A stretch of 64,000 nt of DNA. Origin: Hymenobacter metallilatus (lineage in GTDB: Bacteria; Bacteroidota; Bacteroidia; Cytophagales; Hymenobacteraceae). Under the pieces are notes generated by a model. It was not told the DNA's origin. It searched no databases and worked only from the letters and a program-made list of their open reading frames with translations. The DNA lies in NCBI RefSeq assembly GCF_003944705.1, contig NZ_RWIS01000015.1, positions 62,001 to 126,000 of the forward strand. The letters are read 5' to 3'. This document shows positions 1 to 64,000 of this stretch, piece by piece; position 1 is the stretch's first letter, and every line of letters starts with the position of its first letter. A program made the position numbers and the translations under genes.

Positions 1-315
1 GCCACCCAGCCGGGCCCGCAGCCACACGGGCAGGGCCGTATCCAGGTCGATGGCGCACCAGGCGGTGGCGCGCTGGCCCAGCAGGTACAGCAGCAGGCGC
101 AGGTTGTACTCCACGTAAAACAGCTTGCCCCGCCCAAACCAGCAGCGCAGCCGGTGCTGCCGGTACGGCTGGGGAGTGAGCGGGCGAGAGGCGGGCCACT
201 GCCGCCCCACCAGCAGCACTGCGTAGCCCGCATGGGCCAGTGAGCCGCAGATGCGCTGCATCCGCTGGTCGTAGTTCAGGTCGGTGGTAACGGTAAAAAC
301 CAGGGATGCAGGCAC
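1..315 (-). CDS. Glycosyltransferase (GT-B, N-terminal part), cut by window edge
   Basis: Reading the minus strand from a GTG at 315 gives an open frame to base 1. It begins with a beta-strand (SLVFTVTTDLNYDQRM), then RICGSLAHAGYAVLLVGR, as in the N-terminal Rossmann half of family 4 glycosyltransferases. A later stretch reads FYVEYNLRLLLYLL and then AIDLDTALP, also typical of that half. Only about 105 residues are visible and the C-terminal nucleotide-sugar half lies outside the window. A TAAATTTG element at 369..376 on the minus strand would suit a promoter. GTG at 315 is the first plausible start after it. The substrate cannot be named. The gene diverges from the histidine kinase to its right. 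Confidence 0.6.
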   Translation of the reverse strand, partial: MPASLVFTVTTDLNYDQRMQRICGSLAHAGYAVLLVGRQWPASRPLTPQPYRQHRLRCWFGRGKLFYVEYNLRLLLYLLGQRATAWCAIDLDTALPVWLRARLGG

Positions 316-368
316 AGAAGCAAAACAGGTTCCCGCGGCGGGAAAAGCGGTAGTTTCAGGAATTGTCG

Positions 369-376
369 CAAATTTA
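369..376 (-). promoter_or_regulatory. Bacteroidota -7 promoter element (TAAATTTG)
   Basis: An exact match to TAnnTTTG on the minus strand, about 54 bases upstream of the GTG proposed for the partial glycosyltransferase. It lies in the gap before the divergent histidine kinase gene. Confidence 0.45.
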
Positions 377-436
377 AGAACTTCATCCGGGGCCCGCCCT
401 TCCAGGCCCATCTTCTCCCGCGCATCCCTCCTGTCC

Positions 437-3400
437 ATGTCCATCCTGTCGAATATGCCGGCCGCCGCTCCCTCGCACGGCTCCAGCCTGGCCCCCGAGG
501 TATACCGGGCCTTGTTTGAGGAGTCCTTCGACGGCCTGCTGCTGTACGATGCCACCGGTACCTTACTCGACTGCAACCAGCGGGCCGTGGCCTACCTGGG
601 CACTACCCGGCCCATGCTACTGGGTACCGGCCTGATGGCATTTGCCCTGATTCCGGAACCCTCCTCCCCTATTCAGCTAACATCGGAGCTGCACCTGCGC
701 GAGCAGATTCTGGCCTGCAGCCGCACCGGAGAAGCTGCCTCGTTCCGGTGGAGCGGGCACCGCTCCGATGGGTTGGGCCTGGAAGCCTGGGCCACGCTTA
801 ACCGTATTGGCACCGGCGACACTACCCTGGTGCTGGTGAGCCTGCGCGACATTGTGCAGTACGTACACTCCCCCCTGCCCGCGGAAGCCGACAAACCCAG
901 TACCCTGGATGCTCCTCTCAGCCATTTTTCGCGGGGACAATTTCGCGACGTGCTCAGCCGGGCGGGCATGTGCTACCTGCTGCTGGATAAAGAGGCCCGC
1001 ATTCAGGATGTAAATGAGTATTTCTGCGAGGTGACGGGCCGGCCGGCAGCCACTCTTATCGGGCGCGAGTATTTTACGCTGTTTGCTCCCCAGGCCGAGC
1101 AGGCCCCGCGCCGCTTTGCGTTTCAGCGGGCCATTGAGCAGGAGCAGCTCCAGGACTTTTTTGAACGCTCGTTGCTCACGATATCCGGGCAGGGACGCAC
1201 GTTTTTCTGGCACTCCGAGTTTGAGCGCGACGACCAGGGCACCATCAACGGCATTCTGTTCGTGGGGCGCGACATTACCGACAAGCAGGTGGCCGTGCGC
1301 GCCCTCACCGACAACCGCAACCGCCTGCAGGACTTCCTCGACAACGCCCACGACCTGATTCAGAACCTGAGCATCGATAACCGCTTCCTGTTCGTGAATA
1401 AGGCCTGGAAGGAGAAGCTGGGCTACGAAGATGCCGACCTGCCCCACCTCACCCTCTCCGATATTGTGCACCCCTACTACAAGGCCAAGCTGCTGTATCA
1501 GCTGCGCAACCTGTACAAGGGCGAGAAGGTGAACAAGCTGGAAACGGTATTCCTGACCAAATCGGGCAAGCCGGTGCACCTCATTGGGTCCATCAGCTGC
1601 TCCTGGCAGGACAACGAGCCGGTAAGCACCCGCGCCATTCTGCACGACATTACGGACCGTATCAAGGCCGAGCGGTTGCAAAAGGTATACTACAGCATTG
1701 CCAACCTGGCCATCAGCTCCAAGGATTTGCACTCCCTGTACGGGGCCATTCACCGGGAGCTGAGCAAGATCATCGAAACCAACAACTTCTACATTGCCCT
1801 CTGCGACGAGGCCCGCACCCAGCTGCAGTTTGCCTACTTCGTTGATCAGAACGCCCAGGGCGACCAGAGCATGATGGCGCGGCCGTTTTCCTCGGGGGTA
1901 TCGGAGTACATCATCCGGACGGGGCGGCCGCAGTACCTGCTGCGCGAGGAGCTGCAGGAGCTGATTGCCAACGGCACCATTACGGCCTATGGGCTGATGC
2001 CGGAGGTGATGCTCTGCTCCCCGCTCAGTATCGGGGAGCGGATAATTGGGGTAATTGCGGTGCAGGACTACCAGAAGGCCGATGCCTACGCGCCCACTGA
2101 TATTGAGATTCTGCACTTCATTTCCAACCAAGTGGCCCTGGCCATTGAGCGCAAGCGCAACGAGGTACAGATTCAGAAGCAGAACGCCCGCCTTAACGCC
2201 ATTTTCGAGAGTGGCTCCCACCTGATGTGGTCGGTGGATACCCACTCCCGTCTCTCGTCATTCAACCGCAACTACGCCGCCTACTTCCTGCGCCGCAACG
2301 GGGTGTACCCGGCCCTGAACGTGAACCTCTGGCAAGCCGATGTGGCCCTGATGGAGGAAGATGCCCGCGAGGCCTTCATCGACAATTACCGCAAGGCCTT
2401 TCAGGGCCATCCGCAGCGGTTCGAGGTGCGCCTGCGCGACGCCCGGGGCCTGGACAGCTGGCGGGAAATTTACCTCAACCCCATTTACCTGGACGACGGC
2501 TCCTTCGAGGAAATTTCGGGCATTGCCCACGACATCACCGACAAAAAACGGAGCCAGCTGGAACTGGCCGCCCAGGAAGAGAAGTTCCGGGCCATTTTTG
2601 AGTCGTTTCAGGATGTGTACTACCGCACCGATGGGCACGGCATGATTACCCTGCTCAGTCCTTCGGTGTACGATATGCTGGGCTATACCCCTGAGGAGGC
2701 ACTGGGTAACTACATCGGCAACTATTATATGTACCCCCTGCAGCGGGCCACCCTGCTGGAAGAGGTGCGGCTACACGGAGAGGCGCGCAACTTTGAAATT
2801 GCCATGCGGCACAAGGATGGACACTCGGTGAGCGTGCTGGTAAACGCCCGCCGCGTAACCGATGAGGCCGGCAGTGGCACCGAGGGCATTGCCCGCGACA
2901 TTACGGGCCTGAAGCAGATGCAGGATGATTTGCGCCGGGCGAAGGAAGCGGCCGAGCTGGCTCTGGAAGCGAAAACGCTGTTTCTGGCCAATATGAGCCA
3001 CGAGCTTCGCACGCCCATGAATGGCATCATCGGCATGATTGACCTGCTGCACCAGACGGTGGCCTCCGAGGAGCAGGAAGAATACGTGGATACGCTGCGC
3101 AAGTCGTCGGATGCCCTAATGGCCATTCTGAACGATATCCTGGACCTGTCCAAGATTCAGGCGGGCAAGCTGCAGCTCAACGAGTCGGGCATCGACCTGC
3201 ATTACACCCTGGACAAGATTCACTCCCTGTTTGCCAACCGAGCCAATCAAAAGCACCTCACCTTTACCTACCACATTGCCCCCCACACACCACGCTTCAT
3301 CATTACGGACGAAACCCGCCTGCTCCAGATCCTGAGCAACCTCACCTCCAACGCCATCAAGTTCACGGCTCAGGGTACCGTGAGCATCGTGGTATCCTCC

Positions 3401-4519
3401 ACCGTTACCGATGGAGAGGAGCACGTATTGCGGTTTGCCGTACAAGATTCTGGCATTGGCATCTCCGAGGACAACGAGAAACTACTGTTTACCAACTTCA
3501 CCCAGCTCGACACTACGCCTACCAAAGCCTTTGGTGGTACCGGCCTGGGCTTGGCCATCAGTAAGCAGCTGGCCGAGTTGCTGGGGGGCGAAATCGGGGT
3601 GTACTCCAACGTGGGCGAAGGCTCGACGTTCTGGTTCACGATGCGCTGCCGGGTGGCCCTGAACGAGGAGGAGATTGTGCAGGAACGGCTGCTGGCCCGG
3701 GAGCGGCCCCAGGAGGTGGTTCGCTTCGAAACGGCTCCCAAAGTGCTGCTCGTGGATGATAATCCCATCAACCAGAAGGTGGCTACCCGCCTGCTCGACA
3801 AGCTGGGCTGCGACATTGTGGTGGCCTCGGATGGGTTTGAGGCCATTAGCCGGGCCACGGCCCCGGGCGCCCAGTACAACCTGATTTTCATGGACATCCA
3901 GATGCCGGAAATGGACGGGGTGACGGCCATGAAGGAAATCCGCCAGCGCCTGGGCACCGCCTGCCCGCCTATTGTGGCCATGACGGCCTACTCCATGAAG
4001 GAGGATGCGGAGCGGTTTGTGCAGCAGGGCATGGACGACTACGTTTCCAAGCCCGTGAAAAGCCAGGACCTGTACACCGTGCTGCGCCGCTGGACCGACG
4101 GCCCCCCCCTGGCCGACTCCCTGAAAGCCACGGCTAACGTCCCGCTCCCCGAGCCGGAAGTCGCCCCGGCCCCGGCCGACTGCATCGACCTGGATGTGGT
4201 GGAGCAGCTGCGCCAACTAGGTGGCGGCGAGTTTGCAGCTCAGCTCTACGCCGACTTTGAGCAGGAGGCCGGGCAGGTACTGGCCGAAGCTGCCGAATTG
4301 GTAGCCGCTGGGCAGTACGAGCAGATTTTACCACATTTGCACCAGCTGAAAGGCACTGGATTCACGCTGGGTATCCAGGATATGGCGGAAAGTGCGAAAC
4401 AACTGGAACATGAGTTGAAAAATGGCCGTACGGAGAATACCGTCGAAGAATTTCAACAATTGCTTGGTTTTTTTGCACAATTTAAGGCAGCTTACCCCAC
4501 GCTTACCCAGGCACCCTAG
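437..4519 (+). CDS. Hybrid sensor histidine kinase with PAS/GAF, HisKA, HATPase, REC and HPt domains
   Basis: A 1360-residue multi-step phosphorelay protein. Counting from the ATG at 437: PAS-like domains at about 20-135, 170-290 and 300-410, a GAF domain at about 430-580, and PAS domains at about 590-710 and 720-835. A HisKA box follows (NMSHELRTPMNGI, His855), then a HATPase with its N-box Asn972 and GTGLGLAISK. A receiver domain has Asp1153 in FMDIQMPEMDG and the KP motif, and an HPt domain has His1302 in HLHQLKGTG. No membrane segment or signal peptide is apparent, so it should be cytoplasmic. The frame opens upstream at 284, but that part overlaps the divergent gene's promoter, so the ATG at 437 is preferred (455 is also possible). 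All phosphotransfer residues are present. The inducing signal is unknown. The response regulator at 4601 is the likely partner. Confidence 0.9.
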   Translation: MSILSNMPAAAPSHGSSLAPEVYRALFEESFDGLLLYDATGTLLDCNQRAVAYLGTTRPMLLGTGLMAFALIPEPSSPIQLTSELHLREQILACSRTGEAASFRWSGHRSDGLGLEAWATLNRIGTGDTTLVLVSLRDIVQYVHSPLPAEADKPSTLDAPLSHFSRGQFRDVLSRAGMCYLLLDKEARIQDVNEYFCEVTGRPAATLIGREYFTLFAPQAEQAPRRFAFQRAIEQEQLQDFFERSLLTISGQGRTFFWHSEFERDDQGTINGILFVGRDITDKQVAVRALTDNRNRLQDFLDNAHDLIQNLSIDNRFLFVNKAWKEKLGYEDADLPHLTLSDIVHPYYKAKLLYQLRNLYKGEKVNKLETVFLTKSGKPVHLIGSISCSWQDNEPVSTRAILHDITDRIKAERLQKVYYSIANLAISSKDLHSLYGAIHRELSKIIETNNFYIALCDEARTQLQFAYFVDQNAQGDQSMMARPFSSGVSEYIIRTGRPQYLLREELQELIANGTITAYGLMPEVMLCSPLSIGERIIGVIAVQDYQKADAYAPTDIEILHFISNQVALAIERKRNEVQIQKQNARLNAIFESGSHLMWSVDTHSRLSSFNRNYAAYFLRRNGVYPALNVNLWQADVALMEEDAREAFIDNYRKAFQGHPQRFEVRLRDARGLDSWREIYLNPIYLDDGSFEEISGIAHDITDKKRSQLELAAQEEKFRAIFESFQDVYYRTDGHGMITLLSPSVYDMLGYTPEEALGNYIGNYYMYPLQRATLLEEVRLHGEARNFEIAMRHKDGHSVSVLVNARRVTDEAGSGTEGIARDITGLKQMQDDLRRAKEAAELALEAKTLFLANMSHELRTPMNGIIGMIDLLHQTVASEEQEEYVDTLRKSSDALMAILNDILDLSKIQAGKLQLNESGIDLHYTLDKIHSLFANRANQKHLTFTYHIAPHTPRFIITDETRLLQILSNLTSNAIKFTAQGTVSIVVSSTVTDGEEHVLRFAVQDSGIGISEDNEKLLFTNFTQLDTTPTKAFGGTGLGLAISKQLAELLGGEIGVYSNVGEGSTFWFTMRCRVALNEEEIVQERLLARERPQEVVRFETAPKVLLVDDNPINQKVATRLLDKLGCDIVVASDGFEAISRATAPGAQYNLIFMDIQMPEMDGVTAMKEIRQRLGTACPPIVAMTAYSMKEDAERFVQQGMDDYVSKPVKSQDLYTVLRRWTDGPPLADSLKATANVPLPEPEVAPAPADCIDLDVVEQLRQLGGGEFAAQLYADFEQEAGQVLAEAAELVAAGQYEQILPHLHQLKGTGFTLGIQDMAESAKQLEHELKNGRTENTVEEFQQLLGFFAQFKAAYPTLTQAP

Positions 4520-4600
4520 CTGCTCTTTTCCTCTGCTTCAGGCTTTTACTGCTCACCTCTCTCCCTCAACCCTCACGAACTTCTCTACATCTCCCTCCCC

Positions 4601-4978
4601 ATGGCCGACTCCAAAACGATTCTGATTGCTGAGGACAGCTCCGTTATTCTGAACCTGACTAAAAAAATCCTGGAACTCCAGCGGTACCGTATTGTATCGG
4701 CCAAGAACGGCGGCGAAGTCATCAAACAGATAGAAACCCAGCCCATCGACTGTGTACTGATGGACATCAATATTCCGGTGAAGGATGGCATGGAATGCAC
4801 TCGGGAAATCCGTCGTAACCCGGATCCACGCATTGCCAAAATTCCGGTAATTGCCATTACGGGCAACGCCAACAACTACTCCATGGAACAGTTCCGGGAG
4901 GCGGGCGTAACCGACTATCTGCCCAAGCCCCTGGATTTTGACGCCCTGGTGCGGGTGGTGAAACAGTATGTGGGGTAG
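4601..4978 (+). CDS. Single-domain response regulator (CheY-like)
   Basis: 125 residues, one receiver domain and no output domain. The acidic pair is AED at 10-12, the phospho-acceptor is Asp55 in VLMDINIPVKDG, and YLPKPLDF supplies the conserved Lys. It lies 81 bases after the hybrid kinase on the same strand. It is probably the terminal or branch receiver of that HPt-containing phosphorelay, acting by protein contact rather than DNA binding. The partnership is inferred from position only. Confidence 0.88.
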   Translation: MADSKTILIAEDSSVILNLTKKILELQRYRIVSAKNGGEVIKQIETQPIDCVLMDINIPVKDGMECTREIRRNPDPRIAKIPVIAITGNANNYSMEQFREAGVTDYLPKPLDFDALVRVVKQYVG

Positions 4979-4981
4979 AGG

Positions 4982-5080
4982 GAATTATGAGTTATGAGTG
5001 CTGAATTATGAATTGGCGAGTCGGTAATACTGACTGCCAACGGTTAATTCATACTTTATAATTCAGCACTCATCATTCAA
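4982..5080. repeat. Imperfect inverted repeat (AT-rich palindromic intergenic unit)
   Basis: The left arm, near 4991-5014, reads GAGTGCTGAATTATGAATT. The right arm, near 5046-5073, reads AATTCATACTTTATAATTC and continues AGCACTC. The unit fills the gap between the response regulator and the MBL gene. A related AT-rich palindrome lies at 58860..58943. It could act as a terminator or a MITE-like relic. Confidence 0.6.
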
Positions 5081-5085
5081 ACGAA

Positions 5086-5853
5086 GTGGAAGTAACTTTC
5101 CTCGGTACAGGCACGTCGCAGGGGGTACCTATTATTGGCTGCTCCTGCGCCGTGTGCCGCTCCGTCGACTACCGCGACAAGCGGCTGCGGGTATCGGTGC
5201 ATTTGCAGGTGCAGGGCAAGAGTATTGTTATCGACTCAGGTCCCGACTTCCGGCAGCAGGCGCTGCGGGAGCACCTCAACCACCTCGATGCGCTGGTATT
5301 CACCCACGAGCACAAGGACCACACCGGCGGCCTCGACGATATTCGGGCCTACAATTTCCGGCAGCAGCGGGATATGCCCATACATGCCGAGCCCCGCGTG
5401 CTGGATCAGTTACGGCGCGAGTATGCCTACATTTTCTCCGAGCACAAGTACCCCGGCATCCCGCAGGTACAACTCCACCCCATCCTGAGCGACACCGACA
5501 GTTTTTGGGTGGAAGGAATTGAATTCCAGCCCATTCGGGCGCTACACTACAAGCTGCCGGTGCTGGGCTTCCGGGTGGGCGGCTTCACCTACGTGACGGA
5601 CGCCAACCACCTTGCGCCCGAAGCCTTGGAGCGAATGCGCGGCTCGGAGGTGATTGTGCTCAATGCTCTGCGCCACGAAAAACATATTTCGCACTTTACG
5701 CTGCAGGAGGCTGTGGCCATTCTGGAGGACCTGGCCCCGCGCCGGGCCTACCTCACCCACATCAGCCACCAGCTGGGCCGCCACCGGGAAGTGGAAGCCG
5801 AATTGCCGGACTTTATCCGGCTGGCGTATGATGGGCTGCGGGTGGAGGTGTAA
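5086..5853 (+). CDS. MBL-fold metallo-hydrolase (PhnP-like)
   Basis: 255 residues from a GTG. The N-terminus FLGTGTSQGVP is typical of the PhnP/RNase Z branch of metallo-beta-lactamase folds. The metal motif is THEHKDHTGG (His74, His76, Asp78, His79), with further His in THISHQLG near the C-terminus. A GCSCAVC cluster (Cys19, 21, 24) matches the structural zinc knuckle of PhnP-type cyclic phosphodiesterases. No phosphonate genes are nearby, so the real substrate is open; a cyclic nucleotide or cyclic phosphate ester is a fair guess. The GTG follows a palindromic repeat directly, and no ATG fits the conserved N-terminus. Confidence 0.82.
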   Translation: MEVTFLGTGTSQGVPIIGCSCAVCRSVDYRDKRLRVSVHLQVQGKSIVIDSGPDFRQQALREHLNHLDALVFTHEHKDHTGGLDDIRAYNFRQQRDMPIHAEPRVLDQLRREYAYIFSEHKYPGIPQVQLHPILSDTDSFWVEGIEFQPIRALHYKLPVLGFRVGGFTYVTDANHLAPEALERMRGSEVIVLNALRHEKHISHFTLQEAVAILEDLAPRRAYLTHISHQLGRHREVEAELPDFIRLAYDGLRVEV

Positions 5854-5859
5854 GTAGAT

Positions 5860-6360
5860 ATGCAGTGGGTCCCCTCTCTTGAAGAAGTATTTGTAACGGA
5901 CTTTACCCCAGATGAAGTCCTGCATGTAATACGTGCCAATACAACTGGGACGCATAGTTGGGGTCATCAAGATGCCGCGTTCCGCGGTGTTATTGAGGGC
6001 AGCCCGTTTACCCTTTATCGGCTTTCCCTACTTACCAACTGGGCTACCAGACCACAGATTACTGGCTGGATAGAACCAAATCCACAAGGCCCTGGTGCCA
6101 AGCTTATACTTCAGCAGCAAGCCAGTATGGGCGCATTCTGGAGTGGACTCATTCTCTCTTCCGTACTCGCCGCTTGTATGGCAGCGTTGTTGTGGGCGCC
6201 CATGTTGGAAGCCAACGGGCACCCCGGCTATCTGCTGGTTCCGTTTATACTGCCTTTGTTTGTGCTGGTATTCACTCTGGTTCCCTTCAGACTGGCAGTT
6301 GCAGAGAACCGACATATCCTAACCCGCCTTCTTTTTTTGCAACAGGTTGCCAAAGGTTAG
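5860..6360 (+). CDS. Hypothetical membrane protein with two TM helices
   Basis: 166 residues, not assigned to a family. Residues about 1-80 are soluble and contain a strand-rich stretch (FTLYRLSLLTNWATRPQ, then ITGWIE). Two hydrophobic helices follow: about 91-112 (GLILSSVLAACMAALLWAPM) and 120-140 (YLLVPFILPLFVLVFTLVPF). A basic C-terminal tail ends in FLQQVAKG. It starts six bases after the MBL stop and ends nine bases before the NFACT gene, so the three are probably co-transcribed. Function unknown. Confidence 0.65.
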   Translation: MQWVPSLEEVFVTDFTPDEVLHVIRANTTGTHSWGHQDAAFRGVIEGSPFTLYRLSLLTNWATRPQITGWIEPNPQGPGAKLILQQQASMGAFWSGLILSSVLAACMAALLWAPMLEANGHPGYLLVPFILPLFVLVFTLVPFRLAVAENRHILTRLLFLQQVAKG

Positions 6361-6369
6361 TTTAAAAAC

Positions 6370-7932
6370 ATGCACACCAACTACTACTTCCTGCGCCAGC
6401 TGGCTCCGGCCCTCACGCGGCAGCTGCAAGGCTACCGCGTGGTTACGTGCTTTTCGCAGGAAAAAGATGAGCTGGTGATTGGCCTGACCGATGGCACCGC
6501 CGAATTCTGGTTGAAATGTACGCTGGCAGCCGCAAGCATCCTGCTGGCCCTGCCCGAGTCGTTCCACCGGGCCCGGCAGAACTCCGTGGATTTGCTGCCG
6601 GAGCTGCTGGGGCAGGAAGTAGCTACGGTGGAAGCGTGGCCCCAGGACCGGGTGCTGCAAGCTACTTTCCGGAGCGGGGCTACGCTGGTGTTGAAGCTCT
6701 ACAGCACCCGGCCCAACGCTATTTTCCGGACCCGGCCCGATGCGGCGGCCCAGCTGTTTCATCAGCGCTACCTCCCCGATGCCGAGTTGCAGCCCACGGC
6801 CGCCGTTGCCCCGGACCCGCAGGAGCCAAACCCGCTGAAAGCCTACCCCAGCCTCGGCGACGTGGCGCTGGCGTACCTGCGCACCCAGGGCTACGACCCG
6901 GCTCCCCTGGATACCAAGTGGCAGTTGGTGCGACAGGTAGCGGCAACGCTGGAGCACCCGGCTGCTTTCTACATCACACGCCTGACCGACCGTACCCGCC
7001 TGAGTCTACTGCCGGTGGGCGACGTTGAACTCACTCTGCCAGTCCTGGACCCCATTGGGGCCGTCCGGCGGTTTGTACCCCTGCTGCTGAACCGCCGCGC
7101 CTATGAAGCAGAGTACGCCCAGGTGCGGCAGCTGCTGGAAAAACGTGCCGACGAAGCTGCTACCGCCGCCCAGCACGCCCGTAAGCGTCTGCACGCTCTG
7201 GAACATACCGTGGGCTACCGCCAAACTGCCGATTTGATTATGGCCCACCTCAGCCAGATTCCGGCCGGAGCTACCCAGGTAGAAGTAGTTGATTTCTATC
7301 AGGATAATCAGCCGCGCGTTATCAAGCTTAAGCCCACCGAAACGCCGCAGCGCACCGCCCAACATCTGTATCGGAAAGCTAAAAACCAGCAGCGCGAAAC
7401 CCAGGAGCTGAGTGCCCGGGCCGAGCGGCGGGAGACAGAGGCCCTGGCCGCCCTGGAGCGGCTGGAGGAGCTGGCGGCCCTACCCGCCGGGGAGTTGCGT
7501 ACCCTCCGGCAGTGGCGGAAGCAATACGGCCTCGACCCGGCCGCTGCCAGCAAAGCCCCCCAGGAACTACCATTTAAGGTGTTCGAGGATAGTGGCTTTA
7601 CCATTCTGGTAGGCCGCAGCGCGCCCAACAACGACCTGCTGACCCAGCGCTACGCCCACAAGGACGACCTGTGGCTGCATGCCAAGGATGTAACTGGCTC
7701 GCACGTGGTTATTCGTCACAAAGCCGGGCAGGCCATTCCGCAACCCGTACTGGAGCGGGCGGCCCAGCTGGCGGCGTGGTATTCCCGCCGCAAAAGCGAC
7801 TCACTGTGTCCGGTTACTTATACGCCCAAAAAATTTGTTCGCAAACCCAAGGGCGCGCAGCCGGGCCAGGTAGTAGTGGAGCGGGAGCAAGTGCTGTTAG
7901 TTGTGCCAGCCAACCCATTTGAGCGGGAGTAG
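6370..7932 (+). CDS. rqcH: NFACT family protein, RqcH/Rqc2 homologue (ribosome-associated quality control)
   Basis: 520 residues. NFACT-N spans about 1-240, a long charged helical segment (coiled coil) about 245-405, and NFACT-R about 410-515 (FTILVGRSAPNNDLLT, then HKDDLWLHAKDVTGSH). RqcH binds stalled 50S-peptidyl-tRNA complexes and recruits tRNA-Ala to add degron tails. The DR pair needed for this in characterised homologues appears here as Asp93-Arg94 in PQDRVLQATF. The usual GRHSN loop is replaced by STRPNAI, so the N-domain is divergent, and no NFACT-C segment is evident. The family call is sure; Ala-tailing activity is inferred. Confidence 0.82.
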   Translation: MHTNYYFLRQLAPALTRQLQGYRVVTCFSQEKDELVIGLTDGTAEFWLKCTLAAASILLALPESFHRARQNSVDLLPELLGQEVATVEAWPQDRVLQATFRSGATLVLKLYSTRPNAIFRTRPDAAAQLFHQRYLPDAELQPTAAVAPDPQEPNPLKAYPSLGDVALAYLRTQGYDPAPLDTKWQLVRQVAATLEHPAAFYITRLTDRTRLSLLPVGDVELTLPVLDPIGAVRRFVPLLLNRRAYEAEYAQVRQLLEKRADEAATAAQHARKRLHALEHTVGYRQTADLIMAHLSQIPAGATQVEVVDFYQDNQPRVIKLKPTETPQRTAQHLYRKAKNQQRETQELSARAERRETEALAALERLEELAALPAGELRTLRQWRKQYGLDPAAASKAPQELPFKVFEDSGFTILVGRSAPNNDLLTQRYAHKDDLWLHAKDVTGSHVVIRHKAGQAIPQPVLERAAQLAAWYSRRKSDSLCPVTYTPKKFVRKPKGAQPGQVVVEREQVLLVVPANPFERE

Positions 7933-8424
7933 CCAGGTATAAACTACCGCTACTACCCCGAGCGTCCTCCTTTATATGTTTTCACATATATGATTGGTTT
8001 TTCATGTTGGCTGATAGCCAGCGTGGTACCGGTTTATGTACTAACATGGGTTTGCCACATAGTACTACTATTGGAATAGTAACATAACCATAATTACAAT
8101 ATTCTTGCTTTACAAAATACAAGTATAAGAATAACCATAAGCTCAACGGTACTCACCACAACCAAGACAATAGACCTTGGCTGCAATACCTATTCTCTTT
8201 CAACATATTATGAAGTTACGCGCTTTTACAAAGCGCATTAACAAACTCAGTATAGCAGTATTTTAATTATTCAAATACAATTTATAACATACAGCACAAT
8301 TTATTGCGACACTGAAAATGTTCTATATCATTGCAGCGAATAAGGTACTATAGTGGATAGTGTCAGTTGTTGATTTTCAGCTGAGTTGGGCTCGTAACAG
8401 TTTCACCTTCTTTTCCTGTATTGT
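7933..8424. other. AT-rich intergenic region without a gene
   Basis: About 490 bases with strikingly low GC compared with both neighbours. No coding frame with recognisable content was found on either strand. It holds small hairpins: TATATG...CATATA near 7972-7989 and GCGCTTTTACAAAGCGC near 8220-8236. It probably contains the promoter and a long leader for the secreted lectin-like gene, or is the scar of an insertion. No clean TAnnTTTG match lies just before 8425. Confidence 0.5.
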
Positions 8425-11400
8425 ATGAGTATACCTCTTCCCTCCACCGTATGGCGTCGGGCATCGGTTATCTGTATCCGACGGTTAACAGCGGCCCTAG
8501 GTATTGGGCTGGCTTGCGCCACCACTGCGCTGGCTCAATTCCCCCGGGTTGAGTCCTTCAAAAACAGCACTACTTCTGGCTCGGGCTTCACCCTGGGCGG
8601 CAACCCCAATACCGCTGTGCTAACGGCGGCCAGCGGCACCGATGCAAATGGCTCGGGCTACCTGCGCCTGACCGACAACGGTGGTAACCAATCGGGCTAC
8701 GCCATCGACAACGCTTCCTTTCCGGCTCCGTCTGGGTTCAGTATTTCGTTTGAATTCTTCTCCTACGGCGGCAACGGCGCCGATGGATTTTCGGTCTTTC
8801 TGATTGATGCCGACAAAACTTCGGCGGCGGCATTTACCAGTGGAGCATCGGGTGGGTCGTTGGGATATGCCCAGAAAACGGTGAATCCGGTCAGCAACGG
8901 CGTACCTAATGGCTACGTGGGCATTGGCATTGATGAATTCGGCAACTTCTCCAACCCGACGGAAGGCCGCGTGGGGGGGCCGGGCCCCCAGCCCGATGCT
9001 GTAACGCTGCGGGGTGCCGGAAACGGCCAGAGCTCCACGGACTATCCTTACCTGGCAGGCAGCGGTACCCTACCCTTCAGCCTGGATGTGGCCACGGCTC
9101 GGGCCCAGCAGGGCAGTGCCGACTTCCGACGGGCTTATATTGATGTGATTCCGCAGTCGAACGGTACCTACCAGATTACGGTGCGCATTCAGCACGGCAA
9201 TGCCGTAACTACGGCGGTTAACCGGGTTACCATTTCTACTCCCCCGGCTAACCTGCGCATTGGTTTTTCGGGCTCTACCGGCGGAAGCAATAATTTCCAT
9301 GAAATCCGAAACCTGGCCATTGTAAAATCTCCTTTCGCCAACGACGATGTGGCCGGCACCGTGTTCAATGTGCCCGTTTCGCTCAATATTCTGAGCAATG
9401 ATGTAGCCCAGGGCAGCAACCTCAATCCGGCCTCAGTAGACCTCGACCCCAGCACCACCACCCTGGATAATACCTACACTGTAGCTGGTCAGGGCACGTT
9501 TACTCTGGGCTCCAACGGCGTTGTAACGTTTACGCCGGTGGCTACTTTTGCAGGTGTTGTAACGGTTCCTTACACGGTAGCCTCCGTGCTGGGCGACCGG
9601 TCCAGTCCGGCTAATATTACCATTATTGTGAAGGGGGCCGACCTGGCTTCCAGCATCAGTGGGCCAACTTCGGCCAGTCCGGGTGCGCAGGTTACCTATA
9701 CAGTGAACACCAGCAACCTGGGCACCGAAACGGCCACCAACGTAGTGCCCACGGTGCAGCTACCGACCGGGCTTGCGGGGGTAGTGGTATCCAGTGGCTC
9801 CTACAACAGCAGCAGTGGGTTGGTTACGTTTGCAACTACGGCCAGCCTGGCCAGCGGGGCCCCAACGGTGGTAAACACTGTACGCTTCACGGCCCCGGCC
9901 TCGGGCTCGGTAACAGCCACCACGGGTGTAAGTACCGCTACCCCTGATCCGGTAGCGGCAAACAATACGGCTACTATTACAACGCTGGTGGAGGGCGTTA
10001 GCAATGCTGCTACCGCCTGCGCCACTCCCGGCAAGGATGGCCCCGGCGCTCTGACCAGCAGCTCAGTGCCCAATACCTATTTCCCGGGCAGCGCTACCAC
10101 CGCGGCCAACGCCACCAGCCTGACGCTGGGGGCGGCTGTGGGTGGCTCAACTCCCATCAGTGCCGGCGACCTGGTGCTGATTCTGCAAACCCAGGGGGCC
10201 GACCTCAATACTGATAACGCCGACACTTACGGAAATGGCACATCAGGGGGCAGTGGAAGCGGCAACATTGGGGGTAGCACCTTTACGGCAGGCTACTATG
10301 AATATGCCATTGCAACCAACTCCGTTCCGCTTTCCGGCGGCACCCTTACCCTGGCCAAAGCCCTGGGCCGTGTATACCAGCGGGTCGATTATACCGATGC
10401 CTCCGCCCCCACCGGGCAGCGGCGCTTTCAGGTAATACGGGTGCCCCAGTATTCGGCCCTCACCGTAACGGGCACTGTAACGGGCACCGCCTGGAACGGT
10501 GAGGCGGGAGGTTTGTTGGTGCTGGATGTAGCCGGGCAAACCACTTTTGCCGGCACTGGCAGCCGGCTGGATATGAGCGGTAAAGGATTCCGGGGCGGAG
10601 CAGCCCGTCAGTACACGGGCAGTTCCGCCTACACAGACGCTGATTTCCGTAACCTGGCCAGCACTACCACCGCTGGCGCACACGGCTCTAAGGGAGAAGG
10701 CCGGGCTGGTACCCCCCGCTATGTATTCAACGGCACTGCCGTGGTGGACACGGGAGTAGAGGGCTACCGAAACGGCAGTGTGGGCCGAGGAGGCCCCGGC
10801 AATGCGGGAGGCGGAGCCACGGACCTCCTGGCTACTACCACCAACGCCGGTGGCGGCGGGGGCGGCGGCGGCGGCAACGATGCCGCTGGCGGCCTGGGAG
10901 GTCGTAATAATGGCTCGACTGATGGTACGGTTCGGGCCGCTGGTGGCGCCGCTTTTGGCGGGTCGCTGGGCCGTTGGTTTCTGGGCGGTGGCGGCGGGGC
11001 CGGTTCTTCGGAAGAAGCTGGCACTCAAAGCAGCGGCGGTGCTGGCGGGGGCATTGTGGTGCTGCGCACCGGCTACCTCAGCGGAACCGGCGAACTGCGC
11101 GCCAGCGGTGGTAACGCACCTACTGCCGGCCAAACCACTACGTACACCAACGGCGGAGGCGGCGGGGGTGCCGGTGGCACCGTGGTACTGTTGGCCACCA
11201 ATACGGGCGGCGTAGCCAACATCACCCTCACGGCAACGGGCGGCATCGGCGGCAATGCTTTCACTGGCTCAGCTACCACGTATGGCCCCGGCGGCGGCGG
11301 CGGCGGCGGCTTCATATTCAGCAACAGCGACCTGGGCACCGAGGTAAATACCGGTGGTGCCCGCGGCAGCACCGGCGCCAATACTGGTACTACCGCCTTT

Positions 11401-12564
11401 GGGGCAGCCAACGGGGGGGCCGGGACACCGGTGCTGAACGTGACGGATGTCGGCTCTACCATTATCGGGGGAGCGGGCCCCTGCCTGCCGGCTCTGTCGG
11501 TGGCTATGGCTACCTCTACCCCAAATGTGCAGCGTACGGGCGGGGCGGGCAGTAGCGTACAACCTGCTACCTTCACCATCACCGTATCCAACACGGGTGG
11601 TCAGGCTACCGGAGTAAAGGTTCTGGCAGCTCTGGCTAACAACATTGTTCGGTATGATGCCGGCTTCACTCCCGTTATTACGGTGCGCGACGCCAGCGGG
11701 ACAACTACTCCGGTAAGCGGGGCTACCCTGCCCAACAACAATGTGAGCCAGGCCGAATTTGGCAACCTGACTATTCCAGGCGGAGCCACGCTCACCATCA
11801 CGTTCCGGACTACGCTAGTAGCATCGGCACAGGACAACGTAGCCTATCAGGCCAACGCCACCGTCACTTACACCGACCCCTTCCGCACAACAGCGGCGGC
11901 TACCGTAACGCCAGGCGGTAACTATGCGGCCACCACGGATGGCAGCCTGGGTGCGGCCGGGGGCAGCAACTATTCGGCCTCCAGCTCTACCAACGAGGAC
12001 GTGACGATTACCCGGCCACTGCCCGTTACGCTTACCAGCTTTGAGGCCAGGGCCGCCGGCCAGGATGCCTTGCTTACCTGGAGCACGGCCCAGGAACTTA
12101 ACAACGACCGGTTTGAAGTTGAAAGAAGCCTCAATGGCGTCGACTTTGAGAAGATAGGTACCGTGAAGGGGCAGGGCACCACGTCGGTGGCTACCGCCTA
12201 CCGCTTTGCCGATGCCGGGGCGGCCCGCCTAAGCTCTAAAATCCTGTACTACCGCCTGCATCAGGTAGATCTGGATGGGCCTGGCATGTACACTATGGTT
12301 CGTGCTGTGCGCTTCGAGCGGGTGAAGGGTACCGCCTCGCTTTACCCCAACCCCCACCAGGGCCGCTTCACCCTTGATCTGCAAGCCCTGCCCACCGGCA
12401 TCTACCAGGTGGAGGTACTTGACCTGGCCGGCCGCCGTGTGTACCAGGCGCAGCTTAGCGGTGGCCAGGAGCATCCCCTGGCTCCCGGCCTGCCTATGGG
12501 CTCCTACGTTGTACGAGTGAGTGGGCAGACAACTATCCTTACGCTTCCCATGGTAAAAAACTAG
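8425..12564 (+). CDS. Very large secreted L-type lectin / DUF11 / glycine-rich protein with T9SS sorting domain
   Basis: 1379 residues. A basic N-terminus and hydrophobic core end at TTALA, a signal peptide of about 37 residues. A legume-lectin-like domain (about 38-292) contains GADGFSVFLIDAD and YVGIGIDEFGNF. A cadherin/VCBS-like segment (FANDDVAGTVFNVPVSLNIL, about 305-400) follows, then a DUF11 repeat (about 405-530), a very Gly-rich region (about 750-1010 with runs of G), and a second DUF11-like stretch (about 1030-1190). The C-terminus (about 1195-1379) ends in LYPNPHQGRF and GRRVYQ, the type A T9SS sorting domain. It should be exported and anchored or released at the cell surface, likely as an adhesin or matrix protein. 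The ligand is unknown. A terminator follows at 12635. Confidence 0.82.
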   Translation: MSIPLPSTVWRRASVICIRRLTAALGIGLACATTALAQFPRVESFKNSTTSGSGFTLGGNPNTAVLTAASGTDANGSGYLRLTDNGGNQSGYAIDNASFPAPSGFSISFEFFSYGGNGADGFSVFLIDADKTSAAAFTSGASGGSLGYAQKTVNPVSNGVPNGYVGIGIDEFGNFSNPTEGRVGGPGPQPDAVTLRGAGNGQSSTDYPYLAGSGTLPFSLDVATARAQQGSADFRRAYIDVIPQSNGTYQITVRIQHGNAVTTAVNRVTISTPPANLRIGFSGSTGGSNNFHEIRNLAIVKSPFANDDVAGTVFNVPVSLNILSNDVAQGSNLNPASVDLDPSTTTLDNTYTVAGQGTFTLGSNGVVTFTPVATFAGVVTVPYTVASVLGDRSSPANITIIVKGADLASSISGPTSASPGAQVTYTVNTSNLGTETATNVVPTVQLPTGLAGVVVSSGSYNSSSGLVTFATTASLASGAPTVVNTVRFTAPASGSVTATTGVSTATPDPVAANNTATITTLVEGVSNAATACATPGKDGPGALTSSSVPNTYFPGSATTAANATSLTLGAAVGGSTPISAGDLVLILQTQGADLNTDNADTYGNGTSGGSGSGNIGGSTFTAGYYEYAIATNSVPLSGGTLTLAKALGRVYQRVDYTDASAPTGQRRFQVIRVPQYSALTVTGTVTGTAWNGEAGGLLVLDVAGQTTFAGTGSRLDMSGKGFRGGAARQYTGSSAYTDADFRNLASTTTAGAHGSKGEGRAGTPRYVFNGTAVVDTGVEGYRNGSVGRGGPGNAGGGATDLLATTTNAGGGGGGGGGNDAAGGLGGRNNGSTDGTVRAAGGAAFGGSLGRWFLGGGGGAGSSEEAGTQSSGGAGGGIVVLRTGYLSGTGELRASGGNAPTAGQTTTYTNGGGGGGAGGTVVLLATNTGGVANITLTATGGIGGNAFTGSATTYGPGGGGGGGFIFSNSDLGTEVNTGGARGSTGANTGTTAFGAANGGAGTPVLNVTDVGSTIIGGAGPCLPALSVAMATSTPNVQRTGGAGSSVQPATFTITVSNTGGQATGVKVLAALANNIVRYDAGFTPVITVRDASGTTTPVSGATLPNNNVSQAEFGNLTIPGGATLTITFRTTLVASAQDNVAYQANATVTYTDPFRTTAAATVTPGGNYAATTDGSLGAAGGSNYSASSSTNEDVTITRPLPVTLTSFEARAAGQDALLTWSTAQELNNDRFEVERSLNGVDFEKIGTVKGQGTTSVATAYRFADAGAARLSSKILYYRLHQVDLDGPGMYTMVRAVRFERVKGTASLYPNPHQGRFTLDLQALPTGIYQVEVLDLAGRRVYQAQLSGGQEHPLAPGLPMGSYVVRVSGQTTILTLPMVKN

Positions 12565-12634
12565 GCCACTCCAGCCGTTCATTGTCCACAACGGGCCTTG
12601 ATTTGCCGGTGTTTGTTTCATATTCCTGTTAACC

Positions 12635-12667
12635 AAGAGCCCCGCCGGGTTGTCCGGCGGGGCTCTT
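12635..12667. terminator. Bidirectional intrinsic terminator
   Basis: A GC-rich perfect stem, AAGAGCCCCGCCGG with CCGGCGGGGCTCTT, and a short loop. It lies between two convergent genes and can serve both. Confidence 0.85.
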
Positions 12668-12724
12668 TGCGGTTGAGGCTGTACGGTAAGAATGAAAGTA
12701 ACCCGTACGGGCTTCTCGTGGCGG

Positions 12725-14596
12725 CTACTGGGCTATGAGACGGGTAGTCAGGCGGCTTCCGGCCAGCTCTACTGACAGCATGTACACGCCCGGCGCTACG
12801 TCCGCCAGCGGTACTACCGCCTGATTCACACCGGTTCGTATCAGCACCGCACGGGTCAGTACTCGGCGGCCCAGCATATCGGTCAGGAACAGGGTGCCGG
12901 GTCCCGTGCTGCGGGCTTCAAACGAAACGGTAGCAGCCTCCTGGGCTGGGTTGGGCACCACCGAGAAACCGGTAGCGGCCAGTACTGCGGGCTGAGTTGC
13001 CAGCACCAGGTTCAGGTCGCGGGCACCGCGCAGCACCTGTCCCCGAATTTCGCCACCGGGGTTGGCGGCCGTGTGCAGGTTCACGTACACACTGTCGCGG
13101 CGGAACTGCAGGGCCCGGCGGGCCGTGAAAGGGCGGGTATCGTTGGGGGCAGCATTTGTAGCCAGCCAGTAGCCTTCCGCCGCGTTGGAGGCCGAATTGA
13201 AGAACGGCATCAAATCAAACACCACTGGTCCGGCCTGGGTGCGCAACCCGGTGTGGAAGTGCCCCATGGTGGCCGGACCGCTCAGCCCGCCCCAGGAAAT
13301 AGTGAAGTGTACATTGCTTTGGTTGCGGTCCATGCTTACGAAACCGGCACCGTAGCCGGTGGTTACCACGGGCGTGGGCCGCTCCTGGTTGCCGCTCAGG
13401 GCCAGCACGTAGCCTTCCCGCGCCAACCGATACACCTGCCCCCGCACCTCGCCGCTTGGCCGGGCGGCCGTGGCCAGCACCATGTTCACGCCGCCTTGCA
13501 GAAACAGATTAACGGCTGCGGTTGAAAGATTGGTTAGCCGAACCGAAAAGGCGCTGGGTGTACCGGCCGGCAACGTCACCGTTACCAGCGGGGTAGCGGG
13601 GTTGGCCTGGCCGGCATCGGCCTGAAACAGGGAAAAGGCCGTGGCATCTCCGCTCAGGCCGGTGTGGCTCACAAATATCTGGAGTGTATCGAGGGTGGTG
13701 TTCAGGCGCAGAAAGGATACGGCCCGGGCGGTAGTCGTTACGGCGGGCACCATCTGGGCCCCGTCGAGGCGGGCATCGTGGCTGAGGTAGCGGGCCTCAC
13801 GGATTAGCTGCCCCCGGATTTCGCCGCCGGGGTTGGCGGCCGTATGCACGTTGATGTAGATCTGACCGGCTAACATAGCCGTTACAATGGCTGGAGTTGG
13901 GGTCACTTCGCCTTCAATCACGTTGCCACTTATATAAGGCATCAGGTCCAGCACCACCGGGCCCGCCACGCCCGTGGCTCCCTGGTGAAAATGCGCCATG
14001 GTAATGGGGCCGCTCAGCCCGCTCACTACCACCCGGAACGCCAGCCGCCCCTGGTTCTGGGACAGATTAAACGTGCCTATGCCCGTTCCATTGGTGGTTA
14101 CCGGTGGCACTTCCTGCGTGCCCGACAGCGCCGCCACGAATTCTTCATCTTTTTCCAGCTCAATCTGCCCCCGGATTTCGCCGCCGGGGTTAGCGGCCGT
14201 GTGCACATTAATGTAGTAGCCACCGCGCAGGTAGCGGTCCAGCTTGGCCCGGTCCAGGTTGGCACCCGTCAGAAAGCCCTGAATCCGGTTACCCCGCACA
14301 AAAGGCATCAGGTCAGTAACAACCGGCCCAGCCACTCCACGAAAGCCATTGTGCACGTGGGCCATGGTTACGGGTCCACTCAGGCCGCTGAAGGAGCCGG
14401 AAATAAAGAGCGTATCCTTGCCGGCATTGAGCGTGAAGCTTACCGCGCCCCTGGCAGTAGTCGTTACGGCCGGTACCTCCTGGTCGCCCCCCAACGAGGC
14501 CCCCAGCAGCAGATGAGGCCGCAAATGGTCGGCATACACGGCGGAGCTCCACATCCAGAGCAGGCAAACCAGTACTCGCGTAAACAGCTGTTTCAT
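12725..14596 (-). CDS. Four-CHRD-domain secreted protein with T9SS-type C-terminus
   Basis: 623 residues. The signal peptide ends near AVYA. Four CHRD (chordin-like) repeats begin at about 33, 155, 275 and 395. Repeats 1, 2 and 4 carry the markers EVPAV/EVPPV, FSGLSGP, TMAHVH or TMAHFH, and VNVHTAANPGGEIRGQ-like endings. Repeat 3 has lost the His-rich MAH.H segment (it reads AFSLFQADAG). The tail (VVPNPAQEAATVSF, then GRRVLT) is a type IX secretion sorting domain. CHRD proteins in bacteria are extracellular, with poorly known function. Together with the lectin-like protein it forms a convergent pair of surface proteins. Confidence 0.82.
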   Translation of the reverse strand: MKQLFTRVLVCLLWMWSSAVYADHLRPHLLLGASLGGDQEVPAVTTTARGAVSFTLNAGKDTLFISGSFSGLSGPVTMAHVHNGFRGVAGPVVTDLMPFVRGNRIQGFLTGANLDRAKLDRYLRGGYYINVHTAANPGGEIRGQIELEKDEEFVAALSGTQEVPPVTTNGTGIGTFNLSQNQGRLAFRVVVSGLSGPITMAHFHQGATGVAGPVVLDLMPYISGNVIEGEVTPTPAIVTAMLAGQIYINVHTAANPGGEIRGQLIREARYLSHDARLDGAQMVPAVTTTARAVSFLRLNTTLDTLQIFVSHTGLSGDATAFSLFQADAGQANPATPLVTVTLPAGTPSAFSVRLTNLSTAAVNLFLQGGVNMVLATAARPSGEVRGQVYRLAREGYVLALSGNQERPTPVVTTGYGAGFVSMDRNQSNVHFTISWGGLSGPATMGHFHTGLRTQAGPVVFDLMPFFNSASNAAEGYWLATNAAPNDTRPFTARRALQFRRDSVYVNLHTAANPGGEIRGQVLRGARDLNLVLATQPAVLAATGFSVVPNPAQEAATVSFEARSTGPGTLFLTDMLGRRVLTRAVLIRTGVNQAVVPLADVAPGVYMLSVELAGSRLTTRLIAQ

Positions 14597-14724
14597 GGTG
14601 GTAGAATGAAGGATATAAGGAATGAAAAAGAAAAAATTTCAATGTTACTTTCCTTATACCTACCACATTAGCCCGTATAGGTTTCGTGTAATATTCGGGC
14701 CTTGGCCGTTTTCCCCCAAACGCC

Positions 14725-14759
14725 AACGCGCCCGGCAGCTACAGCTACCGGGCGCGTTG
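14725..14759. terminator. Intrinsic terminator downstream of ffh
   Basis: The stem AACGCGCCCGG / CCGGGCGCGTT encloses a 12-base loop. It lies just past the ffh stop in the minus-strand direction. Confidence 0.75.
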
Positions 14760-14801
14760 CACCAACGGCCCCGTTCAAATCCGGCCGTTTATGTCCGTAG
14801 T

Positions 14802-16151
14802 TTAGCGCAGGGGGCCTTTCATACCCATCATGCGGGCCATCTGCTGCATTCCGCCTTTGGTCTGGCTCATCTTGTTCATGGTGCGCATTACTTTGCGCAT
14901 ATCCTCAAACTGCTTCATCAAATTGTTTACCTGCTGAATATCAGTGCCGGAGCCCTTGGCGAGGCGGCGGCGGCGGCTACCGTTCAGCAGCTCGGGCTGG
15001 GCCCGCTCCTTGGGCGTCATGCTCTTGATGATGGCCTCAATGGGCTTGAAGGCGTCGTCGTCAATTTCTACGTCCTTCATGGCCTTACCCATGCCCGGAA
15101 TCATACCCACCAGGTCCTTAAGGTTGCCCATCTTCTTGATCTGCTCCAGCTGGGAGAGGAAGTCATCGAAGTTGAACTGGTTTTTGCGAATCTTCTGGTT
15201 GATGCGCTTGGCCTCTTCCTCGTCGAACTGCTGCTGGGCCCGCTCTACCAGACTGATGACGTCGCCCATGCCCAGGATGCGCTGGGCCATCCGGTCGGGG
15301 TAGAACATGTCCAGGGCCTCCATCTTCTCGCCCGTGGAGATAAACTTGATGGGTTTTTCCACCACGGCCCGGATGCTCAGCGCCGCCCCACCGCGGGAGT
15401 CGCCGTCGAGCTTGGTGAGCACCACACCGTCAAAGTTCAGCCGGTCGTTGAAGGTCTTGGCGGTATTCACGGCGTCCTGGCCGGTCATGGAGTCCACCAC
15501 AAACAGGGTTTCGGCGGGGTTAATGGCCCGCTTCACCTGCTCGATTTCGGCCATCATCTGCTCATCCACGGCCAGGCGGCCGGCGGTGTCGATGATGACG
15601 ACTTTCTTGTTGTTCTTCCGCGCAAACTCAATGGCGTTCTGCGAAATCTGCACCGGGTTTTTGTTATCCGGTTCCGAGTACACCTCCACGCCTACCTGCT
15701 CACCCAGCACCTTCAGCTGGTCGATGGCGGCGGGGCGGTATACGTCGCAGGCCACCAGCAGCACATTCCGGCCCTGCTTTTTGAGGTAGGCAGCCAGCTT
15801 GCCGGCGAAGGTGGTTTTGCCCGACCCCTGCAAACCCGACAGCAGCACCACGGCCGGGTCGCCTTTGATTTGAATGTCCTGCTTTTCGCCGCCCATGAGC
15901 TGGGTCAGCTCATCATACACGATTTTGGTCATCAGCTGGCCCGGCGACACGCTGATGAGCACGTCGCGGCCCATGGCCTCCTCCTTAATCTTGTCGGTTA
16001 CTTCCTTGGCCACCTTGTAGTTCACGTCGGCATCCACCAGGGCCCGGCGGATTTCCTTCACGGTAGCCGCTACGTTGATTTCGGTGATGGAGCCCTGGCC
16101 TTTGAGGGTTTTGAAGGCGCGGTCGAGCTTGGTACTGAGGTTATCGAACAT
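14802..16151 (-). CDS. ffh: Signal recognition particle protein Ffh
   Basis: 449 residues, normal length. The N domain (1-85) is followed by the GTPase G domain with the P-loop GLQGSGKTT, DVYRPAAIDQL, DTAGR and TKLDGD. The Met-rich M domain starts near 325 and holds MGNLKDLVGMIPGMGKAMK, SMTPKER and the RNA-binding GSRRRRLAKGSG; it ends in a Met-rich tail. It binds signal sequences at the ribosome together with the small SRP RNA, whose gene is also in this window at 59.8 kb, and docks with FtsY. The ATG at 16151 fits the conserved start MFDNLSTKL. Confidence 0.97.
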   Translation of the reverse strand: MFDNLSTKLDRAFKTLKGQGSITEINVAATVKEIRRALVDADVNYKVAKEVTDKIKEEAMGRDVLISVSPGQLMTKIVYDELTQLMGGEKQDIQIKGDPAVVLLSGLQGSGKTTFAGKLAAYLKKQGRNVLLVACDVYRPAAIDQLKVLGEQVGVEVYSEPDNKNPVQISQNAIEFARKNNKKVVIIDTAGRLAVDEQMMAEIEQVKRAINPAETLFVVDSMTGQDAVNTAKTFNDRLNFDGVVLTKLDGDSRGGAALSIRAVVEKPIKFISTGEKMEALDMFYPDRMAQRILGMGDVISLVERAQQQFDEEEAKRINQKIRKNQFNFDDFLSQLEQIKKMGNLKDLVGMIPGMGKAMKDVEIDDDAFKPIEAIIKSMTPKERAQPELLNGSRRRRLAKGSGTDIQQVNNLMKQFEDMRKVMRTMNKMSQTKGGMQQMARMMGMKGPLR

Positions 16152-16225
16152 GAATCACTGATTTTGCTACGCAGAACTTCGTTTGCGCTGATTTTTTGAT
16201 TTCGCTGATTTCGGTTAGGAAGGTC

Positions 16226-16609
16226 TTAGGAGGCTTTGCGGAGCACAATGTCCTCGAGCACCGACAAACGGCGGAGTACGTCGGGGTCGGTGCTAGGGCG
16301 GGCTTCCAAGCGCTCCAGCCGCTGGTCGATGTGCTGCACGTCGGTGCGCAACTCACTCACTTCTTCCTTTACGCCGTCTATCTTTTTCTCCACGCGGATG
16401 AATCCGTCGGCTACAGCTTCGGCAAAGCGGTTAAAGATGGCTTCAAAGCGGGCGTCGGACTGCTCCATGCGCTGCTCCATTCTCTCGCCCATTTGCTCTA
16501 CAACGGTAGTTAGCCGGGCAAGGTCCTTTTTATTCTCCTCGGTCTGCCGGTCCACGGCGCGGAGGACGTCGCCCATCAGGGACAGTAGGTCGGTGTAATC
16601 GGCAGCCAT
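16226..16609 (-). CDS. Coiled-coil hypothetical protein
   Basis: 127 residues from the ATG at 16609. After a short N-terminus (MAADYTDLLSLM) the protein is almost wholly charged heptad-like helix (TEENKKDLARLTTVVEQM, later VEKKIDGVKEEVSELRTDVQ and HIDQRLERLEAR). It resembles small helical DUF-type proteins and the stalks of trimeric coiled coils. No catalytic motif, signal peptide or membrane helix is seen. The frame opens from a TTG at 16648, but a TACTTTTG promoter element overlaps that codon, which favours 16609. Function unknown. Confidence 0.6.
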   Translation of the reverse strand: MAADYTDLLSLMGDVLRAVDRQTEENKKDLARLTTVVEQMGERMEQRMEQSDARFEAIFNRFAEAVADGFIRVEKKIDGVKEEVSELRTDVQHIDQRLERLEARPSTDPDVLRRLSVLEDIVLRKAS

Positions 16610-16645
16610 AGCGGAGTATACGGGAGAGTAACCGGGTTCAGCCTC

Positions 16646-16653
16646 CAAAAGTA
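16646..16653 (-). promoter_or_regulatory. -7 promoter element (TACTTTTG)
   Basis: An exact TAnnTTTG match reading leftward. It sits 37 bases before the coiled-coil gene's ATG at 16609 and overlaps the alternative TTG start, so it helps decide the start. Confidence 0.55.
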
Positions 16654-16683
16654 ACCAGAAAACCCCGAAAGGCCACGGGTGCG

Positions 16684-16691
16684 TACCTTCG
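16684..16691 (+). promoter_or_regulatory. -7 promoter element (TACCTTCG)
   Basis: One mismatch to TAnnTTTG, 11 bases before the ATG of the glycosyltransferase at 16703. The transcript would have almost no leader. Confidence 0.45.
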
Positions 16692-16702
16692 CGGCTTCAC
16701 TG

Positions 16703-18034
16703 ATGCTTTTTCTGCCCGTGCCCGAGTCTGTTGCCCGCCCTTTGCGTTTGCTGGTGATTACCTACTACTGGCCGCCCTCGGGCGGGGCCGGGGTGCAGCG
16801 CAGCCTCAAATTCGTAAAGCACCTGCCGCAGCTCGGCGTCGAGCCCACCGTAGTTACCGTGGACCCCGCCCAGGCCGCCTACCCGGTCCTCGACGATTCG
16901 CTGGCCGCCGATGTACCCGCCGGGGTACGGGTGATTCGGACCGGCACCTTCGAGCCCTTCGACAGCTACAAGCGGCTCACGGGCAAGCAGGTACCGTACG
17001 GCGGCTTTGTGGGGGAAAGCAAGACGAGCCGGGTGCAGCAGCTGTTCAAATTTGTGCGCGGCAACCTGTTCATTCCCGATGCCCGCCGGGGCTGGAACCG
17101 CTTCGTGCTGGACGCCGTGGCCGGGCTGCTGGCCGCCGGCGAGCAGTTCGACGCCGTGCTGACCTCCTCCCCGCCCCATTCCACCCAGCTCATCGGGCTG
17201 GAACTGAAGCGCCGCTTCGGCCTGCGCTGGCTAGCCGATATGCGCGACCCGTGGACGGATATCTACTACTATAAGGAGCTAAATCACCTGCCCCTGGCCC
17301 GCTGGCTGGATGCCCGCTACGAGCGGCAGGTGCTGGAGCAGGCCGATGCCGTGCTGGTCACCAGCCCCCACACCAAGCGGCTGTTTCTGGGCAAGTCCGC
17401 TAAGATTGACCCGGCGAAAATCCACGTCCTGCCCAACGGCTATGACGAAGACGACTTCCAGGAGCCCAGCCAGCCGCCTCAGCACGAACTGCTCATCACC
17501 CACACCGGCACCATCTCCGAAACTTACCACATCGAGCTGCTGCTGAGCGCCTGCGCCGAGTGCCGCCGCCGCCACCCCGACGTGCCGCTGCGGCTGCGCT
17601 TCGTGGGCAAGGCGTCCGAGGGTATTCAGCGCCAGGCCCGGGAGGCGGGTTTGCAGGAGGCGGCGGAGTTCATCCCGTTCGTGCCCCACGACGAGTCGGT
17701 GCAGTACCTGCTGCGGAGTACGGTGCTGCTGATGGCTATACCGGACGTGGCCAACAACCGGGGCATTCTGCCGGGCAAGGTGTTCGAGTACCTGGCTACC
17801 AGCAAGCCCATCCTGTGCGTAGGCCCCGCCGGCTCCGACGCCGACGAGCTACTGCAAGCCTGCGGGGCCGGCCGCGCCCTCCCCTACGACGCCTACGCCC
17901 AGATGCTGGAAACCCTGGAAACCCTGGCCGCTCAGTGGCGCATCAACCCCAACCTGGATCTGCCCGGCGGCCACCCCGAACGATACTCACGCCGACATTT
18001 GACGGGAGAGTTGGCAGAGCTGGTGCGGAAGTAG
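16703..18034 (+). CDS. Glycosyltransferase, GT-B fold (family 4-like)
   Basis: 443 residues from the ATG at 16703. An earlier GTG at 16679 falls before or within the promoter element. The N-terminus reads LRLLVITYYWPPSGGAGVQR, the classic entry of GT4-like transferases with a Gly-rich acceptor loop. Mid-protein DMRDPWTD and VTSPHTKRLF are followed by HTGTISETYHIELLL and a C-terminal nucleotide-sugar half with ILPGKVFEYLATSKPIL. It should act at the cytoplasmic membrane in glycan assembly and stands at the left end of the surface-glycan region. Donor and acceptor are not predictable from sequence alone. A strong hairpin terminator follows. Confidence 0.85.
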   Translation: MLFLPVPESVARPLRLLVITYYWPPSGGAGVQRSLKFVKHLPQLGVEPTVVTVDPAQAAYPVLDDSLAADVPAGVRVIRTGTFEPFDSYKRLTGKQVPYGGFVGESKTSRVQQLFKFVRGNLFIPDARRGWNRFVLDAVAGLLAAGEQFDAVLTSSPPHSTQLIGLELKRRFGLRWLADMRDPWTDIYYYKELNHLPLARWLDARYERQVLEQADAVLVTSPHTKRLFLGKSAKIDPAKIHVLPNGYDEDDFQEPSQPPQHELLITHTGTISETYHIELLLSACAECRRRHPDVPLRLRFVGKASEGIQRQAREAGLQEAAEFIPFVPHDESVQYLLRSTVLLMAIPDVANNRGILPGKVFEYLATSKPILCVGPAGSDADELLQACGAGRALPYDAYAQMLETLETLAAQWRINPNLDLPGGHPERYSRRHLTGELAELVRK

Positions 18035-18054
18035 TTGAGGCAGGAGCCATACCA

Positions 18055-18093
18055 GAACGTGTACCCCGAAGCTGTGCTTCGGGGTACACGTTC
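18055..18093. terminator. Strong bidirectional intrinsic terminator
   Basis: An 18-bp perfect stem (GAACGTGTACCCCGAAGC on the left) with a 3-base loop, between the convergent glycosyltransferase and FkbH-like genes. Confidence 0.85.
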
Positions 18094-19920
18094 TTACCGC
18101 CCCAGCAACCCGCGCAGCTTGCCTGGCACCAGGCTGGCGGCGCGGGCTTTCAGGTCGGTCCAGGCAGAATGGCTTAAGGTTCGGCCGTGCCACTGACTAA
18201 TGCCCTGGGCCAGCCGCTGGGCCAGGGTGCGGTAGTGCTGGCGGTGGTAGTGGCGCAGGTTGTTGGTAACGTCGGCGGGGGTTTGTACGAAGTCGCGCAC
18301 GTCCACCACGAAGCAGTTGGCCGCCGTAGCCACGAAGTCGGCCAAAGCCTGGTTCAGCAGCTGATGGCGCTGCCGGGCACCGATTTCGCCGGAACCCGGC
18401 ACCTCAATTTCGGCCCCGTTGAGGAGGAAAATGGGCACCGCAGCCGACACCTGGGCCCGCAGCCACCGTAGGTTTTCTTGAAACTCATCGGCTGAAATCT
18501 GGCCCTCGTGCTCAAACTCCTGGGCAAACCGCCGCAGAAACGCCTCATTCAGCCCCTGAAAACGACGCTGGGCATAACGGGCGGCCTGGGCAGCAGGGTC
18601 CTGGGCAGTAAGGTTCTGGTAGGCTCCGAAGGGTATGCGGCGGCCGGTGGTCCGCTCCCGGTACACGTCCTGGGTGTAGTCCATGAGGGGGCTGTACACC
18701 AGCACGTCGTAGTCACCGGCCCAGAGTTTGGTATCAAAAGCTTCCTGGCCCAGAAACGGCAGGGCGGCCGCCAAGCGCTGCTGCTCGGCGGCGGGCCACT
18801 CCTGGCTGGCCCGCAGCAGCAAAGTGTGCTCCAGGTGCACCGGAATCTGGTATTCATTATTGAAATTGAACTCCTCCGTTACGTCCAGCGCAAACGCCTG
18901 CAGGAAGGGCGTAAGCTGGCCCAGGTCGCAGCCCCCTTTCAACAGCACCCGTAGCCGGTTGGCGGCCTGAGCGGCGGCAGGTTGCAGCGGGGTGGCGGCG
19001 GGTTCCTGCAGCGTAATCCAGTCGGGCGTTTCCGTCTGGTTCAGCTCGGTAGCAACATCACCTTGCACTTTCAGCTGCGGGAAGCCCAAGTGGGCATAGA
19101 TCCACTGCTCCACGCCCAAATGCAGGATGCGGCAGGAGAAAACCAGCTGCTCCAGGCGGTTATCGGGCCGGTGCAGGCAGTAAATGCCCACCAGCCCATA
19201 GTCGCCGAACCGGTCCTGCACGCGCACGGTGCCCCAGCGGCGGCTGGGGTCCTGGAGGCTGACCTCCAGCTCGGCTTTGGTAACACGCTGTTTGGTGAAA
19301 TTGAGCTGATTGGAACGGTTAATCAGCTCTTCCAGCCGGTTAAGGTCCGGTAGCACGGCCTCGCCCTCCCGAAGTTCCACCCGCACCTGGGCGTCGCGCA
19401 GAAAGGCCAGGTTATCATTGTACTGAGTGCGGGCCTGCTGCTGCCGCTCCAGCAGCCGGTATTGCTCCAGGCGCGAGAAGGTGGGGTCGGGCTTGCCGCT
19501 GGCCCGCAGCAGCGGGGCCAGGCGGGACAGATCCTGGGGGTCGGCGGTTTGCAGCCCGGAGTTGTAAAACTCGGCCTCAGCCCGGTTAATGGGGTTGTCG
19601 TCGAGGAACAAGGCATTGGGGGCGCGCAGCTGCATCTGTTCCAGCAGCTGCCGGATAATAGGGCCCTTGGGCTGCCAGCTGATCTGCGGAAATACGAACA
19701 ACTCCCGGATACCCATCTCCATGAGCTTGGCCTCGGCCGGAGCAAAGTCGTTTTTACTGACGATGGTGTGCACGATGCCCCGGGCGGCAGTGTCGCGCAC
19801 CAGTTGCACGTTTTCTTCCAGGGCTTCCACCACGCCCTCCGAGAGCGTACCGCGCCAGAAGGTATCATCCAGGTCCCAGATGATGACTTTGATGGGGTGA
19901 GGAAAGGCGAAATCGGACAT
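18094..19920 (-). CDS. HAD-IIIC / FkbH-like protein with SGNH-like C-terminal part
   Basis: 608 residues from the ATG at 19920; the frame continues upstream only into a palindromic repeat. The HAD domain (about 5-160) has VIIWDLDDTFWRGTL and LFLDDNPINRAEA. An acyltransferase-like middle (about 175-300) has INRSNQLNFTKQR, DRFGDYGLVGIY and SCRILHLGVEQW, as in FkbH proteins. The C-terminal 300 residues resemble SGNH/GDSL hydrolases, with VDVRDFVQTP and a late YHRQHYRTLAQ. FkbH proteins load or transfer small acyl groups, often via an acyl carrier protein; none is next to it here. Next to the pseudaminic genes it could add an acyl group to the sugar. This is inference. Confidence 0.75.
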   Translation of the reverse strand: MSDFAFPHPIKVIIWDLDDTFWRGTLSEGVVEALEENVQLVRDTAARGIVHTIVSKNDFAPAEAKLMEMGIRELFVFPQISWQPKGPIIRQLLEQMQLRAPNALFLDDNPINRAEAEFYNSGLQTADPQDLSRLAPLLRASGKPDPTFSRLEQYRLLERQQQARTQYNDNLAFLRDAQVRVELREGEAVLPDLNRLEELINRSNQLNFTKQRVTKAELEVSLQDPSRRWGTVRVQDRFGDYGLVGIYCLHRPDNRLEQLVFSCRILHLGVEQWIYAHLGFPQLKVQGDVATELNQTETPDWITLQEPAATPLQPAAAQAANRLRVLLKGGCDLGQLTPFLQAFALDVTEEFNFNNEYQIPVHLEHTLLLRASQEWPAAEQQRLAAALPFLGQEAFDTKLWAGDYDVLVYSPLMDYTQDVYRERTTGRRIPFGAYQNLTAQDPAAQAARYAQRRFQGLNEAFLRRFAQEFEHEGQISADEFQENLRWLRAQVSAAVPIFLLNGAEIEVPGSGEIGARQRHQLLNQALADFVATAANCFVVDVRDFVQTPADVTNNLRHYHRQHYRTLAQRLAQGISQWHGRTLSHSAWTDLKARAASLVPGKLRGLLGR

Positions 19921-19943
19921 GATGAGGGCGGGAAAGACCATTA

Positions 19944-20037
19944 TCATTCTGAGCAGCGCGAAGGACCTTCTCACGCCAGAACGAGCTGTTCAGTAGTAGT
20001 CCAGACGGGAGAAGGTCCTTCGCAAGCTCAGGATGAC
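19944..20037. repeat. Dispersed palindromic repeat, family A, copy 1
   Basis: The ends are TCATTCTGAGCAGCGCGAAGG and its near complement CCTTCGCAAGCTCAGGATGA, enclosing a variable centre. It lies between the divergent FkbH-like gene and pseB. Other copies are at 21180, 22508, 28818, 32162 and 48926. Confidence 0.8.
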
Positions 20038-20088
20038 AAGCAAAAAATGGAACGCCGGCAAAACTACGCAAGCTCCGGACGGAATGCC

Positions 20089-20096
20089 TACTTTTG
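20089..20096 (+). promoter_or_regulatory. -7 promoter element for pseB (TACTTTTG)
   Basis: An exact TAnnTTTG match 47 bases upstream of the pseB ATG. Confidence 0.55.
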
Positions 20097-20143
20097 CCCT
20101 CCTTAGTCCTGGCCGGCACTACGCCCGGCCCTGTTCCCTTGAT

Positions 20144-21163
20144 ATGGCCCTCGACCTCAATCACAAATCCATTCTGGTTACCGGCGGCACCGGTTCGTTC
20201 GGCAAAAAGTTTGTTCAGGCAGTTTTCGAGCAGTTCCCGCAGGTAAAACGGCTGGTGGTCTACTCCCGCGACGAGCTGAAGCAGTACGAAATGTCGCAGC
20301 AGTTTCCGCACGCCAAGTACCCAGCCATCCGCTACTTCATCGGCGACGTGCGCGACGCCGACCGGCTGAAGCGGGCCTGTGAGGGCATTGATATACTAGT
20401 GCATGCCGCCGCCCTCAAGCAGGTACCCGCCGCCGAGTACAACCCGATGGAGTGCATCAAAACCAACATCTTCGGGGCTGAAAATGTGATTAACGCCGCC
20501 CTCGACTGCGGAGTGAAGGATGTGGTGGCTCTGAGCACCGATAAGGCCGCAGCTCCTATTAACCTTTACGGTGCTACCAAGCTCTGCTCTGACAAGCTGT
20601 TTGTGGCCGCCAACAACATGAAGGGCAGCCGGGATTTACGCTTTTCGGTGGTGCGCTACGGCAACGTAATTGGCTCCCGGGGCTCGGTGGTGCCATTTTT
20701 CCTCCAACGGCGGGCTTCAGGCGTACTACCCATTACCCACCCCGACATGACACGCTTCAACATCTCTCTGGAGGAAGGCGTGGACCTGGTGCTGTACGCG
20801 CTGGAGCACAGTTGGGGAGGGGAAATCTTCGTACCTAAAATTCCGAGCTACAAAATCACGGAAGTGGCCAAAGCCATTGGCCCTGATTGCCACCAGGAAA
20901 TTGTAGGCATCCGGCCCGGCGAGAAACTGCACGAGGAAATGATAACCGAAACCGACGCCCTAAGCACTGTGGAGCTGGACAAGTATTATGTCATCCTGCC
21001 CTTCACTCCACGCTGGGATGTGGACGACTTCATCCGCCACTTCGGCGGCCGCCGCGTGGAGCCGGGTTTTCACTATGATTCCTCCAATAACACCGAGTGG
21101 CTTTCAGCCGAGCAAATCCGCGAGGAAATCCGCCTGCACGTGGACGCGGGGTTTGAGGCGTAA
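20144..21163 (+). CDS. pseB: UDP-N-acetylglucosamine 4,6-dehydratase (inverting), PseB
   Basis: 339 residues from the ATG at 20144. It carries the NAD-binding VTGGTGSFGKKF and the inverting-dehydratase signature STDKAAAPINLYGATK, which holds the Asp-Lys pair and Tyr of PseB/FlaA1-type short-chain dehydrogenases. VVRYGNVIGSRGSVVPFF and the C-terminal IRPGEKLHEEMIT also fit. It converts UDP-GlcNAc to the 4-keto-6-deoxy-L-altro-sugar, the first step to pseudaminic acid. pseC, pseF-like, pseG-pseH and pseI follow on the same strand, which fixes the assignment against the retaining dehydratase of the legionaminate route. Confidence 0.92.
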   Translation: MALDLNHKSILVTGGTGSFGKKFVQAVFEQFPQVKRLVVYSRDELKQYEMSQQFPHAKYPAIRYFIGDVRDADRLKRACEGIDILVHAAALKQVPAAEYNPMECIKTNIFGAENVINAALDCGVKDVVALSTDKAAAPINLYGATKLCSDKLFVAANNMKGSRDLRFSVVRYGNVIGSRGSVVPFFLQRRASGVLPITHPDMTRFNISLEEGVDLVLYALEHSWGGEIFVPKIPSYKITEVAKAIGPDCHQEIVGIRPGEKLHEEMITETDALSTVELDKYYVILPFTPRWDVDDFIRHFGGRRVEPGFHYDSSNNTEWLSAEQIREEIRLHVDAGFEA

Positions 21164-21186
21164 GGCTAGGTTTTGTTTGTCATCCT

Positions 21187-21271
21187 GAGCAGCGCGAAGG
21201 ACCTTATTACAACAGAACAATCCTCGTGAAAACGACATTGTTCTGTTGTAATAAGGTCCTTCGCGCTGCTC
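21187..21271. repeat. Perfect 35-bp inverted repeat, family A, copy 2
   Basis: The arms 21187..21221 and 21237..21271 are perfectly complementary (GAGCAGCGCGAAGGACCTTA at the left edge) around a 15-base centre. It lies between pseB and pseC and would form a very stable hairpin in the transcript. Confidence 0.85.
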
Positions 21272-21310
21272 AACCGGACAGTTTTTGCCGGTAGTGTGAA
21301 GGGCGCAGTT

Positions 21311-21318
21311 TACTTTTG
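21311..21318 (+). promoter_or_regulatory. -7 promoter element for pseC (TACTTTTG)
   Basis: An exact TAnnTTTG match ending 7 bases before the pseC ATG. It implies a leaderless or nearly leaderless transcript independent of pseB. Confidence 0.55.
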
Positions 21319-21325
21319 AACCTGT

Positions 21326-22501
21326 ATGAGCACGACGCCTTCATTTCAGCCTACCCGCCCCATTGCCTACGGCCGCCAGCACATCACGCCCGAGGACGTG
21401 CAGGCCGTGACGGAAACCCTGTACTCTGATTATCTGACGCAGGGGCCGAAGGTGGCTGAGTTCGAGCAGAAGTTTGCGGCTTACGTGGGGGCTGATTACG
21501 CCGTGGCAGTAGCTAACGGTACAGCGGCCCTTCATTTGTGCGCTTTGGCGCTGGGCGTGCAGCCGGGGCAGCGCGTCATCACCACTCCCATCACCTTCGC
21601 CGCCTCGGCCAACTGCGTACGGTACTGCGGCGGCGAAGTACACTTTGTGGATATCGACCCGGCCACGGCCCTGATTGATCTGGTAGCCGTGCGCCAGTTG
21701 CTGGAAAGTCACCCTAAAGGCCACTTCCAGGGGTTGATTCCAGTGGATTTTGCTGGCCTGCCGGTGAATCTGGAAGCTGCTCGCCAGCTCTGCAACGAGT
21801 TTGGCCTCTGGATGATTGAGGACAGTTGCCACGCGCCGGGCGGCTTTTTCACCGATTCGCGGGGCCGGGAGCAGCGCTGCGGCAACGGGCAATTTGCCGA
21901 CTTGGCTATTTTCAGCTTCCATCCCGTTAAGCACATTGCCACCGGCGAAGGTGGCATGATTACTACCAACCGCCGTGACCTGTACGAGCACCTGCTGCGC
22001 CTGCGTACCCATGGCATCAGCAAAGACCCCGCCCACCTGCAGCGCAACGACGGCGGCTGGTACATGGAAATGCAGGAGCTAGGCTACAACTACCGGATGC
22101 CCGACATGCTCTGCGCCTTGGGTATCAGTCAATTGACCCGAGCCGACGAGGGCCTGCTGCGCCGCCGGGAGCTGGCCGCCCGCTACGATGCGGCCTTTGC
22201 CGACATGCCCGCCGTGCGTCCTCTGGCCGGGGCTCCGGGCCACGCCTACCACCTCTACGTGATTCAGGTACCCGACCGGAAAGCCCTGTATGATGCATTG
22301 CGTGAGCGGCAGATTTTCGCTCAGGTACACTACATTCCAGTGCATACTATGCCCTACTACCAAAGCCTGGGCTGGCATTCCGGTGACTTTCCGCTGGCCG
22401 AAGCCTATTACGCCCACTGCCTCAGTATTCCGCTCTTCCCCAGCCTCACCGACGAAGAGCAGAAGTACGTCATTGACTGCATCCGGGAATTGGTTGGCTA
22501 G
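21326..22501 (+). CDS. pseC: UDP-4-amino-4,6-dideoxy-N-acetyl-L-altrosamine transaminase, PseC
   Basis: 391 residues, a DegT/DnrJ/EryC1-fold PLP aminotransferase. It starts PIAYGRQHITPEDVQAV, with ANGTAALHLCALALGV in the cofactor region, MIEDSCHAPGG and the PLP Lys202 in FSFHPVKHIATGEGG. NYRMPDMLCALG and VHYIPVHTMPYY are typical of the PseC subgroup. It aminates C4 of the PseB product. Its own promoter element sits directly before the ATG, and a perfect inverted repeat separates it from pseB. Confidence 0.92.
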   Translation: MSTTPSFQPTRPIAYGRQHITPEDVQAVTETLYSDYLTQGPKVAEFEQKFAAYVGADYAVAVANGTAALHLCALALGVQPGQRVITTPITFAASANCVRYCGGEVHFVDIDPATALIDLVAVRQLLESHPKGHFQGLIPVDFAGLPVNLEAARQLCNEFGLWMIEDSCHAPGGFFTDSRGREQRCGNGQFADLAIFSFHPVKHIATGEGGMITTNRRDLYEHLLRLRTHGISKDPAHLQRNDGGWYMEMQELGYNYRMPDMLCALGISQLTRADEGLLRRRELAARYDAAFADMPAVRPLAGAPGHAYHLYVIQVPDRKALYDALRERQIFAQVHYIPVHTMPYYQSLGWHSGDFPLAEAYYAHCLSIPLFPSLTDEEQKYVIDCIRELVG

Positions 22502-22507
22502 CAATTC

Positions 22508-22590
22508 GTCATTCTGAGCTTGCGAAAAACCCTTCGTGCAGGCGTCATTTCCCGCAGAGGTTCGCGGAGGGATGCGCTGAGGTTCGCTGA
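22508..22590. repeat. Dispersed palindromic repeat, family A, copy 3 (one end only)
   Basis: It starts with GTCATTCTGAGCTTGCGAA and runs into the TCTGCG/TTCGCGGAGG motif seen inside copies 4 and 5. The closing arm is missing, so this is a decayed copy. Confidence 0.55.
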
Positions 22591-22632
22591 GTTGTTCTAA
22601 CACTGCCCTCCTACCCTCTTACCCTCCTACCC

Positions 22633-23358
22633 TTGCCCAACGTCGGTATTATTTCTCAGGCCCGCATGACCAGTACCCGGCTGCCGGGAAAAGTGCTGCG
22701 AGCGGTGGCGGGGCGGCCGTTGCTGGATTACCATGTGCAGCGGCTGCGGCAAACCGGCCTGGCCCTGCACCTGGCCATTACCGACCAACCCGCCGACGAC
22801 CCGCTGGCCGACTACGCCACCCACCACGCCCTCCCCTGCACCCGGGGCCCCGAGGACGACGTGCTGGCCCGCTACCAGCAGTGCGCCGCCGCCCACCACC
22901 TCGACGTAATTGTGCGGGTTACGTCTGATTGCCCGCTGCTGGACGGGGCCCTAGTGGCAGAGGCGGTGCAACAGTATGTGGCGGCCCGAAATCCTCGGCT
23001 GTACTTGTCGAATGTGCTGGAACGCACGTTTCCCCGGGGCTTCGATTTCGAGGTGTTTTCCCGCGAACTGCTGGAAGAGGCGCACCGCCACGCCACCGCC
23101 GCCTCCGACCGGGAGCATGTGACGCCCTACATTCATCAGAACCGCTCGGGCCGGGTGGAACTTGCCCACATCCGCCGCACCCCAGACCGGAGCAACTACC
23201 GCCTGACCGTGGACACCATTGAAGATTTTGAGCTGATCCGGCAGCTGGTGGAGGATTTCCGGGCCGATACCCTGACCGGTGACGAGCTGATTGCCCTGCT
23301 GGATGTGCACCCAGATCTGCTGACCCTCAACGCCCACATCGAGCAGAAAAAACTGTAG
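22633..23358 (+). CDS. pseF: Acylneuraminate/SpsF-type cytidylyltransferase, PseF-like
   Basis: 241 residues from a TTG. No ATG or GTG precedes the conserved first strand VGIISQARMTSTRLPGKVL, which is the CTP-binding start of SpsF-type cytidylyltransferases. VTSDCPLLDG, RTFPRGFDFEVFSR and SNYRLTVDTIEDFELI match the family. In the pse route it would activate pseudaminic acid as CMP-Pse. SpsF-like enzymes are the common CMP-transferases in pse clusters lacking a classical NeuA. The CMP-Pse role is inferred from the neighbours. Confidence 0.8.
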   Translation: MPNVGIISQARMTSTRLPGKVLRAVAGRPLLDYHVQRLRQTGLALHLAITDQPADDPLADYATHHALPCTRGPEDDVLARYQQCAAAHHLDVIVRVTSDCPLLDGALVAEAVQQYVAARNPRLYLSNVLERTFPRGFDFEVFSRELLEEAHRHATAASDREHVTPYIHQNRSGRVELAHIRRTPDRSNYRLTVDTIEDFELIRQLVEDFRADTLTGDELIALLDVHPDLLTLNAHIEQKKL

Positions 23359-23464
23359 GCTGACCCGAGGTATCAACTCTCATAATTTAGGCTATAAGGC
23401 CAGTTCTCCTCTTGGCTAGCGAAAAGGTTAGATTTTTGACTTTATTCAGCAACCGGGGTTGGAT

Positions 23465-23472
23465 TACCTTCG
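23465..23472 (+). promoter_or_regulatory. -7 promoter element for pseG-pseH (TACCTTCG)
   Basis: One mismatch to TAnnTTTG, ending 4 bases before the ATG at 23477. The start of transcription would fall on or next to the start codon. Confidence 0.45.
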
Positions 23473-23476
23473 AGCA

Positions 23477-24961
23477 ATGAATACTGCTGCTCCCCGCCTG
23501 CTATTCCGGGCCGATGGTAACTCCCGCATCGGGTTGGGCCATGTGATGCGTCTGCTGGCTCTGGCCGAAATTCTGCGGCCCGACTTTCCCGAGCAACTGT
23601 TCCTGATTCGGGAGCCAGACGCTGTCTTGGAGCAGCTGCTGCGCACCGCCGGCCTCGCGGTAGTGGCCCTGCCGGCCCAGCCCCTGGCCGAAGAAGCCGC
23701 CTATCTGGTCCGGCAGGTGCTTCGCGCTACCGATGTGCTGGTGCTGGACGGGTACGATTTCCGCTACGACTACCAGAACACGGTGAGCGGAGCCGTGGCC
23801 CGCCTGGCCTGCCTCGACGATTTGCACGCCTTTCCCTTGGCCGCCGACCTCGTGCTGAATCCGGCCGGGGGCCTCACAACCAGCCAGTACGAGTTGCGCC
23901 AGCCCGGGGCACGGCTGCTCAGCGGGCCTGCCTACGTCCCGCTGCGGGAGGCTTTCCGCGTCCCCGCCGCTTCTCTCGCGGAGCCTGACCCGACTACCGT
24001 GCTGGTATGCCTGGGCGGAGCCGACCCTACTCACCAGACCCAGCGCGTGGCCGCCGGGCTACTGGAGCTGCCGGCTGTGCAGCGCGTGCATGTAGTGGTG
24101 GGCAGCGCCTACCTGGGCTGGGAAAGTCTGCAAAGCTGGGCCCTGGAGCACCCGCGCCTGACGCTGCACCGCAGCGTATCAGCTTCGGGACTAACCCAAC
24201 TGATGCGCCAGTGCGGAGCGGCGGTTTGCTCGGCCAGTACCGTGAGCTATGAGTACTGCGCGGCCGGCGGGGGGCTGCTGCTGCTGCTGCCCACGGCCGA
24301 CAACCAGCACGACATCGACCAGTATTTGCGTGGCCACGGCCTGGCCCGTCCGTTTGCCGCCGCCGCCAATATCCTGACTTCGCCGGAAGCCCGGCGCGTA
24401 GCTCTTGCCATGCGGGCCGCCCAACGCCTGGTGTTCGATGGGCAGGCTCCCACGCGGCTGCGCCAGGAGTTCCGGGCGCTGCTGCTGCCACCGCCGCCAT
24501 TCTACCTCCGGCCCGTAACCGCCACCGACTCCGACCAACTCTTGGCCTGGACCAACGAGCCCGCCGTGCGGCAGTTTTCCTTCAACCCCACTCCTGTACC
24601 CCGCCCCGCGCACGAGCAATGGCTGGCTGCCCGCCTCCTCGACCCCAATGCCCTGCTGCTGCTGGCCCAGGACGCCGCCACTGGACGCCCCGCCGGCCTT
24701 ATCCGGTTTGCCGTCGATGGCGAAGAAGCCACCCTGAGCTACCTGCTGGATGCCGGGTATCGGGGGCGGGGACTGGCGCCGCTGCTGCTGCTGGCTGGCA
24801 CGCGCCGGGTGCTGGAGCATTTCCCGCGGGTGCGGCGGGTGCTGGGCCAGGTGCAGCAAGTGAATGTGGCCTCGGTGAAGGCATTTGAGCGGGCGGGGTA
24901 CCAAGTAAGCGAAGTAGCTCCGGCCGCGCCCGAATCCGTTACTTTTGTGTGGCTGGCGTAG
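23477..24961 (+). CDS. pseG: PseG hydrolase fused to PseH-like N-acetyltransferase
   Basis: 494 residues. The first about 340 form a GT-B-like UDP-sugar hydrolase (PseG): FRADGNSRIGLGHVMRLLALA, LDGYDFRYDYQ, VCLGGADPTHQT and VCSASTVSYEYCAAGG. After a Pro-rich linker (LLLPPPPFYLRP) the last about 150 residues are a GNAT domain, with LLAWTNEPAVRQFSFNP, YLLDAGYRGRGLAP and VNVASVKAFERAGY. PseH acetylates the 4-amino group and PseG then removes UDP, so the fusion joins consecutive steps. The start at 23477 follows its promoter element; an earlier in-frame start at 23459 lies before that element. Confidence 0.9.
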   Translation: MNTAAPRLLFRADGNSRIGLGHVMRLLALAEILRPDFPEQLFLIREPDAVLEQLLRTAGLAVVALPAQPLAEEAAYLVRQVLRATDVLVLDGYDFRYDYQNTVSGAVARLACLDDLHAFPLAADLVLNPAGGLTTSQYELRQPGARLLSGPAYVPLREAFRVPAASLAEPDPTTVLVCLGGADPTHQTQRVAAGLLELPAVQRVHVVVGSAYLGWESLQSWALEHPRLTLHRSVSASGLTQLMRQCGAAVCSASTVSYEYCAAGGGLLLLLPTADNQHDIDQYLRGHGLARPFAAAANILTSPEARRVALAMRAAQRLVFDGQAPTRLRQEFRALLLPPPPFYLRPVTATDSDQLLAWTNEPAVRQFSFNPTPVPRPAHEQWLAARLLDPNALLLLAQDAATGRPAGLIRFAVDGEEATLSYLLDAGYRGRGLAPLLLLAGTRRVLEHFPRVRRVLGQVQQVNVASVKAFERAGYQVSEVAPAAPESVTFVWLA

Positions 24962-25013
24962 ACCGGGGCGTTGTCGGCCCGGCCGCTTGTCCGGCTTCTT
25001 GCCTTCCGTTGCT

Positions 25014-26054
25014 ATGACTATTTCCTTTGGCTCCCGCCTCGTCGGCCCCGACCAGCCCCCGTTTATCATTGCCGAGCTCAGCGGCAACCACAACCAGGAC
25101 CTCAGCCGGGGCCTGGCCATTGTGGATGCCATGGCGGCTGCTGGGGCCCACGCCATCAAGCTCCAGACCTACACCGCCGATACCATGACCCTGCCCGGGG
25201 CCTACCGCATCGACGACCCCAATTCTTTGTGGTTTGGGCGGGAGCTGCACGAGTTATACCAGGAGGCCCATACGCCCTGGGAGTGGCATAAGCCGTTGTT
25301 CGACCGGGCCCGGCAGCACGGTATGCTGGCCTTCAGCTCGCCCTTCGATGAAACCGCCGTGGATTTCCTCGAAACCCTCGACGTGCCGGCCTACAAGATT
25401 GCATCCTTCGAGAATACCGACTGGCCGCTGCTGCGCCGGGTGGCCGCCACCGGCAAGCCCGTGATTATGAGCACCGGGGCCAGTCAGCTGGCTGAGGTGG
25501 CCGAGGCTGTGCAAGTGCTGCGCGAGGCGGGCTGCCGGGAACTGGTGCTGCTGAAATGCACCAGCACTTACCCCGCCACGCCGCAAAACACCAACCTGCG
25601 CACTCTGCCGCACTTTCAGCAACTGTTTCCCGATGCCTTGGTGGGCCTCTCCGACCACACCATGGGCGTGGGCGCGGCCGTGGCCGCCGTGGCCCTGGGG
25701 GCCTGCGTAGTGGAAAAGCACGTAACCCTGCGCCGGGCCGACGGCGGCGTGGATTCGGCCTTCTCGCTGGAGCCTGAGGAAGTGGCCCAGCTGGTAACCG
25801 AAACTGAGCGGGCTTGGCAGGCGCTGGGTCAGGTGCAGTACGGCGTGCAGCGGGCCGAGGAGAAAAGCCGCCTTTACAAACGTAGCCTCTACGTGGCCCA
25901 GAACATGCAAGCTGGTGAAATCTTCACCAAGGAGAACCTACGCGTAGTGCGCCCCGGCGACGGCCTGCCCCCCCGCTATTACGACCAGCTATTGGGCAAG
26001 CCCGCCCGCCAGCCCCTGAAGGCCGGCACCCCCCTCACCTGGGACGCGCTGTAG
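25014..26054 (+). CDS. pseI: Pseudaminic acid synthase, PseI
   Basis: 346 residues. A NeuB-type TIM barrel starts FIIAELSGNHNQDLSRGLAI, followed by HAIKLQTYTADTMTLPG, FSSPFDETAVDFLE, MSTGASQLAEV and GLSDHTMGVGAAVAAVALGA. A C-terminal SAF (antifreeze-like) domain covers about 285-346 (RSLYVAQNMQAGEIFTKENL). It condenses 6-deoxy-AltdiNAc with phosphoenolpyruvate to give pseudaminic acid. The ATG at 25014 is 52 bases after pseG; the frame runs upstream into pseG and is not the start. The next gene follows after 8 bases. Confidence 0.92.
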   Translation: MTISFGSRLVGPDQPPFIIAELSGNHNQDLSRGLAIVDAMAAAGAHAIKLQTYTADTMTLPGAYRIDDPNSLWFGRELHELYQEAHTPWEWHKPLFDRARQHGMLAFSSPFDETAVDFLETLDVPAYKIASFENTDWPLLRRVAATGKPVIMSTGASQLAEVAEAVQVLREAGCRELVLLKCTSTYPATPQNTNLRTLPHFQQLFPDALVGLSDHTMGVGAAVAAVALGACVVEKHVTLRRADGGVDSAFSLEPEEVAQLVTETERAWQALGQVQYGVQRAEEKSRLYKRSLYVAQNMQAGEIFTKENLRVVRPGDGLPPRYYDQLLGKPARQPLKAGTPLTWDAL

Positions 26055-26062
26055 CCGCTGCC

Positions 26063-27367
26063 ATGTTCGAATCTGCTGTTCCGCCCACTCCGGCCGGCCG
26101 CCTGCGCGACATCCTGCAGTTGCGCTTCACCGACCTGTTTGCCGCTTTATCGGCGCACATGTTGGAGCCCATTTCCCCAGCCAGCCCCTGGAAACGGCTG
26201 CTGAAAGTAGCAGGCTATGCGGCCCTGCGGCTGGTGGGCAACGTGTTTCGGCCCGTAAAAAACCCCGAGAACCTGCACGGCAAAGTGTGGCTTTACGTGG
26301 TGAGCCAGAACAACTACGACTCCCTACACTTTATCCGTGAAGCCCGGCCCGACGCGGTGCTGGTGGCGGGGCAGAGCAAGCAGATTGGCCGCTACAACCA
26401 GCAGGTAAACCGGCTTTCCTTGCGACGGAAGCTACTGTACTATGGGCAACTGCCAAGGGTGTATCGGACCCTGCGCCGCACCGAGGGCGAGCGGGCCTGG
26501 CGGTTTTTCGATTTGATTTTCAACGCCATCGGCTACTACGAGGTGTACCGCCGGGCCCTGCGCCACTACCGGCCCCGGGCCGTGGTATTCGCCAACGACC
26601 ACAACGACGACGCCCGGGCCCTGCTGCTGGCTTGCCAGGCCGAAGGCGTGCCCACGGCCTATGTGCAGCACGCCAGCGTGAGCACCCACTTTCCTCCCCT
26701 GGGCTTTGATCTGAGCCTGTTGGAAGGCCAGGATGCCCTCGACAAATACCGGAAGTGCGGCCCGGTGCGCGGGCGCACGGAGCTAGTGGGCATGCCCAAA
26801 GCTGACGAGTTTCTAGCTCGCCGCAACCAGGCCCCGCGGGTGCGCCGGGTGGCCCTGGCCTGCAATGCCCTCGACGACCTCACGGCCATTACCCACACGC
26901 TGGACTACCTACTACGGGAGTTTCCCGACCTGACCTTCACGCTACGCCCCCACCCCGGCGACCCGCGCGACTTCACGTTTCTGCAGCAGCGCCATCCCCG
27001 GCTGCAGTTTTCGGATGCGCGCCAGCAGCATGTATTTGCGTTTCTGGAAGCCCACGACGCCTTGGTAGCCGCCGATACCAGCACCCACCTCGAGGCCACT
27101 CTGCTCAACCTGGCCAGCGTGTACGTGCGTTTCGGAGCTCACGGCGTCGCCGATGACTACTACGGGTTCGTGGCCCACGGCCTCATTACGCGGGCCAATA
27201 CCCTGCCGGAGTTGGGTACTTGGTTACGGCGCCAGCAGCAACACAAGCCCCTGGATCTTTACCGTCGCGCCGCTTACTACAATGCCACGTTAGGCACGCC
27301 CGACGAGGGCCACAGTCAGCAGCGGGCTTTGCGGCTGCTGGCGGAGTGGCTGCCGCTGCCCCGGTAA
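26063..27367 (+). CDS. Putative GT-B glycosyltransferase in the pse cluster
   Basis: 434 residues, tightly following pseI. The N-terminus is amphipathic or membrane-associated (KRLLKVAGYAALRLVGNVF). The middle reads VVFANDHNDDARALLLACQA and AYVQHASVSTHFPPLGFDL. The C-terminal half has LRPHPGDPRDFTFLQ, LVAADTSTHLEATLLNLASV and VADDYYGFVAHG. The RPHP and DTSTHLE-like motifs resemble CDP-glycerol/capsule-type transferases and the sialyl/pseudaminyl-transferase group. A role in transferring pseudaminic acid is inferred from position. The exact family is uncertain. Confidence 0.65.
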   Translation: MFESAVPPTPAGRLRDILQLRFTDLFAALSAHMLEPISPASPWKRLLKVAGYAALRLVGNVFRPVKNPENLHGKVWLYVVSQNNYDSLHFIREARPDAVLVAGQSKQIGRYNQQVNRLSLRRKLLYYGQLPRVYRTLRRTEGERAWRFFDLIFNAIGYYEVYRRALRHYRPRAVVFANDHNDDARALLLACQAEGVPTAYVQHASVSTHFPPLGFDLSLLEGQDALDKYRKCGPVRGRTELVGMPKADEFLARRNQAPRVRRVALACNALDDLTAITHTLDYLLREFPDLTFTLRPHPGDPRDFTFLQQRHPRLQFSDARQQHVFAFLEAHDALVAADTSTHLEATLLNLASVYVRFGAHGVADDYYGFVAHGLITRANTLPELGTWLRRQQQHKPLDLYRRAAYYNATLGTPDEGHSQQRALRLLAEWLPLPR

Positions 27368-27437
27368 TAGTGCTTCAAGCGTCGATTCCCGCAAAGGGCG
27401 CTGCGCGCGCGCAGAAGGCGCAGAGTCGTTCTACCAT

Positions 27438-27445
27438 TACCTTGC
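27438..27445 (+). promoter_or_regulatory. Possible -7 promoter element (TACCTTGC)
   Basis: One base off TAnnTTTG, 3 bases before the ATG at 27449. It is preceded by GCGCGCGCAGAAGG-type repeat sequence. Confidence 0.35.
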
Positions 27446-27448
27446 GCC

Positions 27449-28822
27449 ATGCTACCACCGCTACCGCCCGTTCCTGCTACTACTGCCGAAACTCGGTTGG
27501 CTTATGTGCTGCAACACTTCTGGCAGGCGTATGATGCTGTGCCCACGGTCAGCATCGGGTATGCCGATACGCAGCCGCAGGTGGAGGTAGCGGCCGTGAA
27601 CCACAACTTCTTTGCGGACACGGCTCCCTACCCAGCTCCGCCGGTGTGGCGGGAGTGGCAGGACCGGACGCTGCCGTTTTTCTTCGACGACCAGCCCACC
27701 CAGCCGCTGCTGGAGCTACTGCCCGGTGGCCAGGCCCGCATTCATGCCGATGTGGTATCGGCGGCGTTCTACCTGCTCAGCGGCTGGCAGGAATTCCACT
27801 CCGATGAGCGGGACCAGCACGGGCGCTTTCCCTACGCAGCCAGCGTGCAGCAACGCTACGACTTTGTAACGGTGCCGGTGGTGAATTACTACTTCGAGGT
27901 GCTGCGCGCTGCCGTGGAGCACACTGGCGGCCAGCCCCTGCGCCCCCGCCGCTGGGCCGACGGCCGCGCCTGGGCCGCTTTCATCACCCATGACATCGAC
28001 AACCTCTGCAGCGCCTGGAAAGCCCCCGCCAAAGCCGCCCTCCGGCGCCGCGACTGGCTGGATTTTGCCCGCTGCTATTGGCAGCACCTCACCCAAAAGG
28101 ACGCCTGGGACAATCTAGCCGAAGTGCAGCAGACCGTAGCTGAGTACGGGGCGAGCAGCACGTTCTTCTTTCTGCCCGAGCACCGCAAAGCAGCCAACGG
28201 CACACCTAACGCCGATTATCAATATCGCCGCATTACTGCTGCACTCAGACCACTACTAAAAACACGGTCTGGTATTGAACTGCACGGTAGTCTGGGTTCC
28301 TGCGTCAATGCCAATAAATTGCACCAGGATGCGGAGCAGATTTGCCATCTTGGTCCGACAGGCCTTGGACTTCGCTTTCATTACCTGAGTTGGGAACCTC
28401 GCATTACCCCAATGCTCGTGGATGAACTGCAATTCGCCTACGATTCCACACTAGGCTTTGCTGAGCATTACGGCTTCCGCAACAGCTACTGTTTGCCTTT
28501 CCGTCCGTTTAATTTTCAACGAGGTGAAGCAGTTGATTTCCTGGAAATCCCGCTCAACGTGATGGATGCCACGCTACACCACCCGCGCTACCTGCAACTG
28601 GCCCCCGACGAAATCCTGCCGGCCCTCACGCCCATGTTCCATGAAATCGAGCGGTTCGGAGGCGTGTGTACGGTGCTCTGGCACAACGAGAACTTCGACC
28701 CGGCCAACACCCGCAACGGCCCGCGCGAATTCCGCGCCCTCATGGAGTACCTTCGCAGCCGCAACGCAGCCTTCGTCAACGGCCAGGATATTTGCACGTC
28801 TATGAGCGCCCTATCATCCTAA
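27449..28822 (+). CDS. Polysaccharide deacetylase-family protein
   Basis: 457 residues. The N-terminal about 170 are an accessory region (VVSAAFYLLSGWQEFHSDER) seen in large Bacteroidota deacetylase-like proteins. The NodB-like core then has FITHDIDNLCSAW (the HDID metal motif) and YGASSTFFFLPEHR. IELHGSLGS holds a second metal His, and TVLWHNENFD lies near the end. No signal peptide is visible, so it may act in the cytoplasm on a glycan precursor. Bases about 28201-28560 have visibly lower GC (about 50% by hand count) than the flanks (60-65%) with the frame intact, as if a segment had been exchanged. Confidence 0.78.
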   Translation: MLPPLPPVPATTAETRLAYVLQHFWQAYDAVPTVSIGYADTQPQVEVAAVNHNFFADTAPYPAPPVWREWQDRTLPFFFDDQPTQPLLELLPGGQARIHADVVSAAFYLLSGWQEFHSDERDQHGRFPYAASVQQRYDFVTVPVVNYYFEVLRAAVEHTGGQPLRPRRWADGRAWAAFITHDIDNLCSAWKAPAKAALRRRDWLDFARCYWQHLTQKDAWDNLAEVQQTVAEYGASSTFFFLPEHRKAANGTPNADYQYRRITAALRPLLKTRSGIELHGSLGSCVNANKLHQDAEQICHLGPTGLGLRFHYLSWEPRITPMLVDELQFAYDSTLGFAEHYGFRNSYCLPFRPFNFQRGEAVDFLEIPLNVMDATLHHPRYLQLAPDEILPALTPMFHEIERFGGVCTVLWHNENFDPANTRNGPREFRALMEYLRSRNAAFVNGQDICTSMSALSS

Positions 28823-28942
28823 GCAGCGCGAAGGAGCTTCTCACGCCAGAACGACTCTGCGAACCTCTGCGCATCCCTCCGCGAACCTCTGCGGGAACCG
28901 ACGCCTGCATACAATAGAGTCCTTCGTAAATTCAGGATGACA
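28818..28942. repeat. Dispersed palindromic repeat, family A, copy 4 (with internal insert)
   Basis: It begins ATCCTAAGCAGCGCGAAGG and ends CCTTCGTAAATTCAGGATGA. The centre holds the CTCTGCGAACCTCTGCGCAT sub-repeat found also in copies 3 and 5. It lies between the deacetylase and the flippase gene. Confidence 0.75.
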
Positions 28943-28983
28943 GAACGGTAAATCACCATTTCACCACCTCACCATTTCACCTT

Positions 28984-30465
28984 TTGGGCATCGTTCAGCG
29001 ACAGGGGCTGCGTAATACCATCATTTCCTACCTAGGGCTGGCGCTGGGGTTTGTGAGCACCACGCTGGTACTACCCCGGTTTCTGGAGCCCCAGCAACTG
29101 GGGCTGACCACCACGCTGAATAGCGTAGCCACGCTGTTTGCCCAAGTGGCGGCAGTGGGGTTTGCCAGCGTGGCCATCCGGTTTTTTCCCTATTTCCGCA
29201 ACCGGGAAAATGGCCACCACGGGTTTCTGCCATTTTTGCTGGGCGTGCCGCTGCTGGGGTTTGCGGTGGTGCTAGCCCTGTACCTACTGGGGCGGCCGGT
29301 GTTGCTGGGAGTGTACGAGCACGACGCCACGCTGCTGAAAACCTATTACCTCTGGGGAGCCGTGTTTGCCCTGTTCGTGCTGCTGTACTCCCTGCTCGAT
29401 GCCTACCTCAAGGCCCTGTACCACACGGCATTTTCCTCGTTTTTGCAGGATATTCTGCTGCGGCTACTGATTTTGGCCGGGGCGCTGGCCTTTGCCGGTG
29501 GCTGGCTCACGTTTCACGGCTACGTGCTTTGGTACGTGGGCGTGAACGGGCTGCTGGTGCTGCTGCTCACGGGCTATCTGCTGCGGATTGGGGAGCTGCA
29601 CTGGCGGCCCCAGCGGGCGGTGCTGGCAGTGCGGCCGGTCCGGGAGCTGCTGGGCGTGGGTGCTTTCACGCTGCTGGGCTCTTTGGCCGGCTCGGTCATC
29701 ATGTACCTCGACACAATTATGGTGGGGGCGCAGGTGAGCCTGGCGGCGGCGGGCATCTACGGCATTGCCTTCAACATCAGCACGGCGCTGGCTATTCCGG
29801 CCCGCTCGCTCAACAAGATTGCCTTTCCGCTCCTGGCCGATTACTGGAAAGAGCAGAACATAGCGGGCATGGCCGACTTCTACCGCCGCACCACCCGCCT
29901 CAATACGCTCATCGGCTGCTTTCTGACCCTGGGCATCGGCCTGAATCTGGAGTTCATCTACTCCCTTATGCGGGCCGACTACGCCCAGGGTACCGTGGTG
30001 GTACTCCTGCTGCTCGGCAGCCGCCTCTTCGACGGCATCACCGGCGTTAATGGCCTAATTCTCGTCACCTCCCCCCGCTACCGCTTCGACCTGCTATTCA
30101 ACGTGTCCCTGTCGGTGCTTACCATTCTGCTCAACCTGCTCCTGATTCCAAAGCTGGGCATGGTGGGTGCGGCGGTGGCAGCGGTAGCGGCCCAAATCAG
30201 CATCAATCTGGCCCGCACCTGGTTTGTGTGGCGCAGCTTTGGTATGCAGCCCTTCACCCGACAGATTCCGCTGCTGCTGGCCATTACGGCCGCCGCGGGC
30301 GTGGCCGGCTGGCTGGTTCCGGCGCTCGGCTCGCCCTTCGTCACCATGCTCCTGCGTTCCGGGGTGCTCACGGCCGTGTACGGTGGGCTGGTGCTGGTGT
30401 CGGGCGTGGCCCCGGAGGCACAGGCGCTGCTACAGAGCCTGCAACAGCGCCTGAAAAAGTCCTAA
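28984..30465 (+). CDS. Lipid-linked oligosaccharide flippase, Wzx/MOP family
   Basis: 493 residues from a TTG. The N-terminus GIVQRQGLRNTIISYLGLAL is typical of polysaccharide-export MOP flippases and no better start exists. About 12-14 hydrophobic helices cover the whole length, with few charged loops (for example ARSLNKIAFPLLADYWKEQN). It should move an undecaprenyl-linked, probably pseudaminate-containing, oligosaccharide across the inner membrane. It is the last gene of the cluster on this strand. Its stop overlaps by four bases the stop of the small minus-strand lipoprotein gene. Confidence 0.85.
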   Translation: MGIVQRQGLRNTIISYLGLALGFVSTTLVLPRFLEPQQLGLTTTLNSVATLFAQVAAVGFASVAIRFFPYFRNRENGHHGFLPFLLGVPLLGFAVVLALYLLGRPVLLGVYEHDATLLKTYYLWGAVFALFVLLYSLLDAYLKALYHTAFSSFLQDILLRLLILAGALAFAGGWLTFHGYVLWYVGVNGLLVLLLTGYLLRIGELHWRPQRAVLAVRPVRELLGVGAFTLLGSLAGSVIMYLDTIMVGAQVSLAAAGIYGIAFNISTALAIPARSLNKIAFPLLADYWKEQNIAGMADFYRRTTRLNTLIGCFLTLGIGLNLEFIYSLMRADYAQGTVVVLLLLGSRLFDGITGVNGLILVTSPRYRFDLLFNVSLSVLTILLNLLLIPKLGMVGAAVAAVAAQISINLARTWFVWRSFGMQPFTRQIPLLLAITAAAGVAGWLVPALGSPFVTMLLRSGVLTAVYGGLVLVSGVAPEAQALLQSLQQRLKKS

Positions 30466-30695
30466 AACTGTCGGCCGGAATGGCGCGTCGAGTCCGTGCG
30501 GGTGGTATCGGTAGGCGGCGCAATGGTGGAGTCGCGGGGCGGACCGGGAGGCGGGGGCGGCGCTACGGGGCCGCGCACCGTGTCGCCGGTGGTGCCGCCG
30601 GCATTCAGCTCCTGCGCCGGATCAGGCCGGGCGGTGGATGGTTGTTCGCAGTTGGCCAGCGCCAGCGTCGCCCCTACAGCGGCCTGCCAGCTCAT
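30462..30695 (-). CDS. Small Pro/Thr-rich putative lipoprotein
   Basis: 77 residues from the ATG at 30695. A short hydrophobic start (MSWQAAVGATLALANC) holds a lipobox-like LANC with Cys16. The remainder is disordered: PVAPPPPPGPPRDS, then APPTDTTRTDSTRH. It would be a small membrane-tethered tail protein. The lipobox is acceptable but the signal is short, and the high GC makes spurious frames likely, so confidence is limited. It converges on the flippase gene. Confidence 0.45.
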   Translation of the reverse strand: MSWQAAVGATLALANCEQPSTARPDPAQELNAGGTTGDTVRGPVAPPPPPGPPRDSTIAPPTDTTRTDSTRHSGRQF

Positions 30696-30937
30696 AGAAG
30701 GCAGGGGTGAAATTCTTTGTATATGGCAGTTTATCAATGGGTGCGCGGGGTTAACCTGCTTCCAGCCAGAAGGGTTATGTCGGTATAGAAAGGCCCTACA
30801 TTATTGTTTTCAATTGGCTATGAACACCTTATAAAAACTTGTTTTCGTATCCAATATGAGGTATTTGCCCCAGCTGGAAGAAGATACAGAAGTGAGGTAA
30901 TCCAAAATAAAATTTGCAAGTGTAAAATTCTGTCCCT

Positions 30938-30945
30938 TACCTTTG
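30938..30945 (+). promoter_or_regulatory. -7 promoter element of the sulfur operon (TACCTTTG)
   Basis: An exact TAnnTTTG match. A TTTG at about 30914 gives a plausible -33 box. It lies 30 bases before the riboswitch, and the same element and spacing recur in the second cassette at 47994..48001. Confidence 0.7.
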
Positions 30946-30974
30946 GGACATCAATTCTTTACCCCACTGAAGGA

Positions 30975-31072
30975 TTGTTTTTATACAGAGGCGTGGAGAG
31001 ACAGGCTCGACGAAACGCCGGCAACCAGCGGAACAACCGAAACGGTGCCAAGTCCTGACCATATAAAAACAA
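30975..31072 (+). promoter_or_regulatory. SAM-I riboswitch (S-box) upstream of the sulfate assimilation genes
   Basis: The P1 stem is an 11-bp perfect pairing of TTGTTTTTATA (30975-30985) with TATAAAAACAA (31062-31072). Between them lie the S-box core elements CAGAGGCGTGGAGAGACAGG, the kink-turn part GCTCGACGAAACG, CCGGCAACC and GGTGCCAAGTCCTGACC. S-adenosylmethionine binding stabilises P1 in this class. The 3' strand of P1 ends 6 bases before the GTG of a Cys-rich micro-ORF, so the usual terminator platform is replaced by something else. A sister copy lies at 47868..47965. Confidence 0.88.
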
Positions 31073-31078
31073 CAAGCC

Positions 31079-31177
31079 GTGAAATCCTTGTTCAACACCG
31101 CCGCCGCTTCTGCTACCTTCTCTGCTGTACAGCATGGATGTTGTGGGTTGATGGGCATGTGTTGTTGTCGGGGCTAA
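31079..31177 (+). CDS. Cysteine-rich leader micro-ORF (32 residues) after the SAM riboswitch
   Basis: GTG start and TAA stop. The residues are MKSLFNTAAASATF, then SAVQHGCC, then GLMGMCCCRG, with Cys at 21, 22, 28, 29 and 30. All five Cys codons are TGT although genes nearby mostly use TGC. Position, start type and Cys clustering match the paralogous micro-ORF after the second riboswitch. It is probably a leader peptide whose translation reports cysteine supply to the downstream cys genes; a functional small peptide is the alternative. The run TTGTTGT (31162-31168) can pair with ACAACAA (31069-31075) at the 3' side of P1. Confidence 0.7.
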   Translation: MKSLFNTAAASATFSAVQHGCCGLMGMCCCRG

Positions 31178-31200
31178 GGCACAACTTCCTTTTTGCTGAT

Positions 31201-31263
31201 TTGTGCGCCGCCTGCTACTGAGCTGATATGCCTTATGGCGTAAGCTAAGCCCAAAGGCGCACG
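31201..31263 (+). promoter_or_regulatory. Nested hairpins between the leader micro-ORF and cysH
   Basis: The outer stem is TTGTGCGCC (31201-31209) with GGCGCACGA (31256-31264). The inner stem (31221-31246) is AGCT..TATGCC paired with GGCGTA..AGCT. No U-run follows. It could be an attenuator or a translational control element for cysH. Confidence 0.45.
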
Positions 31264-31386
31264 ACCATTTCTGTTTCGCCGAAAACCGCGCTGGGCCGTT
31301 GCCAAGGCTGTTTCTCCGTGAAGCTATCCTTTGGCCGAAACGCGCTGCCCTACATCGGTGGCCTGCTTCCTCCTCCCCTTCCTGCT

Positions 31387-32172
31387 ATGCCTGTAGCTGA
31401 TGCTGCGCCGGCCGTTCATGCCTTGCTGGACCGCCTGCGCCCTCTTGTAGTGGCCGCCTCCGCTCCGGAGCGGCTGCGTCTGGTAGCCGACACCTTCCCC
31501 GGTCAGGCCGTTTTTTCTACCTCGTTCGGGCTGGAAGACCAGATTATCAGCCACCTGATTTTCGCCCACGACCTGCCCATTGAGGTGTTCACCATCGATA
31601 CCGGCCGCAACTTCCAGGAAACCTATTCTACCTGGAACAAGACGCTGATTCGGTACCAGCAGCCCATTGCAGTGTACGCCCCCCAGCGCGAGGACCTGGA
31701 AAACCTGCTCTTGCAGAAAGGCCCGAACTCCTTCTACGAGAGCGTGGACAACCGCAAGGAGTGCTGCCACATCCGCAAGGTGGAGCCCCTGAACCGGGCC
31801 CTGGCCGGCCGTGGGGCCTGGGTAACCGGCATCCGGGCCGAACAGTCGCAGAACCGGCAGACGATGGACCCGGTGGAGTGGGACGCGGCGCACCAGCTCG
31901 TCAAAATTCACCCGCTCTTCGACTGGACCTGGGAGCAGGCGCTGGCCTTTGTGCAGCAAGAGGGCATTCCGGTAAACCCGCTGCACCAGCAGGGTTTTGT
32001 GAGCATCGGCTGCGCGCCCTGCACCCGCGCCATCCGCCTCGGTGAGGATTTCCGGGCCGGCCGCTGGTGGTGGGAAGACCTCTCGGCCAAAGAATGCGGC
32101 CTCCACGCCACCGCCCCCCACGACGGCCCCGACCCAGTGGTGGAGCCGGTACCAAACCACCTGTCATCCTGA
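31387..32172 (+). CDS. cysH: Phosphoadenylyl/adenylyl-sulfate reductase, CysH
   Basis: 261 residues from the ATG at 31387. An in-frame GTG at 31318 would add an unconserved tail. It shows AVFSTSFGLEDQIISHL in the PP-loop region, FTIDTGRNFQETY, and the iron-sulfur ligands Cys126-Cys127 and Cys209-x2-Cys212 (ECCHIRK and GCAPCTR). The catalytic Cys237 is in ECGLH. The four iron-sulfur Cys point to reduction of APS rather than PAPS, which agrees with the absence of an APS kinase here. It makes sulfite for CysIJ. It is the first structural gene after the riboswitch and Cys-rich leader. Confidence 0.93.
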   Translation: MPVADAAPAVHALLDRLRPLVVAASAPERLRLVADTFPGQAVFSTSFGLEDQIISHLIFAHDLPIEVFTIDTGRNFQETYSTWNKTLIRYQQPIAVYAPQREDLENLLLQKGPNSFYESVDNRKECCHIRKVEPLNRALAGRGAWVTGIRAEQSQNRQTMDPVEWDAAHQLVKIHPLFDWTWEQALAFVQQEGIPVNPLHQQGFVSIGCAPCTRAIRLGEDFRAGRWWWEDLSAKECGLHATAPHDGPDPVVEPVPNHLSS

Positions 32173-32323
32173 GCATTCCGCGAATCAAGCGGCGACGAAG
32201 GACCTTATAACACCAGAACAGCTCTGCGCCCTCTGCGAAACCCTCTGCGTCCTCCGCGGGCTAAAAACCCTGAACGACCATCGTGCAAACGGGATAAGCT
32301 CCTTCGCAAGCTCAGGATGACAG
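32162..32323. repeat. Dispersed palindromic repeat, family A, copy 5 (with internal insert)
   Basis: The ends are TGTCATCCTGAGCATTCCGC and CCTTCGCAAGCTCAGGATGA. The centre holds CTCTGCGCCCTCTGCGAAAC. It overlaps the cysH stop and fills the cysH-cysD gap. Confidence 0.75.
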
Positions 32324-32348
32324 ATAAGAACACAAAACAAGACTGGAT

Positions 32349-33257
32349 ATGAGTACCACATTCGATTACCTCGACCGGCTGGAAGCCGAAGCCATCCACA
32401 TCCTGCGGGAGGTGGCGGGGCAGTTTGAGCGGCCGGCCCTGCTGTTCTCGGGCGGCAAGGATTCCATTGTGCTCACGCGCCTGGCCGAAAAGGCCTTCCG
32501 CCCCGGCCGCTTCCCCTTCCCGCTGGTGCACGTGGATACCGGCCACAACTTCCCCGAGGTGCTGCAGTACCGCGACGAGTTGGCCGCTCAACTTGGCGAA
32601 AAGCTGATCGTGCGCAAGGTGGAGGATACCATCAAGCGGCAGAGCCTGCGCGAGCCGGGCGGCAAGTACCCCAGCCGCAACCCGCTGCAGACCTACACCC
32701 TGCTGGAGGTAATCGAGGAGTTTGAGTTTGACGCCTGCATCGGCGGGGCCCGCCGCGACGAGGAGAAGGCCCGGGCCAAGGAGCGCATCTTCTCGGTGCG
32801 CGACGAGTTTGGCCAGTGGGACCCCAAGCGCCAGCGCCCCGAGCTCTGGAACATCTACAACGGCCGCATCCAGAAGGGCGAAAACGTGCGCGTGTTCCCT
32901 ATTTCCAACTGGACGGAGCTGGACGTGTGGCGCTACATCCAGCGCGAAAGCATTCCGCTGCCCGACATCTACTTCGGCCACGAGCGCACCTGCGTGGTGC
33001 TGCCCTCGGGCCAGCTATTGGGCCTCTCCGAGCACCTGCAGCTCGATGACGAAGACGAAATCGTGACCCGGCAGGTGCGCTTCCGCACCGTGGGCGACTC
33101 CACCTGCACCGCCGCCGTGGAAAGCGACGCCCGCACCGTGGAAGACATCATCCAGGACCTGCTGCTGGCCAAAGTAAGCGAGCGGGGCGCCACCCGCCTC
33201 GACGACAACATCTCCGAAGCCGGCATGGAAGACCGCAAGCGGAACGGATACTTTTAA
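32349..33257 (+). CDS. cysD: Sulfate adenylyltransferase subunit 2, CysD
   Basis: 302 residues, full length. It has the PP-loop LLFSGGKDSIVLTRLAEK, VHVDTGHNFPEVLQYRDE, and the conserved FDACIGGARRDEEKARAKER, QRPELWNIYNGRI and FPISNWTELDVWRYI. With CysN it makes adenosine 5'-phosphosulfate from ATP and sulfate. It stands in the order cysH-cysD-cysN, with a palindromic repeat before it and a TGAAGTTGTGAAA repeat after it. Confidence 0.96.
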   Translation: MSTTFDYLDRLEAEAIHILREVAGQFERPALLFSGGKDSIVLTRLAEKAFRPGRFPFPLVHVDTGHNFPEVLQYRDELAAQLGEKLIVRKVEDTIKRQSLREPGGKYPSRNPLQTYTLLEVIEEFEFDACIGGARRDEEKARAKERIFSVRDEFGQWDPKRQRPELWNIYNGRIQKGENVRVFPISNWTELDVWRYIQRESIPLPDIYFGHERTCVVLPSGQLLGLSEHLQLDDEDEIVTRQVRFRTVGDSTCTAAVESDARTVEDIIQDLLLAKVSERGATRLDDNISEAGMEDRKRNGYF

Positions 33258-33352
33258 GTGGTGAAGTTGTGAAAGGTGAAGTTGTGAAAATCCTCACGCT
33301 TCACCCCACCAGCACAGCAATTCACAATTTCACAACCTCACAATTTCACCTC
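33258..33352. repeat. Direct and inverted GTGAAGTTGTGAAA-type repeat between cysD and cysN
   Basis: Two copies of GTGAAGTTGTGAAA on the left and complementary TTCACAATTTCACAACCTCA on the right. A fragment of the same kind (CACCATTTCACCACCTCACC) lies near 28950-28982. Confidence 0.65.
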
Positions 33353-34642
33353 ATGGACTTACTTCGATTTATTACCTGCGGCAGCGTGGACGACGGCAAG
33401 AGCACCCTGATCGGGCGGCTGCTGTACGATTCGGAATCCGTGTCGCTGGATGTGCTGGCGGCGCTGGAGAAGCGGCAGGCGTCGGGCGGCGTGGTGGATT
33501 TGGCCTTGCTGACCGACGGCCTGCGGGCCGAGCGGGAACAGGGCATCACCATCGACGTGGCTTACAAGTACTTCACCACCCCGCGCCGCAAGTTCATTAT
33601 CACCGATGCGCCCGGCCACGTGCAGTACACCCGCAATATGGTGACGGGCGCCAGCAACGCCGACCTGGCCATTGTGCTGGTAGATGCGCGCCAGGGCGTG
33701 ATTGAGCAGACCCGCCGCCACACCCTCATTGCCGCGCTGCTGGGCATCCGGCACTTTGTGCTGGCCGTGAACAAGATGGATCTGGTGAACTACGACGAGG
33801 CCGTTTTCGCCCAGATTGCCACCGATTACGCCGAGCTCACCAACCACTTCCACCTACCCGCCGCCACGGCCATTCCGCTGAGCGCCTTGCAGGGCGACAA
33901 CGTGGTGAAGCCCTCCCAGCACCTGCCCTGGTACACCGGTCCCAGCCTGCTCCAGCACCTGGAAAGCGTGCCCGGCGCCCAGGAAACCGAGGCCGCGCCC
34001 CGCTTCCAGGTACAGTACGTCATCCGGCCCCAGACACCCGAGCTGCCCGACTACCGCGGCTACGCCGGCCAGATTCTGAGCGGCCAGTACCGCCGCGGCC
34101 AGCGCGTGCGGGTGCTGCCCTCGGGCCTGGAATCGGAAATTGAAGCCATTGAGGTAAACCAGCAGGAAGTGGAAACTGCCTCCGCCCCACAGGCCGTGGT
34201 AATCCGCCTGCGCGACGACGTGGACGTGAGCCGCGGCGACGCCTTGGTGCCGGCCGGCCCCGAGGAGCCCATCCTCACCCGCGAGCTGGAAGCCACCCTG
34301 TGCTGGATGAGCGAGCAGCCTTTGTGGCCCGGCCGTAAGCTGCTGGTGCAGCACCACTCGGCCCTCTCGAAAGCGGCTGTGTCGGCCATTCTCTACAAGG
34401 TGAACGTGCAGACCTTCGCCCGGGTGCACACCGAGCAGGCCCAGCTCAACGACATCGTGCGGGTGCGCCTCAAAACCGCCCTGCCCCTGGCCGTGGATAA
34501 CTACGCCGACAACCGCACCACCGGCTCCTTCATCTTGGTAGACGAGCTAACCGGCGACACCCTGGCCGCCGGCCTAGTAGAAGCCGCCAACTCCGAGTAC
34601 TTCACCCCGCCCATGCAGCCCCCCGTGGCCTTCTCGATTTAG
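33353..34642 (+). CDS. cysN: Sulfate adenylyltransferase subunit 1 (GTPase), CysN
   Basis: 429 residues from the ATG at 33353; upstream frame is repeat sequence. EF-Tu-like GTPase motifs: GSVDDGKSTLIGRLLYDSE, EREQGITIDVAYKYF, DAPGHVQYTRNM and NKMDLV. The barrel domains end at YFTPPMQPPVAFSI. No CysC (APS kinase) domain is fused, and none is seen elsewhere in the cluster. GTP hydrolysis drives the CysD reaction. Confidence 0.95.
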   Translation: MDLLRFITCGSVDDGKSTLIGRLLYDSESVSLDVLAALEKRQASGGVVDLALLTDGLRAEREQGITIDVAYKYFTTPRRKFIITDAPGHVQYTRNMVTGASNADLAIVLVDARQGVIEQTRRHTLIAALLGIRHFVLAVNKMDLVNYDEAVFAQIATDYAELTNHFHLPAATAIPLSALQGDNVVKPSQHLPWYTGPSLLQHLESVPGAQETEAAPRFQVQYVIRPQTPELPDYRGYAGQILSGQYRRGQRVRVLPSGLESEIEAIEVNQQEVETASAPQAVVIRLRDDVDVSRGDALVPAGPEEPILTRELEATLCWMSEQPLWPGRKLLVQHHSALSKAAVSAILYKVNVQTFARVHTEQAQLNDIVRVRLKTALPLAVDNYADNRTTGSFILVDELTGDTLAAGLVEAANSEYFTPPMQPPVAFSI

Positions 34643-34651
34643 GCTGATGAA

Positions 34652-34788
34652 CGTCATGCTGAGCTTGCCGAAGCATCTCTACCGCTGGCTAATTAGATGG
34701 CAGCACCGATAACCGCTCCATAGCCCAGGGTTTAAACCTGAACCGCCCAAGCAAAGCGGTAGAGATGCTTCGGCAAGCTCAGCATGAC
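34652..34788. repeat. Dispersed palindromic repeat, family B, copy 1
   Basis: The arms are GTCATGCTGAGCTTGCCGAA, continuing GCATCTCTACCGC, and the complementary right end CTTCGGCAAGCTCAGCATGA. The centre includes ATAGCCCAGGGTTTAAACC, shared with copy 2. It lies between cysN and cobA. Confidence 0.8.
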
Positions 34789-34825
34789 CGACAATTCACT
34801 CAATCACCAACTCACTCATTCACCG

Positions 34826-35593
34826 ATGCAAACGCCCCGCCTTACGGTACTGGGTGCCGGCCCCGGCGACCCGGAGCTGCTCACGCTCAAAGGGGCGCGG
34901 GTGCTGTCGGAAGCCGATGTGATTTTGTACGACGCGCTGGCTAACCGCATCCTGCTCGGGCACGCCCGCCCAGAGGCCGTGCTGGTGCCCGTGGGCAAGC
35001 GGCGCGGCATGCGCAGCCACTCGCAGGACGACATCAACGCCCTGATTGTGGACTACGCCCGCCGCTACGGCCACGTGGTGCGCCTCAAGGGTGGCGACCC
35101 GTTCGTGTTCGGGCGGGGCCGGGAGGAAATGCTTTATGCCGAAGCCCACGGCCTGCTGACGGACTATGTGCCCGGCATCAGCAGCGCGGTGGCCGCGGCC
35201 GGAGCGGCGGGTATTCCCGTTACGCACCGGGGCCTGAGCGAAGGGTTCCGGGTGATTACGGCCACCACCGCCACCGGTGAGCTGGCCGGCAGCATCCGGG
35301 AAGCCGCCCGCGACGCCCGCGGCACCACCGTCATTCTCATGGGCCTGGGTGAGCTGCCGCGCATTGTACAGGCCTTCTGCGAGCAGGGCCACGCCGACAC
35401 CCCAGCCGCCATCATCCAGAATGGCACCCTGCCCCACGCCCAGCTGGTAACCGGCCCGGTTGCCGAACTGCCCGCCCGCGCCGCCGCCGCTGAAATCGGT
35501 GCGCCGGCCATCATCATTATTGGAGAAGTAACCCGCCTGGCCACCCCAGAGAAGCTGGCGCTGCTGCCGGAACTGTACGCGGCGGTAGCCTGA
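34826..35593 (+). CDS. cobA: Uroporphyrinogen-III C-methyltransferase (SUMT)
   Basis: 255 residues from the ATG at 34826; the earlier frame start lies in the repeat. VLGAGPGDPELLTLKGARVL, DALANRILL, VRLKGGDPFVFGRGREEM, YVPGISSAVAAAGAAGIPVTHR and IIIIGEVTRL are the family signatures. It methylates uroporphyrinogen III to precorrin-2, feeding siroheme for CysI. The precorrin-2 dehydrogenase/chelatase domain is a separate gene at 43508, so the CysG functions are split here. Confidence 0.94.
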   Translation: MQTPRLTVLGAGPGDPELLTLKGARVLSEADVILYDALANRILLGHARPEAVLVPVGKRRGMRSHSQDDINALIVDYARRYGHVVRLKGGDPFVFGRGREEMLYAEAHGLLTDYVPGISSAVAAAGAAGIPVTHRGLSEGFRVITATTATGELAGSIREAARDARGTTVILMGLGELPRIVQAFCEQGHADTPAAIIQNGTLPHAQLVTGPVAELPARAAAAEIGAPAIIIIGEVTRLATPEKLALLPELYAAVA

Positions 35594-35613
35594 TCAGAAC
35601 GTCACAAGCAGCA

Positions 35614-35771
35614 CGTCATGCTGAGCGAAGCCGAAGCATTTCTACTGCTGGCTAATCAGGTAACAGCACCGATAACCGCTCCATAGCCCAGGGTTTAAAC
35701 CCTGGGCTACTGAAACGCCCAAACGAAGCGGTAGAGATGCTTCGGCAAGCGGACGCCAGATAGAGCATGAC
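35614..35771. repeat. Dispersed palindromic repeat, family B, copy 2
   Basis: The left end is CGTCATGCTGAGCGAAGCCG. The right part is GCGGTAGAGATGCTTCGGCA, then a broken end before AGCATGAC. The centre has the internal palindrome AGCCCAGGGTTTAAACCCTG. It lies between cobA and cysJ. Confidence 0.75.
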
Positions 35772-35820
35772 TTCTTCCTTCTCTGACCCGCCCAACCCAC
35801 TGCCCCAACCACCACGTCCT

Positions 35821-37674
35821 ATGTCACTTCTTTCAGCTTCCCCCACGCTTCCCATTGGCCTCGACGACCAGGCGCTGCAGCAGTTGGCGGCGGGCCTCAC
35901 CTCCCAGCAGCTGGTGTGGCTGAGCGGCTACCTCTACGGCCGCGCCGGCGCGGCGGCCCCCGTTGCGGCCGTGGCCCCGGCTCCGGCGGTGGCGGAAGCC
36001 GCCGCGGCTAGTCGGCTTACCATCCTGTTCGGCTCCCAGACCGGCAACAGCAAGAAAGCCGCCGGCCTAGTGGCCGAGGCGGCCCGCCGCCGGGGCCTGC
36101 AGCCGCAGGTGCGCGACATGAACGACTACCCCACCAAGGACCTCAAAACCGAGCAGTTGCTGCTGGTGGTGGTGAGCACCCAGGGGGAAGGCGACCCGCC
36201 CATTGCGGCCGAGGAGCTGCACCAGTTCCTGCTCAGCAACCGCGCCCCCAAGCTGCCCGACCTGCAATACGCCGTGCTGGCCCTGGGCGACAAAAGCTAC
36301 CTGCAGTTCTGCCAGACCGGTTTCGAGTTCGACCAGCGCCTGGCTGAGCTGGGTGGCCGCCGCCTGGCCGAACGGCTGGATTGCGACGTGACCTTCGAGG
36401 ACGAAACCCGCCAGTGGGCCGAACAGGTGCTTAGCCATATTGCCGAGCTGCAGCCCGCCCCGGCCCCTGTAACGGCTGGCGCAGCCGTAGCCGCGCCGGT
36501 AGTAGCGGCCGTGGGCGCGGGCTACGCGCCGGAAGTGGCTCCGCTGCCTGCCGCCGTGGAGTACAACGCCCGCAACCCCTTCGGGGCGGAGCTGCTGGAG
36601 AAGATCCAGCTCAACGGCCGGGGCTCCACCAAAGAAACCTACCACTTGGAGTTTTCCCTGGCTGACTCGGGCCTGACCTACGAGCCCGGCGACGCCCTGA
36701 TGGTGCAGCCCCGCAACCGCCCAGCGCTGGTGCAGGAGGTATTGCAGGCTGCCCGCCTGTCCGAAGCTGCCCCGGTGCGCCTCGAAGCCGAGGAGCTGGA
36801 CCTGACCACCGCCCTCACCGAGCGGCTGGAATTGTCGGTCATCACCCGCGACGTGCTGGAGCGCTACGCCGCCGTGGCCCCGCAGCACCCGCGCCTCCGC
36901 GAAATCCTGGCCGATACGGCCGGGCTGGGCACCTACCTCTACGGCCGCGACGTGGCCGACTTGCTCACCGAGTTTCCGGTGGAGCTGTCGGGGCAGCAGC
37001 TGGCGGCGGTGCTGCGGCCGTTGCCGGCCCGGGCGTATTCCATTGCATCCTCGCTGCTGGCCCACCCCGAGGAAGTGCACCTGACGGTGGGAGCCGTGCG
37101 CTACGAAACCCACGGCCGCGCCAAGCACGGGGCCTGCTCCGGCTACCAGGCCGACCACCTCCACCTCGGCGACACGGCCCGGGTGTGGGTGGACCGCAAC
37201 GAGTACTTCAAGCTGCCGCAGGATGCCGCCACCGACATTATCATGGTGGGCCCCGGCACCGGGGTAGCACCCTTCCGGGCCTTCGTGGAGGAGCGGGCCG
37301 AAACCGGCGCTACCGGCCGCAACTGGCTGCTGTTCGGCAACCCCCACTTCACCACCGACTTCCTGTACCAGACCGAGTGGCAGCAACACCTCAAGCGCGG
37401 CACCCTCGACCGCCTCGACGTGGCCTTCTCCCGCGACCAAACCCAGAAGCTCTACGTGCAGCACCGCCTGCTGGAACAAAGCCGCCGCCTCTACGACCAG
37501 CTCGAAAACGGCGCCTACTTCTACGTGTGCGGCGACAAATCCCGCATGGCCCACGACGTGCAGCAGGCCCTGCGTCAGATCATCCAGCAGGAAAGTGGCC
37601 ACGACGCCGACTACGCCGCCGAGTACCTGCGCCAGCTCAAGAAGTCGCGCCGGTTCTTGGAGGATGTGTACTAA
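35821..37674 (+). CDS. cysJ: Sulfite reductase flavoprotein subunit, CysJ
   Basis: 617 residues from the ATG at 35821. A flavodoxin (FMN) domain covers about 60-210 with LFGSQTGNSKKAAGLVAEAA and STQGEGDPP. An Ala/Pro-rich linker follows. The FAD domain has RAYSIASS and HGACSGY, and the NADPH domain has IMVGPGTGVAPFRAFVEERA, FFGNP-like LLFGNPH and FYVCGDKSRMAHDV. It passes electrons from NADPH via FAD and FMN to the CysI hemoprotein at 41646. Two genes for outer-membrane-type proteins separate them, which is unusual. Confidence 0.92.
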   Translation: MSLLSASPTLPIGLDDQALQQLAAGLTSQQLVWLSGYLYGRAGAAAPVAAVAPAPAVAEAAAASRLTILFGSQTGNSKKAAGLVAEAARRRGLQPQVRDMNDYPTKDLKTEQLLLVVVSTQGEGDPPIAAEELHQFLLSNRAPKLPDLQYAVLALGDKSYLQFCQTGFEFDQRLAELGGRRLAERLDCDVTFEDETRQWAEQVLSHIAELQPAPAPVTAGAAVAAPVVAAVGAGYAPEVAPLPAAVEYNARNPFGAELLEKIQLNGRGSTKETYHLEFSLADSGLTYEPGDALMVQPRNRPALVQEVLQAARLSEAAPVRLEAEELDLTTALTERLELSVITRDVLERYAAVAPQHPRLREILADTAGLGTYLYGRDVADLLTEFPVELSGQQLAAVLRPLPARAYSIASSLLAHPEEVHLTVGAVRYETHGRAKHGACSGYQADHLHLGDTARVWVDRNEYFKLPQDAATDIIMVGPGTGVAPFRAFVEERAETGATGRNWLLFGNPHFTTDFLYQTEWQQHLKRGTLDRLDVAFSRDQTQKLYVQHRLLEQSRRLYDQLENGAYFYVCGDKSRMAHDVQQALRQIIQQESGHDADYAAEYLRQLKKSRRFLEDVY

Positions 37675-37691
37675 AAACTAGAGCTAGAAAA

Positions 37692-37817
37692 CTAGCTCCC
37701 CTCCTTGGAAAGGAGGGGTTGGGGGTGGTTGATCCTCGTCAGGACGATATCTACTTCTAGTTCTTAACTCTAAAACTCAACCACCCCCAACCCCTCCTTT
37801 CCAAGGAGGGGATCTAG
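37692..37817. repeat. Long inverted repeat (CCCCTCCTT family)
   Basis: The left arm at 37692..37732 holds CTCCCCTCCTTGGAAAGGAG and GGGTTGGGGGTGG. The right arm at 37775..37817 is its complement, with a 42-base centre. It is a hairpin-forming element unrelated in sequence to families A and B, between cysJ and the TonB-dependent receptor. Confidence 0.8.
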
Positions 37818-37963
37818 CCCTAAAACCCTTCTTCCGTTCCATGCCTGCTGTTTTTCCAAGACGATGTTGTAGCCGGTAACGGCCGTTGCGCCCCGGGCGC
37901 GGGGGCTGCGCCGGCCTGCCGTCTGCCCCGTCCCGGGTCCTTTCTCCCCTTGTAAAAACATTG

Positions 37964-40867
37964 ATGAAACATCTTCTTTCCTCTTCCTTCCTAGTACCGG
38001 CGCTGGTTGCAGCCAGCGCCACCGGCCTGCACGCCCAGGAGGCCCTGATTTCGGTGAGCGGCACCGTGCGCGAAAAAACTACCAGCGAGCCGCTGCCGGG
38101 CGTGAGCGTTATTGTGAAGGGCGGCACCACCGGCACGCTCAGCGACGGTAACGGCCAGTTTGCCCTGAAAGCCAAGCTGCGGTTTCCGTTCACGCTGGTG
38201 TTCAACACGCTGGGCTACGAGTCGCGGGAGCTGGAAATTGCCAGCGGCAGCCAGCCCATCAGCGTGCAGTTGGAGTCGAAGGCCGTGTCGATGAACGAGG
38301 TGGTGGTGTCGGCGTCGCGGGTGGAGGAAAGCCGGCTGACCTCGCCGGTGGCCATTGAGAAGCTCGACATCCGGGCCATCAAGGAAACCCCGGCCCCCAG
38401 CTTTTACGACGCGCTGGAAAACGTGAAGGGCGTGCAGATGACCACCAGTTCGCTCACGTTCAAAGTACCCAATACCCGCGGCTTCAACATCCCCAACAAC
38501 TTCCGCTTTATGCAGCTGGTGGACGGGGTGGACATGCAGGCGGCCACCCTGGGCGTGCCGCTGGGCAACGCCATCGGGCCCACCGAGCTGGATGTGGCTT
38601 CGGTGGAAATTACGCCCGGCGCGGCCTCGGCCCTCTACGGCATGAACGCCATCAACGGCATGGCCAACCTCACCACCAAAAGCCCCTTCAACTACCAGGG
38701 CCTGAGCGTGTACCAGAAGGTGGGCGTAAACCACGTGGACGGCAAAGACCGGGACCCGAGCGTGCTGACGGAAACGGCCGTGCGCTGGGCCCAGAGCCTG
38801 GGCGCTTCGGGCCGCTGGGCCTATAAGGTGAACGGCAGCTTCCTGCGCGGCACCGACTGGCTCGCCAACACCCAGAACGACCAGAACCCGCAGAACCTAG
38901 CGTCGGCTAACCCGCGCTTCCCGGAGCTGAGCGGGGCCAACAACCCCGCCGCCGACCTCTGGAACCGCTACGGCGACGACAACGCCGGCAACGTGAGCAT
39001 CACCATTCCTTACCAGGGCCGCAACGAAACCTTCAACGTGCGCCGCACGGGCTACTACGAGCGGGACCTCACCAACCCTATCGTGCGCAACATCAAGGCC
39101 GACGCCAGCCTGCACTACAAGCTCACCGATAAGCTGGAGCTGAGCTACGGCTACCGGTTCGGGCTGATGGACGGCGTGTTCCAGCGCGGCAACAAGATTC
39201 AGCTGGATGGCGTGACGGTGCAGAACCACAAGGTGGAGCTGAAGGGCGAGAACTTCACGGCCCGCGCCTACATGCTGGTCGAAAACACTGGCAACTCCTA
39301 CAACCTCAACCCGCTGGCCCTGAACCTGGACCTGCAGAACGGCTCCAACGCCGCCTGGGGCACGAAGTTCCGGACGGAGCTGCAAAGCCAGCTGAGTGGC
39401 GGAGCCACGTTGGCCCAGGCCATGCAGCAGGCCCGCACCGTGGCCGACGCCGGCCGCGCCGTGCCCGGTACGCCTGCCTTCGACGCGCTGAAAGCCCAGA
39501 TTGTGAAAACCAACAACTGGGACAGCGGCGTGAACGTGCCCGGCGCGCCCATCCCGGGTGGGGCCGCCCTCACCCAGCGCAGCCGCACTTACCACACCGA
39601 CGCCATCTGGAACCTGGGCCCGCAGGTGAAGTTTGCCGATGTGCTGCTGGGGGCCGATGCCCGCCTCTACGAGGTAATTCCGGACGGCAACAACTTCGTG
39701 GATTTCAGTCGCCCGCTCACCGAGCGCACCCAGCCCGGCGGCCAGAACCAGTACTACAAGAAAATCGGGGGCTTCGGGCAGGCCACCAAGCGCCTGCTGC
39801 AGGACCGCCTGAAGCTCACCGCCTCGCTGCGCCTCGACTACAACCCGGAGTTCAACCCCAAGCTGAACCCGCGGGTGGCAGCGGTGTACACGGCCGGCGG
39901 CCTGCACAACTTCCGGGCCTCGTACCAGAACGGCTGGCGCTTCCCGTCACTTTTTGAGGCGCTGTCGTTTGTGAACAACGGCAACGTGCGCCGGGTAGGC
40001 GGTTTGGCCCGCGTGAACGAGGGGCTGAACTACCTCGACAACTCCTACACGCTGGCTTCTATTTCGCAGTTCAACGCCGCCGTGAATGCCTACGTGGCCG
40101 CCAACGCCGGCACCACCGCCAGCCAAGCCGCCCTGCGTCCCGAAATCCGGGGCGTGCTGCAGGTGGGCAACCTGCCCACCGAGCAGCCCGAGCAGATTAA
40201 CGCCTACGAGGTGGGCTACCGCAGCGTGCTGCTGGATAACCGACTCTCCATCGACGCCGACGCCTACGTGAACATCTACTCCGGCTTTCTGGGCCAAGTG
40301 GAAGTAAGCGTGCCCAAAAACGCCGCCGGCCAGCAGGTGCCGGTAGGCTCCGATGATGCCGTGCTGGCGGCTCTCAACAGCAACCGCGCCGCCCGCCAGG
40401 ACCGGTACCGGGTGTACACCAACGCCCGCAACAACTACCGCAGCTACGGCTCCACGCTGGGGGTCACCTACAACTTCTACCAGAAGTACACCTTGGGCGG
40501 TAACGTGAACTACAACGCCCTGTCGGCCAACAACGCCCCCGACATCTTCGTGACGGGCTTCAACACCCCGCACTGGGTCACCAACGTGAGCTTCGGCAAC
40601 CGCGAAATTGTGCGCAACGTGGGCTTCAACCTGGTGTGGCGTCACCAGAGCACCTTCTACTGGGAAAGCCCCCTGGCCAACGGCCGCGTGCCCGCCTACC
40701 AAACCGTGGATGCCCAGGTGAACGTGCGCGTGCCTGCCCTCAAAACCACCATCAAAGCCGGCGGCGCCAACCTCTTCAACAACCGCTACTACCAGTACGC
40801 CGCCGGCCCCACCATCGGGGGCCTGTACTACGTGGCTTTGACGTTTGATAATACCGTGTTGCGGTAA
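37964..40867 (+). CDS. TonB-dependent receptor in the sulfur cluster
   Basis: 967 residues from the ATG at 37964. The signal peptide ends near GLHAQ. A carboxypeptidase-regulatory-like domain follows (VSGTVREKTTSEPLPGVSV, about 25-110), then a plug (VVVSASRVEESRLTSPVAIE, TRGFNIPNNFRFMQLVDGVD and SVEITPGAASALYGMNAING) and a beta-barrel ending in a C-terminal aromatic strand (YYVALTFDNTVLR). It imports a ligand across the outer membrane using TonB energy. No SusD partner is present. Its place between cysJ and cysI suggests a sulfur compound or a cofactor of sulfite reductase (iron or a tetrapyrrole). That link is inference. It runs with 5 bases spacing into the DUF2490 gene. Confidence 0.9.
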   Translation: MKHLLSSSFLVPALVAASATGLHAQEALISVSGTVREKTTSEPLPGVSVIVKGGTTGTLSDGNGQFALKAKLRFPFTLVFNTLGYESRELEIASGSQPISVQLESKAVSMNEVVVSASRVEESRLTSPVAIEKLDIRAIKETPAPSFYDALENVKGVQMTTSSLTFKVPNTRGFNIPNNFRFMQLVDGVDMQAATLGVPLGNAIGPTELDVASVEITPGAASALYGMNAINGMANLTTKSPFNYQGLSVYQKVGVNHVDGKDRDPSVLTETAVRWAQSLGASGRWAYKVNGSFLRGTDWLANTQNDQNPQNLASANPRFPELSGANNPAADLWNRYGDDNAGNVSITIPYQGRNETFNVRRTGYYERDLTNPIVRNIKADASLHYKLTDKLELSYGYRFGLMDGVFQRGNKIQLDGVTVQNHKVELKGENFTARAYMLVENTGNSYNLNPLALNLDLQNGSNAAWGTKFRTELQSQLSGGATLAQAMQQARTVADAGRAVPGTPAFDALKAQIVKTNNWDSGVNVPGAPIPGGAALTQRSRTYHTDAIWNLGPQVKFADVLLGADARLYEVIPDGNNFVDFSRPLTERTQPGGQNQYYKKIGGFGQATKRLLQDRLKLTASLRLDYNPEFNPKLNPRVAAVYTAGGLHNFRASYQNGWRFPSLFEALSFVNNGNVRRVGGLARVNEGLNYLDNSYTLASISQFNAAVNAYVAANAGTTASQAALRPEIRGVLQVGNLPTEQPEQINAYEVGYRSVLLDNRLSIDADAYVNIYSGFLGQVEVSVPKNAAGQQVPVGSDDAVLAALNSNRAARQDRYRVYTNARNNYRSYGSTLGVTYNFYQKYTLGGNVNYNALSANNAPDIFVTGFNTPHWVTNVSFGNREIVRNVGFNLVWRHQSTFYWESPLANGRVPAYQTVDAQVNVRVPALKTTIKAGGANLFNNRYYQYAAGPTIGGLYYVALTFDNTVLR

Positions 40868-40872
40868 GTGTG

Positions 40873-41640
40873 ATGAAACGACTCCTTCTCTTTTGTGGCT
40901 TGCTGCTTCTGACCCGGCCTTTGCTGGCGCAGAAGCAATATGTGCGCGAGCAGCAGACGTGGCTGGGCGTGTTCAACCAAACCCGGTTTTCGCAACGCTG
41001 GGGCAGCTGGACCGACCTGCACCTGCGCCTGCACGACCATTTCGTGCAGGCCAAATTCCAGACGGTAACCCGCGTGGGCCTGACGTACTACCTCACCGAT
41101 GACGTGCGCCTGACCGGGGGCTATGCCTACATACACCACTACCCCGACGGAGCCCGTACCGTGGGCCAGCCGGAGCACCGCCCCTGGCAGCAGGTGCAGT
41201 GGTTCAGCAAGTTTCCGAAGGCCCGCCTGATGCAGTGGGTACGGCTGGAAGAACGATTCCGGCGCACCATCCGGCAGAATGAGCGCACCGATGACTTCGA
41301 TTTCAACTACCGCACCCGCTACAACGCGGCGCTGTTTCTGCCGCTTACCAAGCGGGGTTTTGAGCCCGGCGGCTGGCAGTTTCTGCTCAACAACGAAGTG
41401 ATGATGAATTTCGGCAAGGAAATTCGGCTGAATTACTTCGACCAGAATCGGCTGTTTGCCGGCGTGGTGTACCCCTTCAGCAAACATGCCCAGTTGCAGG
41501 CCGGCTACATGCACCTGTTTCAGCAGCTGCCGGCCGGTAGCACCTACCGCAACCAGCACACCATCCGGGTTTTCTACTTCCACAACTTCGATTTACGCCC
41601 TGCGGCTCCGGCTGCTCCGGCATCCTCCCCAGCTCCCTGA
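40873..41640 (+). CDS. DUF2490 outer-membrane-type protein
   Basis: 255 residues with a signal peptide (MKRLLLFCGLLLLTRPLLAQ). The mature part alternates aromatic strands, with WLGVFNQTRFSQRWGSWTDL, YLTDDVRLTGGYAYIHHY, RLEERFRRTI and LQAGYMHLF, as expected of DUF2490, predicted to be a small beta-barrel. A Pro/Ala tail ends the protein. It follows the TonB receptor by 5 bases and precedes cysI by 5 bases, so these three are translated from one message. Function unknown. Confidence 0.82.
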   Translation: MKRLLLFCGLLLLTRPLLAQKQYVREQQTWLGVFNQTRFSQRWGSWTDLHLRLHDHFVQAKFQTVTRVGLTYYLTDDVRLTGGYAYIHHYPDGARTVGQPEHRPWQQVQWFSKFPKARLMQWVRLEERFRRTIRQNERTDDFDFNYRTRYNAALFLPLTKRGFEPGGWQFLLNNEVMMNFGKEIRLNYFDQNRLFAGVVYPFSKHAQLQAGYMHLFQQLPAGSTYRNQHTIRVFYFHNFDLRPAAPAAPASSPAP

Positions 41641-41645
41641 TTCTC

Positions 41646-43361
41646 ATGGCTGATACTCCCAAACTTTCCGAAGTCGAGCACGTCAAGGCAGCCAGCAACT
41701 ACCTGCGTGGCACCCTGGCCGAAAGCCTCGTGAACCCGCTCACCGGCGCCCTCTATCCCGACGATACCCACCTGATCAAGTTCCACGGCTCCTACCAGCA
41801 GACGGACCGGGACCTAGACTCGGAGCGCAAGCGCCAGAAGCTGGAACCGCTGTATTCGCTCATGATTCGGGTGCGGGTGCCGGGCGGCATTGCCTCGCCG
41901 GCGCAGTGGCTGCGCATGGATGAGCTGGCCGACGAGTACGGCAACCACACGCTCAAGCTCACCACCCGCCAGGCCTTCCAGCTGCACGGCGTGCTCAAGC
42001 GCGACCTAAAAAAAACCATCCAGGGCTTCAACGAGGCCCTGCTGGACAGCATTGCGGGCTGCGGCGACGTGAACCGCAACGTGATGTGCAACCCCAACCC
42101 GCACGAGAGCCCCCTGCACGCGGCCGTGTACGAGGTGTCGAAGCAGATCAGCGCCCACCTCACGCCCCGAACCTCGGCCTACTGGGACTTGTGGCTGAAC
42201 GGGGAGCCGCAGTTCACCAGCGCGCCCAACGAGGGCGAGGAGGACGCCGAGCCCATCTACGGCAAAACCTACCTGCCCCGCAAGTTCAAGATTGCCCTGG
42301 CCATCCCGCCCTACAACGATACCGACATCTTCGCCAACGACCTAGGCCTGATTGCCATTGAGGAACGGGGCCGGCTGGTGGGCTTCAACGTGGCCGTGGG
42401 CGGCGGCATGGGCATGACCTTTGGCATGCCTGACACTTACCCCCGCCTGGCCGACATCATCGGCTTCGTACCCACTGAGAAGGTGGTGGACGCCTGCGAG
42501 AAAATCGTGACGATTCAGCGCGACTGGGGCAACCGGGAAAACCGCAAGTTCTCCCGCCTCAAGTACACCGTGGACCGCGTAGGCCTCGACGTGTTCAAAG
42601 CCGAGCTGGACCAGCGCCTGGGCTTCACGGTGGAGCCCGCCCGCCCCTACCAGTTCCGCAGCTCCGGCGACGCCTACGGCTGGTCCATCCAGGCCGATGG
42701 CCGGGCCCACCTCACGCTGTTCGTGGAAGGCGGCCGCATCCTCGACCGGGACGGCTATGCCCTCAAAACTGCCCTGCGCGAAATTGCGGGCTTCCACACC
42801 GGCGACTTCCGCCTCACCGGCAACCAGAACCTTATCATCGCCAACATTGCCCCCGAGCACCGGCTGAGTGTGCAGGCGGTACTGCAGCGGCACGGTGTGG
42901 CTGTGGAGGCCGGCAAAGAACTCACCGGGCTGCGGCGCGGGGCGCTGGCCTGCGTGGCCCTGCCGACCTGCACGCTGGCCTTCGCGGAAGCCGAGCGGTA
43001 TCTTCCGGAATTATTGGATAGATTGGACCGGGTGATTCGCCAACAGGGTCTGGCTCAGGACGATATTCTGCTGCGGATGACGGGCTGCCCCAACGGCTGT
43101 GCCCGCCCCTACCTCGGCGAAATCGGGCTGGTGGGCCGGGCCGTGGGCCGCTACAACCTCTACCTCGGTGCCGCTTTCAACGGGGAGCGGATGAACAAGC
43201 TCTACAAGGAAATGCTGGACGAAGACGGCATCGTGCGGGAGCTCACGCCCCTGCTCGCCGACTACGCCCAGAACCGCCAGCCCCAGGAGCGGTTTGGTGA
43301 TTTCGTCATCCGCCAGGGTTACGTGCAGCCCACCGCAAGCGGCCTCACGTTTCACGAGTAA
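41646..43361 (+). CDS. cysI: Sulfite reductase hemoprotein subunit, CysI
   Basis: 571 residues, normal length. It shows the duplicated ferredoxin/nitrite-reductase-like folds, with LKLTTRQAFQLHGVLKRDLK, GDVNRNVMCNPNP, NVAVGGGMGMTFGMP and the siroheme / iron-sulfur ligands Cys436, Cys442, Cys481 and Cys485 (ACVALPTC and TGCPNGCARP). It reduces sulfite to sulfide with six electrons delivered by CysJ. Siroheme is supplied by cobA and the siroheme-synthase fusion on either side. A family B repeat follows. Confidence 0.94.
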   Translation: MADTPKLSEVEHVKAASNYLRGTLAESLVNPLTGALYPDDTHLIKFHGSYQQTDRDLDSERKRQKLEPLYSLMIRVRVPGGIASPAQWLRMDELADEYGNHTLKLTTRQAFQLHGVLKRDLKKTIQGFNEALLDSIAGCGDVNRNVMCNPNPHESPLHAAVYEVSKQISAHLTPRTSAYWDLWLNGEPQFTSAPNEGEEDAEPIYGKTYLPRKFKIALAIPPYNDTDIFANDLGLIAIEERGRLVGFNVAVGGGMGMTFGMPDTYPRLADIIGFVPTEKVVDACEKIVTIQRDWGNRENRKFSRLKYTVDRVGLDVFKAELDQRLGFTVEPARPYQFRSSGDAYGWSIQADGRAHLTLFVEGGRILDRDGYALKTALREIAGFHTGDFRLTGNQNLIIANIAPEHRLSVQAVLQRHGVAVEAGKELTGLRRGALACVALPTCTLAFAEAERYLPELLDRLDRVIRQQGLAQDDILLRMTGCPNGCARPYLGEIGLVGRAVGRYNLYLGAAFNGERMNKLYKEMLDEDGIVRELTPLLADYAQNRQPQERFGDFVIRQGYVQPTASGLTFHE

Positions 43362-43370
43362 CCGATAGAA

Positions 43371-43463
43371 CGTCATGCTGAGCTTGCCGAAGCATCTCTA
43401 CCGCTTCGTTCTCACGATTGAGTTAGCCAGCGGTAGAGATGCTTCGGCAAGCTCAGCATGACG
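43371..43463. repeat. Dispersed palindromic repeat, family B, copy 3
   Basis: Nearly perfect arms: CGTCATGCTGAGCTTGCCGA, continuing AGCATCTCTACCGC, and the full complement ending GCTCAGCATGACG. The centre is short. It is the most intact copy of this family in the window. Confidence 0.85.
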
Positions 43464-43507
43464 GCCAACTTCCTTCCTGCATCCGACCCCAACCATCACC
43501 AACCACC

Positions 43508-45022
43508 ATGCCTCTTTCCTCCAACAACGCCCTGCCCCAGCCCGAGCCGCCGCCCGCGGTGCCCGATGGCAACCGGCTGTTTCCGGTGTTTCTGAAGCTG
43601 GAACAGCTGCACGTGCTGCTGGTGGGCGGCGGGGCCGTGGGCTTTGAGAAGCTCTCGGCCATGCTGGCCAACAGCCCCAACGCGGCCATTACGGTGGTGG
43701 CTACCTGGTTTGGGCCCGAGCTGCGGGTGCTGGCCGGCCAGCACCCCGCCGTGCAGCTGCGCGAGCAGCCCTACGACCCCACCCACCTCGTCGGCCACGA
43801 CTTGGTGATTGTGGCTACCAACGACAAAGCCCTGAACCTGCAGATCAAGGCCGACGCCACCCGCCAGCGCCTGCTCTGCAACGTGGCCGATACGCCCGCC
43901 GCCTGCGACTTTTACCTGGGCTCCATTGTGCAGAAGGGCGACCTGAAAATTGCCATCAGCACCAACGGCAAGTCGCCCACCATTGCCAAGCGCCTGCGCG
44001 AAATGCTCACCCACACCCTCCCCGACGAGCTGCACGAAGTGCTCCAGCGCATGGCCCAGATTCGGGAGAAGGTGGGCGGCGACTTCGCTCACAAGGTAAA
44101 ATCCCTGAACGCCGTAACGGCCGAGCTAACCGGCGGCCCGGCCTACGAGTCGCCGGCGGCGGCGCGGTGGCGCAAGATTGCCACCGGGGCCCTGCTGGCC
44201 TTTGCGGCTATGCTGGTATTCAACATCCTGAGCTACTACTTCACCTGGCAGCAGGTGTGGGGCGCGGCTACTCACGCCGAAACCTTCTGGATTTTTGTGG
44301 CCATCGGCTTCGGCGCCCAGCTCATTGATGGGCTGCTGGGCATGGGCTACGGCGTGGTCACGGCCATCAGCCTGATGAGCCTGAATATCAGCCCAGCCGC
44401 CGTGAGTGCCAGCATCCACACCGCCGAAATGTTTGCTAGCGGAGCCTCGGGCTACCACCACTACCGCTTCGGCAACGTGAACAAGCGCCTGTTCAAAGTG
44501 CTGCTGATTCCGGGCGTGTTGGGGGCTATTACGGGCGCGTACCTGTTGTCGCACTTCGGCGAGAAATACGGCAGTTATGTGAAGCCGCTGCTGGCCGTGT
44601 ACCTGCTGCTGCTGGGCGTGCGCATCATCACCAAGGCCTTTGCCCAGACGCAGCAACGCAAAAAGCACCGGAAACTAGGGCTGCTAGCCGCGGCCGGCGG
44701 CTTCCTCGATTCGTTTGGGGGTGGCGGCTGGGGGCCGCTGGTCACCAGCACGCTCATTGCCGGGGGCCGCACCCCGCAGTACGTTATCGGCTCGGTGAGC
44801 GTCACGGAGTTCTTCGTCACGTTTGCCAGCGCCGTTACGTTCTTCGCCACCCTGGGCATCTCGCACTGGCAGATTATCCTGGGCCTGATCATCGGGGGCG
44901 TGGCCGCCGCGCCCCTGGCCGCCCGCCTGGCCGGCCGCCTGCCCGTGCGCTGGATGTTCGTGGGCGTAGGCCTGATGGTAATTGTGTGGAGCCTGTGGGC
45001 GCTGCGTAAGCTGTTTATGTAG
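43508..45022 (+). CDS. Siroheme synthase (precorrin-2 dehydrogenase/ferrochelatase) fused to TSUP sulfite-exporter-type transporter
   Basis: 504 residues from the ATG at 43508; the upstream frame lies in a repeat. Residues about 20-215 form the CysG-N/Met8-like domain: LFPVFLKLEQLHVLLVGGGAVGFEKL (an NAD motif), DLVIVATNDKALN, LLCNVADTPAACDF and ISTNGKSPTIAKRLRE. Residues about 225-504 hold about eight membrane helices of the TauE/SafE (TSUP) family, with FGAQLIDGLLGMGYGVVTAI and GGFLDSFGGGGWGPLVTSTL as the two repeat signatures. The first half makes siroheme from precorrin-2. The second would move sulfate, sulfite or another sulfur anion. The single frame joins the two without a break. Confidence 0.9.
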   Translation: MPLSSNNALPQPEPPPAVPDGNRLFPVFLKLEQLHVLLVGGGAVGFEKLSAMLANSPNAAITVVATWFGPELRVLAGQHPAVQLREQPYDPTHLVGHDLVIVATNDKALNLQIKADATRQRLLCNVADTPAACDFYLGSIVQKGDLKIAISTNGKSPTIAKRLREMLTHTLPDELHEVLQRMAQIREKVGGDFAHKVKSLNAVTAELTGGPAYESPAAARWRKIATGALLAFAAMLVFNILSYYFTWQQVWGAATHAETFWIFVAIGFGAQLIDGLLGMGYGVVTAISLMSLNISPAAVSASIHTAEMFASGASGYHHYRFGNVNKRLFKVLLIPGVLGAITGAYLLSHFGEKYGSYVKPLLAVYLLLLGVRIITKAFAQTQQRKKHRKLGLLAAAGGFLDSFGGGGWGPLVTSTLIAGGRTPQYVIGSVSVTEFFVTFASAVTFFATLGISHWQIILGLIIGGVAAAPLAARLAGRLPVRWMFVGVGLMVIVWSLWALRKLFM

Positions 45023-45049
45023 CACACGCTTCAGCTGGTGTTTTGACGC

Positions 45050-45087
45050 AAAACCGCCCCACCGGAACATGCCGGTGGGGCGGTTTT
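45050..45087. terminator. Bidirectional intrinsic terminator at the end of the sulfur cluster
   Basis: The 16-bp stem AAAACCGCCCCACCGG / CCGGTGGGGCGGTTTT with a 6-base loop lies between convergent genes. Confidence 0.88.
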
Positions 45088-45139
45088 GGTTTTCGCGCAG
45101 TGGTTCGCGTTGGTAGGCGCAGGGTTTTGCAGTAGCCGT

Positions 45140-46114
45140 TTATATACCTTCTGGCAGCAGCGCGTCTGGTTGGGTTGATGCCTGGCCCGGTGATGAGGAA
45201 GTAGTGCGCTGCACCATCCACAGCAAGCAGAACAATACCAGCGCACTCAGCACCACTACTGCCGCGTAGGCCCAGGGCGAGCCGAAAGCAGCCACCACAT
45301 CGTCGGTGGCTGTACCTTCTTTTTGGTGCAGCATGGCATTGAATGCAAAGAAATTGTTGAGGAAGTGGACACCCATGCACAGCCACAGGGAGCGGGTACG
45401 GAAGTACAACCAGCCCATCAGCAGCCCCAGCCCAAACGTCGCCAGGCTTTGGGGCGGATTCAGGTGCATAATCCCGAAAATCAGGGCCGACTGGCCGATG
45501 GCAATCCAGGGACGGTCGGGGAAATTGCGCAACAGGCCCTGGAGCACCACCCCGCGCAGCAACAGTTCTTCCATTACCGGGGCCACTATGCACAACATGA
45601 GAAACCCAACGACCGGTACTTTCATCAGTTCCCGATAGGTTTCGCCGGAGGAGAATGTGGGCAGATGTAGCAGATGAACCAGCGTCAGGACCATATCGGC
45701 CGACAACACCAGCACCGGCAAGGCGAGCAGCAGCCAGCCGGGTACCTGGCCGTGCAGATTGATACCGGGCCAGCGCGTCTTATTTCTCCACCGCAAAAAA
45801 CCCAGCACGCTACAGTTAGCGGCACTTACACCGAGAAATAACACCACCGGCCGGGGCATTTCCAGCATTTTCTCCCCAACCAGAAGAATGGGTAAGCCAA
45901 TCAGTAACGACAGCAAGAGGTACCACCCCAGAAACGCCCAGCTTTCCTTGATAGTCGGGTACACTGTAGCCGGCGGGTTGGTTGCCACCACGGGCGCTTC
46001 GATAATAATAGATTCCACGAAAAAGCAGGATAAAACGACGCCTAAAGCTACGTCCAAACTGCTCCTAAACGCAAACAACCGGGGCCTTGCGGCCCCGGCT
46101 GTCACAGCTGGCAT
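45140..46114 (-). CDS. CPBP family intramembrane metalloprotease (CAAX-protease-like)
   Basis: 324 residues, about eight hydrophobic helices. The ABI/CPBP motifs are present: APVMEELLLRGVVLQGLL (the Glu-Glu-x3-Arg motif), ALIFGIMHLNPPQ (His) and CMGVHFLNNFFAF (His, Asn). These would form a membrane-buried metal site. A GC-rich hairpin lies inside the first codons (46079..46098), so the real start may be further downstream. The substrate is unknown. Confidence 0.82.
   Translation of the reverse strand: MPAVTAGAARPRLFAFRSSLDVALGVVLSCFFVESIIIEAPVVATNPPATVYPTIKESWAFLGWYLLLSLLIGLPILLVGEKMLEMPRPVVLFLGVSAANCSVLGFLRWRNKTRWPGINLHGQVPGWLLLALPVLVLSADMVLTLVHLLHLPTFSSGETYRELMKVPVVGFLMLCIVAPVMEELLLRGVVLQGLLRNFPDRPWIAIGQSALIFGIMHLNPPQSLATFGLGLLMGWLYFRTRSLWLCMGVHFLNNFFAFNAMLHQKEGTATDDVVAAFGSPWAYAAVVVLSALVLFCLLWMVQRTTSSSPGQASTQPDALLPEGI
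46079..46098 (-). terminator. Possible terminator of the amino-acid permease transcript
   Basis: Perfect stem CCGGGGCC / GGCCCCGG with a 4-base loop and then T-rich sequence in the minus direction. It lies 30-50 bases after the permease stop but overlaps the proposed start of the CPBP gene. Confidence 0.45.
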
Positions 46115-46127
46115 ATCTCGCCAATTT

Positions 46128-47585
46128 TTACTTCTCTATAGTTAATTCCCCAGCCTGCCCCAGCTTGCTGTGCTTGCGGCCGTAGCCGTAGTAGATGGCC
46201 AGGCCAATAGCCAGCCACACGGCCAGCCGCAGCCAGGTTTCCCAGGGCAGCGACACCATCATCACCACGCAGGTGAGAATGCCCAGGATGGGCACCACTG
46301 GCACCCAGGGCGTGCGGAACCCGCGCGGGGCATCGGGCTCCCGCTTGCGCATGATGAGGATGCCCACGCACACCATCACGAAGGCCAGCAGCGTGCCGAT
46401 GCTCGTCATCTCGCCCACCACCGAAATGGGCACGAAGCCCGCAAACAGCGCAATGAACAGCCCCAGCAGCAGGTTCGACTGCAGCGGCGTGCGGAACCGC
46501 TCGTGAATCCGGGCGAAAACCGGGGGCAGCAGGCCGTCTTTGGCCATGCTGAAAAACACCCGGCTCTGCCCCAGCAAATCCACCAGAATTACGGAGGTGT
46601 AGCCGATGATGATGGCCAGAATCACGGCCGACGACAACCAGGCGTAGGGCGTTTTCTCGATGGCAATGGCCACCGGCGCGGCGCTGTTCTTGAACTCGGT
46701 GTAGTTGGCCAGGCCCGTCATCACGTGCCCGAACAGCACGAACAGCACGGTGCAAATCAGCAACGAGCCGATGATACCGATGGGCATGTTGCGCTGGGGG
46801 TTCTTGGTTTCCTGGGCCATGGTGGCCACAATATCAAACCCGATGAACACAAAGAACACCACGCCCGCCCCGCGCAGGATGCCGCTCCAGCCAAACTCCC
46901 CAAACACGCCGATATTCTCCGGGATGTAGGGTTGGTAGTTAGTGGGGTCGATGTACTGCCAGCCCAGGGCAATGAACACCAGCACTACGGCCACTTTCAG
47001 CGTGACCACCAGCGCATTAAACCACGCCGAGCCCGACGTGCCGCGGATAATAATCATGGTAATAGCCAGCACAATGAGCATGGCCGGAATATTCACGAAG
47101 CCGTGCACCTCAGCCCCGTTGGCCAGCTTGGCCGTCTCAAAGGGCGACATCACCAGCTGCGGGGGCAGGTTGATGCCATATTTGCTCAGGAATTTGAGCA
47201 GGTACTGCGACCAACTGATGGCCACCGTGGCCGCGCCCACCGAGTACTCCAGCACCAAATCCCAGCCGATAATCCAGGCGAAAAGCTCGCCCATGGTAGC
47301 GTAGGCGTAGGTATAGGCCGAGCCGGCCACCGGCACCATGGAGGCAAACTCGGCGTAGCACAGCGCCGAGAAGGCGCAGCCCACGGCCGCTACCACAAAC
47401 GAGAGCGTCACGGCCGGGCCGGCGTTGTTGGCGGCGGCAATGCCGGTGAGCGAGAACAAACCCGCCCCAATAATCACCCCAATGCCGATGGCAATGAGGT
47501 TGAAGCCGTTCAGACTTCGTTTCAGCGTTCCGGCGCCGGTTTCGGCGGCCTCCTGCCGTAGCAGTTCCAATGATTTTCTGAGCAT
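46128..47585 (-). CDS. APC-superfamily amino-acid permease under SAM-riboswitch control
   Basis: 485 residues from the ATG at 47585; an ATG at 47597 is also possible but directly abuts a perfect GC palindrome (47598-47611). Twelve or more helices; the family hallmarks are FNLIAIGIGVIIGAGLFSLTG, FSALCYAEFASMVPVAGSAY, FFVFIGFDIVATMAQETKNP and DLLGQSRVFFSMAKDGLLP, as in the cationic amino-acid transporter (CAT) branch. The gene lies 160 bases behind a SAM-I riboswitch and a Cys-rich micro-ORF identical in layout to that of the cys genes. A role in taking up methionine or cysteine is therefore inferred. The family alone does not give the substrate. Confidence 0.88.
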   Translation of the reverse strand: MLRKSLELLRQEAAETGAGTLKRSLNGFNLIAIGIGVIIGAGLFSLTGIAAANNAGPAVTLSFVVAAVGCAFSALCYAEFASMVPVAGSAYTYAYATMGELFAWIIGWDLVLEYSVGAATVAISWSQYLLKFLSKYGINLPPQLVMSPFETAKLANGAEVHGFVNIPAMLIVLAITMIIIRGTSGSAWFNALVVTLKVAVVLVFIALGWQYIDPTNYQPYIPENIGVFGEFGWSGILRGAGVVFFVFIGFDIVATMAQETKNPQRNMPIGIIGSLLICTVLFVLFGHVMTGLANYTEFKNSAAPVAIAIEKTPYAWLSSAVILAIIIGYTSVILVDLLGQSRVFFSMAKDGLLPPVFARIHERFRTPLQSNLLLGLFIALFAGFVPISVVGEMTSIGTLLAFVMVCVGILIMRKREPDAPRGFRTPWVPVVPILGILTCVVMMVSLPWETWLRLAVWLAIGLAIYYGYGRKHSKLGQAGELTIEK

Positions 47586-47714
47586 ACAGAGGTGCATCGG
47601 GCCGCGGCCCGACAGGTCGTAAAAAAGAGAAAGAGAAAAGCAGATAAAGCTTCCTGCCCCGCCTCAGCGGGCGCGCAGCCGTTCGGGCCACGGCGGGCCG
47701 GAACCAGGAGAATA

Positions 47715-47746
47715 GGGCCGCTGCCTCCTTAGCGGGAGACCGGCCC
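47715..47746 (-). promoter_or_regulatory. GC-rich hairpin between the second Cys-rich micro-ORF and the permease
   Basis: Outer pairing GGGCCG with CGGCCC and inner CTCC with GGAG. It lies about 10 bases past the micro-ORF stop. It occupies the place equivalent to the nested hairpins before cysH, although the sequence differs. Confidence 0.4.
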
Positions 47747-47756
47747 GGCAGCCAAA

Positions 47757-47861
47757 CTAGCTACAACAACCCGCGCAACAACACCCCGTGGGCGCGCCTA
47801 ACGGGCACAGCACGGCAGCGGATACAACGGAACGGGCAAGTAAGCGGGGCGAAAAGTCCAC
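47757..47861 (-). CDS. Second cysteine-rich leader micro-ORF (34 residues)
   Basis: GTG start 6 bases after the 3' strand of P1 and TAG stop. The residues are MDFSPRLLARSVVSAAVLCP, then LGAPTGCCCAGCCS, with Cys at 19, 27, 28, 29, 32 and 33. Four of the six Cys codons are TGT. It shares with the cysH micro-ORF its place, the GCCGTG start context, a neutral hydrophobic N-terminal half and a C-terminal Cys cluster, but little exact sequence. A longer reading frame (minus, 47761..48135) overlaps it but runs through the riboswitch and is not believable. Confidence 0.68.
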   Translation of the reverse strand: MDFSPRLLARSVVSAAVLCPLGAPTGCCCAGCCS

Positions 47862-47867
47862 GGCAAG

Positions 47868-47965
47868 TTGTTTTTATATGGTCAGGAATTGGCACCGTTC
47901 CGGAGTTGCGGATGGTTGCCGACGCTTCTTCGAGCCTGTCTCTCAGCGCCTCTGTATAAAAACAA
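47868..47965 (-). promoter_or_regulatory. SAM-I riboswitch upstream of the amino-acid permease
   Basis: The same P1 pairing (TTGTTTTTATA with TATAAAAACAA) and the core ACAGAGGCGCTGAGAGACAG, GCTCGAAGAAGCG, TCGGCAACC and CGGTGCCAATTCCTGACC. P1, the promoter and the CATCAATTCTTT leader are almost identical to the copy before cysH. The internal P3/P4 loops have diverged with compensation, which argues for function. Confidence 0.88.
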
Positions 47966-47993
47966 TCCTTTGGGCTAGAAAGAATTGATGCGG

Positions 47994-48001
47994 CAAAGGT
48001 A
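47994..48001 (-). promoter_or_regulatory. -7 promoter element of the permease transcript (TACCTTTG)
   Basis: An exact TAnnTTTG match on the minus strand, followed by CATCAATTCTTT as in the cysH leader. It lies about 28 bases before the riboswitch. Confidence 0.68.
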
Positions 48002-48410
48002 AAGCTGGATTGCTGCCCCCGCAAACCCACCTGTTTTAGCGTCTGTAAACCGTAACGAAAGCCGGCACTCTGCCGCCTCTGGGTCGTCAGGCTAGGCCCC
48101 GTAAAGCCTGACGGTTCTCTCCCTGAGGCTGTCAACTACTTTCCAAACAGCTTTACTCATTGTCCACTTCCCTGGCGCCGACCCAGCGGTATAACGCCCG
48201 CCTGCTCGCCTCTGAACAGGCGGCCTGCTACGCCTGCCGCTAAGCCGAAAAACCCGCGACGCGCGCCGGAATCGAAGGTTTAACGGCGAAATTTATATTT
48301 TTTCCCGGCCGGTTTTAGGCGAAACTGGCACCGGAGTTGCAACCGTCGGAATAGCCGCCGGCGGGTACGCCGCGGCTTCACTCGCATTCAACCTCAACTC
48401 ACATAGCCTC
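48002..48410. other. Intergenic region between divergent permease and Spy-like genes
   Basis: About 410 bases. It holds a hairpin near 48087-48113 (GTCAGGCTAGGCCCCGTAAA, then GCCTGAC) and a CCTGCTCGCCTCTGAACAGG hairpin near 48200. An AT-rich patch (AAATTTATATTTTTT) precedes the sigma-54-type promoter at 48326. No coding frame is convincing. Confidence 0.5.
48326..48341 (+). promoter_or_regulatory. Sigma-54-type promoter (-24/-12)
   Basis: TGGCAC, five bases, TTGCA. The GG and GC dinucleotides are separated by exactly ten bases, matching the consensus TGGCACG-N4-TTGCA with one change at the seventh base. Transcription would begin about 12 bases later and leave a leader of about 60 bases before the ATG at 48411. 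Confidence 0.5.
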
Positions 48411-48851
48411 ATGAAAAAGCTCCTGGTTCTCTTCGCCGCCTTCTCCCTGTCCGCCGCTGCCGCTTCGGCCCAAACTACGCCCGTGAAAGCCGCCCACGGC
48501 CGGCACATGAAAGGCGACAAGGCCGCTAAAACGCCCGAGCAGCGCGCCGACCACACCGCCCAGGCCCTCACCAAACAGCTCGGCCTCTCGGCCGCCCAAA
48601 CTGCCCAGGTACGCCAGCTGGCCCTCGACCGTGCCCGGCAGATGGACGCCCACAAAGCCCAGGCCGGCACTGCCTCTCCCGCCGATAAAAAACAGCACCG
48701 CGCCGCCATGCAGGCCGAAAAAGCTCAGTACGATGCCAAGCTGAAGCAAATCCTGAGCGCCGACCAGTACGCCAAGTACACCCAGCGCCAGGCCGACAAA
48801 ATGGCCAAGCACAAAGCCCACCGTCAGGGCATGAAACAAGGCAAAAGCTAA
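48411..48851 (+). CDS. Spy/CpxP-like small periplasmic protein
   Basis: 146 residues. The signal peptide is MKKLLVLFAAFSLSAAAASA, cleaved near ASAQ. The mature part is highly charged and helical: TPEQRADHTAQALTKQLGLS, AAQTAQVRQLALDRARQMDA, then AQYDAKLKQILSADQYAKYT, ending in HRQGMKQGKS. The L.L...Q..K pattern and the ILSADQYAKY ending are those of Spy/CpxP-like and Bacteroidota DUF4890-like proteins, which act as periplasmic chaperones or stress sensors. It is a stand-alone gene with a sigma-54-like promoter before it and its own terminator. Confidence 0.78.
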   Translation: MKKLLVLFAAFSLSAAAASAQTTPVKAAHGRHMKGDKAAKTPEQRADHTAQALTKQLGLSAAQTAQVRQLALDRARQMDAHKAQAGTASPADKKQHRAAMQAEKAQYDAKLKQILSADQYAKYTQRQADKMAKHKAHRQGMKQGKS

Positions 48852-48870
48852 GCCTCTTTCCCACTTACCG

Positions 48871-48904
48871 AAAAGCCCCGACGAGGTTCGTCGGGGCTTT
48901 TTTG
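48871..48904 (+). terminator. Intrinsic terminator after the Spy-like gene
   Basis: AAAAGCCCCGACGA / TCGTCGGGGCTTTT with a three-base loop and a T-run. Confidence 0.9.
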
Positions 48905-48925
48905 TGTATTGATTTAGTACCAGAA

Positions 48926-49046
48926 CTGTCATCCTGAGCATTCCGCGAATTAAGCGGAGACGAAGGACCTTCAAACGATAGAACGAGTCATTGCTACGGC
49001 AACCATTCTAACGTTAAAAGGTCCTTCGCTGCACTCAGGATAACAC
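48926..49046. repeat. Dispersed palindromic repeat, family A, copy 6
   Basis: The left end is TGTCATCCTGAGCATTCCGC with GAAGGACCTT; the right end is AGGTCCTTCGCTGCACTCAG with GATAACA. An inner palindrome lies in the centre (GCTACGGC). It lies between the Spy-like and EcsC genes. Confidence 0.78.
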
Positions 49047-49061
49047 TATGACTACGACATA

Positions 49062-49796
49062 TTACTGCGGCTCTGGCAGGGGCGGATGTTCGGCAAACCA
49101 CCGCAGGCGGTAGCACATAATGGCCGTTTCGCCGAGCTGCTCCAGTAGGCGGTAGTTGGCCACGGCTCCCACCGCCGCCCCGATGACGGGCACCAGTTGG
49201 GCCAGCTTGGCCAGGTCGATATAGTCGCGGTACTCCTGCTGGAAGGTGCGCCAGTCGAACGACTCGGCCGTAACGTGTTGCTGCGTGGTGGGCCAGTCGG
49301 CGAGCTGGCGGTAGGTTTCGCGGCGGGTGTGCTGGCTGCTGAAGGCCAATTGGAAGATGTGCAGCAGGTAGAGCCGCTCCGGGAACTGGCGCACATCGTG
49401 GCTGTAGAGGGCGGCAATGTCGAAGAGCAGCTTGAGCTTGATGCCCAGCAGCAGCGGAAAATCGGCCAGACCCAGCAGGAAGCCACCGGCCCCGGTCACG
49501 CCGCCTTCCACCGCCGCCGTGTTGCGGTACGCCCGAATGCGAGCCCGCACCCGCTCCTCCCGCTCCTGCAACGTGCCCTCCACCACCGGCTTTTGGGTAG
49601 TGTGCGTGGAGCCAAACAGCACGCCCTGCACCATTTTCTGAATGGCCACGGTAATAGCCACGTGTACCTTTTCGGGCAGCAGGGCATTCAGACGGGCCTG
49701 CACCCGGCGCGTCACGCGGTTCAGCAACGTAGGTTTCTGCTGCATCCGCCGCTGCCAGTCGCGCAGGTCGGTTAGGGCTTGCTGAGGGTAGTTCAT
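49062..49796 (-). CDS. EcsC family protein
   Basis: 244 residues. It has the EcsC-family core: AAVEGGVTGAGGFLLGLADF, PLLLGIKLKLLFDIAALY, then LVPVIGAAVGAVANYRLLEQ and MCYRLRW at the end. Two short amphipathic/hydrophobic segments lie near 95-125 and 200-220. The family is named for a gene beside the EcsAB transporter of Bacillus; its molecular role is unclear. The start codon overlaps the stop of the Gfo/Idh gene by four bases (ATGA), so the two form one operon. Confidence 0.82.
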   Translation of the reverse strand: MNYPQQALTDLRDWQRRMQQKPTLLNRVTRRVQARLNALLPEKVHVAITVAIQKMVQGVLFGSTHTTQKPVVEGTLQEREERVRARIRAYRNTAAVEGGVTGAGGFLLGLADFPLLLGIKLKLLFDIAALYSHDVRQFPERLYLLHIFQLAFSSQHTRRETYRQLADWPTTQQHVTAESFDWRTFQQEYRDYIDLAKLAQLVPVIGAAVGAVANYRLLEQLGETAIMCYRLRWFAEHPPLPEPQ

Positions 49797-50833
49797 AGCT
49801 TTGCTTTCAACGCATACATCCGCTCAATCATTTCCACTACTTTCAGGCCTTCCAGGGCGTTGGTGGTGGCCTGGCCGCGCTGGCGCAGGGTATCCACTAC
49901 GTTATCGATGACGTGGACGTGGTTGGCGGCCGAGCCCTGGTAAGCGCCGTACTGATTGGCGGGGTTAGTAGGCGCGAGTTCGGGCAGTTGGTAGTCGCGC
50001 AGGTGGCAGTACTCTACCTTATCCATGTACTGGCCGCCCAGGCGGAGGCTGCCGTGCTCGGCCACCACCGTCAGGGAGCTTTCCAGATTCCGGTCCCACA
50101 CGGCAGTGCTGTACTGCAGCGTGCCGCTCCCGCCGCGTACCAAATCGAAGCTGATTAGGCCACTGTCTTCAAACTCCGTCAGGTGCTTATGGTTGAAAGT
50201 ACGGAAGCGGGCCTGCAGGTTTTCTACATCGCCAAACACCCAGTAGAGCAGATCCACGAAGTGGCTGAACTGGGTGAACAGCGTGCCGCCATCCAGTGCC
50301 TGGGTGCCGTGCCAGCTACCGGGCGTGTAGTACCGCTCGTCGCGGTTCCAGAAGCAGTTGAGCTGCACCAGATGCACCTGCCCCAGCCGCCCTTCCTCCA
50401 CCACCTGCTTCAGCCAGGCTGCCGGGGGCGAATAACGGTTCTGCATCACGCCAAACACGAGCCGCCCACTCTGCTGCGCGGTTTCAATCACCGCCTGGGC
50501 ATCGGTGGTGCGCAGGGCCATGGGCTTTTCGATGACCACGTGCCGGCCCGCCCGCAGGCCCTGCTGCGCCTGGGCAGCATGCAGGCCGTTGGGGGTAGCT
50601 ACCGTCAGCACCTCGGCGGCGGGGCCGTGGGCCAAGTAGTCCTCCAGGGACGTAAAAAACGGCACACCCGGAAACTCCCGGGCCAGGTCGGTGGCCAGTT
50701 CGGGGCGCACATCCACCAAAGCGGCCAGCTGGGCTTCGGGGTGGCGGGCCACCAGGGCGGCGTGGCGGCGGCCGATGTGACCCACGCCACAGATAGCAAA
50801 TTGAATAGGGAATAACGGAGCGGAACCGGGCAC
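49793..50833 (-). CDS. Gfo/Idh/MocA-family oxidoreductase
   Basis: 346 residues from a GTG at 50833. The frame reaches further upstream but there runs antisense into the divergent metallopeptidase gene. The Rossmann motif is FAICGVGHIGRRHAALVARH. EKPMALRTTDAQAVIE is the conserved Glu-Lys-Pro region and GTLFTQFSHFVDLLYWVFGD the catalytic-domain region. It is an NAD(P)-dependent sugar or cyclitol dehydrogenase type, common in glycan biosynthesis (UDP-sugar 3-oxidation and similar). The precise substrate is unknown. It is coupled to the EcsC gene. Confidence 0.85.
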   Translation of the reverse strand: MPGSAPLFPIQFAICGVGHIGRRHAALVARHPEAQLAALVDVRPELATDLAREFPGVPFFTSLEDYLAHGPAAEVLTVATPNGLHAAQAQQGLRAGRHVVIEKPMALRTTDAQAVIETAQQSGRLVFGVMQNRYSPPAAWLKQVVEEGRLGQVHLVQLNCFWNRDERYYTPGSWHGTQALDGGTLFTQFSHFVDLLYWVFGDVENLQARFRTFNHKHLTEFEDSGLISFDLVRGGSGTLQYSTAVWDRNLESSLTVVAEHGSLRLGGQYMDKVEYCHLRDYQLPELAPTNPANQYGAYQGSAANHVHVIDNVVDTLRQRGQATTNALEGLKVVEMIERMYALKAKL

Positions 50834-50923
50834 TGCGGGAACGTTGAAGGAAAGGGCCCGCAAACTGCGAAAAAACGGCCGGTTCTCCCGCTTCGGCCGC
50901 GTGGCGGGCTGGCCGGGCAGTAT

Positions 50924-50931
50924 TATCTTTG
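50924..50931 (+). promoter_or_regulatory. -7 promoter element (TATCTTTG)
   Basis: An exact TAnnTTTG match ending 8 bases before the ATG at 50940. It predicts a leader of only a few bases. Confidence 0.6.
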
Positions 50932-50939
50932 GGGTTCCT

Positions 50940-51662
50940 ATGCCCCTTACTACTATTGCCGGTCTGGAAATTGACTTGGTGCGCAAACGCATGCGCAGCC
51001 TGCGGCTGACGGTGTACGCCGGCGGCCGGATTCGGGTGGCAGTGCCGCTGCACACCCCGGCCGCAGCCGTGGAGGAGTTCGTGCAGGCCCGCCACGCCTG
51101 GATTCAGAAGCACCAGCAGCAGTTTGCCACCCGGGCACCTCGGCCCAGCCTGCAGTACGTATCGGGCGAGCAACACCCCTTTCTGGGCCGGCTCCACGAA
51201 CTGCAGGTAACCACCGCCCCCGGCCGGCCACGCGCCTGGCTTGATGAGGCCACTGCCCAACTGCACCTGCACGTTCCCTCTGAAAGCACCAGTGCCCAGC
51301 GCGCCGCCGTGCTAGCCGCCTGGTACCGGCAGCAGCTGAAGCAGCGCATTCCAGGCCTGCTTCAGCACTGGGAGCCGGTGGTGGGCCGGCAGGCAGCCAG
51401 CTGGGGCGTGAAGCAGATGCGTACCCGCTGGGGCACCTGCAACATTGGTGCCCGGCGCATCTGGCTGAATCTGGAGCTCATCAAGCGCCCCCTGCCTTGC
51501 CTGGAGTACGTGGTGGTTCACGAGCTGACGCACTTGCACGAGCGGCTGCACAATGCCCGGTTCTGGGGCCTCCTGGATCAGTTTATGCCCGACTGGCGCA
51601 CCCACAAAAACGAACTGAACCAGGTGTTGCTGGGTCCCTCGTCTCATCCCGACGCCGACTAA
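50940..51662 (+). CDS. YgjP/SprT-like zinc metallopeptidase (DUF45)
   Basis: 240 residues. RKRMRSLRLTVYAGGRIRVA begins the domain. SWGVKQMRTRWGTCNIGARR, WLNLELIKRP and YVVVHELTHLHERLHNARFW give the conserved core with the HExxH zinc site (VHELTH). YgjP-type proteins are cytoplasmic putative proteases that often sit beside housekeeping genes. The frame also opens upstream at 50844, but the promoter element and the conserved start favour 50940. Confidence 0.85.
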   Translation: MPLTTIAGLEIDLVRKRMRSLRLTVYAGGRIRVAVPLHTPAAAVEEFVQARHAWIQKHQQQFATRAPRPSLQYVSGEQHPFLGRLHELQVTTAPGRPRAWLDEATAQLHLHVPSESTSAQRAAVLAAWYRQQLKQRIPGLLQHWEPVVGRQAASWGVKQMRTRWGTCNIGARRIWLNLELIKRPLPCLEYVVVHELTHLHERLHNARFWGLLDQFMPDWRTHKNELNQVLLGPSSHPDAD

Positions 51663-51674
51663 CTCCCTGATGGT

Positions 51675-51736
51675 GCAAATAACCACGGTGCCTCAGATGA
51701 AGGCCATGCATCATCTGCGGCACCGTGGTTATTTGC
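51675..51736. terminator. Long bidirectional hairpin terminator
   Basis: The arms GCAAATAACCACGGTGCC and GGCACCGTGGTTATTTGC form an 18-bp stem. A further inner pairing TCAGATGA / TCATCTG lies within. It lies between convergent genes. Confidence 0.82.
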
Positions 51737-51746
51737 CTACCTGAAA

Positions 51747-52556
51747 CTACAGTATCCGCTTCAGCTCGGTGAAGTTGGTATTATTGACGCTACGGTTGGT
51801 GCAGCCCAGCTGCTGGGCGCTTTTCTGAATGCTGCTGATGCGGGAGCCGGGGTTGGGGTGGGTGCTCAGAAACTCCGGCGTACCGCCCCCACCCTGCTTT
51901 TCAGCCTTAATGAAGAAGCCCGCCGCCCCGTCGCAGGCGTAGTAGCGGGTTCCGTTGAGGTAAATGGTGGAATACTTATCGGCCTCCACCTCGTAGGCAC
52001 GGCTGAACTTGAGCTGGCCAAGGCCAGCCGCAATCTGCACGAGCTGGCCCGATGAGCGGTTGCCTAGCAGCAGCCCCAGCAACAGGCTGGTACCGTACTG
52101 CTTCTGCAGCATCTGGGTGCTGTGGCGGCGGTCGGCGTGGGCAATTTCGTGGCCCAGAATACCGGCCAGCTGGCTTTCGTTATCCAGGAATTTTACCAGG
52201 CCCGTAAACACGTAAATGTGGCCGCCGGGCGTAGCAAAAGCATTTTGCACGGCGTCATCCTTGATGAGCTTCACATCCCACGGGAACTGGGTGCGGTACT
52301 TCACGTTGCCATTATCCAGCACGCGCTTTACCACCCCATCCAGCAGCTGATACGCGCGGGCATTGCCAGCACGCGACATCAGCTGGCCTTTGGCCTGGTA
52401 TAAGGAGTCGGTTTGGCGTGCTACCTGGTTGCCCAGGGCAATATCCTGGTCGATGGAAAACAGACTAAAGCCCTGAGCGGGCTTGGTAATGGCAGCGGTG
52501 GTAAGAGCAGCTACGCCGGCCAGGGGCAGTAGTACAGTCAGAACAGAACGGCGCAT
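51747..52556 (-). CDS. M48-family metalloprotease (periplasmic/lipid-associated)
   Basis: 269 residues with an N-terminal hydrophobic signal or anchor (MRRSVLTVLLPLAGVAALTT). The M48 core includes NAFATPGGHIYVFTGLVKFL, LAGILGHEIAHADRRHSTQM (HExxH) and the downstream Glu in RAYEVEADKYSTIY. FLSTHPNPGSRISSIQ ends the domain, as in BepA/LoiP-like proteases. It probably acts in the periplasm in envelope quality control. Confidence 0.88.
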   Translation of the reverse strand: MRRSVLTVLLPLAGVAALTTAAITKPAQGFSLFSIDQDIALGNQVARQTDSLYQAKGQLMSRAGNARAYQLLDGVVKRVLDNGNVKYRTQFPWDVKLIKDDAVQNAFATPGGHIYVFTGLVKFLDNESQLAGILGHEIAHADRRHSTQMLQKQYGTSLLLGLLLGNRSSGQLVQIAAGLGQLKFSRAYEVEADKYSTIYLNGTRYYACDGAAGFFIKAEKQGGGGTPEFLSTHPNPGSRISSIQKSAQQLGCTNRSVNNTNFTELKRIL

Positions 52557-52659
52557 AAAAGGGAGGCTTAGGTCAGGAAATGAGGTATTGATACGGCAAA
52601 AAGAAAAAACGGTGCCAAATCACGCGGCCAGGCAACCCGCTGCCAGCAAGGCACCGGCT

Positions 52660-52696
52660 AAAACGCCCCTCCCGGCGAAACCAGAAGGGGCGTTTT
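52660..52696. terminator. Intrinsic terminator
   Basis: AAAACGCCCCT / AGGGGCGTTTT with a 15-base loop. It lies past the amine oxidase stop in the minus direction and before the M48 gene. Confidence 0.8.
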
Positions 52697-52716
52697 GGCC
52701 GGTAATTACCCGAATT

Positions 52717-54423
52717 TTAGGCCAAGTGTTGGGCGCGGTGCCGAAGCCGCTGGCGGAGCACCGCAGCCGTGTTGCCCGTGCGGATGGCGGCGACAATACC
52801 CTCGGCGGCCTCTCGTCCGGTTTCGGCGGCCCCGTTCATGAAGCCCTGGTACCAGGCGCTGCAATGCTCTCCCGCAAAATACAGGCGGCCCACCGGCCGG
52901 CCTTCGGCTCCGGCAATGGTGCTGTACTGGCCCACCCGGTAGCAGGCATAGGATGCGCGGGTGAAGGGGTGAGTGGGCCAGTGAAACCGCTCTACGCGGC
53001 CGTTGTAGCGGCCCTGGGTGCCGGGCCAGGCCGCTTCTAGTACCGCTAAATGGGTACTCACGTGCGACTGGGGCGAGCCGCTGCCCAAATTTACGGCTGC
53101 CTGTCCGCCCAGGTACACCGTAAACGTGCCCTGGGTTGTGGGCTGCAGTTGGCTGCTGTCCCAGCCGCCCTGCGTCGCCGTGTCGGAGAAAAAGTAGCCG
53201 GTGTAGCCCCGCTCGCGCCAAGGCCGGCCATTGAAGCCCAGCATCAGCTTGGCATTGTTGCCGTAGCCGAGTTGCTGAATGGCCTGGGCTTTCCAGGCGG
53301 GCAGGCTCAGGCCCGTCAGGTCCAGGGTGCGCAGTAGCGTAAAGGGCAGCGTCAGCACGGCGTAGTCGGCGGTTACTTCCACGCGGGTGCCAGAGGGCTG
53401 TTCGAAGGTGAGAACGTAGGGGCCAGCGGCGGTTTTGCGGGCGGCTACCAGGCGGTGGCTCAGGGTATAGTGCCCCGACAGGCGCTGAGCCAATTCTTCA
53501 ATCAGCCGGCTGTTGCCGCCCTGCACCTTGTACCGCTCGTCGCTGCTGCCAAAAATATCGAAGGATCCTTTGTGCGTATCAGCCGAAAACAGCCAGAGAA
53601 AATTGATGGCCGTTTGCTGGCCGATAGGCTGGCCGTACTCCGTTTCGTAGGCCACGTCCAGCAGTTCCCGGATTACGCCCGTGAGCCCCACCGAATCGAA
53701 ATAGCCGGCAATGGACATGGCATCGAAGCGGGCGGCGGCCGGTGTCAGGTTATCGTACGTAATTACGTTAGGCAACGAGCGACAGTCGGCCCCGATTTGC
53801 TGGGCGTAGGGCTGGAAGGCGCTGATAATTTCGCTGAGGCTGTAGTGGCGGCCGTTGAAAAAGTAGGCATCCTTAATCAGCGCCGTTTCGCTGGCCGATT
53901 CTACATCGTAGAGCGGGAGGCCAAACTCACTGGCCAGCGTCAGCATGTCGCGGTGGCCGGAGTCGATAAACTCGCCTCCCAGCTCGGTGGTCAATCCCTG
54001 GCCCATGAGGTTACGGGCTGTGTAGATGCGCCCCCCCAGGCGGTTGCTGCCCTCATACACCTGCGCCACCAGCCCGGCCTTCTGAAGCTGATAGGCGCAG
54101 TTGAGGCCAGCCATACCGCCGCCCACCACCACAATGCGGGGCTGCCCGCTTTTAGCCGCCTGTGCGGCGCTGATGCTGCCACGGGGCGCTACCGGCTCGG
54201 CCAGCTCGGCGCAGGCGCTCAGCAAAGAGCCCGCGCCGAGCACCACTCCGGCCTGGGCCGAACGGGCCAGAAACCGGCGGCGGCTTTGCGTCACCAGCTG
54301 CTCAGCCAGTTCATCGGCCGAAGGGGCACCCGGCTCGGTAGCAATGGAAACCGCCCGAAATACCTGTTGGAGCATGCGCAGCAGCGGAGTACGCGCCGCC
54401 GAAGGAGTAAACGGTTTCGTCAT
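52717..54423 (-). CDS. Tat-exported flavin monoamine oxidase
   Basis: 568 residues. After a 45-residue leader a twin-arginine signal occurs (SRRRFLARSAQAGVVLGAGS, about 47-68). The FAD motif is RIVVVGGGMAGLNCAYQLQK (about 95-115) with RLGGRIYTA. Near the end there is GRLYFAGEHCSAWYQGFMNG, the flavin-attachment-region signature of the amine oxidase family (here without a clear covalent Cys). Likely an exported or periplasmic FAD-dependent oxidase of amines or amino acids. The long segment before the Tat motif is unusual but in frame; a later start is possible. Confidence 0.85.
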   Translation of the reverse strand: MTKPFTPSAARTPLLRMLQQVFRAVSIATEPGAPSADELAEQLVTQSRRRFLARSAQAGVVLGAGSLLSACAELAEPVAPRGSISAAQAAKSGQPRIVVVGGGMAGLNCAYQLQKAGLVAQVYEGSNRLGGRIYTARNLMGQGLTTELGGEFIDSGHRDMLTLASEFGLPLYDVESASETALIKDAYFFNGRHYSLSEIISAFQPYAQQIGADCRSLPNVITYDNLTPAAARFDAMSIAGYFDSVGLTGVIRELLDVAYETEYGQPIGQQTAINFLWLFSADTHKGSFDIFGSSDERYKVQGGNSRLIEELAQRLSGHYTLSHRLVAARKTAAGPYVLTFEQPSGTRVEVTADYAVLTLPFTLLRTLDLTGLSLPAWKAQAIQQLGYGNNAKLMLGFNGRPWRERGYTGYFFSDTATQGGWDSSQLQPTTQGTFTVYLGGQAAVNLGSGSPQSHVSTHLAVLEAAWPGTQGRYNGRVERFHWPTHPFTRASYACYRVGQYSTIAGAEGRPVGRLYFAGEHCSAWYQGFMNGAAETGREAAEGIVAAIRTGNTAAVLRQRLRHRAQHLA

Positions 54424-54587
54424 ATGAAGGGAAGGACTAGTGGTGGGAATAAGCAGCCGGAAGTAAATAGGATTCTGGTCACCGTCCTATTCCGGAAACC
54501 ATTTTCCTGCCGCACACGCCTCCCGTTGGGTTTAATCCTCGATCTGCGTTGCCGGGCAACCCGTACCACCAGCTATGGCCCTAATTT

Positions 54588-55739
54588 TTAGGCATCCACA
54601 AATTTGCGCACTGCATCGGCTACGTACTCCACCTGCGCCGCCGTGAGCATCGGGTGGAGGGGTAGTGACAACACCGTCCGGCTCAGCCGCTCGGCCACCG
54701 GAAACTGCCCCAGCCGGTAGCCCAGGTGCTCGTAGGCCGGCTGTAAATGGTTGGGCAACGGATAATACACCTGACTAGGTACCCCTTGAGCCGCCAACTG
54801 CTGCTGCAGTGCGTTGCGGCGGCCGGGCTCATCGGCTACGGTTACGGTATACTGATGAAATACGTGGGTACTGCGCGGGTCGCAGTGCGGCGTTTGCAGG
54901 CCCGATATACCCGACAGTAGCTCGTCGTAGCGGGCCGCTACGCGCTGGCGGGCGGCCGTCCAGGCGGGCAGGTGAGGCAGCTTTACCCGCAGGAGGGCAG
55001 CTTGCAGAGTATCAAGGCGGGAGTTGAGGCCCACGTGCTGGTGGTGGTATTTGCGCGTCTGGCCGTGGTTAGCCAGCTGTTGCAGGTAGGCCGCCCGCCC
55101 GGCATCCTGGGTGAATAGTGCCCCCCCGTCCCCGAAGCCACCGAGGTTTTTGCTTGGAAAAAACGAGGTGGTGCCCACCTCTCCTACTGTGCCAGCCACC
55201 CAGGTTTCGCCCCGGCTGGTTTGGAAAGTAGCCCCAATGGCCTGGGCGTTATCCTCAATCAGGGCCACGCCCCGCTCGTCGGCCAGCCGGCGCAGGGCTT
55301 CCAGGTCGGCGCATTGCCCGAACAGGTGCACGGCCACCAGGGCCCCGGTACGCGCCGTTATGGCGGCGGCGGCGGCGGCGGGGTCGAGGGTGAAGGTATC
55401 GGGTAGTACCTCCACCGGCACCGGCACCAGGCCCAGCACCGCCGCCGCCTCCAAAGTAGCCACGTAGGTGAAGGCCGGCACCAGCACCTCGGTGCCGGCC
55501 GGCAGGTTCAGGCTCATCAGGGCCAGCTGCAACGCATCGGTGCCGTTGGCGCAGGGCACCACGTGCGGTCCGCCCAAATACTGGCTCAGCTCCTGGGCAA
55601 ATAAGGCCACCTCCGGCCCCTGAATGAATTGCCCGGCGGCCAGCGCGCCGCGCGCCGCAGCTTCCAGCTCGGCCTGAATGGGGGCGTGCTGGGCCGCCAG
55701 GTCCAGGAGGTGAATAGCAGGGACAGGAGCAGATGCCAT
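54588..55739 (-). CDS. DegT/DnrJ/EryC1-family sugar aminotransferase
   Basis: 383 residues from the ATG at 55739. AQHAPIQAELEAAARGALAA opens the family fold, then CANGTDALQLALMSLNLPAG and VEVLPDTFTLDP. IEDNAQAIGA and the PLP Lys197 in SFFPSKNLGGFGDGGAL follow, and NSRLDTLQAALLRVKLPHL ends the core. It makes an aminosugar nucleotide from a keto-sugar. Unlike pseC it stands alone, with a perfect -7 element, so its sugar pathway is not visible in this window. Confidence 0.9.
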   Translation of the reverse strand: MASAPVPAIHLLDLAAQHAPIQAELEAAARGALAAGQFIQGPEVALFAQELSQYLGGPHVVPCANGTDALQLALMSLNLPAGTEVLVPAFTYVATLEAAAVLGLVPVPVEVLPDTFTLDPAAAAAAITARTGALVAVHLFGQCADLEALRRLADERGVALIEDNAQAIGATFQTSRGETWVAGTVGEVGTTSFFPSKNLGGFGDGGALFTQDAGRAAYLQQLANHGQTRKYHHQHVGLNSRLDTLQAALLRVKLPHLPAWTAARQRVAARYDELLSGISGLQTPHCDPRSTHVFHQYTVTVADEPGRRNALQQQLAAQGVPSQVYYPLPNHLQPAYEHLGYRLGQFPVAERLSRTVLSLPLHPMLTAAQVEYVADAVRKFVDA

Positions 55740-55768
55740 ACAAGGAGTAAACGAAGCACGAACGAGAC

Positions 55769-55776
55769 CAAAGATA
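55769..55776 (-). promoter_or_regulatory. -7 promoter element of the DegT aminotransferase gene (TATCTTTG)
   Basis: An exact TAnnTTTG match, 29 bases before the ATG at 55739. Confidence 0.6.
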
Positions 55777-55903
55777 GGATGCCCTTTCGCCTTGCAGGCA
55801 CTGCCGCCGTTGTTCGCAACCACAGCCGTAGCACTTTCGTTAAGAAAAGCCCCGCGCCCCTTTAATGTGCTGGTGCGTTTCTCTCCCACCTATTTTAGCT
55901 ACC

Positions 55904-56773
55904 ATGCTCCGTAAAACCATCACTCTGCAGGCGCTTGCCGCCACGCTGCTGCTCGGCTCCGTTACCCTTTCCAGCTGTAACCAGGCCCAAAAACAGGAAG
56001 TATCGGCCGAAAGCGACCAGGCCTACAACGATTTTAAAGCCTTCGTAGCCAGCACGGAAGCCAAAACCGAAGCAGTAGCCTCGGAGGCTCAGGCCGACTA
56101 CGACCGGGAAACCGCCGAGCTGAAGTCTGATTTTGATGCTAAAGTAGCCGCCGTGGACCGCTACGCCGACCAGTACGACGATGCCCGCCGCCAGGAGATT
56201 GAGCAGCTCCGCACCCGCTACACCACGGCCTACGATAAGCGCGAAATGGCTTGGCGCAACCGCCCCGGTGCCACAGCGGCCATGACGGGTACAGAAACCA
56301 TGAAAATGGGCCAGTACTACAAGCCCAGCTCTCCGGCCAGCCGCCTCACGGCCGCCAATGCCCGCCAGACGTATGAGGCCTTCGTGAATGACATTAAGCA
56401 AAACGAAAACCGGTACGACATCGACGATTGGCGCAACATCAATGCTGAATGGCGCGCTTTGGATGAGGCGTACGATAAAGTAAAGAAGGATATTCCGGCC
56501 GGTGACCTGGCCGAAATTCAGAAAGAGAAGCTGAAATACGCCGCTTTCAAGTCATACGATAAGGCCGAAGCCCGGGCAGCTCAGGGAGCCGATGCTACAG
56601 CACGTGGTGCCAACAACGTAGCCGCCGAAACTCAGGATGAGCGCTCTGCCGTGGGCCGGGCCGCCAGCAATACTGCTACCGATGTGAAAGACGCGGGCAA
56701 AAAAGTAGGAGGAGCCGTAAAAGGCGCGTTCAAGGAAGTAAAGTCGGAAGTAAAAAATACCGACAACGACTAA
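55904..56773 (+). CDS. Lipoprotein with charged helical body and LEA-like tail
   Basis: 289 residues from the ATG at 55904. The lipobox is TLSSC with Cys24 after a hydrophobic segment (LQALAATLLLGSVTLSSC). The mature body is helical and acidic (AEAKTEAVASEAQADYDRET style). The final about 60 residues carry GRAASNTATDVKDAGKKVGG, AVKGAFKEV, as in LEA/YtxH-type sequences. A TATTTTAG element near 55890 could be its promoter. No enzyme motif is seen; probably an envelope structural or stress protein. Confidence 0.75.
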   Translation: MLRKTITLQALAATLLLGSVTLSSCNQAQKQEVSAESDQAYNDFKAFVASTEAKTEAVASEAQADYDRETAELKSDFDAKVAAVDRYADQYDDARRQEIEQLRTRYTTAYDKREMAWRNRPGATAAMTGTETMKMGQYYKPSSPASRLTAANARQTYEAFVNDIKQNENRYDIDDWRNINAEWRALDEAYDKVKKDIPAGDLAEIQKEKLKYAAFKSYDKAEARAAQGADATARGANNVAAETQDERSAVGRAASNTATDVKDAGKKVGGAVKGAFKEVKSEVKNTDND

Positions 56774-56789
56774 TTCTGCTGCCTTTACA

Positions 56790-56827
56790 CGCAAAAAGCG
56801 GGTGCCTACCGGCACCCGCTTTTTGCG
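56790..56827. terminator. Bidirectional intrinsic terminator
   Basis: GCAAAAAGCGGGTGCC / GGCACCCGCTTTTTGC with a four-base loop, between convergent genes. Confidence 0.9.
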
Positions 56828-56840
56828 TTATTAGAACGGG

Positions 56841-57731
56841 CTACTGTAGCTCGTTCAGCAACCAGTATAGTTTCAGGGCATCCAACTGGCGCAGACTGGG
56901 CCGGTTGGAAAGCAGGTTGCGCCGTACCTGCTCCCGTCGTAAGCCAAAGGCAGTACGCACCGCTTCGCTAAGCCCCCACCGCTTGAGGCGCAGAGCAGCC
57001 TGCAGCAGTTTAGTATCGGCTCCCAGGCCCTCAGCCCGATACAGCTGCACCAGATTGCGCACCGCATCGTGGGTTTTCTGCAGAAACACCGGCGCGGGCT
57101 CCAGACCATCATGCAGTACGGGGTTATCCAGGTGCAGCACGGTTACGCCCGCCCGCCGCAGATACCAGCCAAATTTAGTGTCCTCATGCCCGTAGCGGGT
57201 CAGGTTTTCGTCCAGCCCCAACCGCCGGAACACGGCGGCCTCAATTAAGAGGTTATTGAGGGTGAGTTGGCCGTGCGGTGCTTGCTGGCGCACAGCAGCC
57301 GGTCGGGCCTCCCGCTGCCGACCATAGAGCCAGCGCAGCCGCAATGCCATTTCGGGCGGCGGAGCCATTTCGTAGGCCGTTCCTCCCGACAATACCGGAG
57401 CCCGCTTTCGGGCGGCGGCGTACCGCGCCAGAAACTGGGCATCTGGTAGTCGGCTGTCATTATCGAGCAGCAGCAGCCACGCAAAGCGGGCCGATGCGGC
57501 CAGCTGATTGCGAATGGCGGCCCGGCCTACGTTTTGGGTAAGCTCCCGGTACACAACGCCTGGCAATTGCCCCAGCTCCCGGTTTTGCTGCCGAAACTCC
57601 TCCTGCGAACCATCATCAAGGCAATGAATTTCAACCGGACCACCCCAATCCGGTGCCTGAGCCAGCAAGGCACGGACCAACGGCCGCACATCGTAGTTGA
57701 ACACCGGAATCAGTACCGAAAGCCCTGTCAT
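56841..57731 (-). CDS. Family 2 glycosyltransferase
   Basis: 296 residues from the ATG at 57731. The GT-A start is SVLIPVFNYDVRPLVRALLA, followed by CLDDGSQEEFR (a DxD-like region) and QNVGRAAIRNQLAASARFAW. LLLDNDSRLPDAQFL is the acceptor/metal Asp motif, and YGHEDTKFGWYLRRAGV is the ED base motif. No membrane helix follows. It probably transfers sugars to a lipid-linked or surface glycan. The next gene leftward is convergent. Confidence 0.88.
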   Translation of the reverse strand: MTGLSVLIPVFNYDVRPLVRALLAQAPDWGGPVEIHCLDDGSQEEFRQQNRELGQLPGVVYRELTQNVGRAAIRNQLAASARFAWLLLLDNDSRLPDAQFLARYAAARKRAPVLSGGTAYEMAPPPEMALRLRWLYGRQREARPAAVRQQAPHGQLTLNNLLIEAAVFRRLGLDENLTRYGHEDTKFGWYLRRAGVTVLHLDNPVLHDGLEPAPVFLQKTHDAVRNLVQLYRAEGLGADTKLLQAALRLKRWGLSEAVRTAFGLRREQVRRNLLSNRPSLRQLDALKLYWLLNELQ

Positions 57732-57767
57732 GCTCAGCAAAGAAAGCAGAAAGAAGAAAATAGCAAG

Positions 57768-57792
57768 GGGCCGGCCGCTTCGCGGCCCGGCT
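57768..57792 (-). terminator. Probable terminator after ftsE
   Basis: Pairing of GCCGCTTCGCGGC within GGGCCGGCCGCTTCGCGGCC, followed by a T-rich run in the minus direction (CTTGCTATTTT). The stem is somewhat imperfect. Confidence 0.45.
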
Positions 57793-57906
57793 CCGGGAGC
57801 AGGAGCCGCAAATTACCGGGGAGGTTGTCAGCAACCCGCATTTTTTTGCGCGTTCCGCTGGCTCGTAGCGCCCGAAGCTCGAACAGGCACCTACGAAGTA
57901 CCTCCG

Positions 57907-58596
57907 CTAGGTTAACTCAAAGGGTGTAACGGCGGAGTCAATCAGGTGGCCTTGTTCGCACTTAAGCACCCGGTGCGGATACTGCTGAATGAGCTGGTAG
58001 TTGTGCGTAGCCATCAGCACGGCCGTACCGGAGTTATTAATTTCCTGGAACAGACGCATGATGCTGTCGGCCACATCGGGGTCGAGGTTGCCGGTGGGCT
58101 CATCGGCCAGCAGCAACACAGGCTCATTGAGCAGGGCCCGGGCAATTACCACCCGTTGCTGCTCCCCTCCCGAAAGCTGGTGGGGCATTTTGGCGGCCGA
58201 GTTGGCCAAGCCTACTCGCATCAGCACTTCCGAAATCCGCTGCTGCTTGCGGGCTTTGCCTTTCCAGCCGGTAGCATTGAGCACAAATAACAGGTTTTCG
58301 GCCACGGTCCGATCGAACAACAGCTGAAAATCCTGAAAGATGATGCCCAGCTTACGCCGCAGGTAGGGAATTTTATCGGTACTGCCTTTTTTCGGCAGGG
58401 CAAACCCAGCCACCGCTCCAGTGCCGGCGGGCAGGGGCAAATCGGCGTAAAGGGTCTTGAGCAGGGAGCTTTTACCCGAACCCGTTCGACCCACCAAGTA
58501 CGCAAACTCTCCTTTTTCCAGCGCAAACGTTACTTTCTGCAGTACCGTATTCACATCCTGCATGATGTAGGCGTCGTGCAGCTCCAGAATGGTCAT
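57907..58596 (-). CDS. ftsE: Cell-division ATP-binding protein FtsE
   Basis: 229 residues, a stand-alone ABC ATPase. It carries Walker [34 protein letters not shown] (the FtsE-type Q-loop region), the signature [18 protein letters not shown], Walker [13 protein letters not shown] and the switch His in LMATHNYQL. FtsE partners FtsX to activate septal cell-wall hydrolases. No ftsX is adjacent. FtsE rather than a lipoprotein-type exporter ATPase is judged from the overall pattern. Confidence 0.85.
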
Positions 58597-58643
58597 AGTA
58601 GTGAACTTAAGGCGTTATGCATACGGGGAGTCAGGCGTTGGGC

Positions 58644-58847
58644 TCAGAGCTCTAGCTTCTGCAGCTTGCCAAATTCCAGGCCGGTAATTACGCCAGACAA
58701 CGCCTCCTCTTTGCCCTCCAGGCCATACCGGTGCAGGTCTTTCAACGGACGGTCGGCCCGGAAGTAGGCCACCAGCACAAACTCTTCATCCCGCAGCTGG
58801 ATATAGTCCGGAATTTTGGCTTTGCCTTTTACTTTGATGATGTACAT
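58644..58847 (-). CDS. Small conserved-looking hypothetical protein
   Basis: 67 residues: MYIIKVKGKAKIPDYIQLRD, then EEFVLVAYFRADRPLKDLHR and a C-terminal EFGKLQKLEL. The strand-rich character and normal codon use support a real gene. It lies between ftsE and the aldolase gene on the same strand, with short gaps. No family recognised; function unknown. Confidence 0.62.
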   Translation of the reverse strand: MYIIKVKGKAKIPDYIQLRDEEFVLVAYFRADRPLKDLHRYGLEGKEEALSGVITGLEFGKLQKLEL

Positions 58848-58859
58848 GGCGGGAGGGGG

Positions 58860-58943
58860 AATTATGAGTTATGAATTACGAATTATGAGTAAATGGGGAG
58901 GCCAGCTTCATAATTCATAATTCATAACTCTCAATTCATAAAT
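58860..58943. repeat. AT-rich palindromic repeat (AATTATGAGTTATGAATT type)
   Basis: Left: ATTATGAGTTATGAATTACG with AATTATGAG. Right: TTCATAATTCATAATTCATA. It is a degenerate relative of the unit at 4982..5080. Confidence 0.6.
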
Positions 58944-59599
58944 TACGCATTTACGCGCTTGTGGTCAGCCAGGAAGGTGGCCAAGCCCTTGTCGGTAAGC
59001 GGATGGTTGAGCAGGCCGGTAATGACATTCAAGGGGCAGGTTACTACGTCGGCCCCCAGCTCGGCGCACTGAATCAGGTGAGGCACGTGGCGCACCGAGG
59101 CCGCCAGCACCTGGGTGGGGTAGCCGTAGTTGCTGAAAATATCCACGATTTGCTGAATCAGCAGCAGCCCATCGGCGCCAATATCGTCGAGGCGGCCCAC
59201 GAAGGGCGACACGTACGTGGCTCCGGCTTTAGCGGCCAGCAGGGCCTGCCCGGCCGAAAAAATCAGCGTGCAATTGGTTTTGATGCCTTTCTCCGAGAAA
59301 TACCGGATTGCCTTCACACCTTCCCGAATCATGGGCACTTTCACCACAATGTTGGGATGCAGCTCAGCCAAGGCCTCCCCTTCCCGGATAATGCCCTCAA
59401 AGTCGGTAGCAATTACTTCGGCCGACACGTCGCCATCCACTAGCTCGCAGATCTGGCGGTAGTGCGACATCACGGCATCCGTGCCTTTGATGCCTTCCTT
59501 GGCCATGAGCGAAGGGTTGGTGGTAACACCATCGAGCACACCGAGCTCCACGGCTTCCTGAATTTCCTTCAGGTTGGCGGTATCAATGAAAAATTTCAT
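58943..59599 (-). CDS. fsa: Fructose-6-phosphate aldolase / transaldolase-like protein
   Basis: 218 residues from the ATG at 59599. It starts [20 protein letters not shown] and then has [26 protein letters not shown] and [36 protein letters not shown] follows. The Schiff-base Lys is the one in VVKVPM. The short, single-domain form is typical of FSA/TalC-type proteins; in many bacteria it acts as transaldolase. The reaction cannot be separated from sequence alone. The upstream TAGCTTTG element supports the start. Confidence 0.9.
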
Positions 59600-59629
59600 G
59601 CGGGTAGGTTGGGAAAACAACAATGCGTA

Positions 59630-59637
59630 CAAAGCTA
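59630..59637 (-). promoter_or_regulatory. -7 promoter element of the aldolase gene (TAGCTTTG)
   Basis: An exact TAnnTTTG match, 30 bases before the ATG at 59599. Confidence 0.6.
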
Positions 59638-59653
59638 ATCACTGATTACGCGG

Positions 59654-59810
59654 ATTTCTTGCGGATTACCCGGATTTTGTGGACAGCGCACTTCTGACCC
59701 GGCAGTTATAGGGCTGAATTAAATACAAAAAGCGGCCTGAGAGGCCGCTTTTCTATGGTTATTACCGGAAACAAACCGCCCACAAAATCCGGGGAGTCCG
59801 CGTAAGAAAT
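59654..59810. repeat. Imperfect inverted repeat enclosing a terminator
   Basis: The left arm, ATTTCTTGCGGATTACCCGG with ATTTTGTGG at 59654..59682, is complementary to the arm at 59780..59810. The centre holds a terminator-like hairpin. Similar GCGGATTT-type runs are seen before ffh at 16152-16215. Confidence 0.6.
59728..59752. terminator. Intrinsic terminator
   Basis: AAAAGCGGCC / GGCCGCTTTT with a five-base loop. It lies downstream of the SRP RNA gene in the minus direction. Confidence 0.8.
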
Positions 59811-59822
59811 AGTCAAAAAAAA

Positions 59823-59910
59823 GCGAGCCAAAATCGCACCGCTCAACCGTTTACCCTTGCTACCTTCCGGTCCTGGGGGAGTTCAACAGGAGCTGGTCGT
59901 TCTGACTCGC
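59823..59910 (-). ncRNA. ffs: Small SRP RNA (4.5S-type)
   Basis: Reading the minus strand: the apical loop element CAGGACCGGAAGGTAGCAAG matches the conserved helix-8 tetraloop region of bacterial SRP RNA. The outer helix pairs the 5' GCGAGTCA with the 3' TGGCTCGC, and a run of eight T follows at 59815-59822. A TATCTTTG promoter element at 59916..59923 places the start at about 59910. The 88-nt length fits a short bacterial SRP RNA. It binds the M domain of Ffh, encoded elsewhere in this window. Confidence 0.9.
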
Positions 59911-59915
59911 CAGTG

Positions 59916-59923
59916 CAAAGATA
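59916..59923 (-). promoter_or_regulatory. -7 promoter element of the SRP RNA gene (TATCTTTG)
   Basis: An exact TAnnTTTG match ending five bases before the predicted RNA 5' end. Confidence 0.65.
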
Positions 59924-60037
59924 GGGACCTATTCAGCGGATGTAACGTATTAGCGCCAATCTTTTTTCCGCCGTGCGGATATCAGTAAGAGAATCAGCGC
60001 CTTTTTTTGCATCTGATTGATGCTACACCCCGCTGTT

Positions 60038-60514
60038 CTAGCGTTTCCAGGCTTTCACGGCTGCTTTGCTGCGCTTTTTCAGGTCGCGCTTGTAGCCGGT
60101 AATGGGTTCAAGCTTAAAGAGCAGATCAGCTGGGCCGCGGGCAATACGCTCGGCATCCTGATAGCCCGCAAAGCTCACCCGGACTACCGGCGCCGGGCCG
60201 GTGACTGGCAGCAGATAGTCGCCAGAAGAGTTGGTGCTCACGGAATGGAGCTGGTCGCCGGTTACCATAACCGTAGCCCCCATCAACGGGTTGCCCCATT
60301 CATCTACTACATTTCCTGCCAGTATCCGTTTGGCAGGCGCACCAGCTTCCCGGGCTGCGGGGGCGGGCAGGGCTTCGGCCAGCAGATCGGGGCGAGCCGG
60401 AGTTGCGGCGGGTTCGGGGGCAGCTACTTCGGCAGGCTGCTGCGCTAAGGCAATACCAGGTAGCGCCAGGGCACCCAGCAACGACAAGGCCAAGAGGGGT
60501 AGAGTAGAGTGCAT
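60038..60514 (-). CDS. Secreted protein with carboxypeptidase-regulatory-like domain
   Basis: 158 residues from the ATG at 60514; the frame opens further upstream, but the signal peptide starts here (MHSTLPLLALSLLGALALPG, cleaved near IALAQ). A Pro/Ala-rich linker follows. A CarboxypepD_reg-like beta-sandwich covers about 65-140: AGNVVDEWGNPLMGATVMVT, VSTNSSGDYLLPVTG and VVRVSFAGYQDAER. A basic tail (YKRDLKKRSKAAVKAWKR) ends the protein. Such single domains occur as stand-alone periplasmic proteins in Bacteroidota. Partner unknown. Confidence 0.75.
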   Translation of the reverse strand: MHSTLPLLALSLLGALALPGIALAQQPAEVAAPEPAATPARPDLLAEALPAPAAREAGAPAKRILAGNVVDEWGNPLMGATVMVTGDQLHSVSTNSSGDYLLPVTGPAPVVRVSFAGYQDAERIARGPADLLFKLEPITGYKRDLKKRSKAAVKAWKR

Positions 60515-60842
60515 AGCAACCGGGCAGGTGAGGGGTAAGTACTGAAGCGTGTACAAATATGCCCTCATATCCGGCGTTCGGAAAGGCAATCATGGCCCTG
60601 TTTGTGACTAGCATTAACCGCAGAAAAGCATTGCACCGAACCCATAATCTGGCTCCTGTTGGCACCAGAGGCTACCCATTGATACGGGTGTAGCCTATCC
60701 ACCAGCTACCAATGTGACATCTGTTTCATCTGAGTCATGTGGTTTCTCTCTGGGCTGGCCGGCTGGCACTGCCTGCTACCATAGCGCGCAGAAAAAGCGG
60801 CCGGAGTAGGTCTGGTCTGAAATCTGTGCGCTAATTTTGCCC
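60515..60842. other. Divergent intergenic region before guaA
   Basis: About 330 bases without a credible gene. The only clear signal is the promoter element for guaA at its right end. The rest shows no repeat or hairpin of note. Confidence 0.5.
60832..60839 (+). promoter_or_regulatory. -7 promoter element of guaA (TAATTTTG)
   Basis: An exact TAnnTTTG match ending 3 bases before the guaA ATG. Transcription would begin at or just inside the start codon. Confidence 0.6.
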
Positions 60843-62375
60843 ATGCCTCAACAAATCCTGATTCTTGATTTTGGGTCGCAGTACACCCAGCTCATTGCCC
60901 GGCGCATCCGGGAATTGAATGTTTACTGCGAAATTCATCCGTATACCCACGCCCCGGACCTCACTGAGGACATCCGGGGCGTTGTGCTTTCGGGTTCCCC
61001 CTGCTCCGTGCGCGACGCCGACTCGCCTAACCCCGACCTGAGCCGCTACCTGGGCCGGGTACCGGTACTAGGCGTATGTTACGGGGCACAGCTGCTGGCC
61101 CACCAGCAAGGCGGTGAAGTGCTGCCGGCTACCATCCGGGAGTACGGCCGGGCCCGCCTCAGCCGCGTCCTGCACGACTCGCCCCTGCTGCACGGCGTAC
61201 CCACCGAGTCGCAGGTATGGATGTCGCACGGCGACACCATCAAGACCTTGCCCCAGGGCTTCAACACCATTGCCAGCACTCCGGAGGTGGCCGTGGCAGC
61301 CTTCAAAATTGAGGGCCAGGAAACCTATGGCATCCAGTTTCACCCCGAGGTGACGCACTCAACGGATGGCAAAACCCTGCTCCAAAACTTTGTGGTGAAC
61401 ATTTGCGGACTGGACCAGAGCTGGACGCCGGAGCACTTCGTGGATTCGATGGTAGAAACTCTGCAGCGTACCATTGGCGAAGAGGATCAGGTCATTCTGG
61501 GCCTCTCGGGCGGGGTTGATTCCTCAGTGGCGGCGCTGCTGCTGCACAAGGCCATTGGCAAGCGCCTGCACGGCATCTTCGTGAACAACGGGCTGCTGCG
61601 CAAGGACGAGTACGAGCAGGTACTTCACTCCTACCAGGGCCTGGGCCTGAACGTGCAGGGCGTGGATGCCTCCCAGGAATTTTATGATGCGCTGGCGGGC
61701 CTGACCGACCCGGAGCTGAAGCGCAAGGCCATTGGCCGCACCTTTATTGAGGTGTTCGACCGGGAGGCGCAGAAGGTAGAGGGGGCCCGGTGGCTGGCGC
61801 AGGGCACCATCTACCCCGACGTAATTGAGTCGGTGTCGGTGAAAGGTCCGGCCGTGACTATCAAAAGCCACCACAACGTGGGCGGCCTGCCCGAGAAGAT
61901 GAACCTGCGCATTGTGGAGCCGCTACGGGCGTTGTTTAAGGATGAGGTGCGCGAAGTAGGCCACACCCTGGAGCTGCCCGCGCATATTCTGCACCGCCAC
62001 CCCTTCCCCGGCCCCGGCCTGGGCATCCGCATCCTCGGCGACATTACGCCCGAGAAAGTGGACCTGCTCCAGCGCGCCGACGCCATCTTCATCAACGGCC
62101 TGAAAGAGCACGGCTTGTATGAGAAGGTGTGGCAGGCTGGCGTGATGCTGCTGCCCGTACAGAGCGTGGGCGTAATGGGCGACGAGCGGACTTACGAGCG
62201 AGTAGTGGCCCTGCGCGCCGTAACCAGCGTGGACGGCATGACGGCCGACTGGGCCCACCTGCCCTACGAGTTCCTGGCCGACGTGAGCAACCGCATCATC
62301 AATCAGGTGCGCGGCATCAACCGCGTGGTCTATGATATCAGCTCCAAGCCACCCGCAACCATTGAGTGGGAATAG
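60843..62375 (+). CDS. guaA: GMP synthase (glutamine-hydrolysing)
   Basis: 510 residues, full length. The class I amidotransferase domain has [19 protein letters not shown], the nucleophile Cys in [13 protein letters not shown] and [11 protein letters not shown]. The ATP pyrophosphatase domain has the PP-loop [17 protein letters not shown] and the C-terminal dimerisation domain [16 protein letters not shown], ending in KPPATIEWE. It converts XMP to GMP. The start at 60843 is directly after a promoter element. Confidence 0.97.
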
Positions 62376-62403
62376 AGAGTAGCTGAGTAACGGAGTAACT
62401 GAG

Positions 62404-62440
62404 TAAAGGGGCCGCTGGCATTGTGCCAGCGGCCCCTTTA
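62404..62440. terminator. Bidirectional intrinsic terminator
   Basis: TAAAGGGGCCGCTGGCA / TGCCAGCGGCCCCTTTA with a three-base loop, between convergent guaA and the DUF4153 gene. Confidence 0.9.
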
Positions 62441-62444
62441 TGTT

Positions 62445-64000
62445 TTAATTGGTTACCTCCAGGAGTGCATGGCCAGAATAATAGTACAACACCGTATCAT
62501 GCGTTTCCTGGCGCGCAAGGTCTTGCAGAAATAGCCGCAGCTTTATCCTTTTGGATTCAGCCCGTAACCCAAGCCCACGGGTCATGTTGATGTTGCGTTC
62601 GGGGTGGCGGCCATATACCCGGGCCAGCGAATCGGCCAGGGTACCTGGTGTCAGCATTAGTTGCTGCTGCCAGTTGCCGGTAGCCTGTTGCCGCTCCAGA
62701 ACCAGTTGCCGCCCCCGGCCCTGGGCCCGTAAGCGAAAGACACCGGTGGGAGTAGTTAACTGCTGTAAGACGCTGTCAGCGGCAGTATCCCGAAATTCGG
62801 AGAGGTCGATGTCGCGCAGCCAGTACCGGCCCGAGCCTAACTCGTACATGTCGTCGCCATTTGTGAAACGTGCCTGATCTTCAATGACATTGAATTTTTC
62901 GTACCGTCCCGTAGGCACAATGCCACTGGCATCAGTAAGCCGGTTGCGAAGCCACATTTCCCGGCTCCAGGAATGCTCGTGCAGCAAAGAATCGGGTAAG
63001 GTAAGGCTGGCGGCAAACAACGGTTGCAGCCGCTCCAACGCTTCCCGGTCGGCAAAAAACTCAAACACCGAGCTGATGCGCTTCCGGACCGAATCTGGCA
63101 GATTGGGCATCCGCTCCCCGGCCCCGTCCAGCTTACCCGCTTGCAGTAATCCATACCGGGCGCTGATTTCGCGCAGCTGATTCAACTGGCTCCGCTCGGC
63201 CACGGCATAGGCACCCCAGGGCCCGCCAGCTGCCAGAAAAGCTACCACGGCCAGGGAGGCTGGAATCCAGATGATGCCCTGTCCGCGCCGCACCAGAAAA
63301 TACACGGCCATACCCAATAGCCAAGCCGCCAGCACCAATACAAAATACCGCTCCTCGGTAATACCGTAGGCCCGGATGCGGGTGCCAATGGCCACGGCCA
63401 GCAGCCCCAGCAGCGGGAACAGGGCCAAGTAGAACCAACGCCCGAACGTACGAATCCAGGTATTTTCGGCCGCTTGACGGATGGGGTGAATCAGGAGCAG
63501 GGCGAAGATGCCGGCCACGGCCAGGGCCAGCACCAGCAACGATACCCAACCCTTGGGCAAGGTCCAGAGCAGTATAATGCGGCCTAGGTAAGCGTACAGA
63601 ATGCCTAGGTACAAGACCACCAGCGGCAGCAGCACAAACTGCGTGAACAGCTTCAGGGGCTTAGGGTATGGAGCCTCTTCTTCCAGCGCCTCGAAATTAT
63701 ACGGTACACCAGCCAGAAAAAACCAGGTATTGAATACTGTGGATAGCCCCACGAACAGGTAGCCGAACCACCGCTCGTTGATGTCAGCGTCGAAGAGTTG
63801 CTTCACGGCCGTAAGGGCCAGGGCGCACCCCACAAACAGCACACCCGAATACAGCCCGGCCGTGAGGATGCGCAGAAACAAGGTTTCATTGTAGCGCCAG
63901 AAGCCGGGCGTATCGGCCGAGCGGCGCAGCTCAGAGAGGTAGGGCCCGGCGGCCACCGCCAAGTGCGCCCCCAGCAGCAGCAGCGCCAATCGGCTTCCCC
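62445..64000 (-). CDS. DUF4153 membrane protein, truncated by window end
   Basis: At least 514 residues in this window; the N-terminus lies beyond base 64000. Several hydrophobic helices cover the first 300 residues (for example LFVGCALALTAVKQLFDADI, PLKLFTQFVLLPLVVLYLGI and FYLALFPLLGLLAVAIGTRI). A soluble C-terminal domain follows (DSVRKRISSVFEFFADREAL and later WLRDIDLSEFRD). The pattern fits DUF4153-containing integral membrane proteins of Bacteroidota, whose function is unknown. Confidence 0.75.
   Translation of the reverse strand, partial: GSRLALLLLGAHLAVAAGPYLSELRRSADTPGFWRYNETLFLRILTAGLYSGVLFVGCALALTAVKQLFDADINERWFGYLFVGLSTVFNTWFFLAGVPYNFEALEEEAPYPKPLKLFTQFVLLPLVVLYLGILYAYLGRIILLWTLPKGWVSLLVLALAVAGIFALLLIHPIRQAAENTWIRTFGRWFYLALFPLLGLLAVAIGTRIRAYGITEERYFVLVLAAWLLGMAVYFLVRRGQGIIWIPASLAVVAFLAAGGPWGAYAVAERSQLNQLREISARYGLLQAGKLDGAGERMPNLPDSVRKRISSVFEFFADREALERLQPLFAASLTLPDSLLHEHSWSREMWLRNRLTDASGIVPTGRYEKFNVIEDQARFTNGDDMYELGSGRYWLRDIDLSEFRDTAADSVLQQLTTPTGVFRLRAQGRGRQLVLERQQATGNWQQQLMLTPGTLADSLARVYGRHPERNINMTRGLGLRAESKRIKLRLFLQDLARQETHDTVLYYYSGHALLEVTN

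Follow-up and report, generated by a model that had tools for sequence, protein, structure and literature searches.

Can a single leader RNA read both SAM and cysteine for a whole sulfate-assimilation operon? This question is raised by a locus of Hymenobacter metallilatus, found in the stretch of 64,000 nucleotides that we analysed at its full length (the window). An earlier note had described there an S-box followed closely by a short ORF ending in Cys codons, and had proposed that the two sensors act in series on one transcript. We confirmed this arrangement of a SAM-I aptamer and a Cys leader, and we found that its anatomy is strongly conserved. Judged from sequence comparisons, the two-input logic is plausible.

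The leader of cysH and its copies in the genome

The first unit is made of the following features:

30914..30916 (+): promoter -33 element TTG, of a Bacteroidota-type promoter
30938..30945 (+): promoter -7 element TACCTTTG, TAnnTTTG type
30975..30985 (+): P1 5' strand TTGTTTTTATA
30978..31069 (+): SAM-I (S-box) aptamer, first copy, RF00162, 74.0 bits
31062..31072 (+): P1 3' strand TATAAAAACAA, with a proposed second role as leader initiation region
31079..31177 (+): first leader ORF, 32 codons, GTG start, translation MKSLFNTAAASATFSAVQHGCCGLMGMCCCRG

The reading of an S-box was borne out by a covariance search of the window, in which the RF00162 match covers the full model (E 1.8e-15) and scores above the gathering threshold of 44.4. 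The two strands of P1 pair over 11 bp, as had been stated, and are separated from the GTG at 31079 by six bases (CAAGCC); the GTG-initiated ORF of 32 codons is present at the place announced. Its Cys codons, at 31139, 31142, 31160, 31163, and 31166, are all five TGT, which agrees with the earlier description and contrasts with the TGCTGC of cysH at 31762, and the peptide ends in CCCRG. The exclusive use of TGT is limited to this first copy, because the second one, presented below, has six Cys codons, i.e., four TGT and two TGC. Transcription should start a few bases past the -7 element, ahead of the aptamer. The leader stops at 31177, leaving a gap of 209 nt to the ATG at 31387, which is the likelier start of cysH in view of its conservation in aligned relatives. 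The sulfate-assimilation genes then follow:

31318..32172 (+): cysH (PAPS/APS reductase), NF002537, 254.1 bits
32349..33257 (+): cysD
33269..34642 (+): cysN
34784..35593 (+): uroporphyrinogen-III C-methyltransferase (siroheme)
35767..37674 (+): cysJ, TIGR01931, 717.3 bits
41646..43361 (+): cysI, TIGR02041, 793.5 bits
43439..45022 (+): siroheme synthase N-terminal domain fused to TauE/SafE

A TonB-dependent receptor gene (37886-40867) lies between cysJ and cysI in this cluster, and the window also carries a Bacteroidales small SRP RNA (59817-59919, -, 73.1 bits).

A second SAM-I/leader unit, absent from the earlier note, is located in the same window, 17 kb off and on the opposite strand:

47994..48001 (-): -7 element TACCTTTG, with TTG at 48022-48024
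47871..47962 (-): SAM-I aptamer, second copy, RF00162, 72.3 bits
47757..47861 (-): second leader ORF, 34 codons, GTG start, translation MDFSPRLLARSVVSAAVLCPLGAPTGCCCAGCCS, ending in TGCCCAGCCS
46128..47597 (-): APC amino-acid permease, PF13520, 190.2 bits

Here again, an 11-bp P1 is followed by six bases and then by the GTG, at 47861. The top NCBIfam match of the permease, NF053761 (561.3 bits), lies under its cut-off of 690. The genome contains four SAM-I sites in total, and a Cys leader ORF stands behind three of them: at the third site, ahead of a metY-like gene, an ATG-initiated ORF ends in RMRMRCCSSACCCCC, and at the fourth, ahead of metH, no such ORF was found. Each leader has one Rfam match at the gathering score, and no second aptamer of the kind that defines a tandem riboswitch was detected.

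Leaders across the genus and the phylum

SAM-I is present in all 61 genomes of the genus. The 114 sites that we examined there were picked partly by aptamer length and are not a random draw: 30 loci came from the search listing and 80 places were fetched, 65 of these for their short aptamers. We call class A the sites whose P1 is TTTTTATA (72 sites), those with another P1 and metY downstream (4), and L110, 77 in total. They precede cysH (30), an ATP-grasp gene (17), an APC permease (16), metY (4), and other genes (10), the latter being mostly TonB-type receptors among those inspected. At 76 of the 77, an ORF of 26-55 codons with a Cys cluster starts 5-13 nt past the Rfam end. We scored as polyCys an ORF opening at the first ATG or GTG after P1, with at least 3 Cys, a CC, and at most 70 codons. 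This rule, whose choice of start is blind to Cys, gave a polyCys ORF at 73/77 class A sites, whereas 100 dinucleotide shuffles of each site lead one to expect 2.6. Of these 73 leaders, 68 have their start codon at +9 or +10 relative to the Rfam end, and in 71 the last Cys is no more than five codons from the stop. Three of the four misses (L053, L112, and L113) are due to an earlier spurious start that masks the leader, and the fourth, L058, is a real loss. L058 (compare L059) is the sole broken class A leader, in which a stop in frame and a frameshift precede an otherwise preserved Cys cluster; decay, an internal ATG start, or an assembly error may account for it.

Class B groups 37 sites, located ahead of hom, metB, metH, and metX, and the lax polyCys rule fails at 33 of them. 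The four that pass are all metX sites (4 of the 6) and do so via CCSS; as a matter of judgement, we set them aside as leaders, since their TGCTGC adjoins a terminator-like hairpin and forms no run. Such a hairpin is found within 120 nt of P1 at 32/37 class B sites versus 15/77 class A sites.

A TAnnTTTG promoter element lies 10-100 nt upstream of P1 at 70 of the 77 class A sites, in nearly every case between -41 and -36, where mononucleotide shuffles would give 2.3 such sites, and a TTG stands 17-25 nt upstream of this -7 box at 67/77. Both sensors are thus located downstream of one conserved promoter, which supports the proposal that they act in series. The same Bacteroidota consensus is also given in the available excerpt of PMC9723704.

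Two observations concern the genes behind these leaders. The ATP-grasp gene (17 genus sites and L190; e.g., L032, L034, and L037) is RimK-like, with a start reading ..KPIGIYFEHPEWFKPLFAELDRRG.., matches the RimK models weakly, and is possibly a thiol-peptide ligase candidate. In Hymenobacter volaticus, the element is found on plasmids ahead of TonB/SusC genes, and its leader is unannotated among the features listed.

Beyond the genus, a model built from 42 class A sites (R1) exceeds 90 bits only in this genus and in one sister genus, among the matches listed. Sites at the level of the order, Cytophagales, were picked by their similarity to R1, itself derived from class A, so that the rates obtained are not population rates: with a TATAA-type P1, a polyCys leader is present at 26/43 sites (metY 15/18, TonB 3/3, ATP-grasp 1/1, metX 2/7, metZ/metB-like 1/6, and unassigned genes 4/8). 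Five sites whose aptamer was not placed by the motif search (L150, L151, L154, L156, and L163) were dropped from this count; one of them, L150, has a leader ending in CMCCCELGC before metY. At four metZ/metB-like sites (L182, L184, L188, and L193), the start of the gene itself lies 7-10 nt past P1, and the TATAA-type P1 therefore appears to be a start-codon platform. At L162, L167, and L173, the ORF that follows the TATAA-type SAM-I ahead of metX contains no Cys run, and the ORFs of L167 and L173 both end in SIVERLT..Q. At the TonB-type loci L183, L187, and L198, which belong to other family members, a second polyCys ORF separates the first leader from the gene, some 140-150 nt past the aptamer.

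In the phylum search, the best 30 loci, mostly from other orders, gave a polyCys ORF at 1 of the 29 that could be scanned (L215, 89 nt past a canonical SAM-I). For named relatives, homology to MetY served to select 80 loci without regard to their leaders, and RF00162 is present at 50 of them. The following counts cover 39 of 44 RF00162 matches, those within 600 nt of metY; five matches farther upstream and 20 later-scanned loci are left out. With a TTATA-type P1, the leader is polyCys at 15/29 sites, Cys/Met-rich at 20/29, and either at 21/29; by our rule, 8/29 have neither kind. A terminator is found within 120 nt at none of these 29 sites and beyond that distance at four. With other P1 sequences, the leader is present at 0/10 and a terminator at 10/10. 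Shuffles over all 39 sites would give 0.26 polyCys and about 0.05 Cys/Met-rich ORFs.

The polyCys leaders of these relatives end, for instance, in ..CICMCCCC (Mucilaginibacter oryzae), ..TCMCCCIQ (Pedobacter rhizosphaerae), ..LMCCCCC (a Lewinella MAG), and ..CYCCMRMCC (Flavobacteriaceae bacterium 14752). That of Olivibacter domesticus, ..SCCMCMCC, is missed by the rule as an earlier ATG intervenes. Met-rich leaders end in ..MSMRMRMHMHLPTC (Sphingobacterium sp. GVS05A) or ..VMRMQMMMRML (Ancylomarina euxinus). Other orders of the parts also exist. In L237 and L248, SAM-I has its own terminator and a polyCys ORF lies some 270-325 nt farther on; in the single cases L276, L277, and L301 (two Balneolaceae/Balneola MAGs and one Bacteroidetes MAG), a Cys/Met-rich short ORF stands upstream of a canonical SAM-I with terminator, ahead of metY; and in three further single cases (L262, L278, and L302), a Cys ORF is present and SAM-I was not found. 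Taken as sequences, these leaders suggest that Cys/Met codons may be read widely before metY, and that sensing of SAM and of Cys/Met was probably joined there more than once, from varied part orders.

Frame, selection, and codon use of the leader ORF

In the 73 leaders given by the blind rule, we counted 420 Cys codons in the frame of the ORF, and 130 and 176 in the two alternative frames. The pN/pS of the leaders is 0.54 ahead of cysH (115 pairs), 0.51 ahead of the APC permease (8), and 0.63 ahead of the ATP-grasp gene (8), the only groups with more than one usable pair; by this measure, the leaders show the signature of purifying selection. Chance or low complexity as the origin of the leaders is ruled out by the shuffles, the frame counts, and selection. 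The earlier note had proposed a comparison with related genomes, and the leader came through it: frame and Cys codons are kept at 76/77 class A sites, pN/pS is about 0.5-0.6, and the leader recurs in named genera. In this, it resembles trp-type attenuators, i.e., a short ORF with a run of regulatory codons, preserved in frame and codons, before Cys genes. Searched against NCBIfam, the leader peptides belong to no family, and against Pfam they gave one sub-threshold chance match. Scanning the whole genome for runs of Cys codons gave no information, given how frequent TGCTGCTGC repeats are.

The preference for TGT extends to the whole set. TGT:TGC is 318:120 in leaders versus 24:267 in the genes behind them (309:111 and 46:299 under a slightly different cut), and the other two-fold codons are T-ending in 108/302 cases in leaders (108:194) and 1107/3924 in genes; the p-values of this preference overstate its certainty, because sites within and between genomes are related. 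UGU and UGC are both read by one tRNA, with anticodon GCA. The Cys-specific taste for UGU, the wobble-read codon, fits a sensor of Cys-tRNA supply.

The Cys run could instead act as a peptide, sensing metal or redox state or arresting the ribosome, and not as a read-out of Cys-tRNA charging. This would agree with the residues beyond Cys that some leaders have in common, such as the A(V/L)QHGCC of cysH, ATP-grasp, and TonB-receptor leaders. A peptide sensor, however, would have no need of a preference for UGU, which is a property of codons, and it accords poorly with Cys residues whose number and spacing vary freely and with the Met-rich variants before metY; we hold this explanation to be improbable. 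As for the shared motif (L001, L034, L090, L320, and L321), it may reflect a common origin or a constraint on RNA or peptide beyond Cys. The DNA palindrome GCTGTACAGCATGG lies directly ahead of the first Cys pair in many of the leaders that carry this motif.

Another possibility is that UGUUGU is an RNA element pairing with the ACAACA of P1, the ORF being incidental. In the predicted fold of the window copy, ACAACA (P1 strand and spacer) does pair with the UGU run. This long-range pairing is predicted in the window copy only and was rejected as a general feature: many sites carry AACAAGUUG in place of ACAACA, and Cys runs are also found at the end of metY leaders whose P1 strands differ considerably. 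The in-frame position of the Cys codons relative to the start, a pN/pS below 1, and a fold of aptamer plus leader whose stability does not exceed that of shuffles (z 0.65) strain this explanation further, and we give it almost no credence.

A proposed two-input leader and its known relatives

We consider it probable that these leaders form a two-input SAM/Cys device, whose genes are expressed only when the levels of both SAM and Cys are low. Its basis is the aptamer, promoter, geometry, frame, Cys clusters, selection, codon preference, and gene context observed above, from which we infer SAM binding, translation of the leader, ribosome stalling, and a rise in cysH expression upon Cys starvation. 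Translation in Bacteroidota initiates from A-rich, unstructured regions. Transcription would start just upstream of the SAM-I aptamer, and the P1 3' strand AUAUAAAA would be the A-rich ribosome-loading region of the leader, with the start codon 4-13 nt past P1. Because this strand is the A-rich stretch directly before the leader start, a P1 closed by SAM should block initiation by its geometry; and because the leader itself seems to initiate within it, the two sensors look fused, not merely adjacent. Neither this fusion nor the existence of a family of such leaders was part of the earlier note.

In classical attenuators, an untranslated leader leads to termination (superattenuation). With SAM bound and P1 closed, the leader would stay untranslated and the operon off. 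With SAM low and Cys-tRNA plentiful, the ribosome would reach the stop and depart, and the operon would still be shut. With SAM low and Cys-tRNA scarce, it would stall on UGU/UGC at the end of the ORF, allowing expression of the downstream genes. P1 gating combined with superattenuation would thus turn the genes on only when both are low. The stall takes place at the end of the ORF in tnaC, and the regulatory codons lie mid-leader in trp; here, a ribosome stalled at the ORF end would shield the region past the stop, in a tnaC-like rather than a trp-like way.

The shut-off by an unoccupied leader is the least certain of these steps. Neither in alignments of cysH leaders (11 and 5) nor in the folded metY leaders (14) did we find a terminator or antiterminator common to all, such as the intrinsic terminator with an alternative antiterminator of the trp type. 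Folded together, aptamer and leader also gain no stability over shuffled sequences (z 0.65). A lax scan found a terminator-like hairpin between leader and gene at 19/66 class A sites, and those located behind the two window copies are weak; a stricter scan of the interval between the first leader and cysH found none. Given that no conserved intrinsic terminator is present there, we propose, as a guess, Rho-dependent termination directly past the leader ORF. Rho is encoded in the genome, and C over G past the leader stop (1.27-1.31 in the genus) barely exceeds that of the genes themselves (1.22), so that base composition lends little support to this guess. Three Mucilaginibacter leaders (L236, L246, and L250) have a common hairpin past the stop, without a U-tract.

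The two sensors could also be independent neighbours. SAM-I would then work separately, through mRNA decay or the downstream gene, and attenuation by the Cys leader would take place whatever the SAM level. The other part orders (L237, L248, L215, L276, L277, and L301) would be in line with this. We nevertheless find it unlikely: in class A, the distance from P1 to the leader start is nearly fixed and conserved terminators are lacking, and at the four metZ/metB-like sites the start of a real gene is set by the same geometry of P1. Our preference goes to a two-input leader in which both sensors are fused. In a wider sense, we lean towards a device that is widespread in Bacteroidota: the start codon of a Cys/Met leader would serve SAM-I as its expression platform, NOT-SAM AND NOT-Cys would be computed by superattenuation, and the parts would have been joined more than once before metY.

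In the open-licence literature, a scope that takes in few subscription journals, we came across no account of SAM-I combined with a Cys leader. Canestrari et al. (2020) reportedly dealt with the polycysteine short ORFs of mycobacteria. According to the available part of PMC9094748, these are Cys-responsive attenuators before sulfur genes, and our leaders likewise place a short polyCys ORF ahead of such genes. Unlike the leaderless mycobacterial sORFs, however, the ORF described here has a -7 box at 30938-30945 and starts at 31079, more than 100 nt behind its promoter and beside SAM-I. In Rhodobacterales, uORFC-8-2 is a Cys-Cys leader before cysS, for which ribosome-mediated attenuation was proposed (PMC8632094), as we propose here from the Cys codons of a uORF; in contrast, it ends in an intrinsic terminator, and the available excerpt mentions no riboswitch. 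Leader-peptide attenuation is hinted at in Flavobacterium psychrophilum (PMC9723704, in the part available).

Other systems couple two inputs. The metE leader of Bacillus clausii also reads two metabolites, one by SAM-I, as described in the accessible part of PMC2258182, with tandem SAM-I and AdoCbl riboswitches that each have their own terminator, whereas in our leader an ORF serves as the second sensor, and SAM-I lacks a terminator. In Clostridium acetobutylicum, SAM and Cys are likewise both read for one sulfur operon, ubiG, by a Cys T-box and S-box antisense control (PMC2940859, in part); there, a T-box RNA and an antisense transcript are used, and here a serial cis leader. Close in design is also ppe2 of Mycobacterium tuberculosis, with a B12 riboswitch and a uORF under its control (PMC11260477); the excerpt available states that no earlier work had addressed the effects of uORFs associated with riboswitches. 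In both cases, a riboswitch governs translation of a short uORF, which governs the gene, a logic that is proposed here, and the uORF start adjoins the aptamer, the GTG being six bases past P1. On the contrary, the ppe2 uORF overlaps the gene start (termination-reinitiation), while ours stops at 31177 and cysH starts at 31387; in the same excerpt, it is not described as an amino-acid sensor, and ours carries a run of Cys codons.

If the two-input leader is real, the riboswitch would regulate a sensor and not a gene, by denying an attenuator its ribosome. Such a leader would be a natural cis-acting logic gate made of a metabolite-binding RNA and a translating ribosome. It would explain how Bacteroidota with SAM-I on cys/met genes do not cut off their supply of cysteine in response to a high or low SAM level alone. 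It would also predict a class of small, translated, and so far unannotated ORFs before cysH, metY, and transporter genes.
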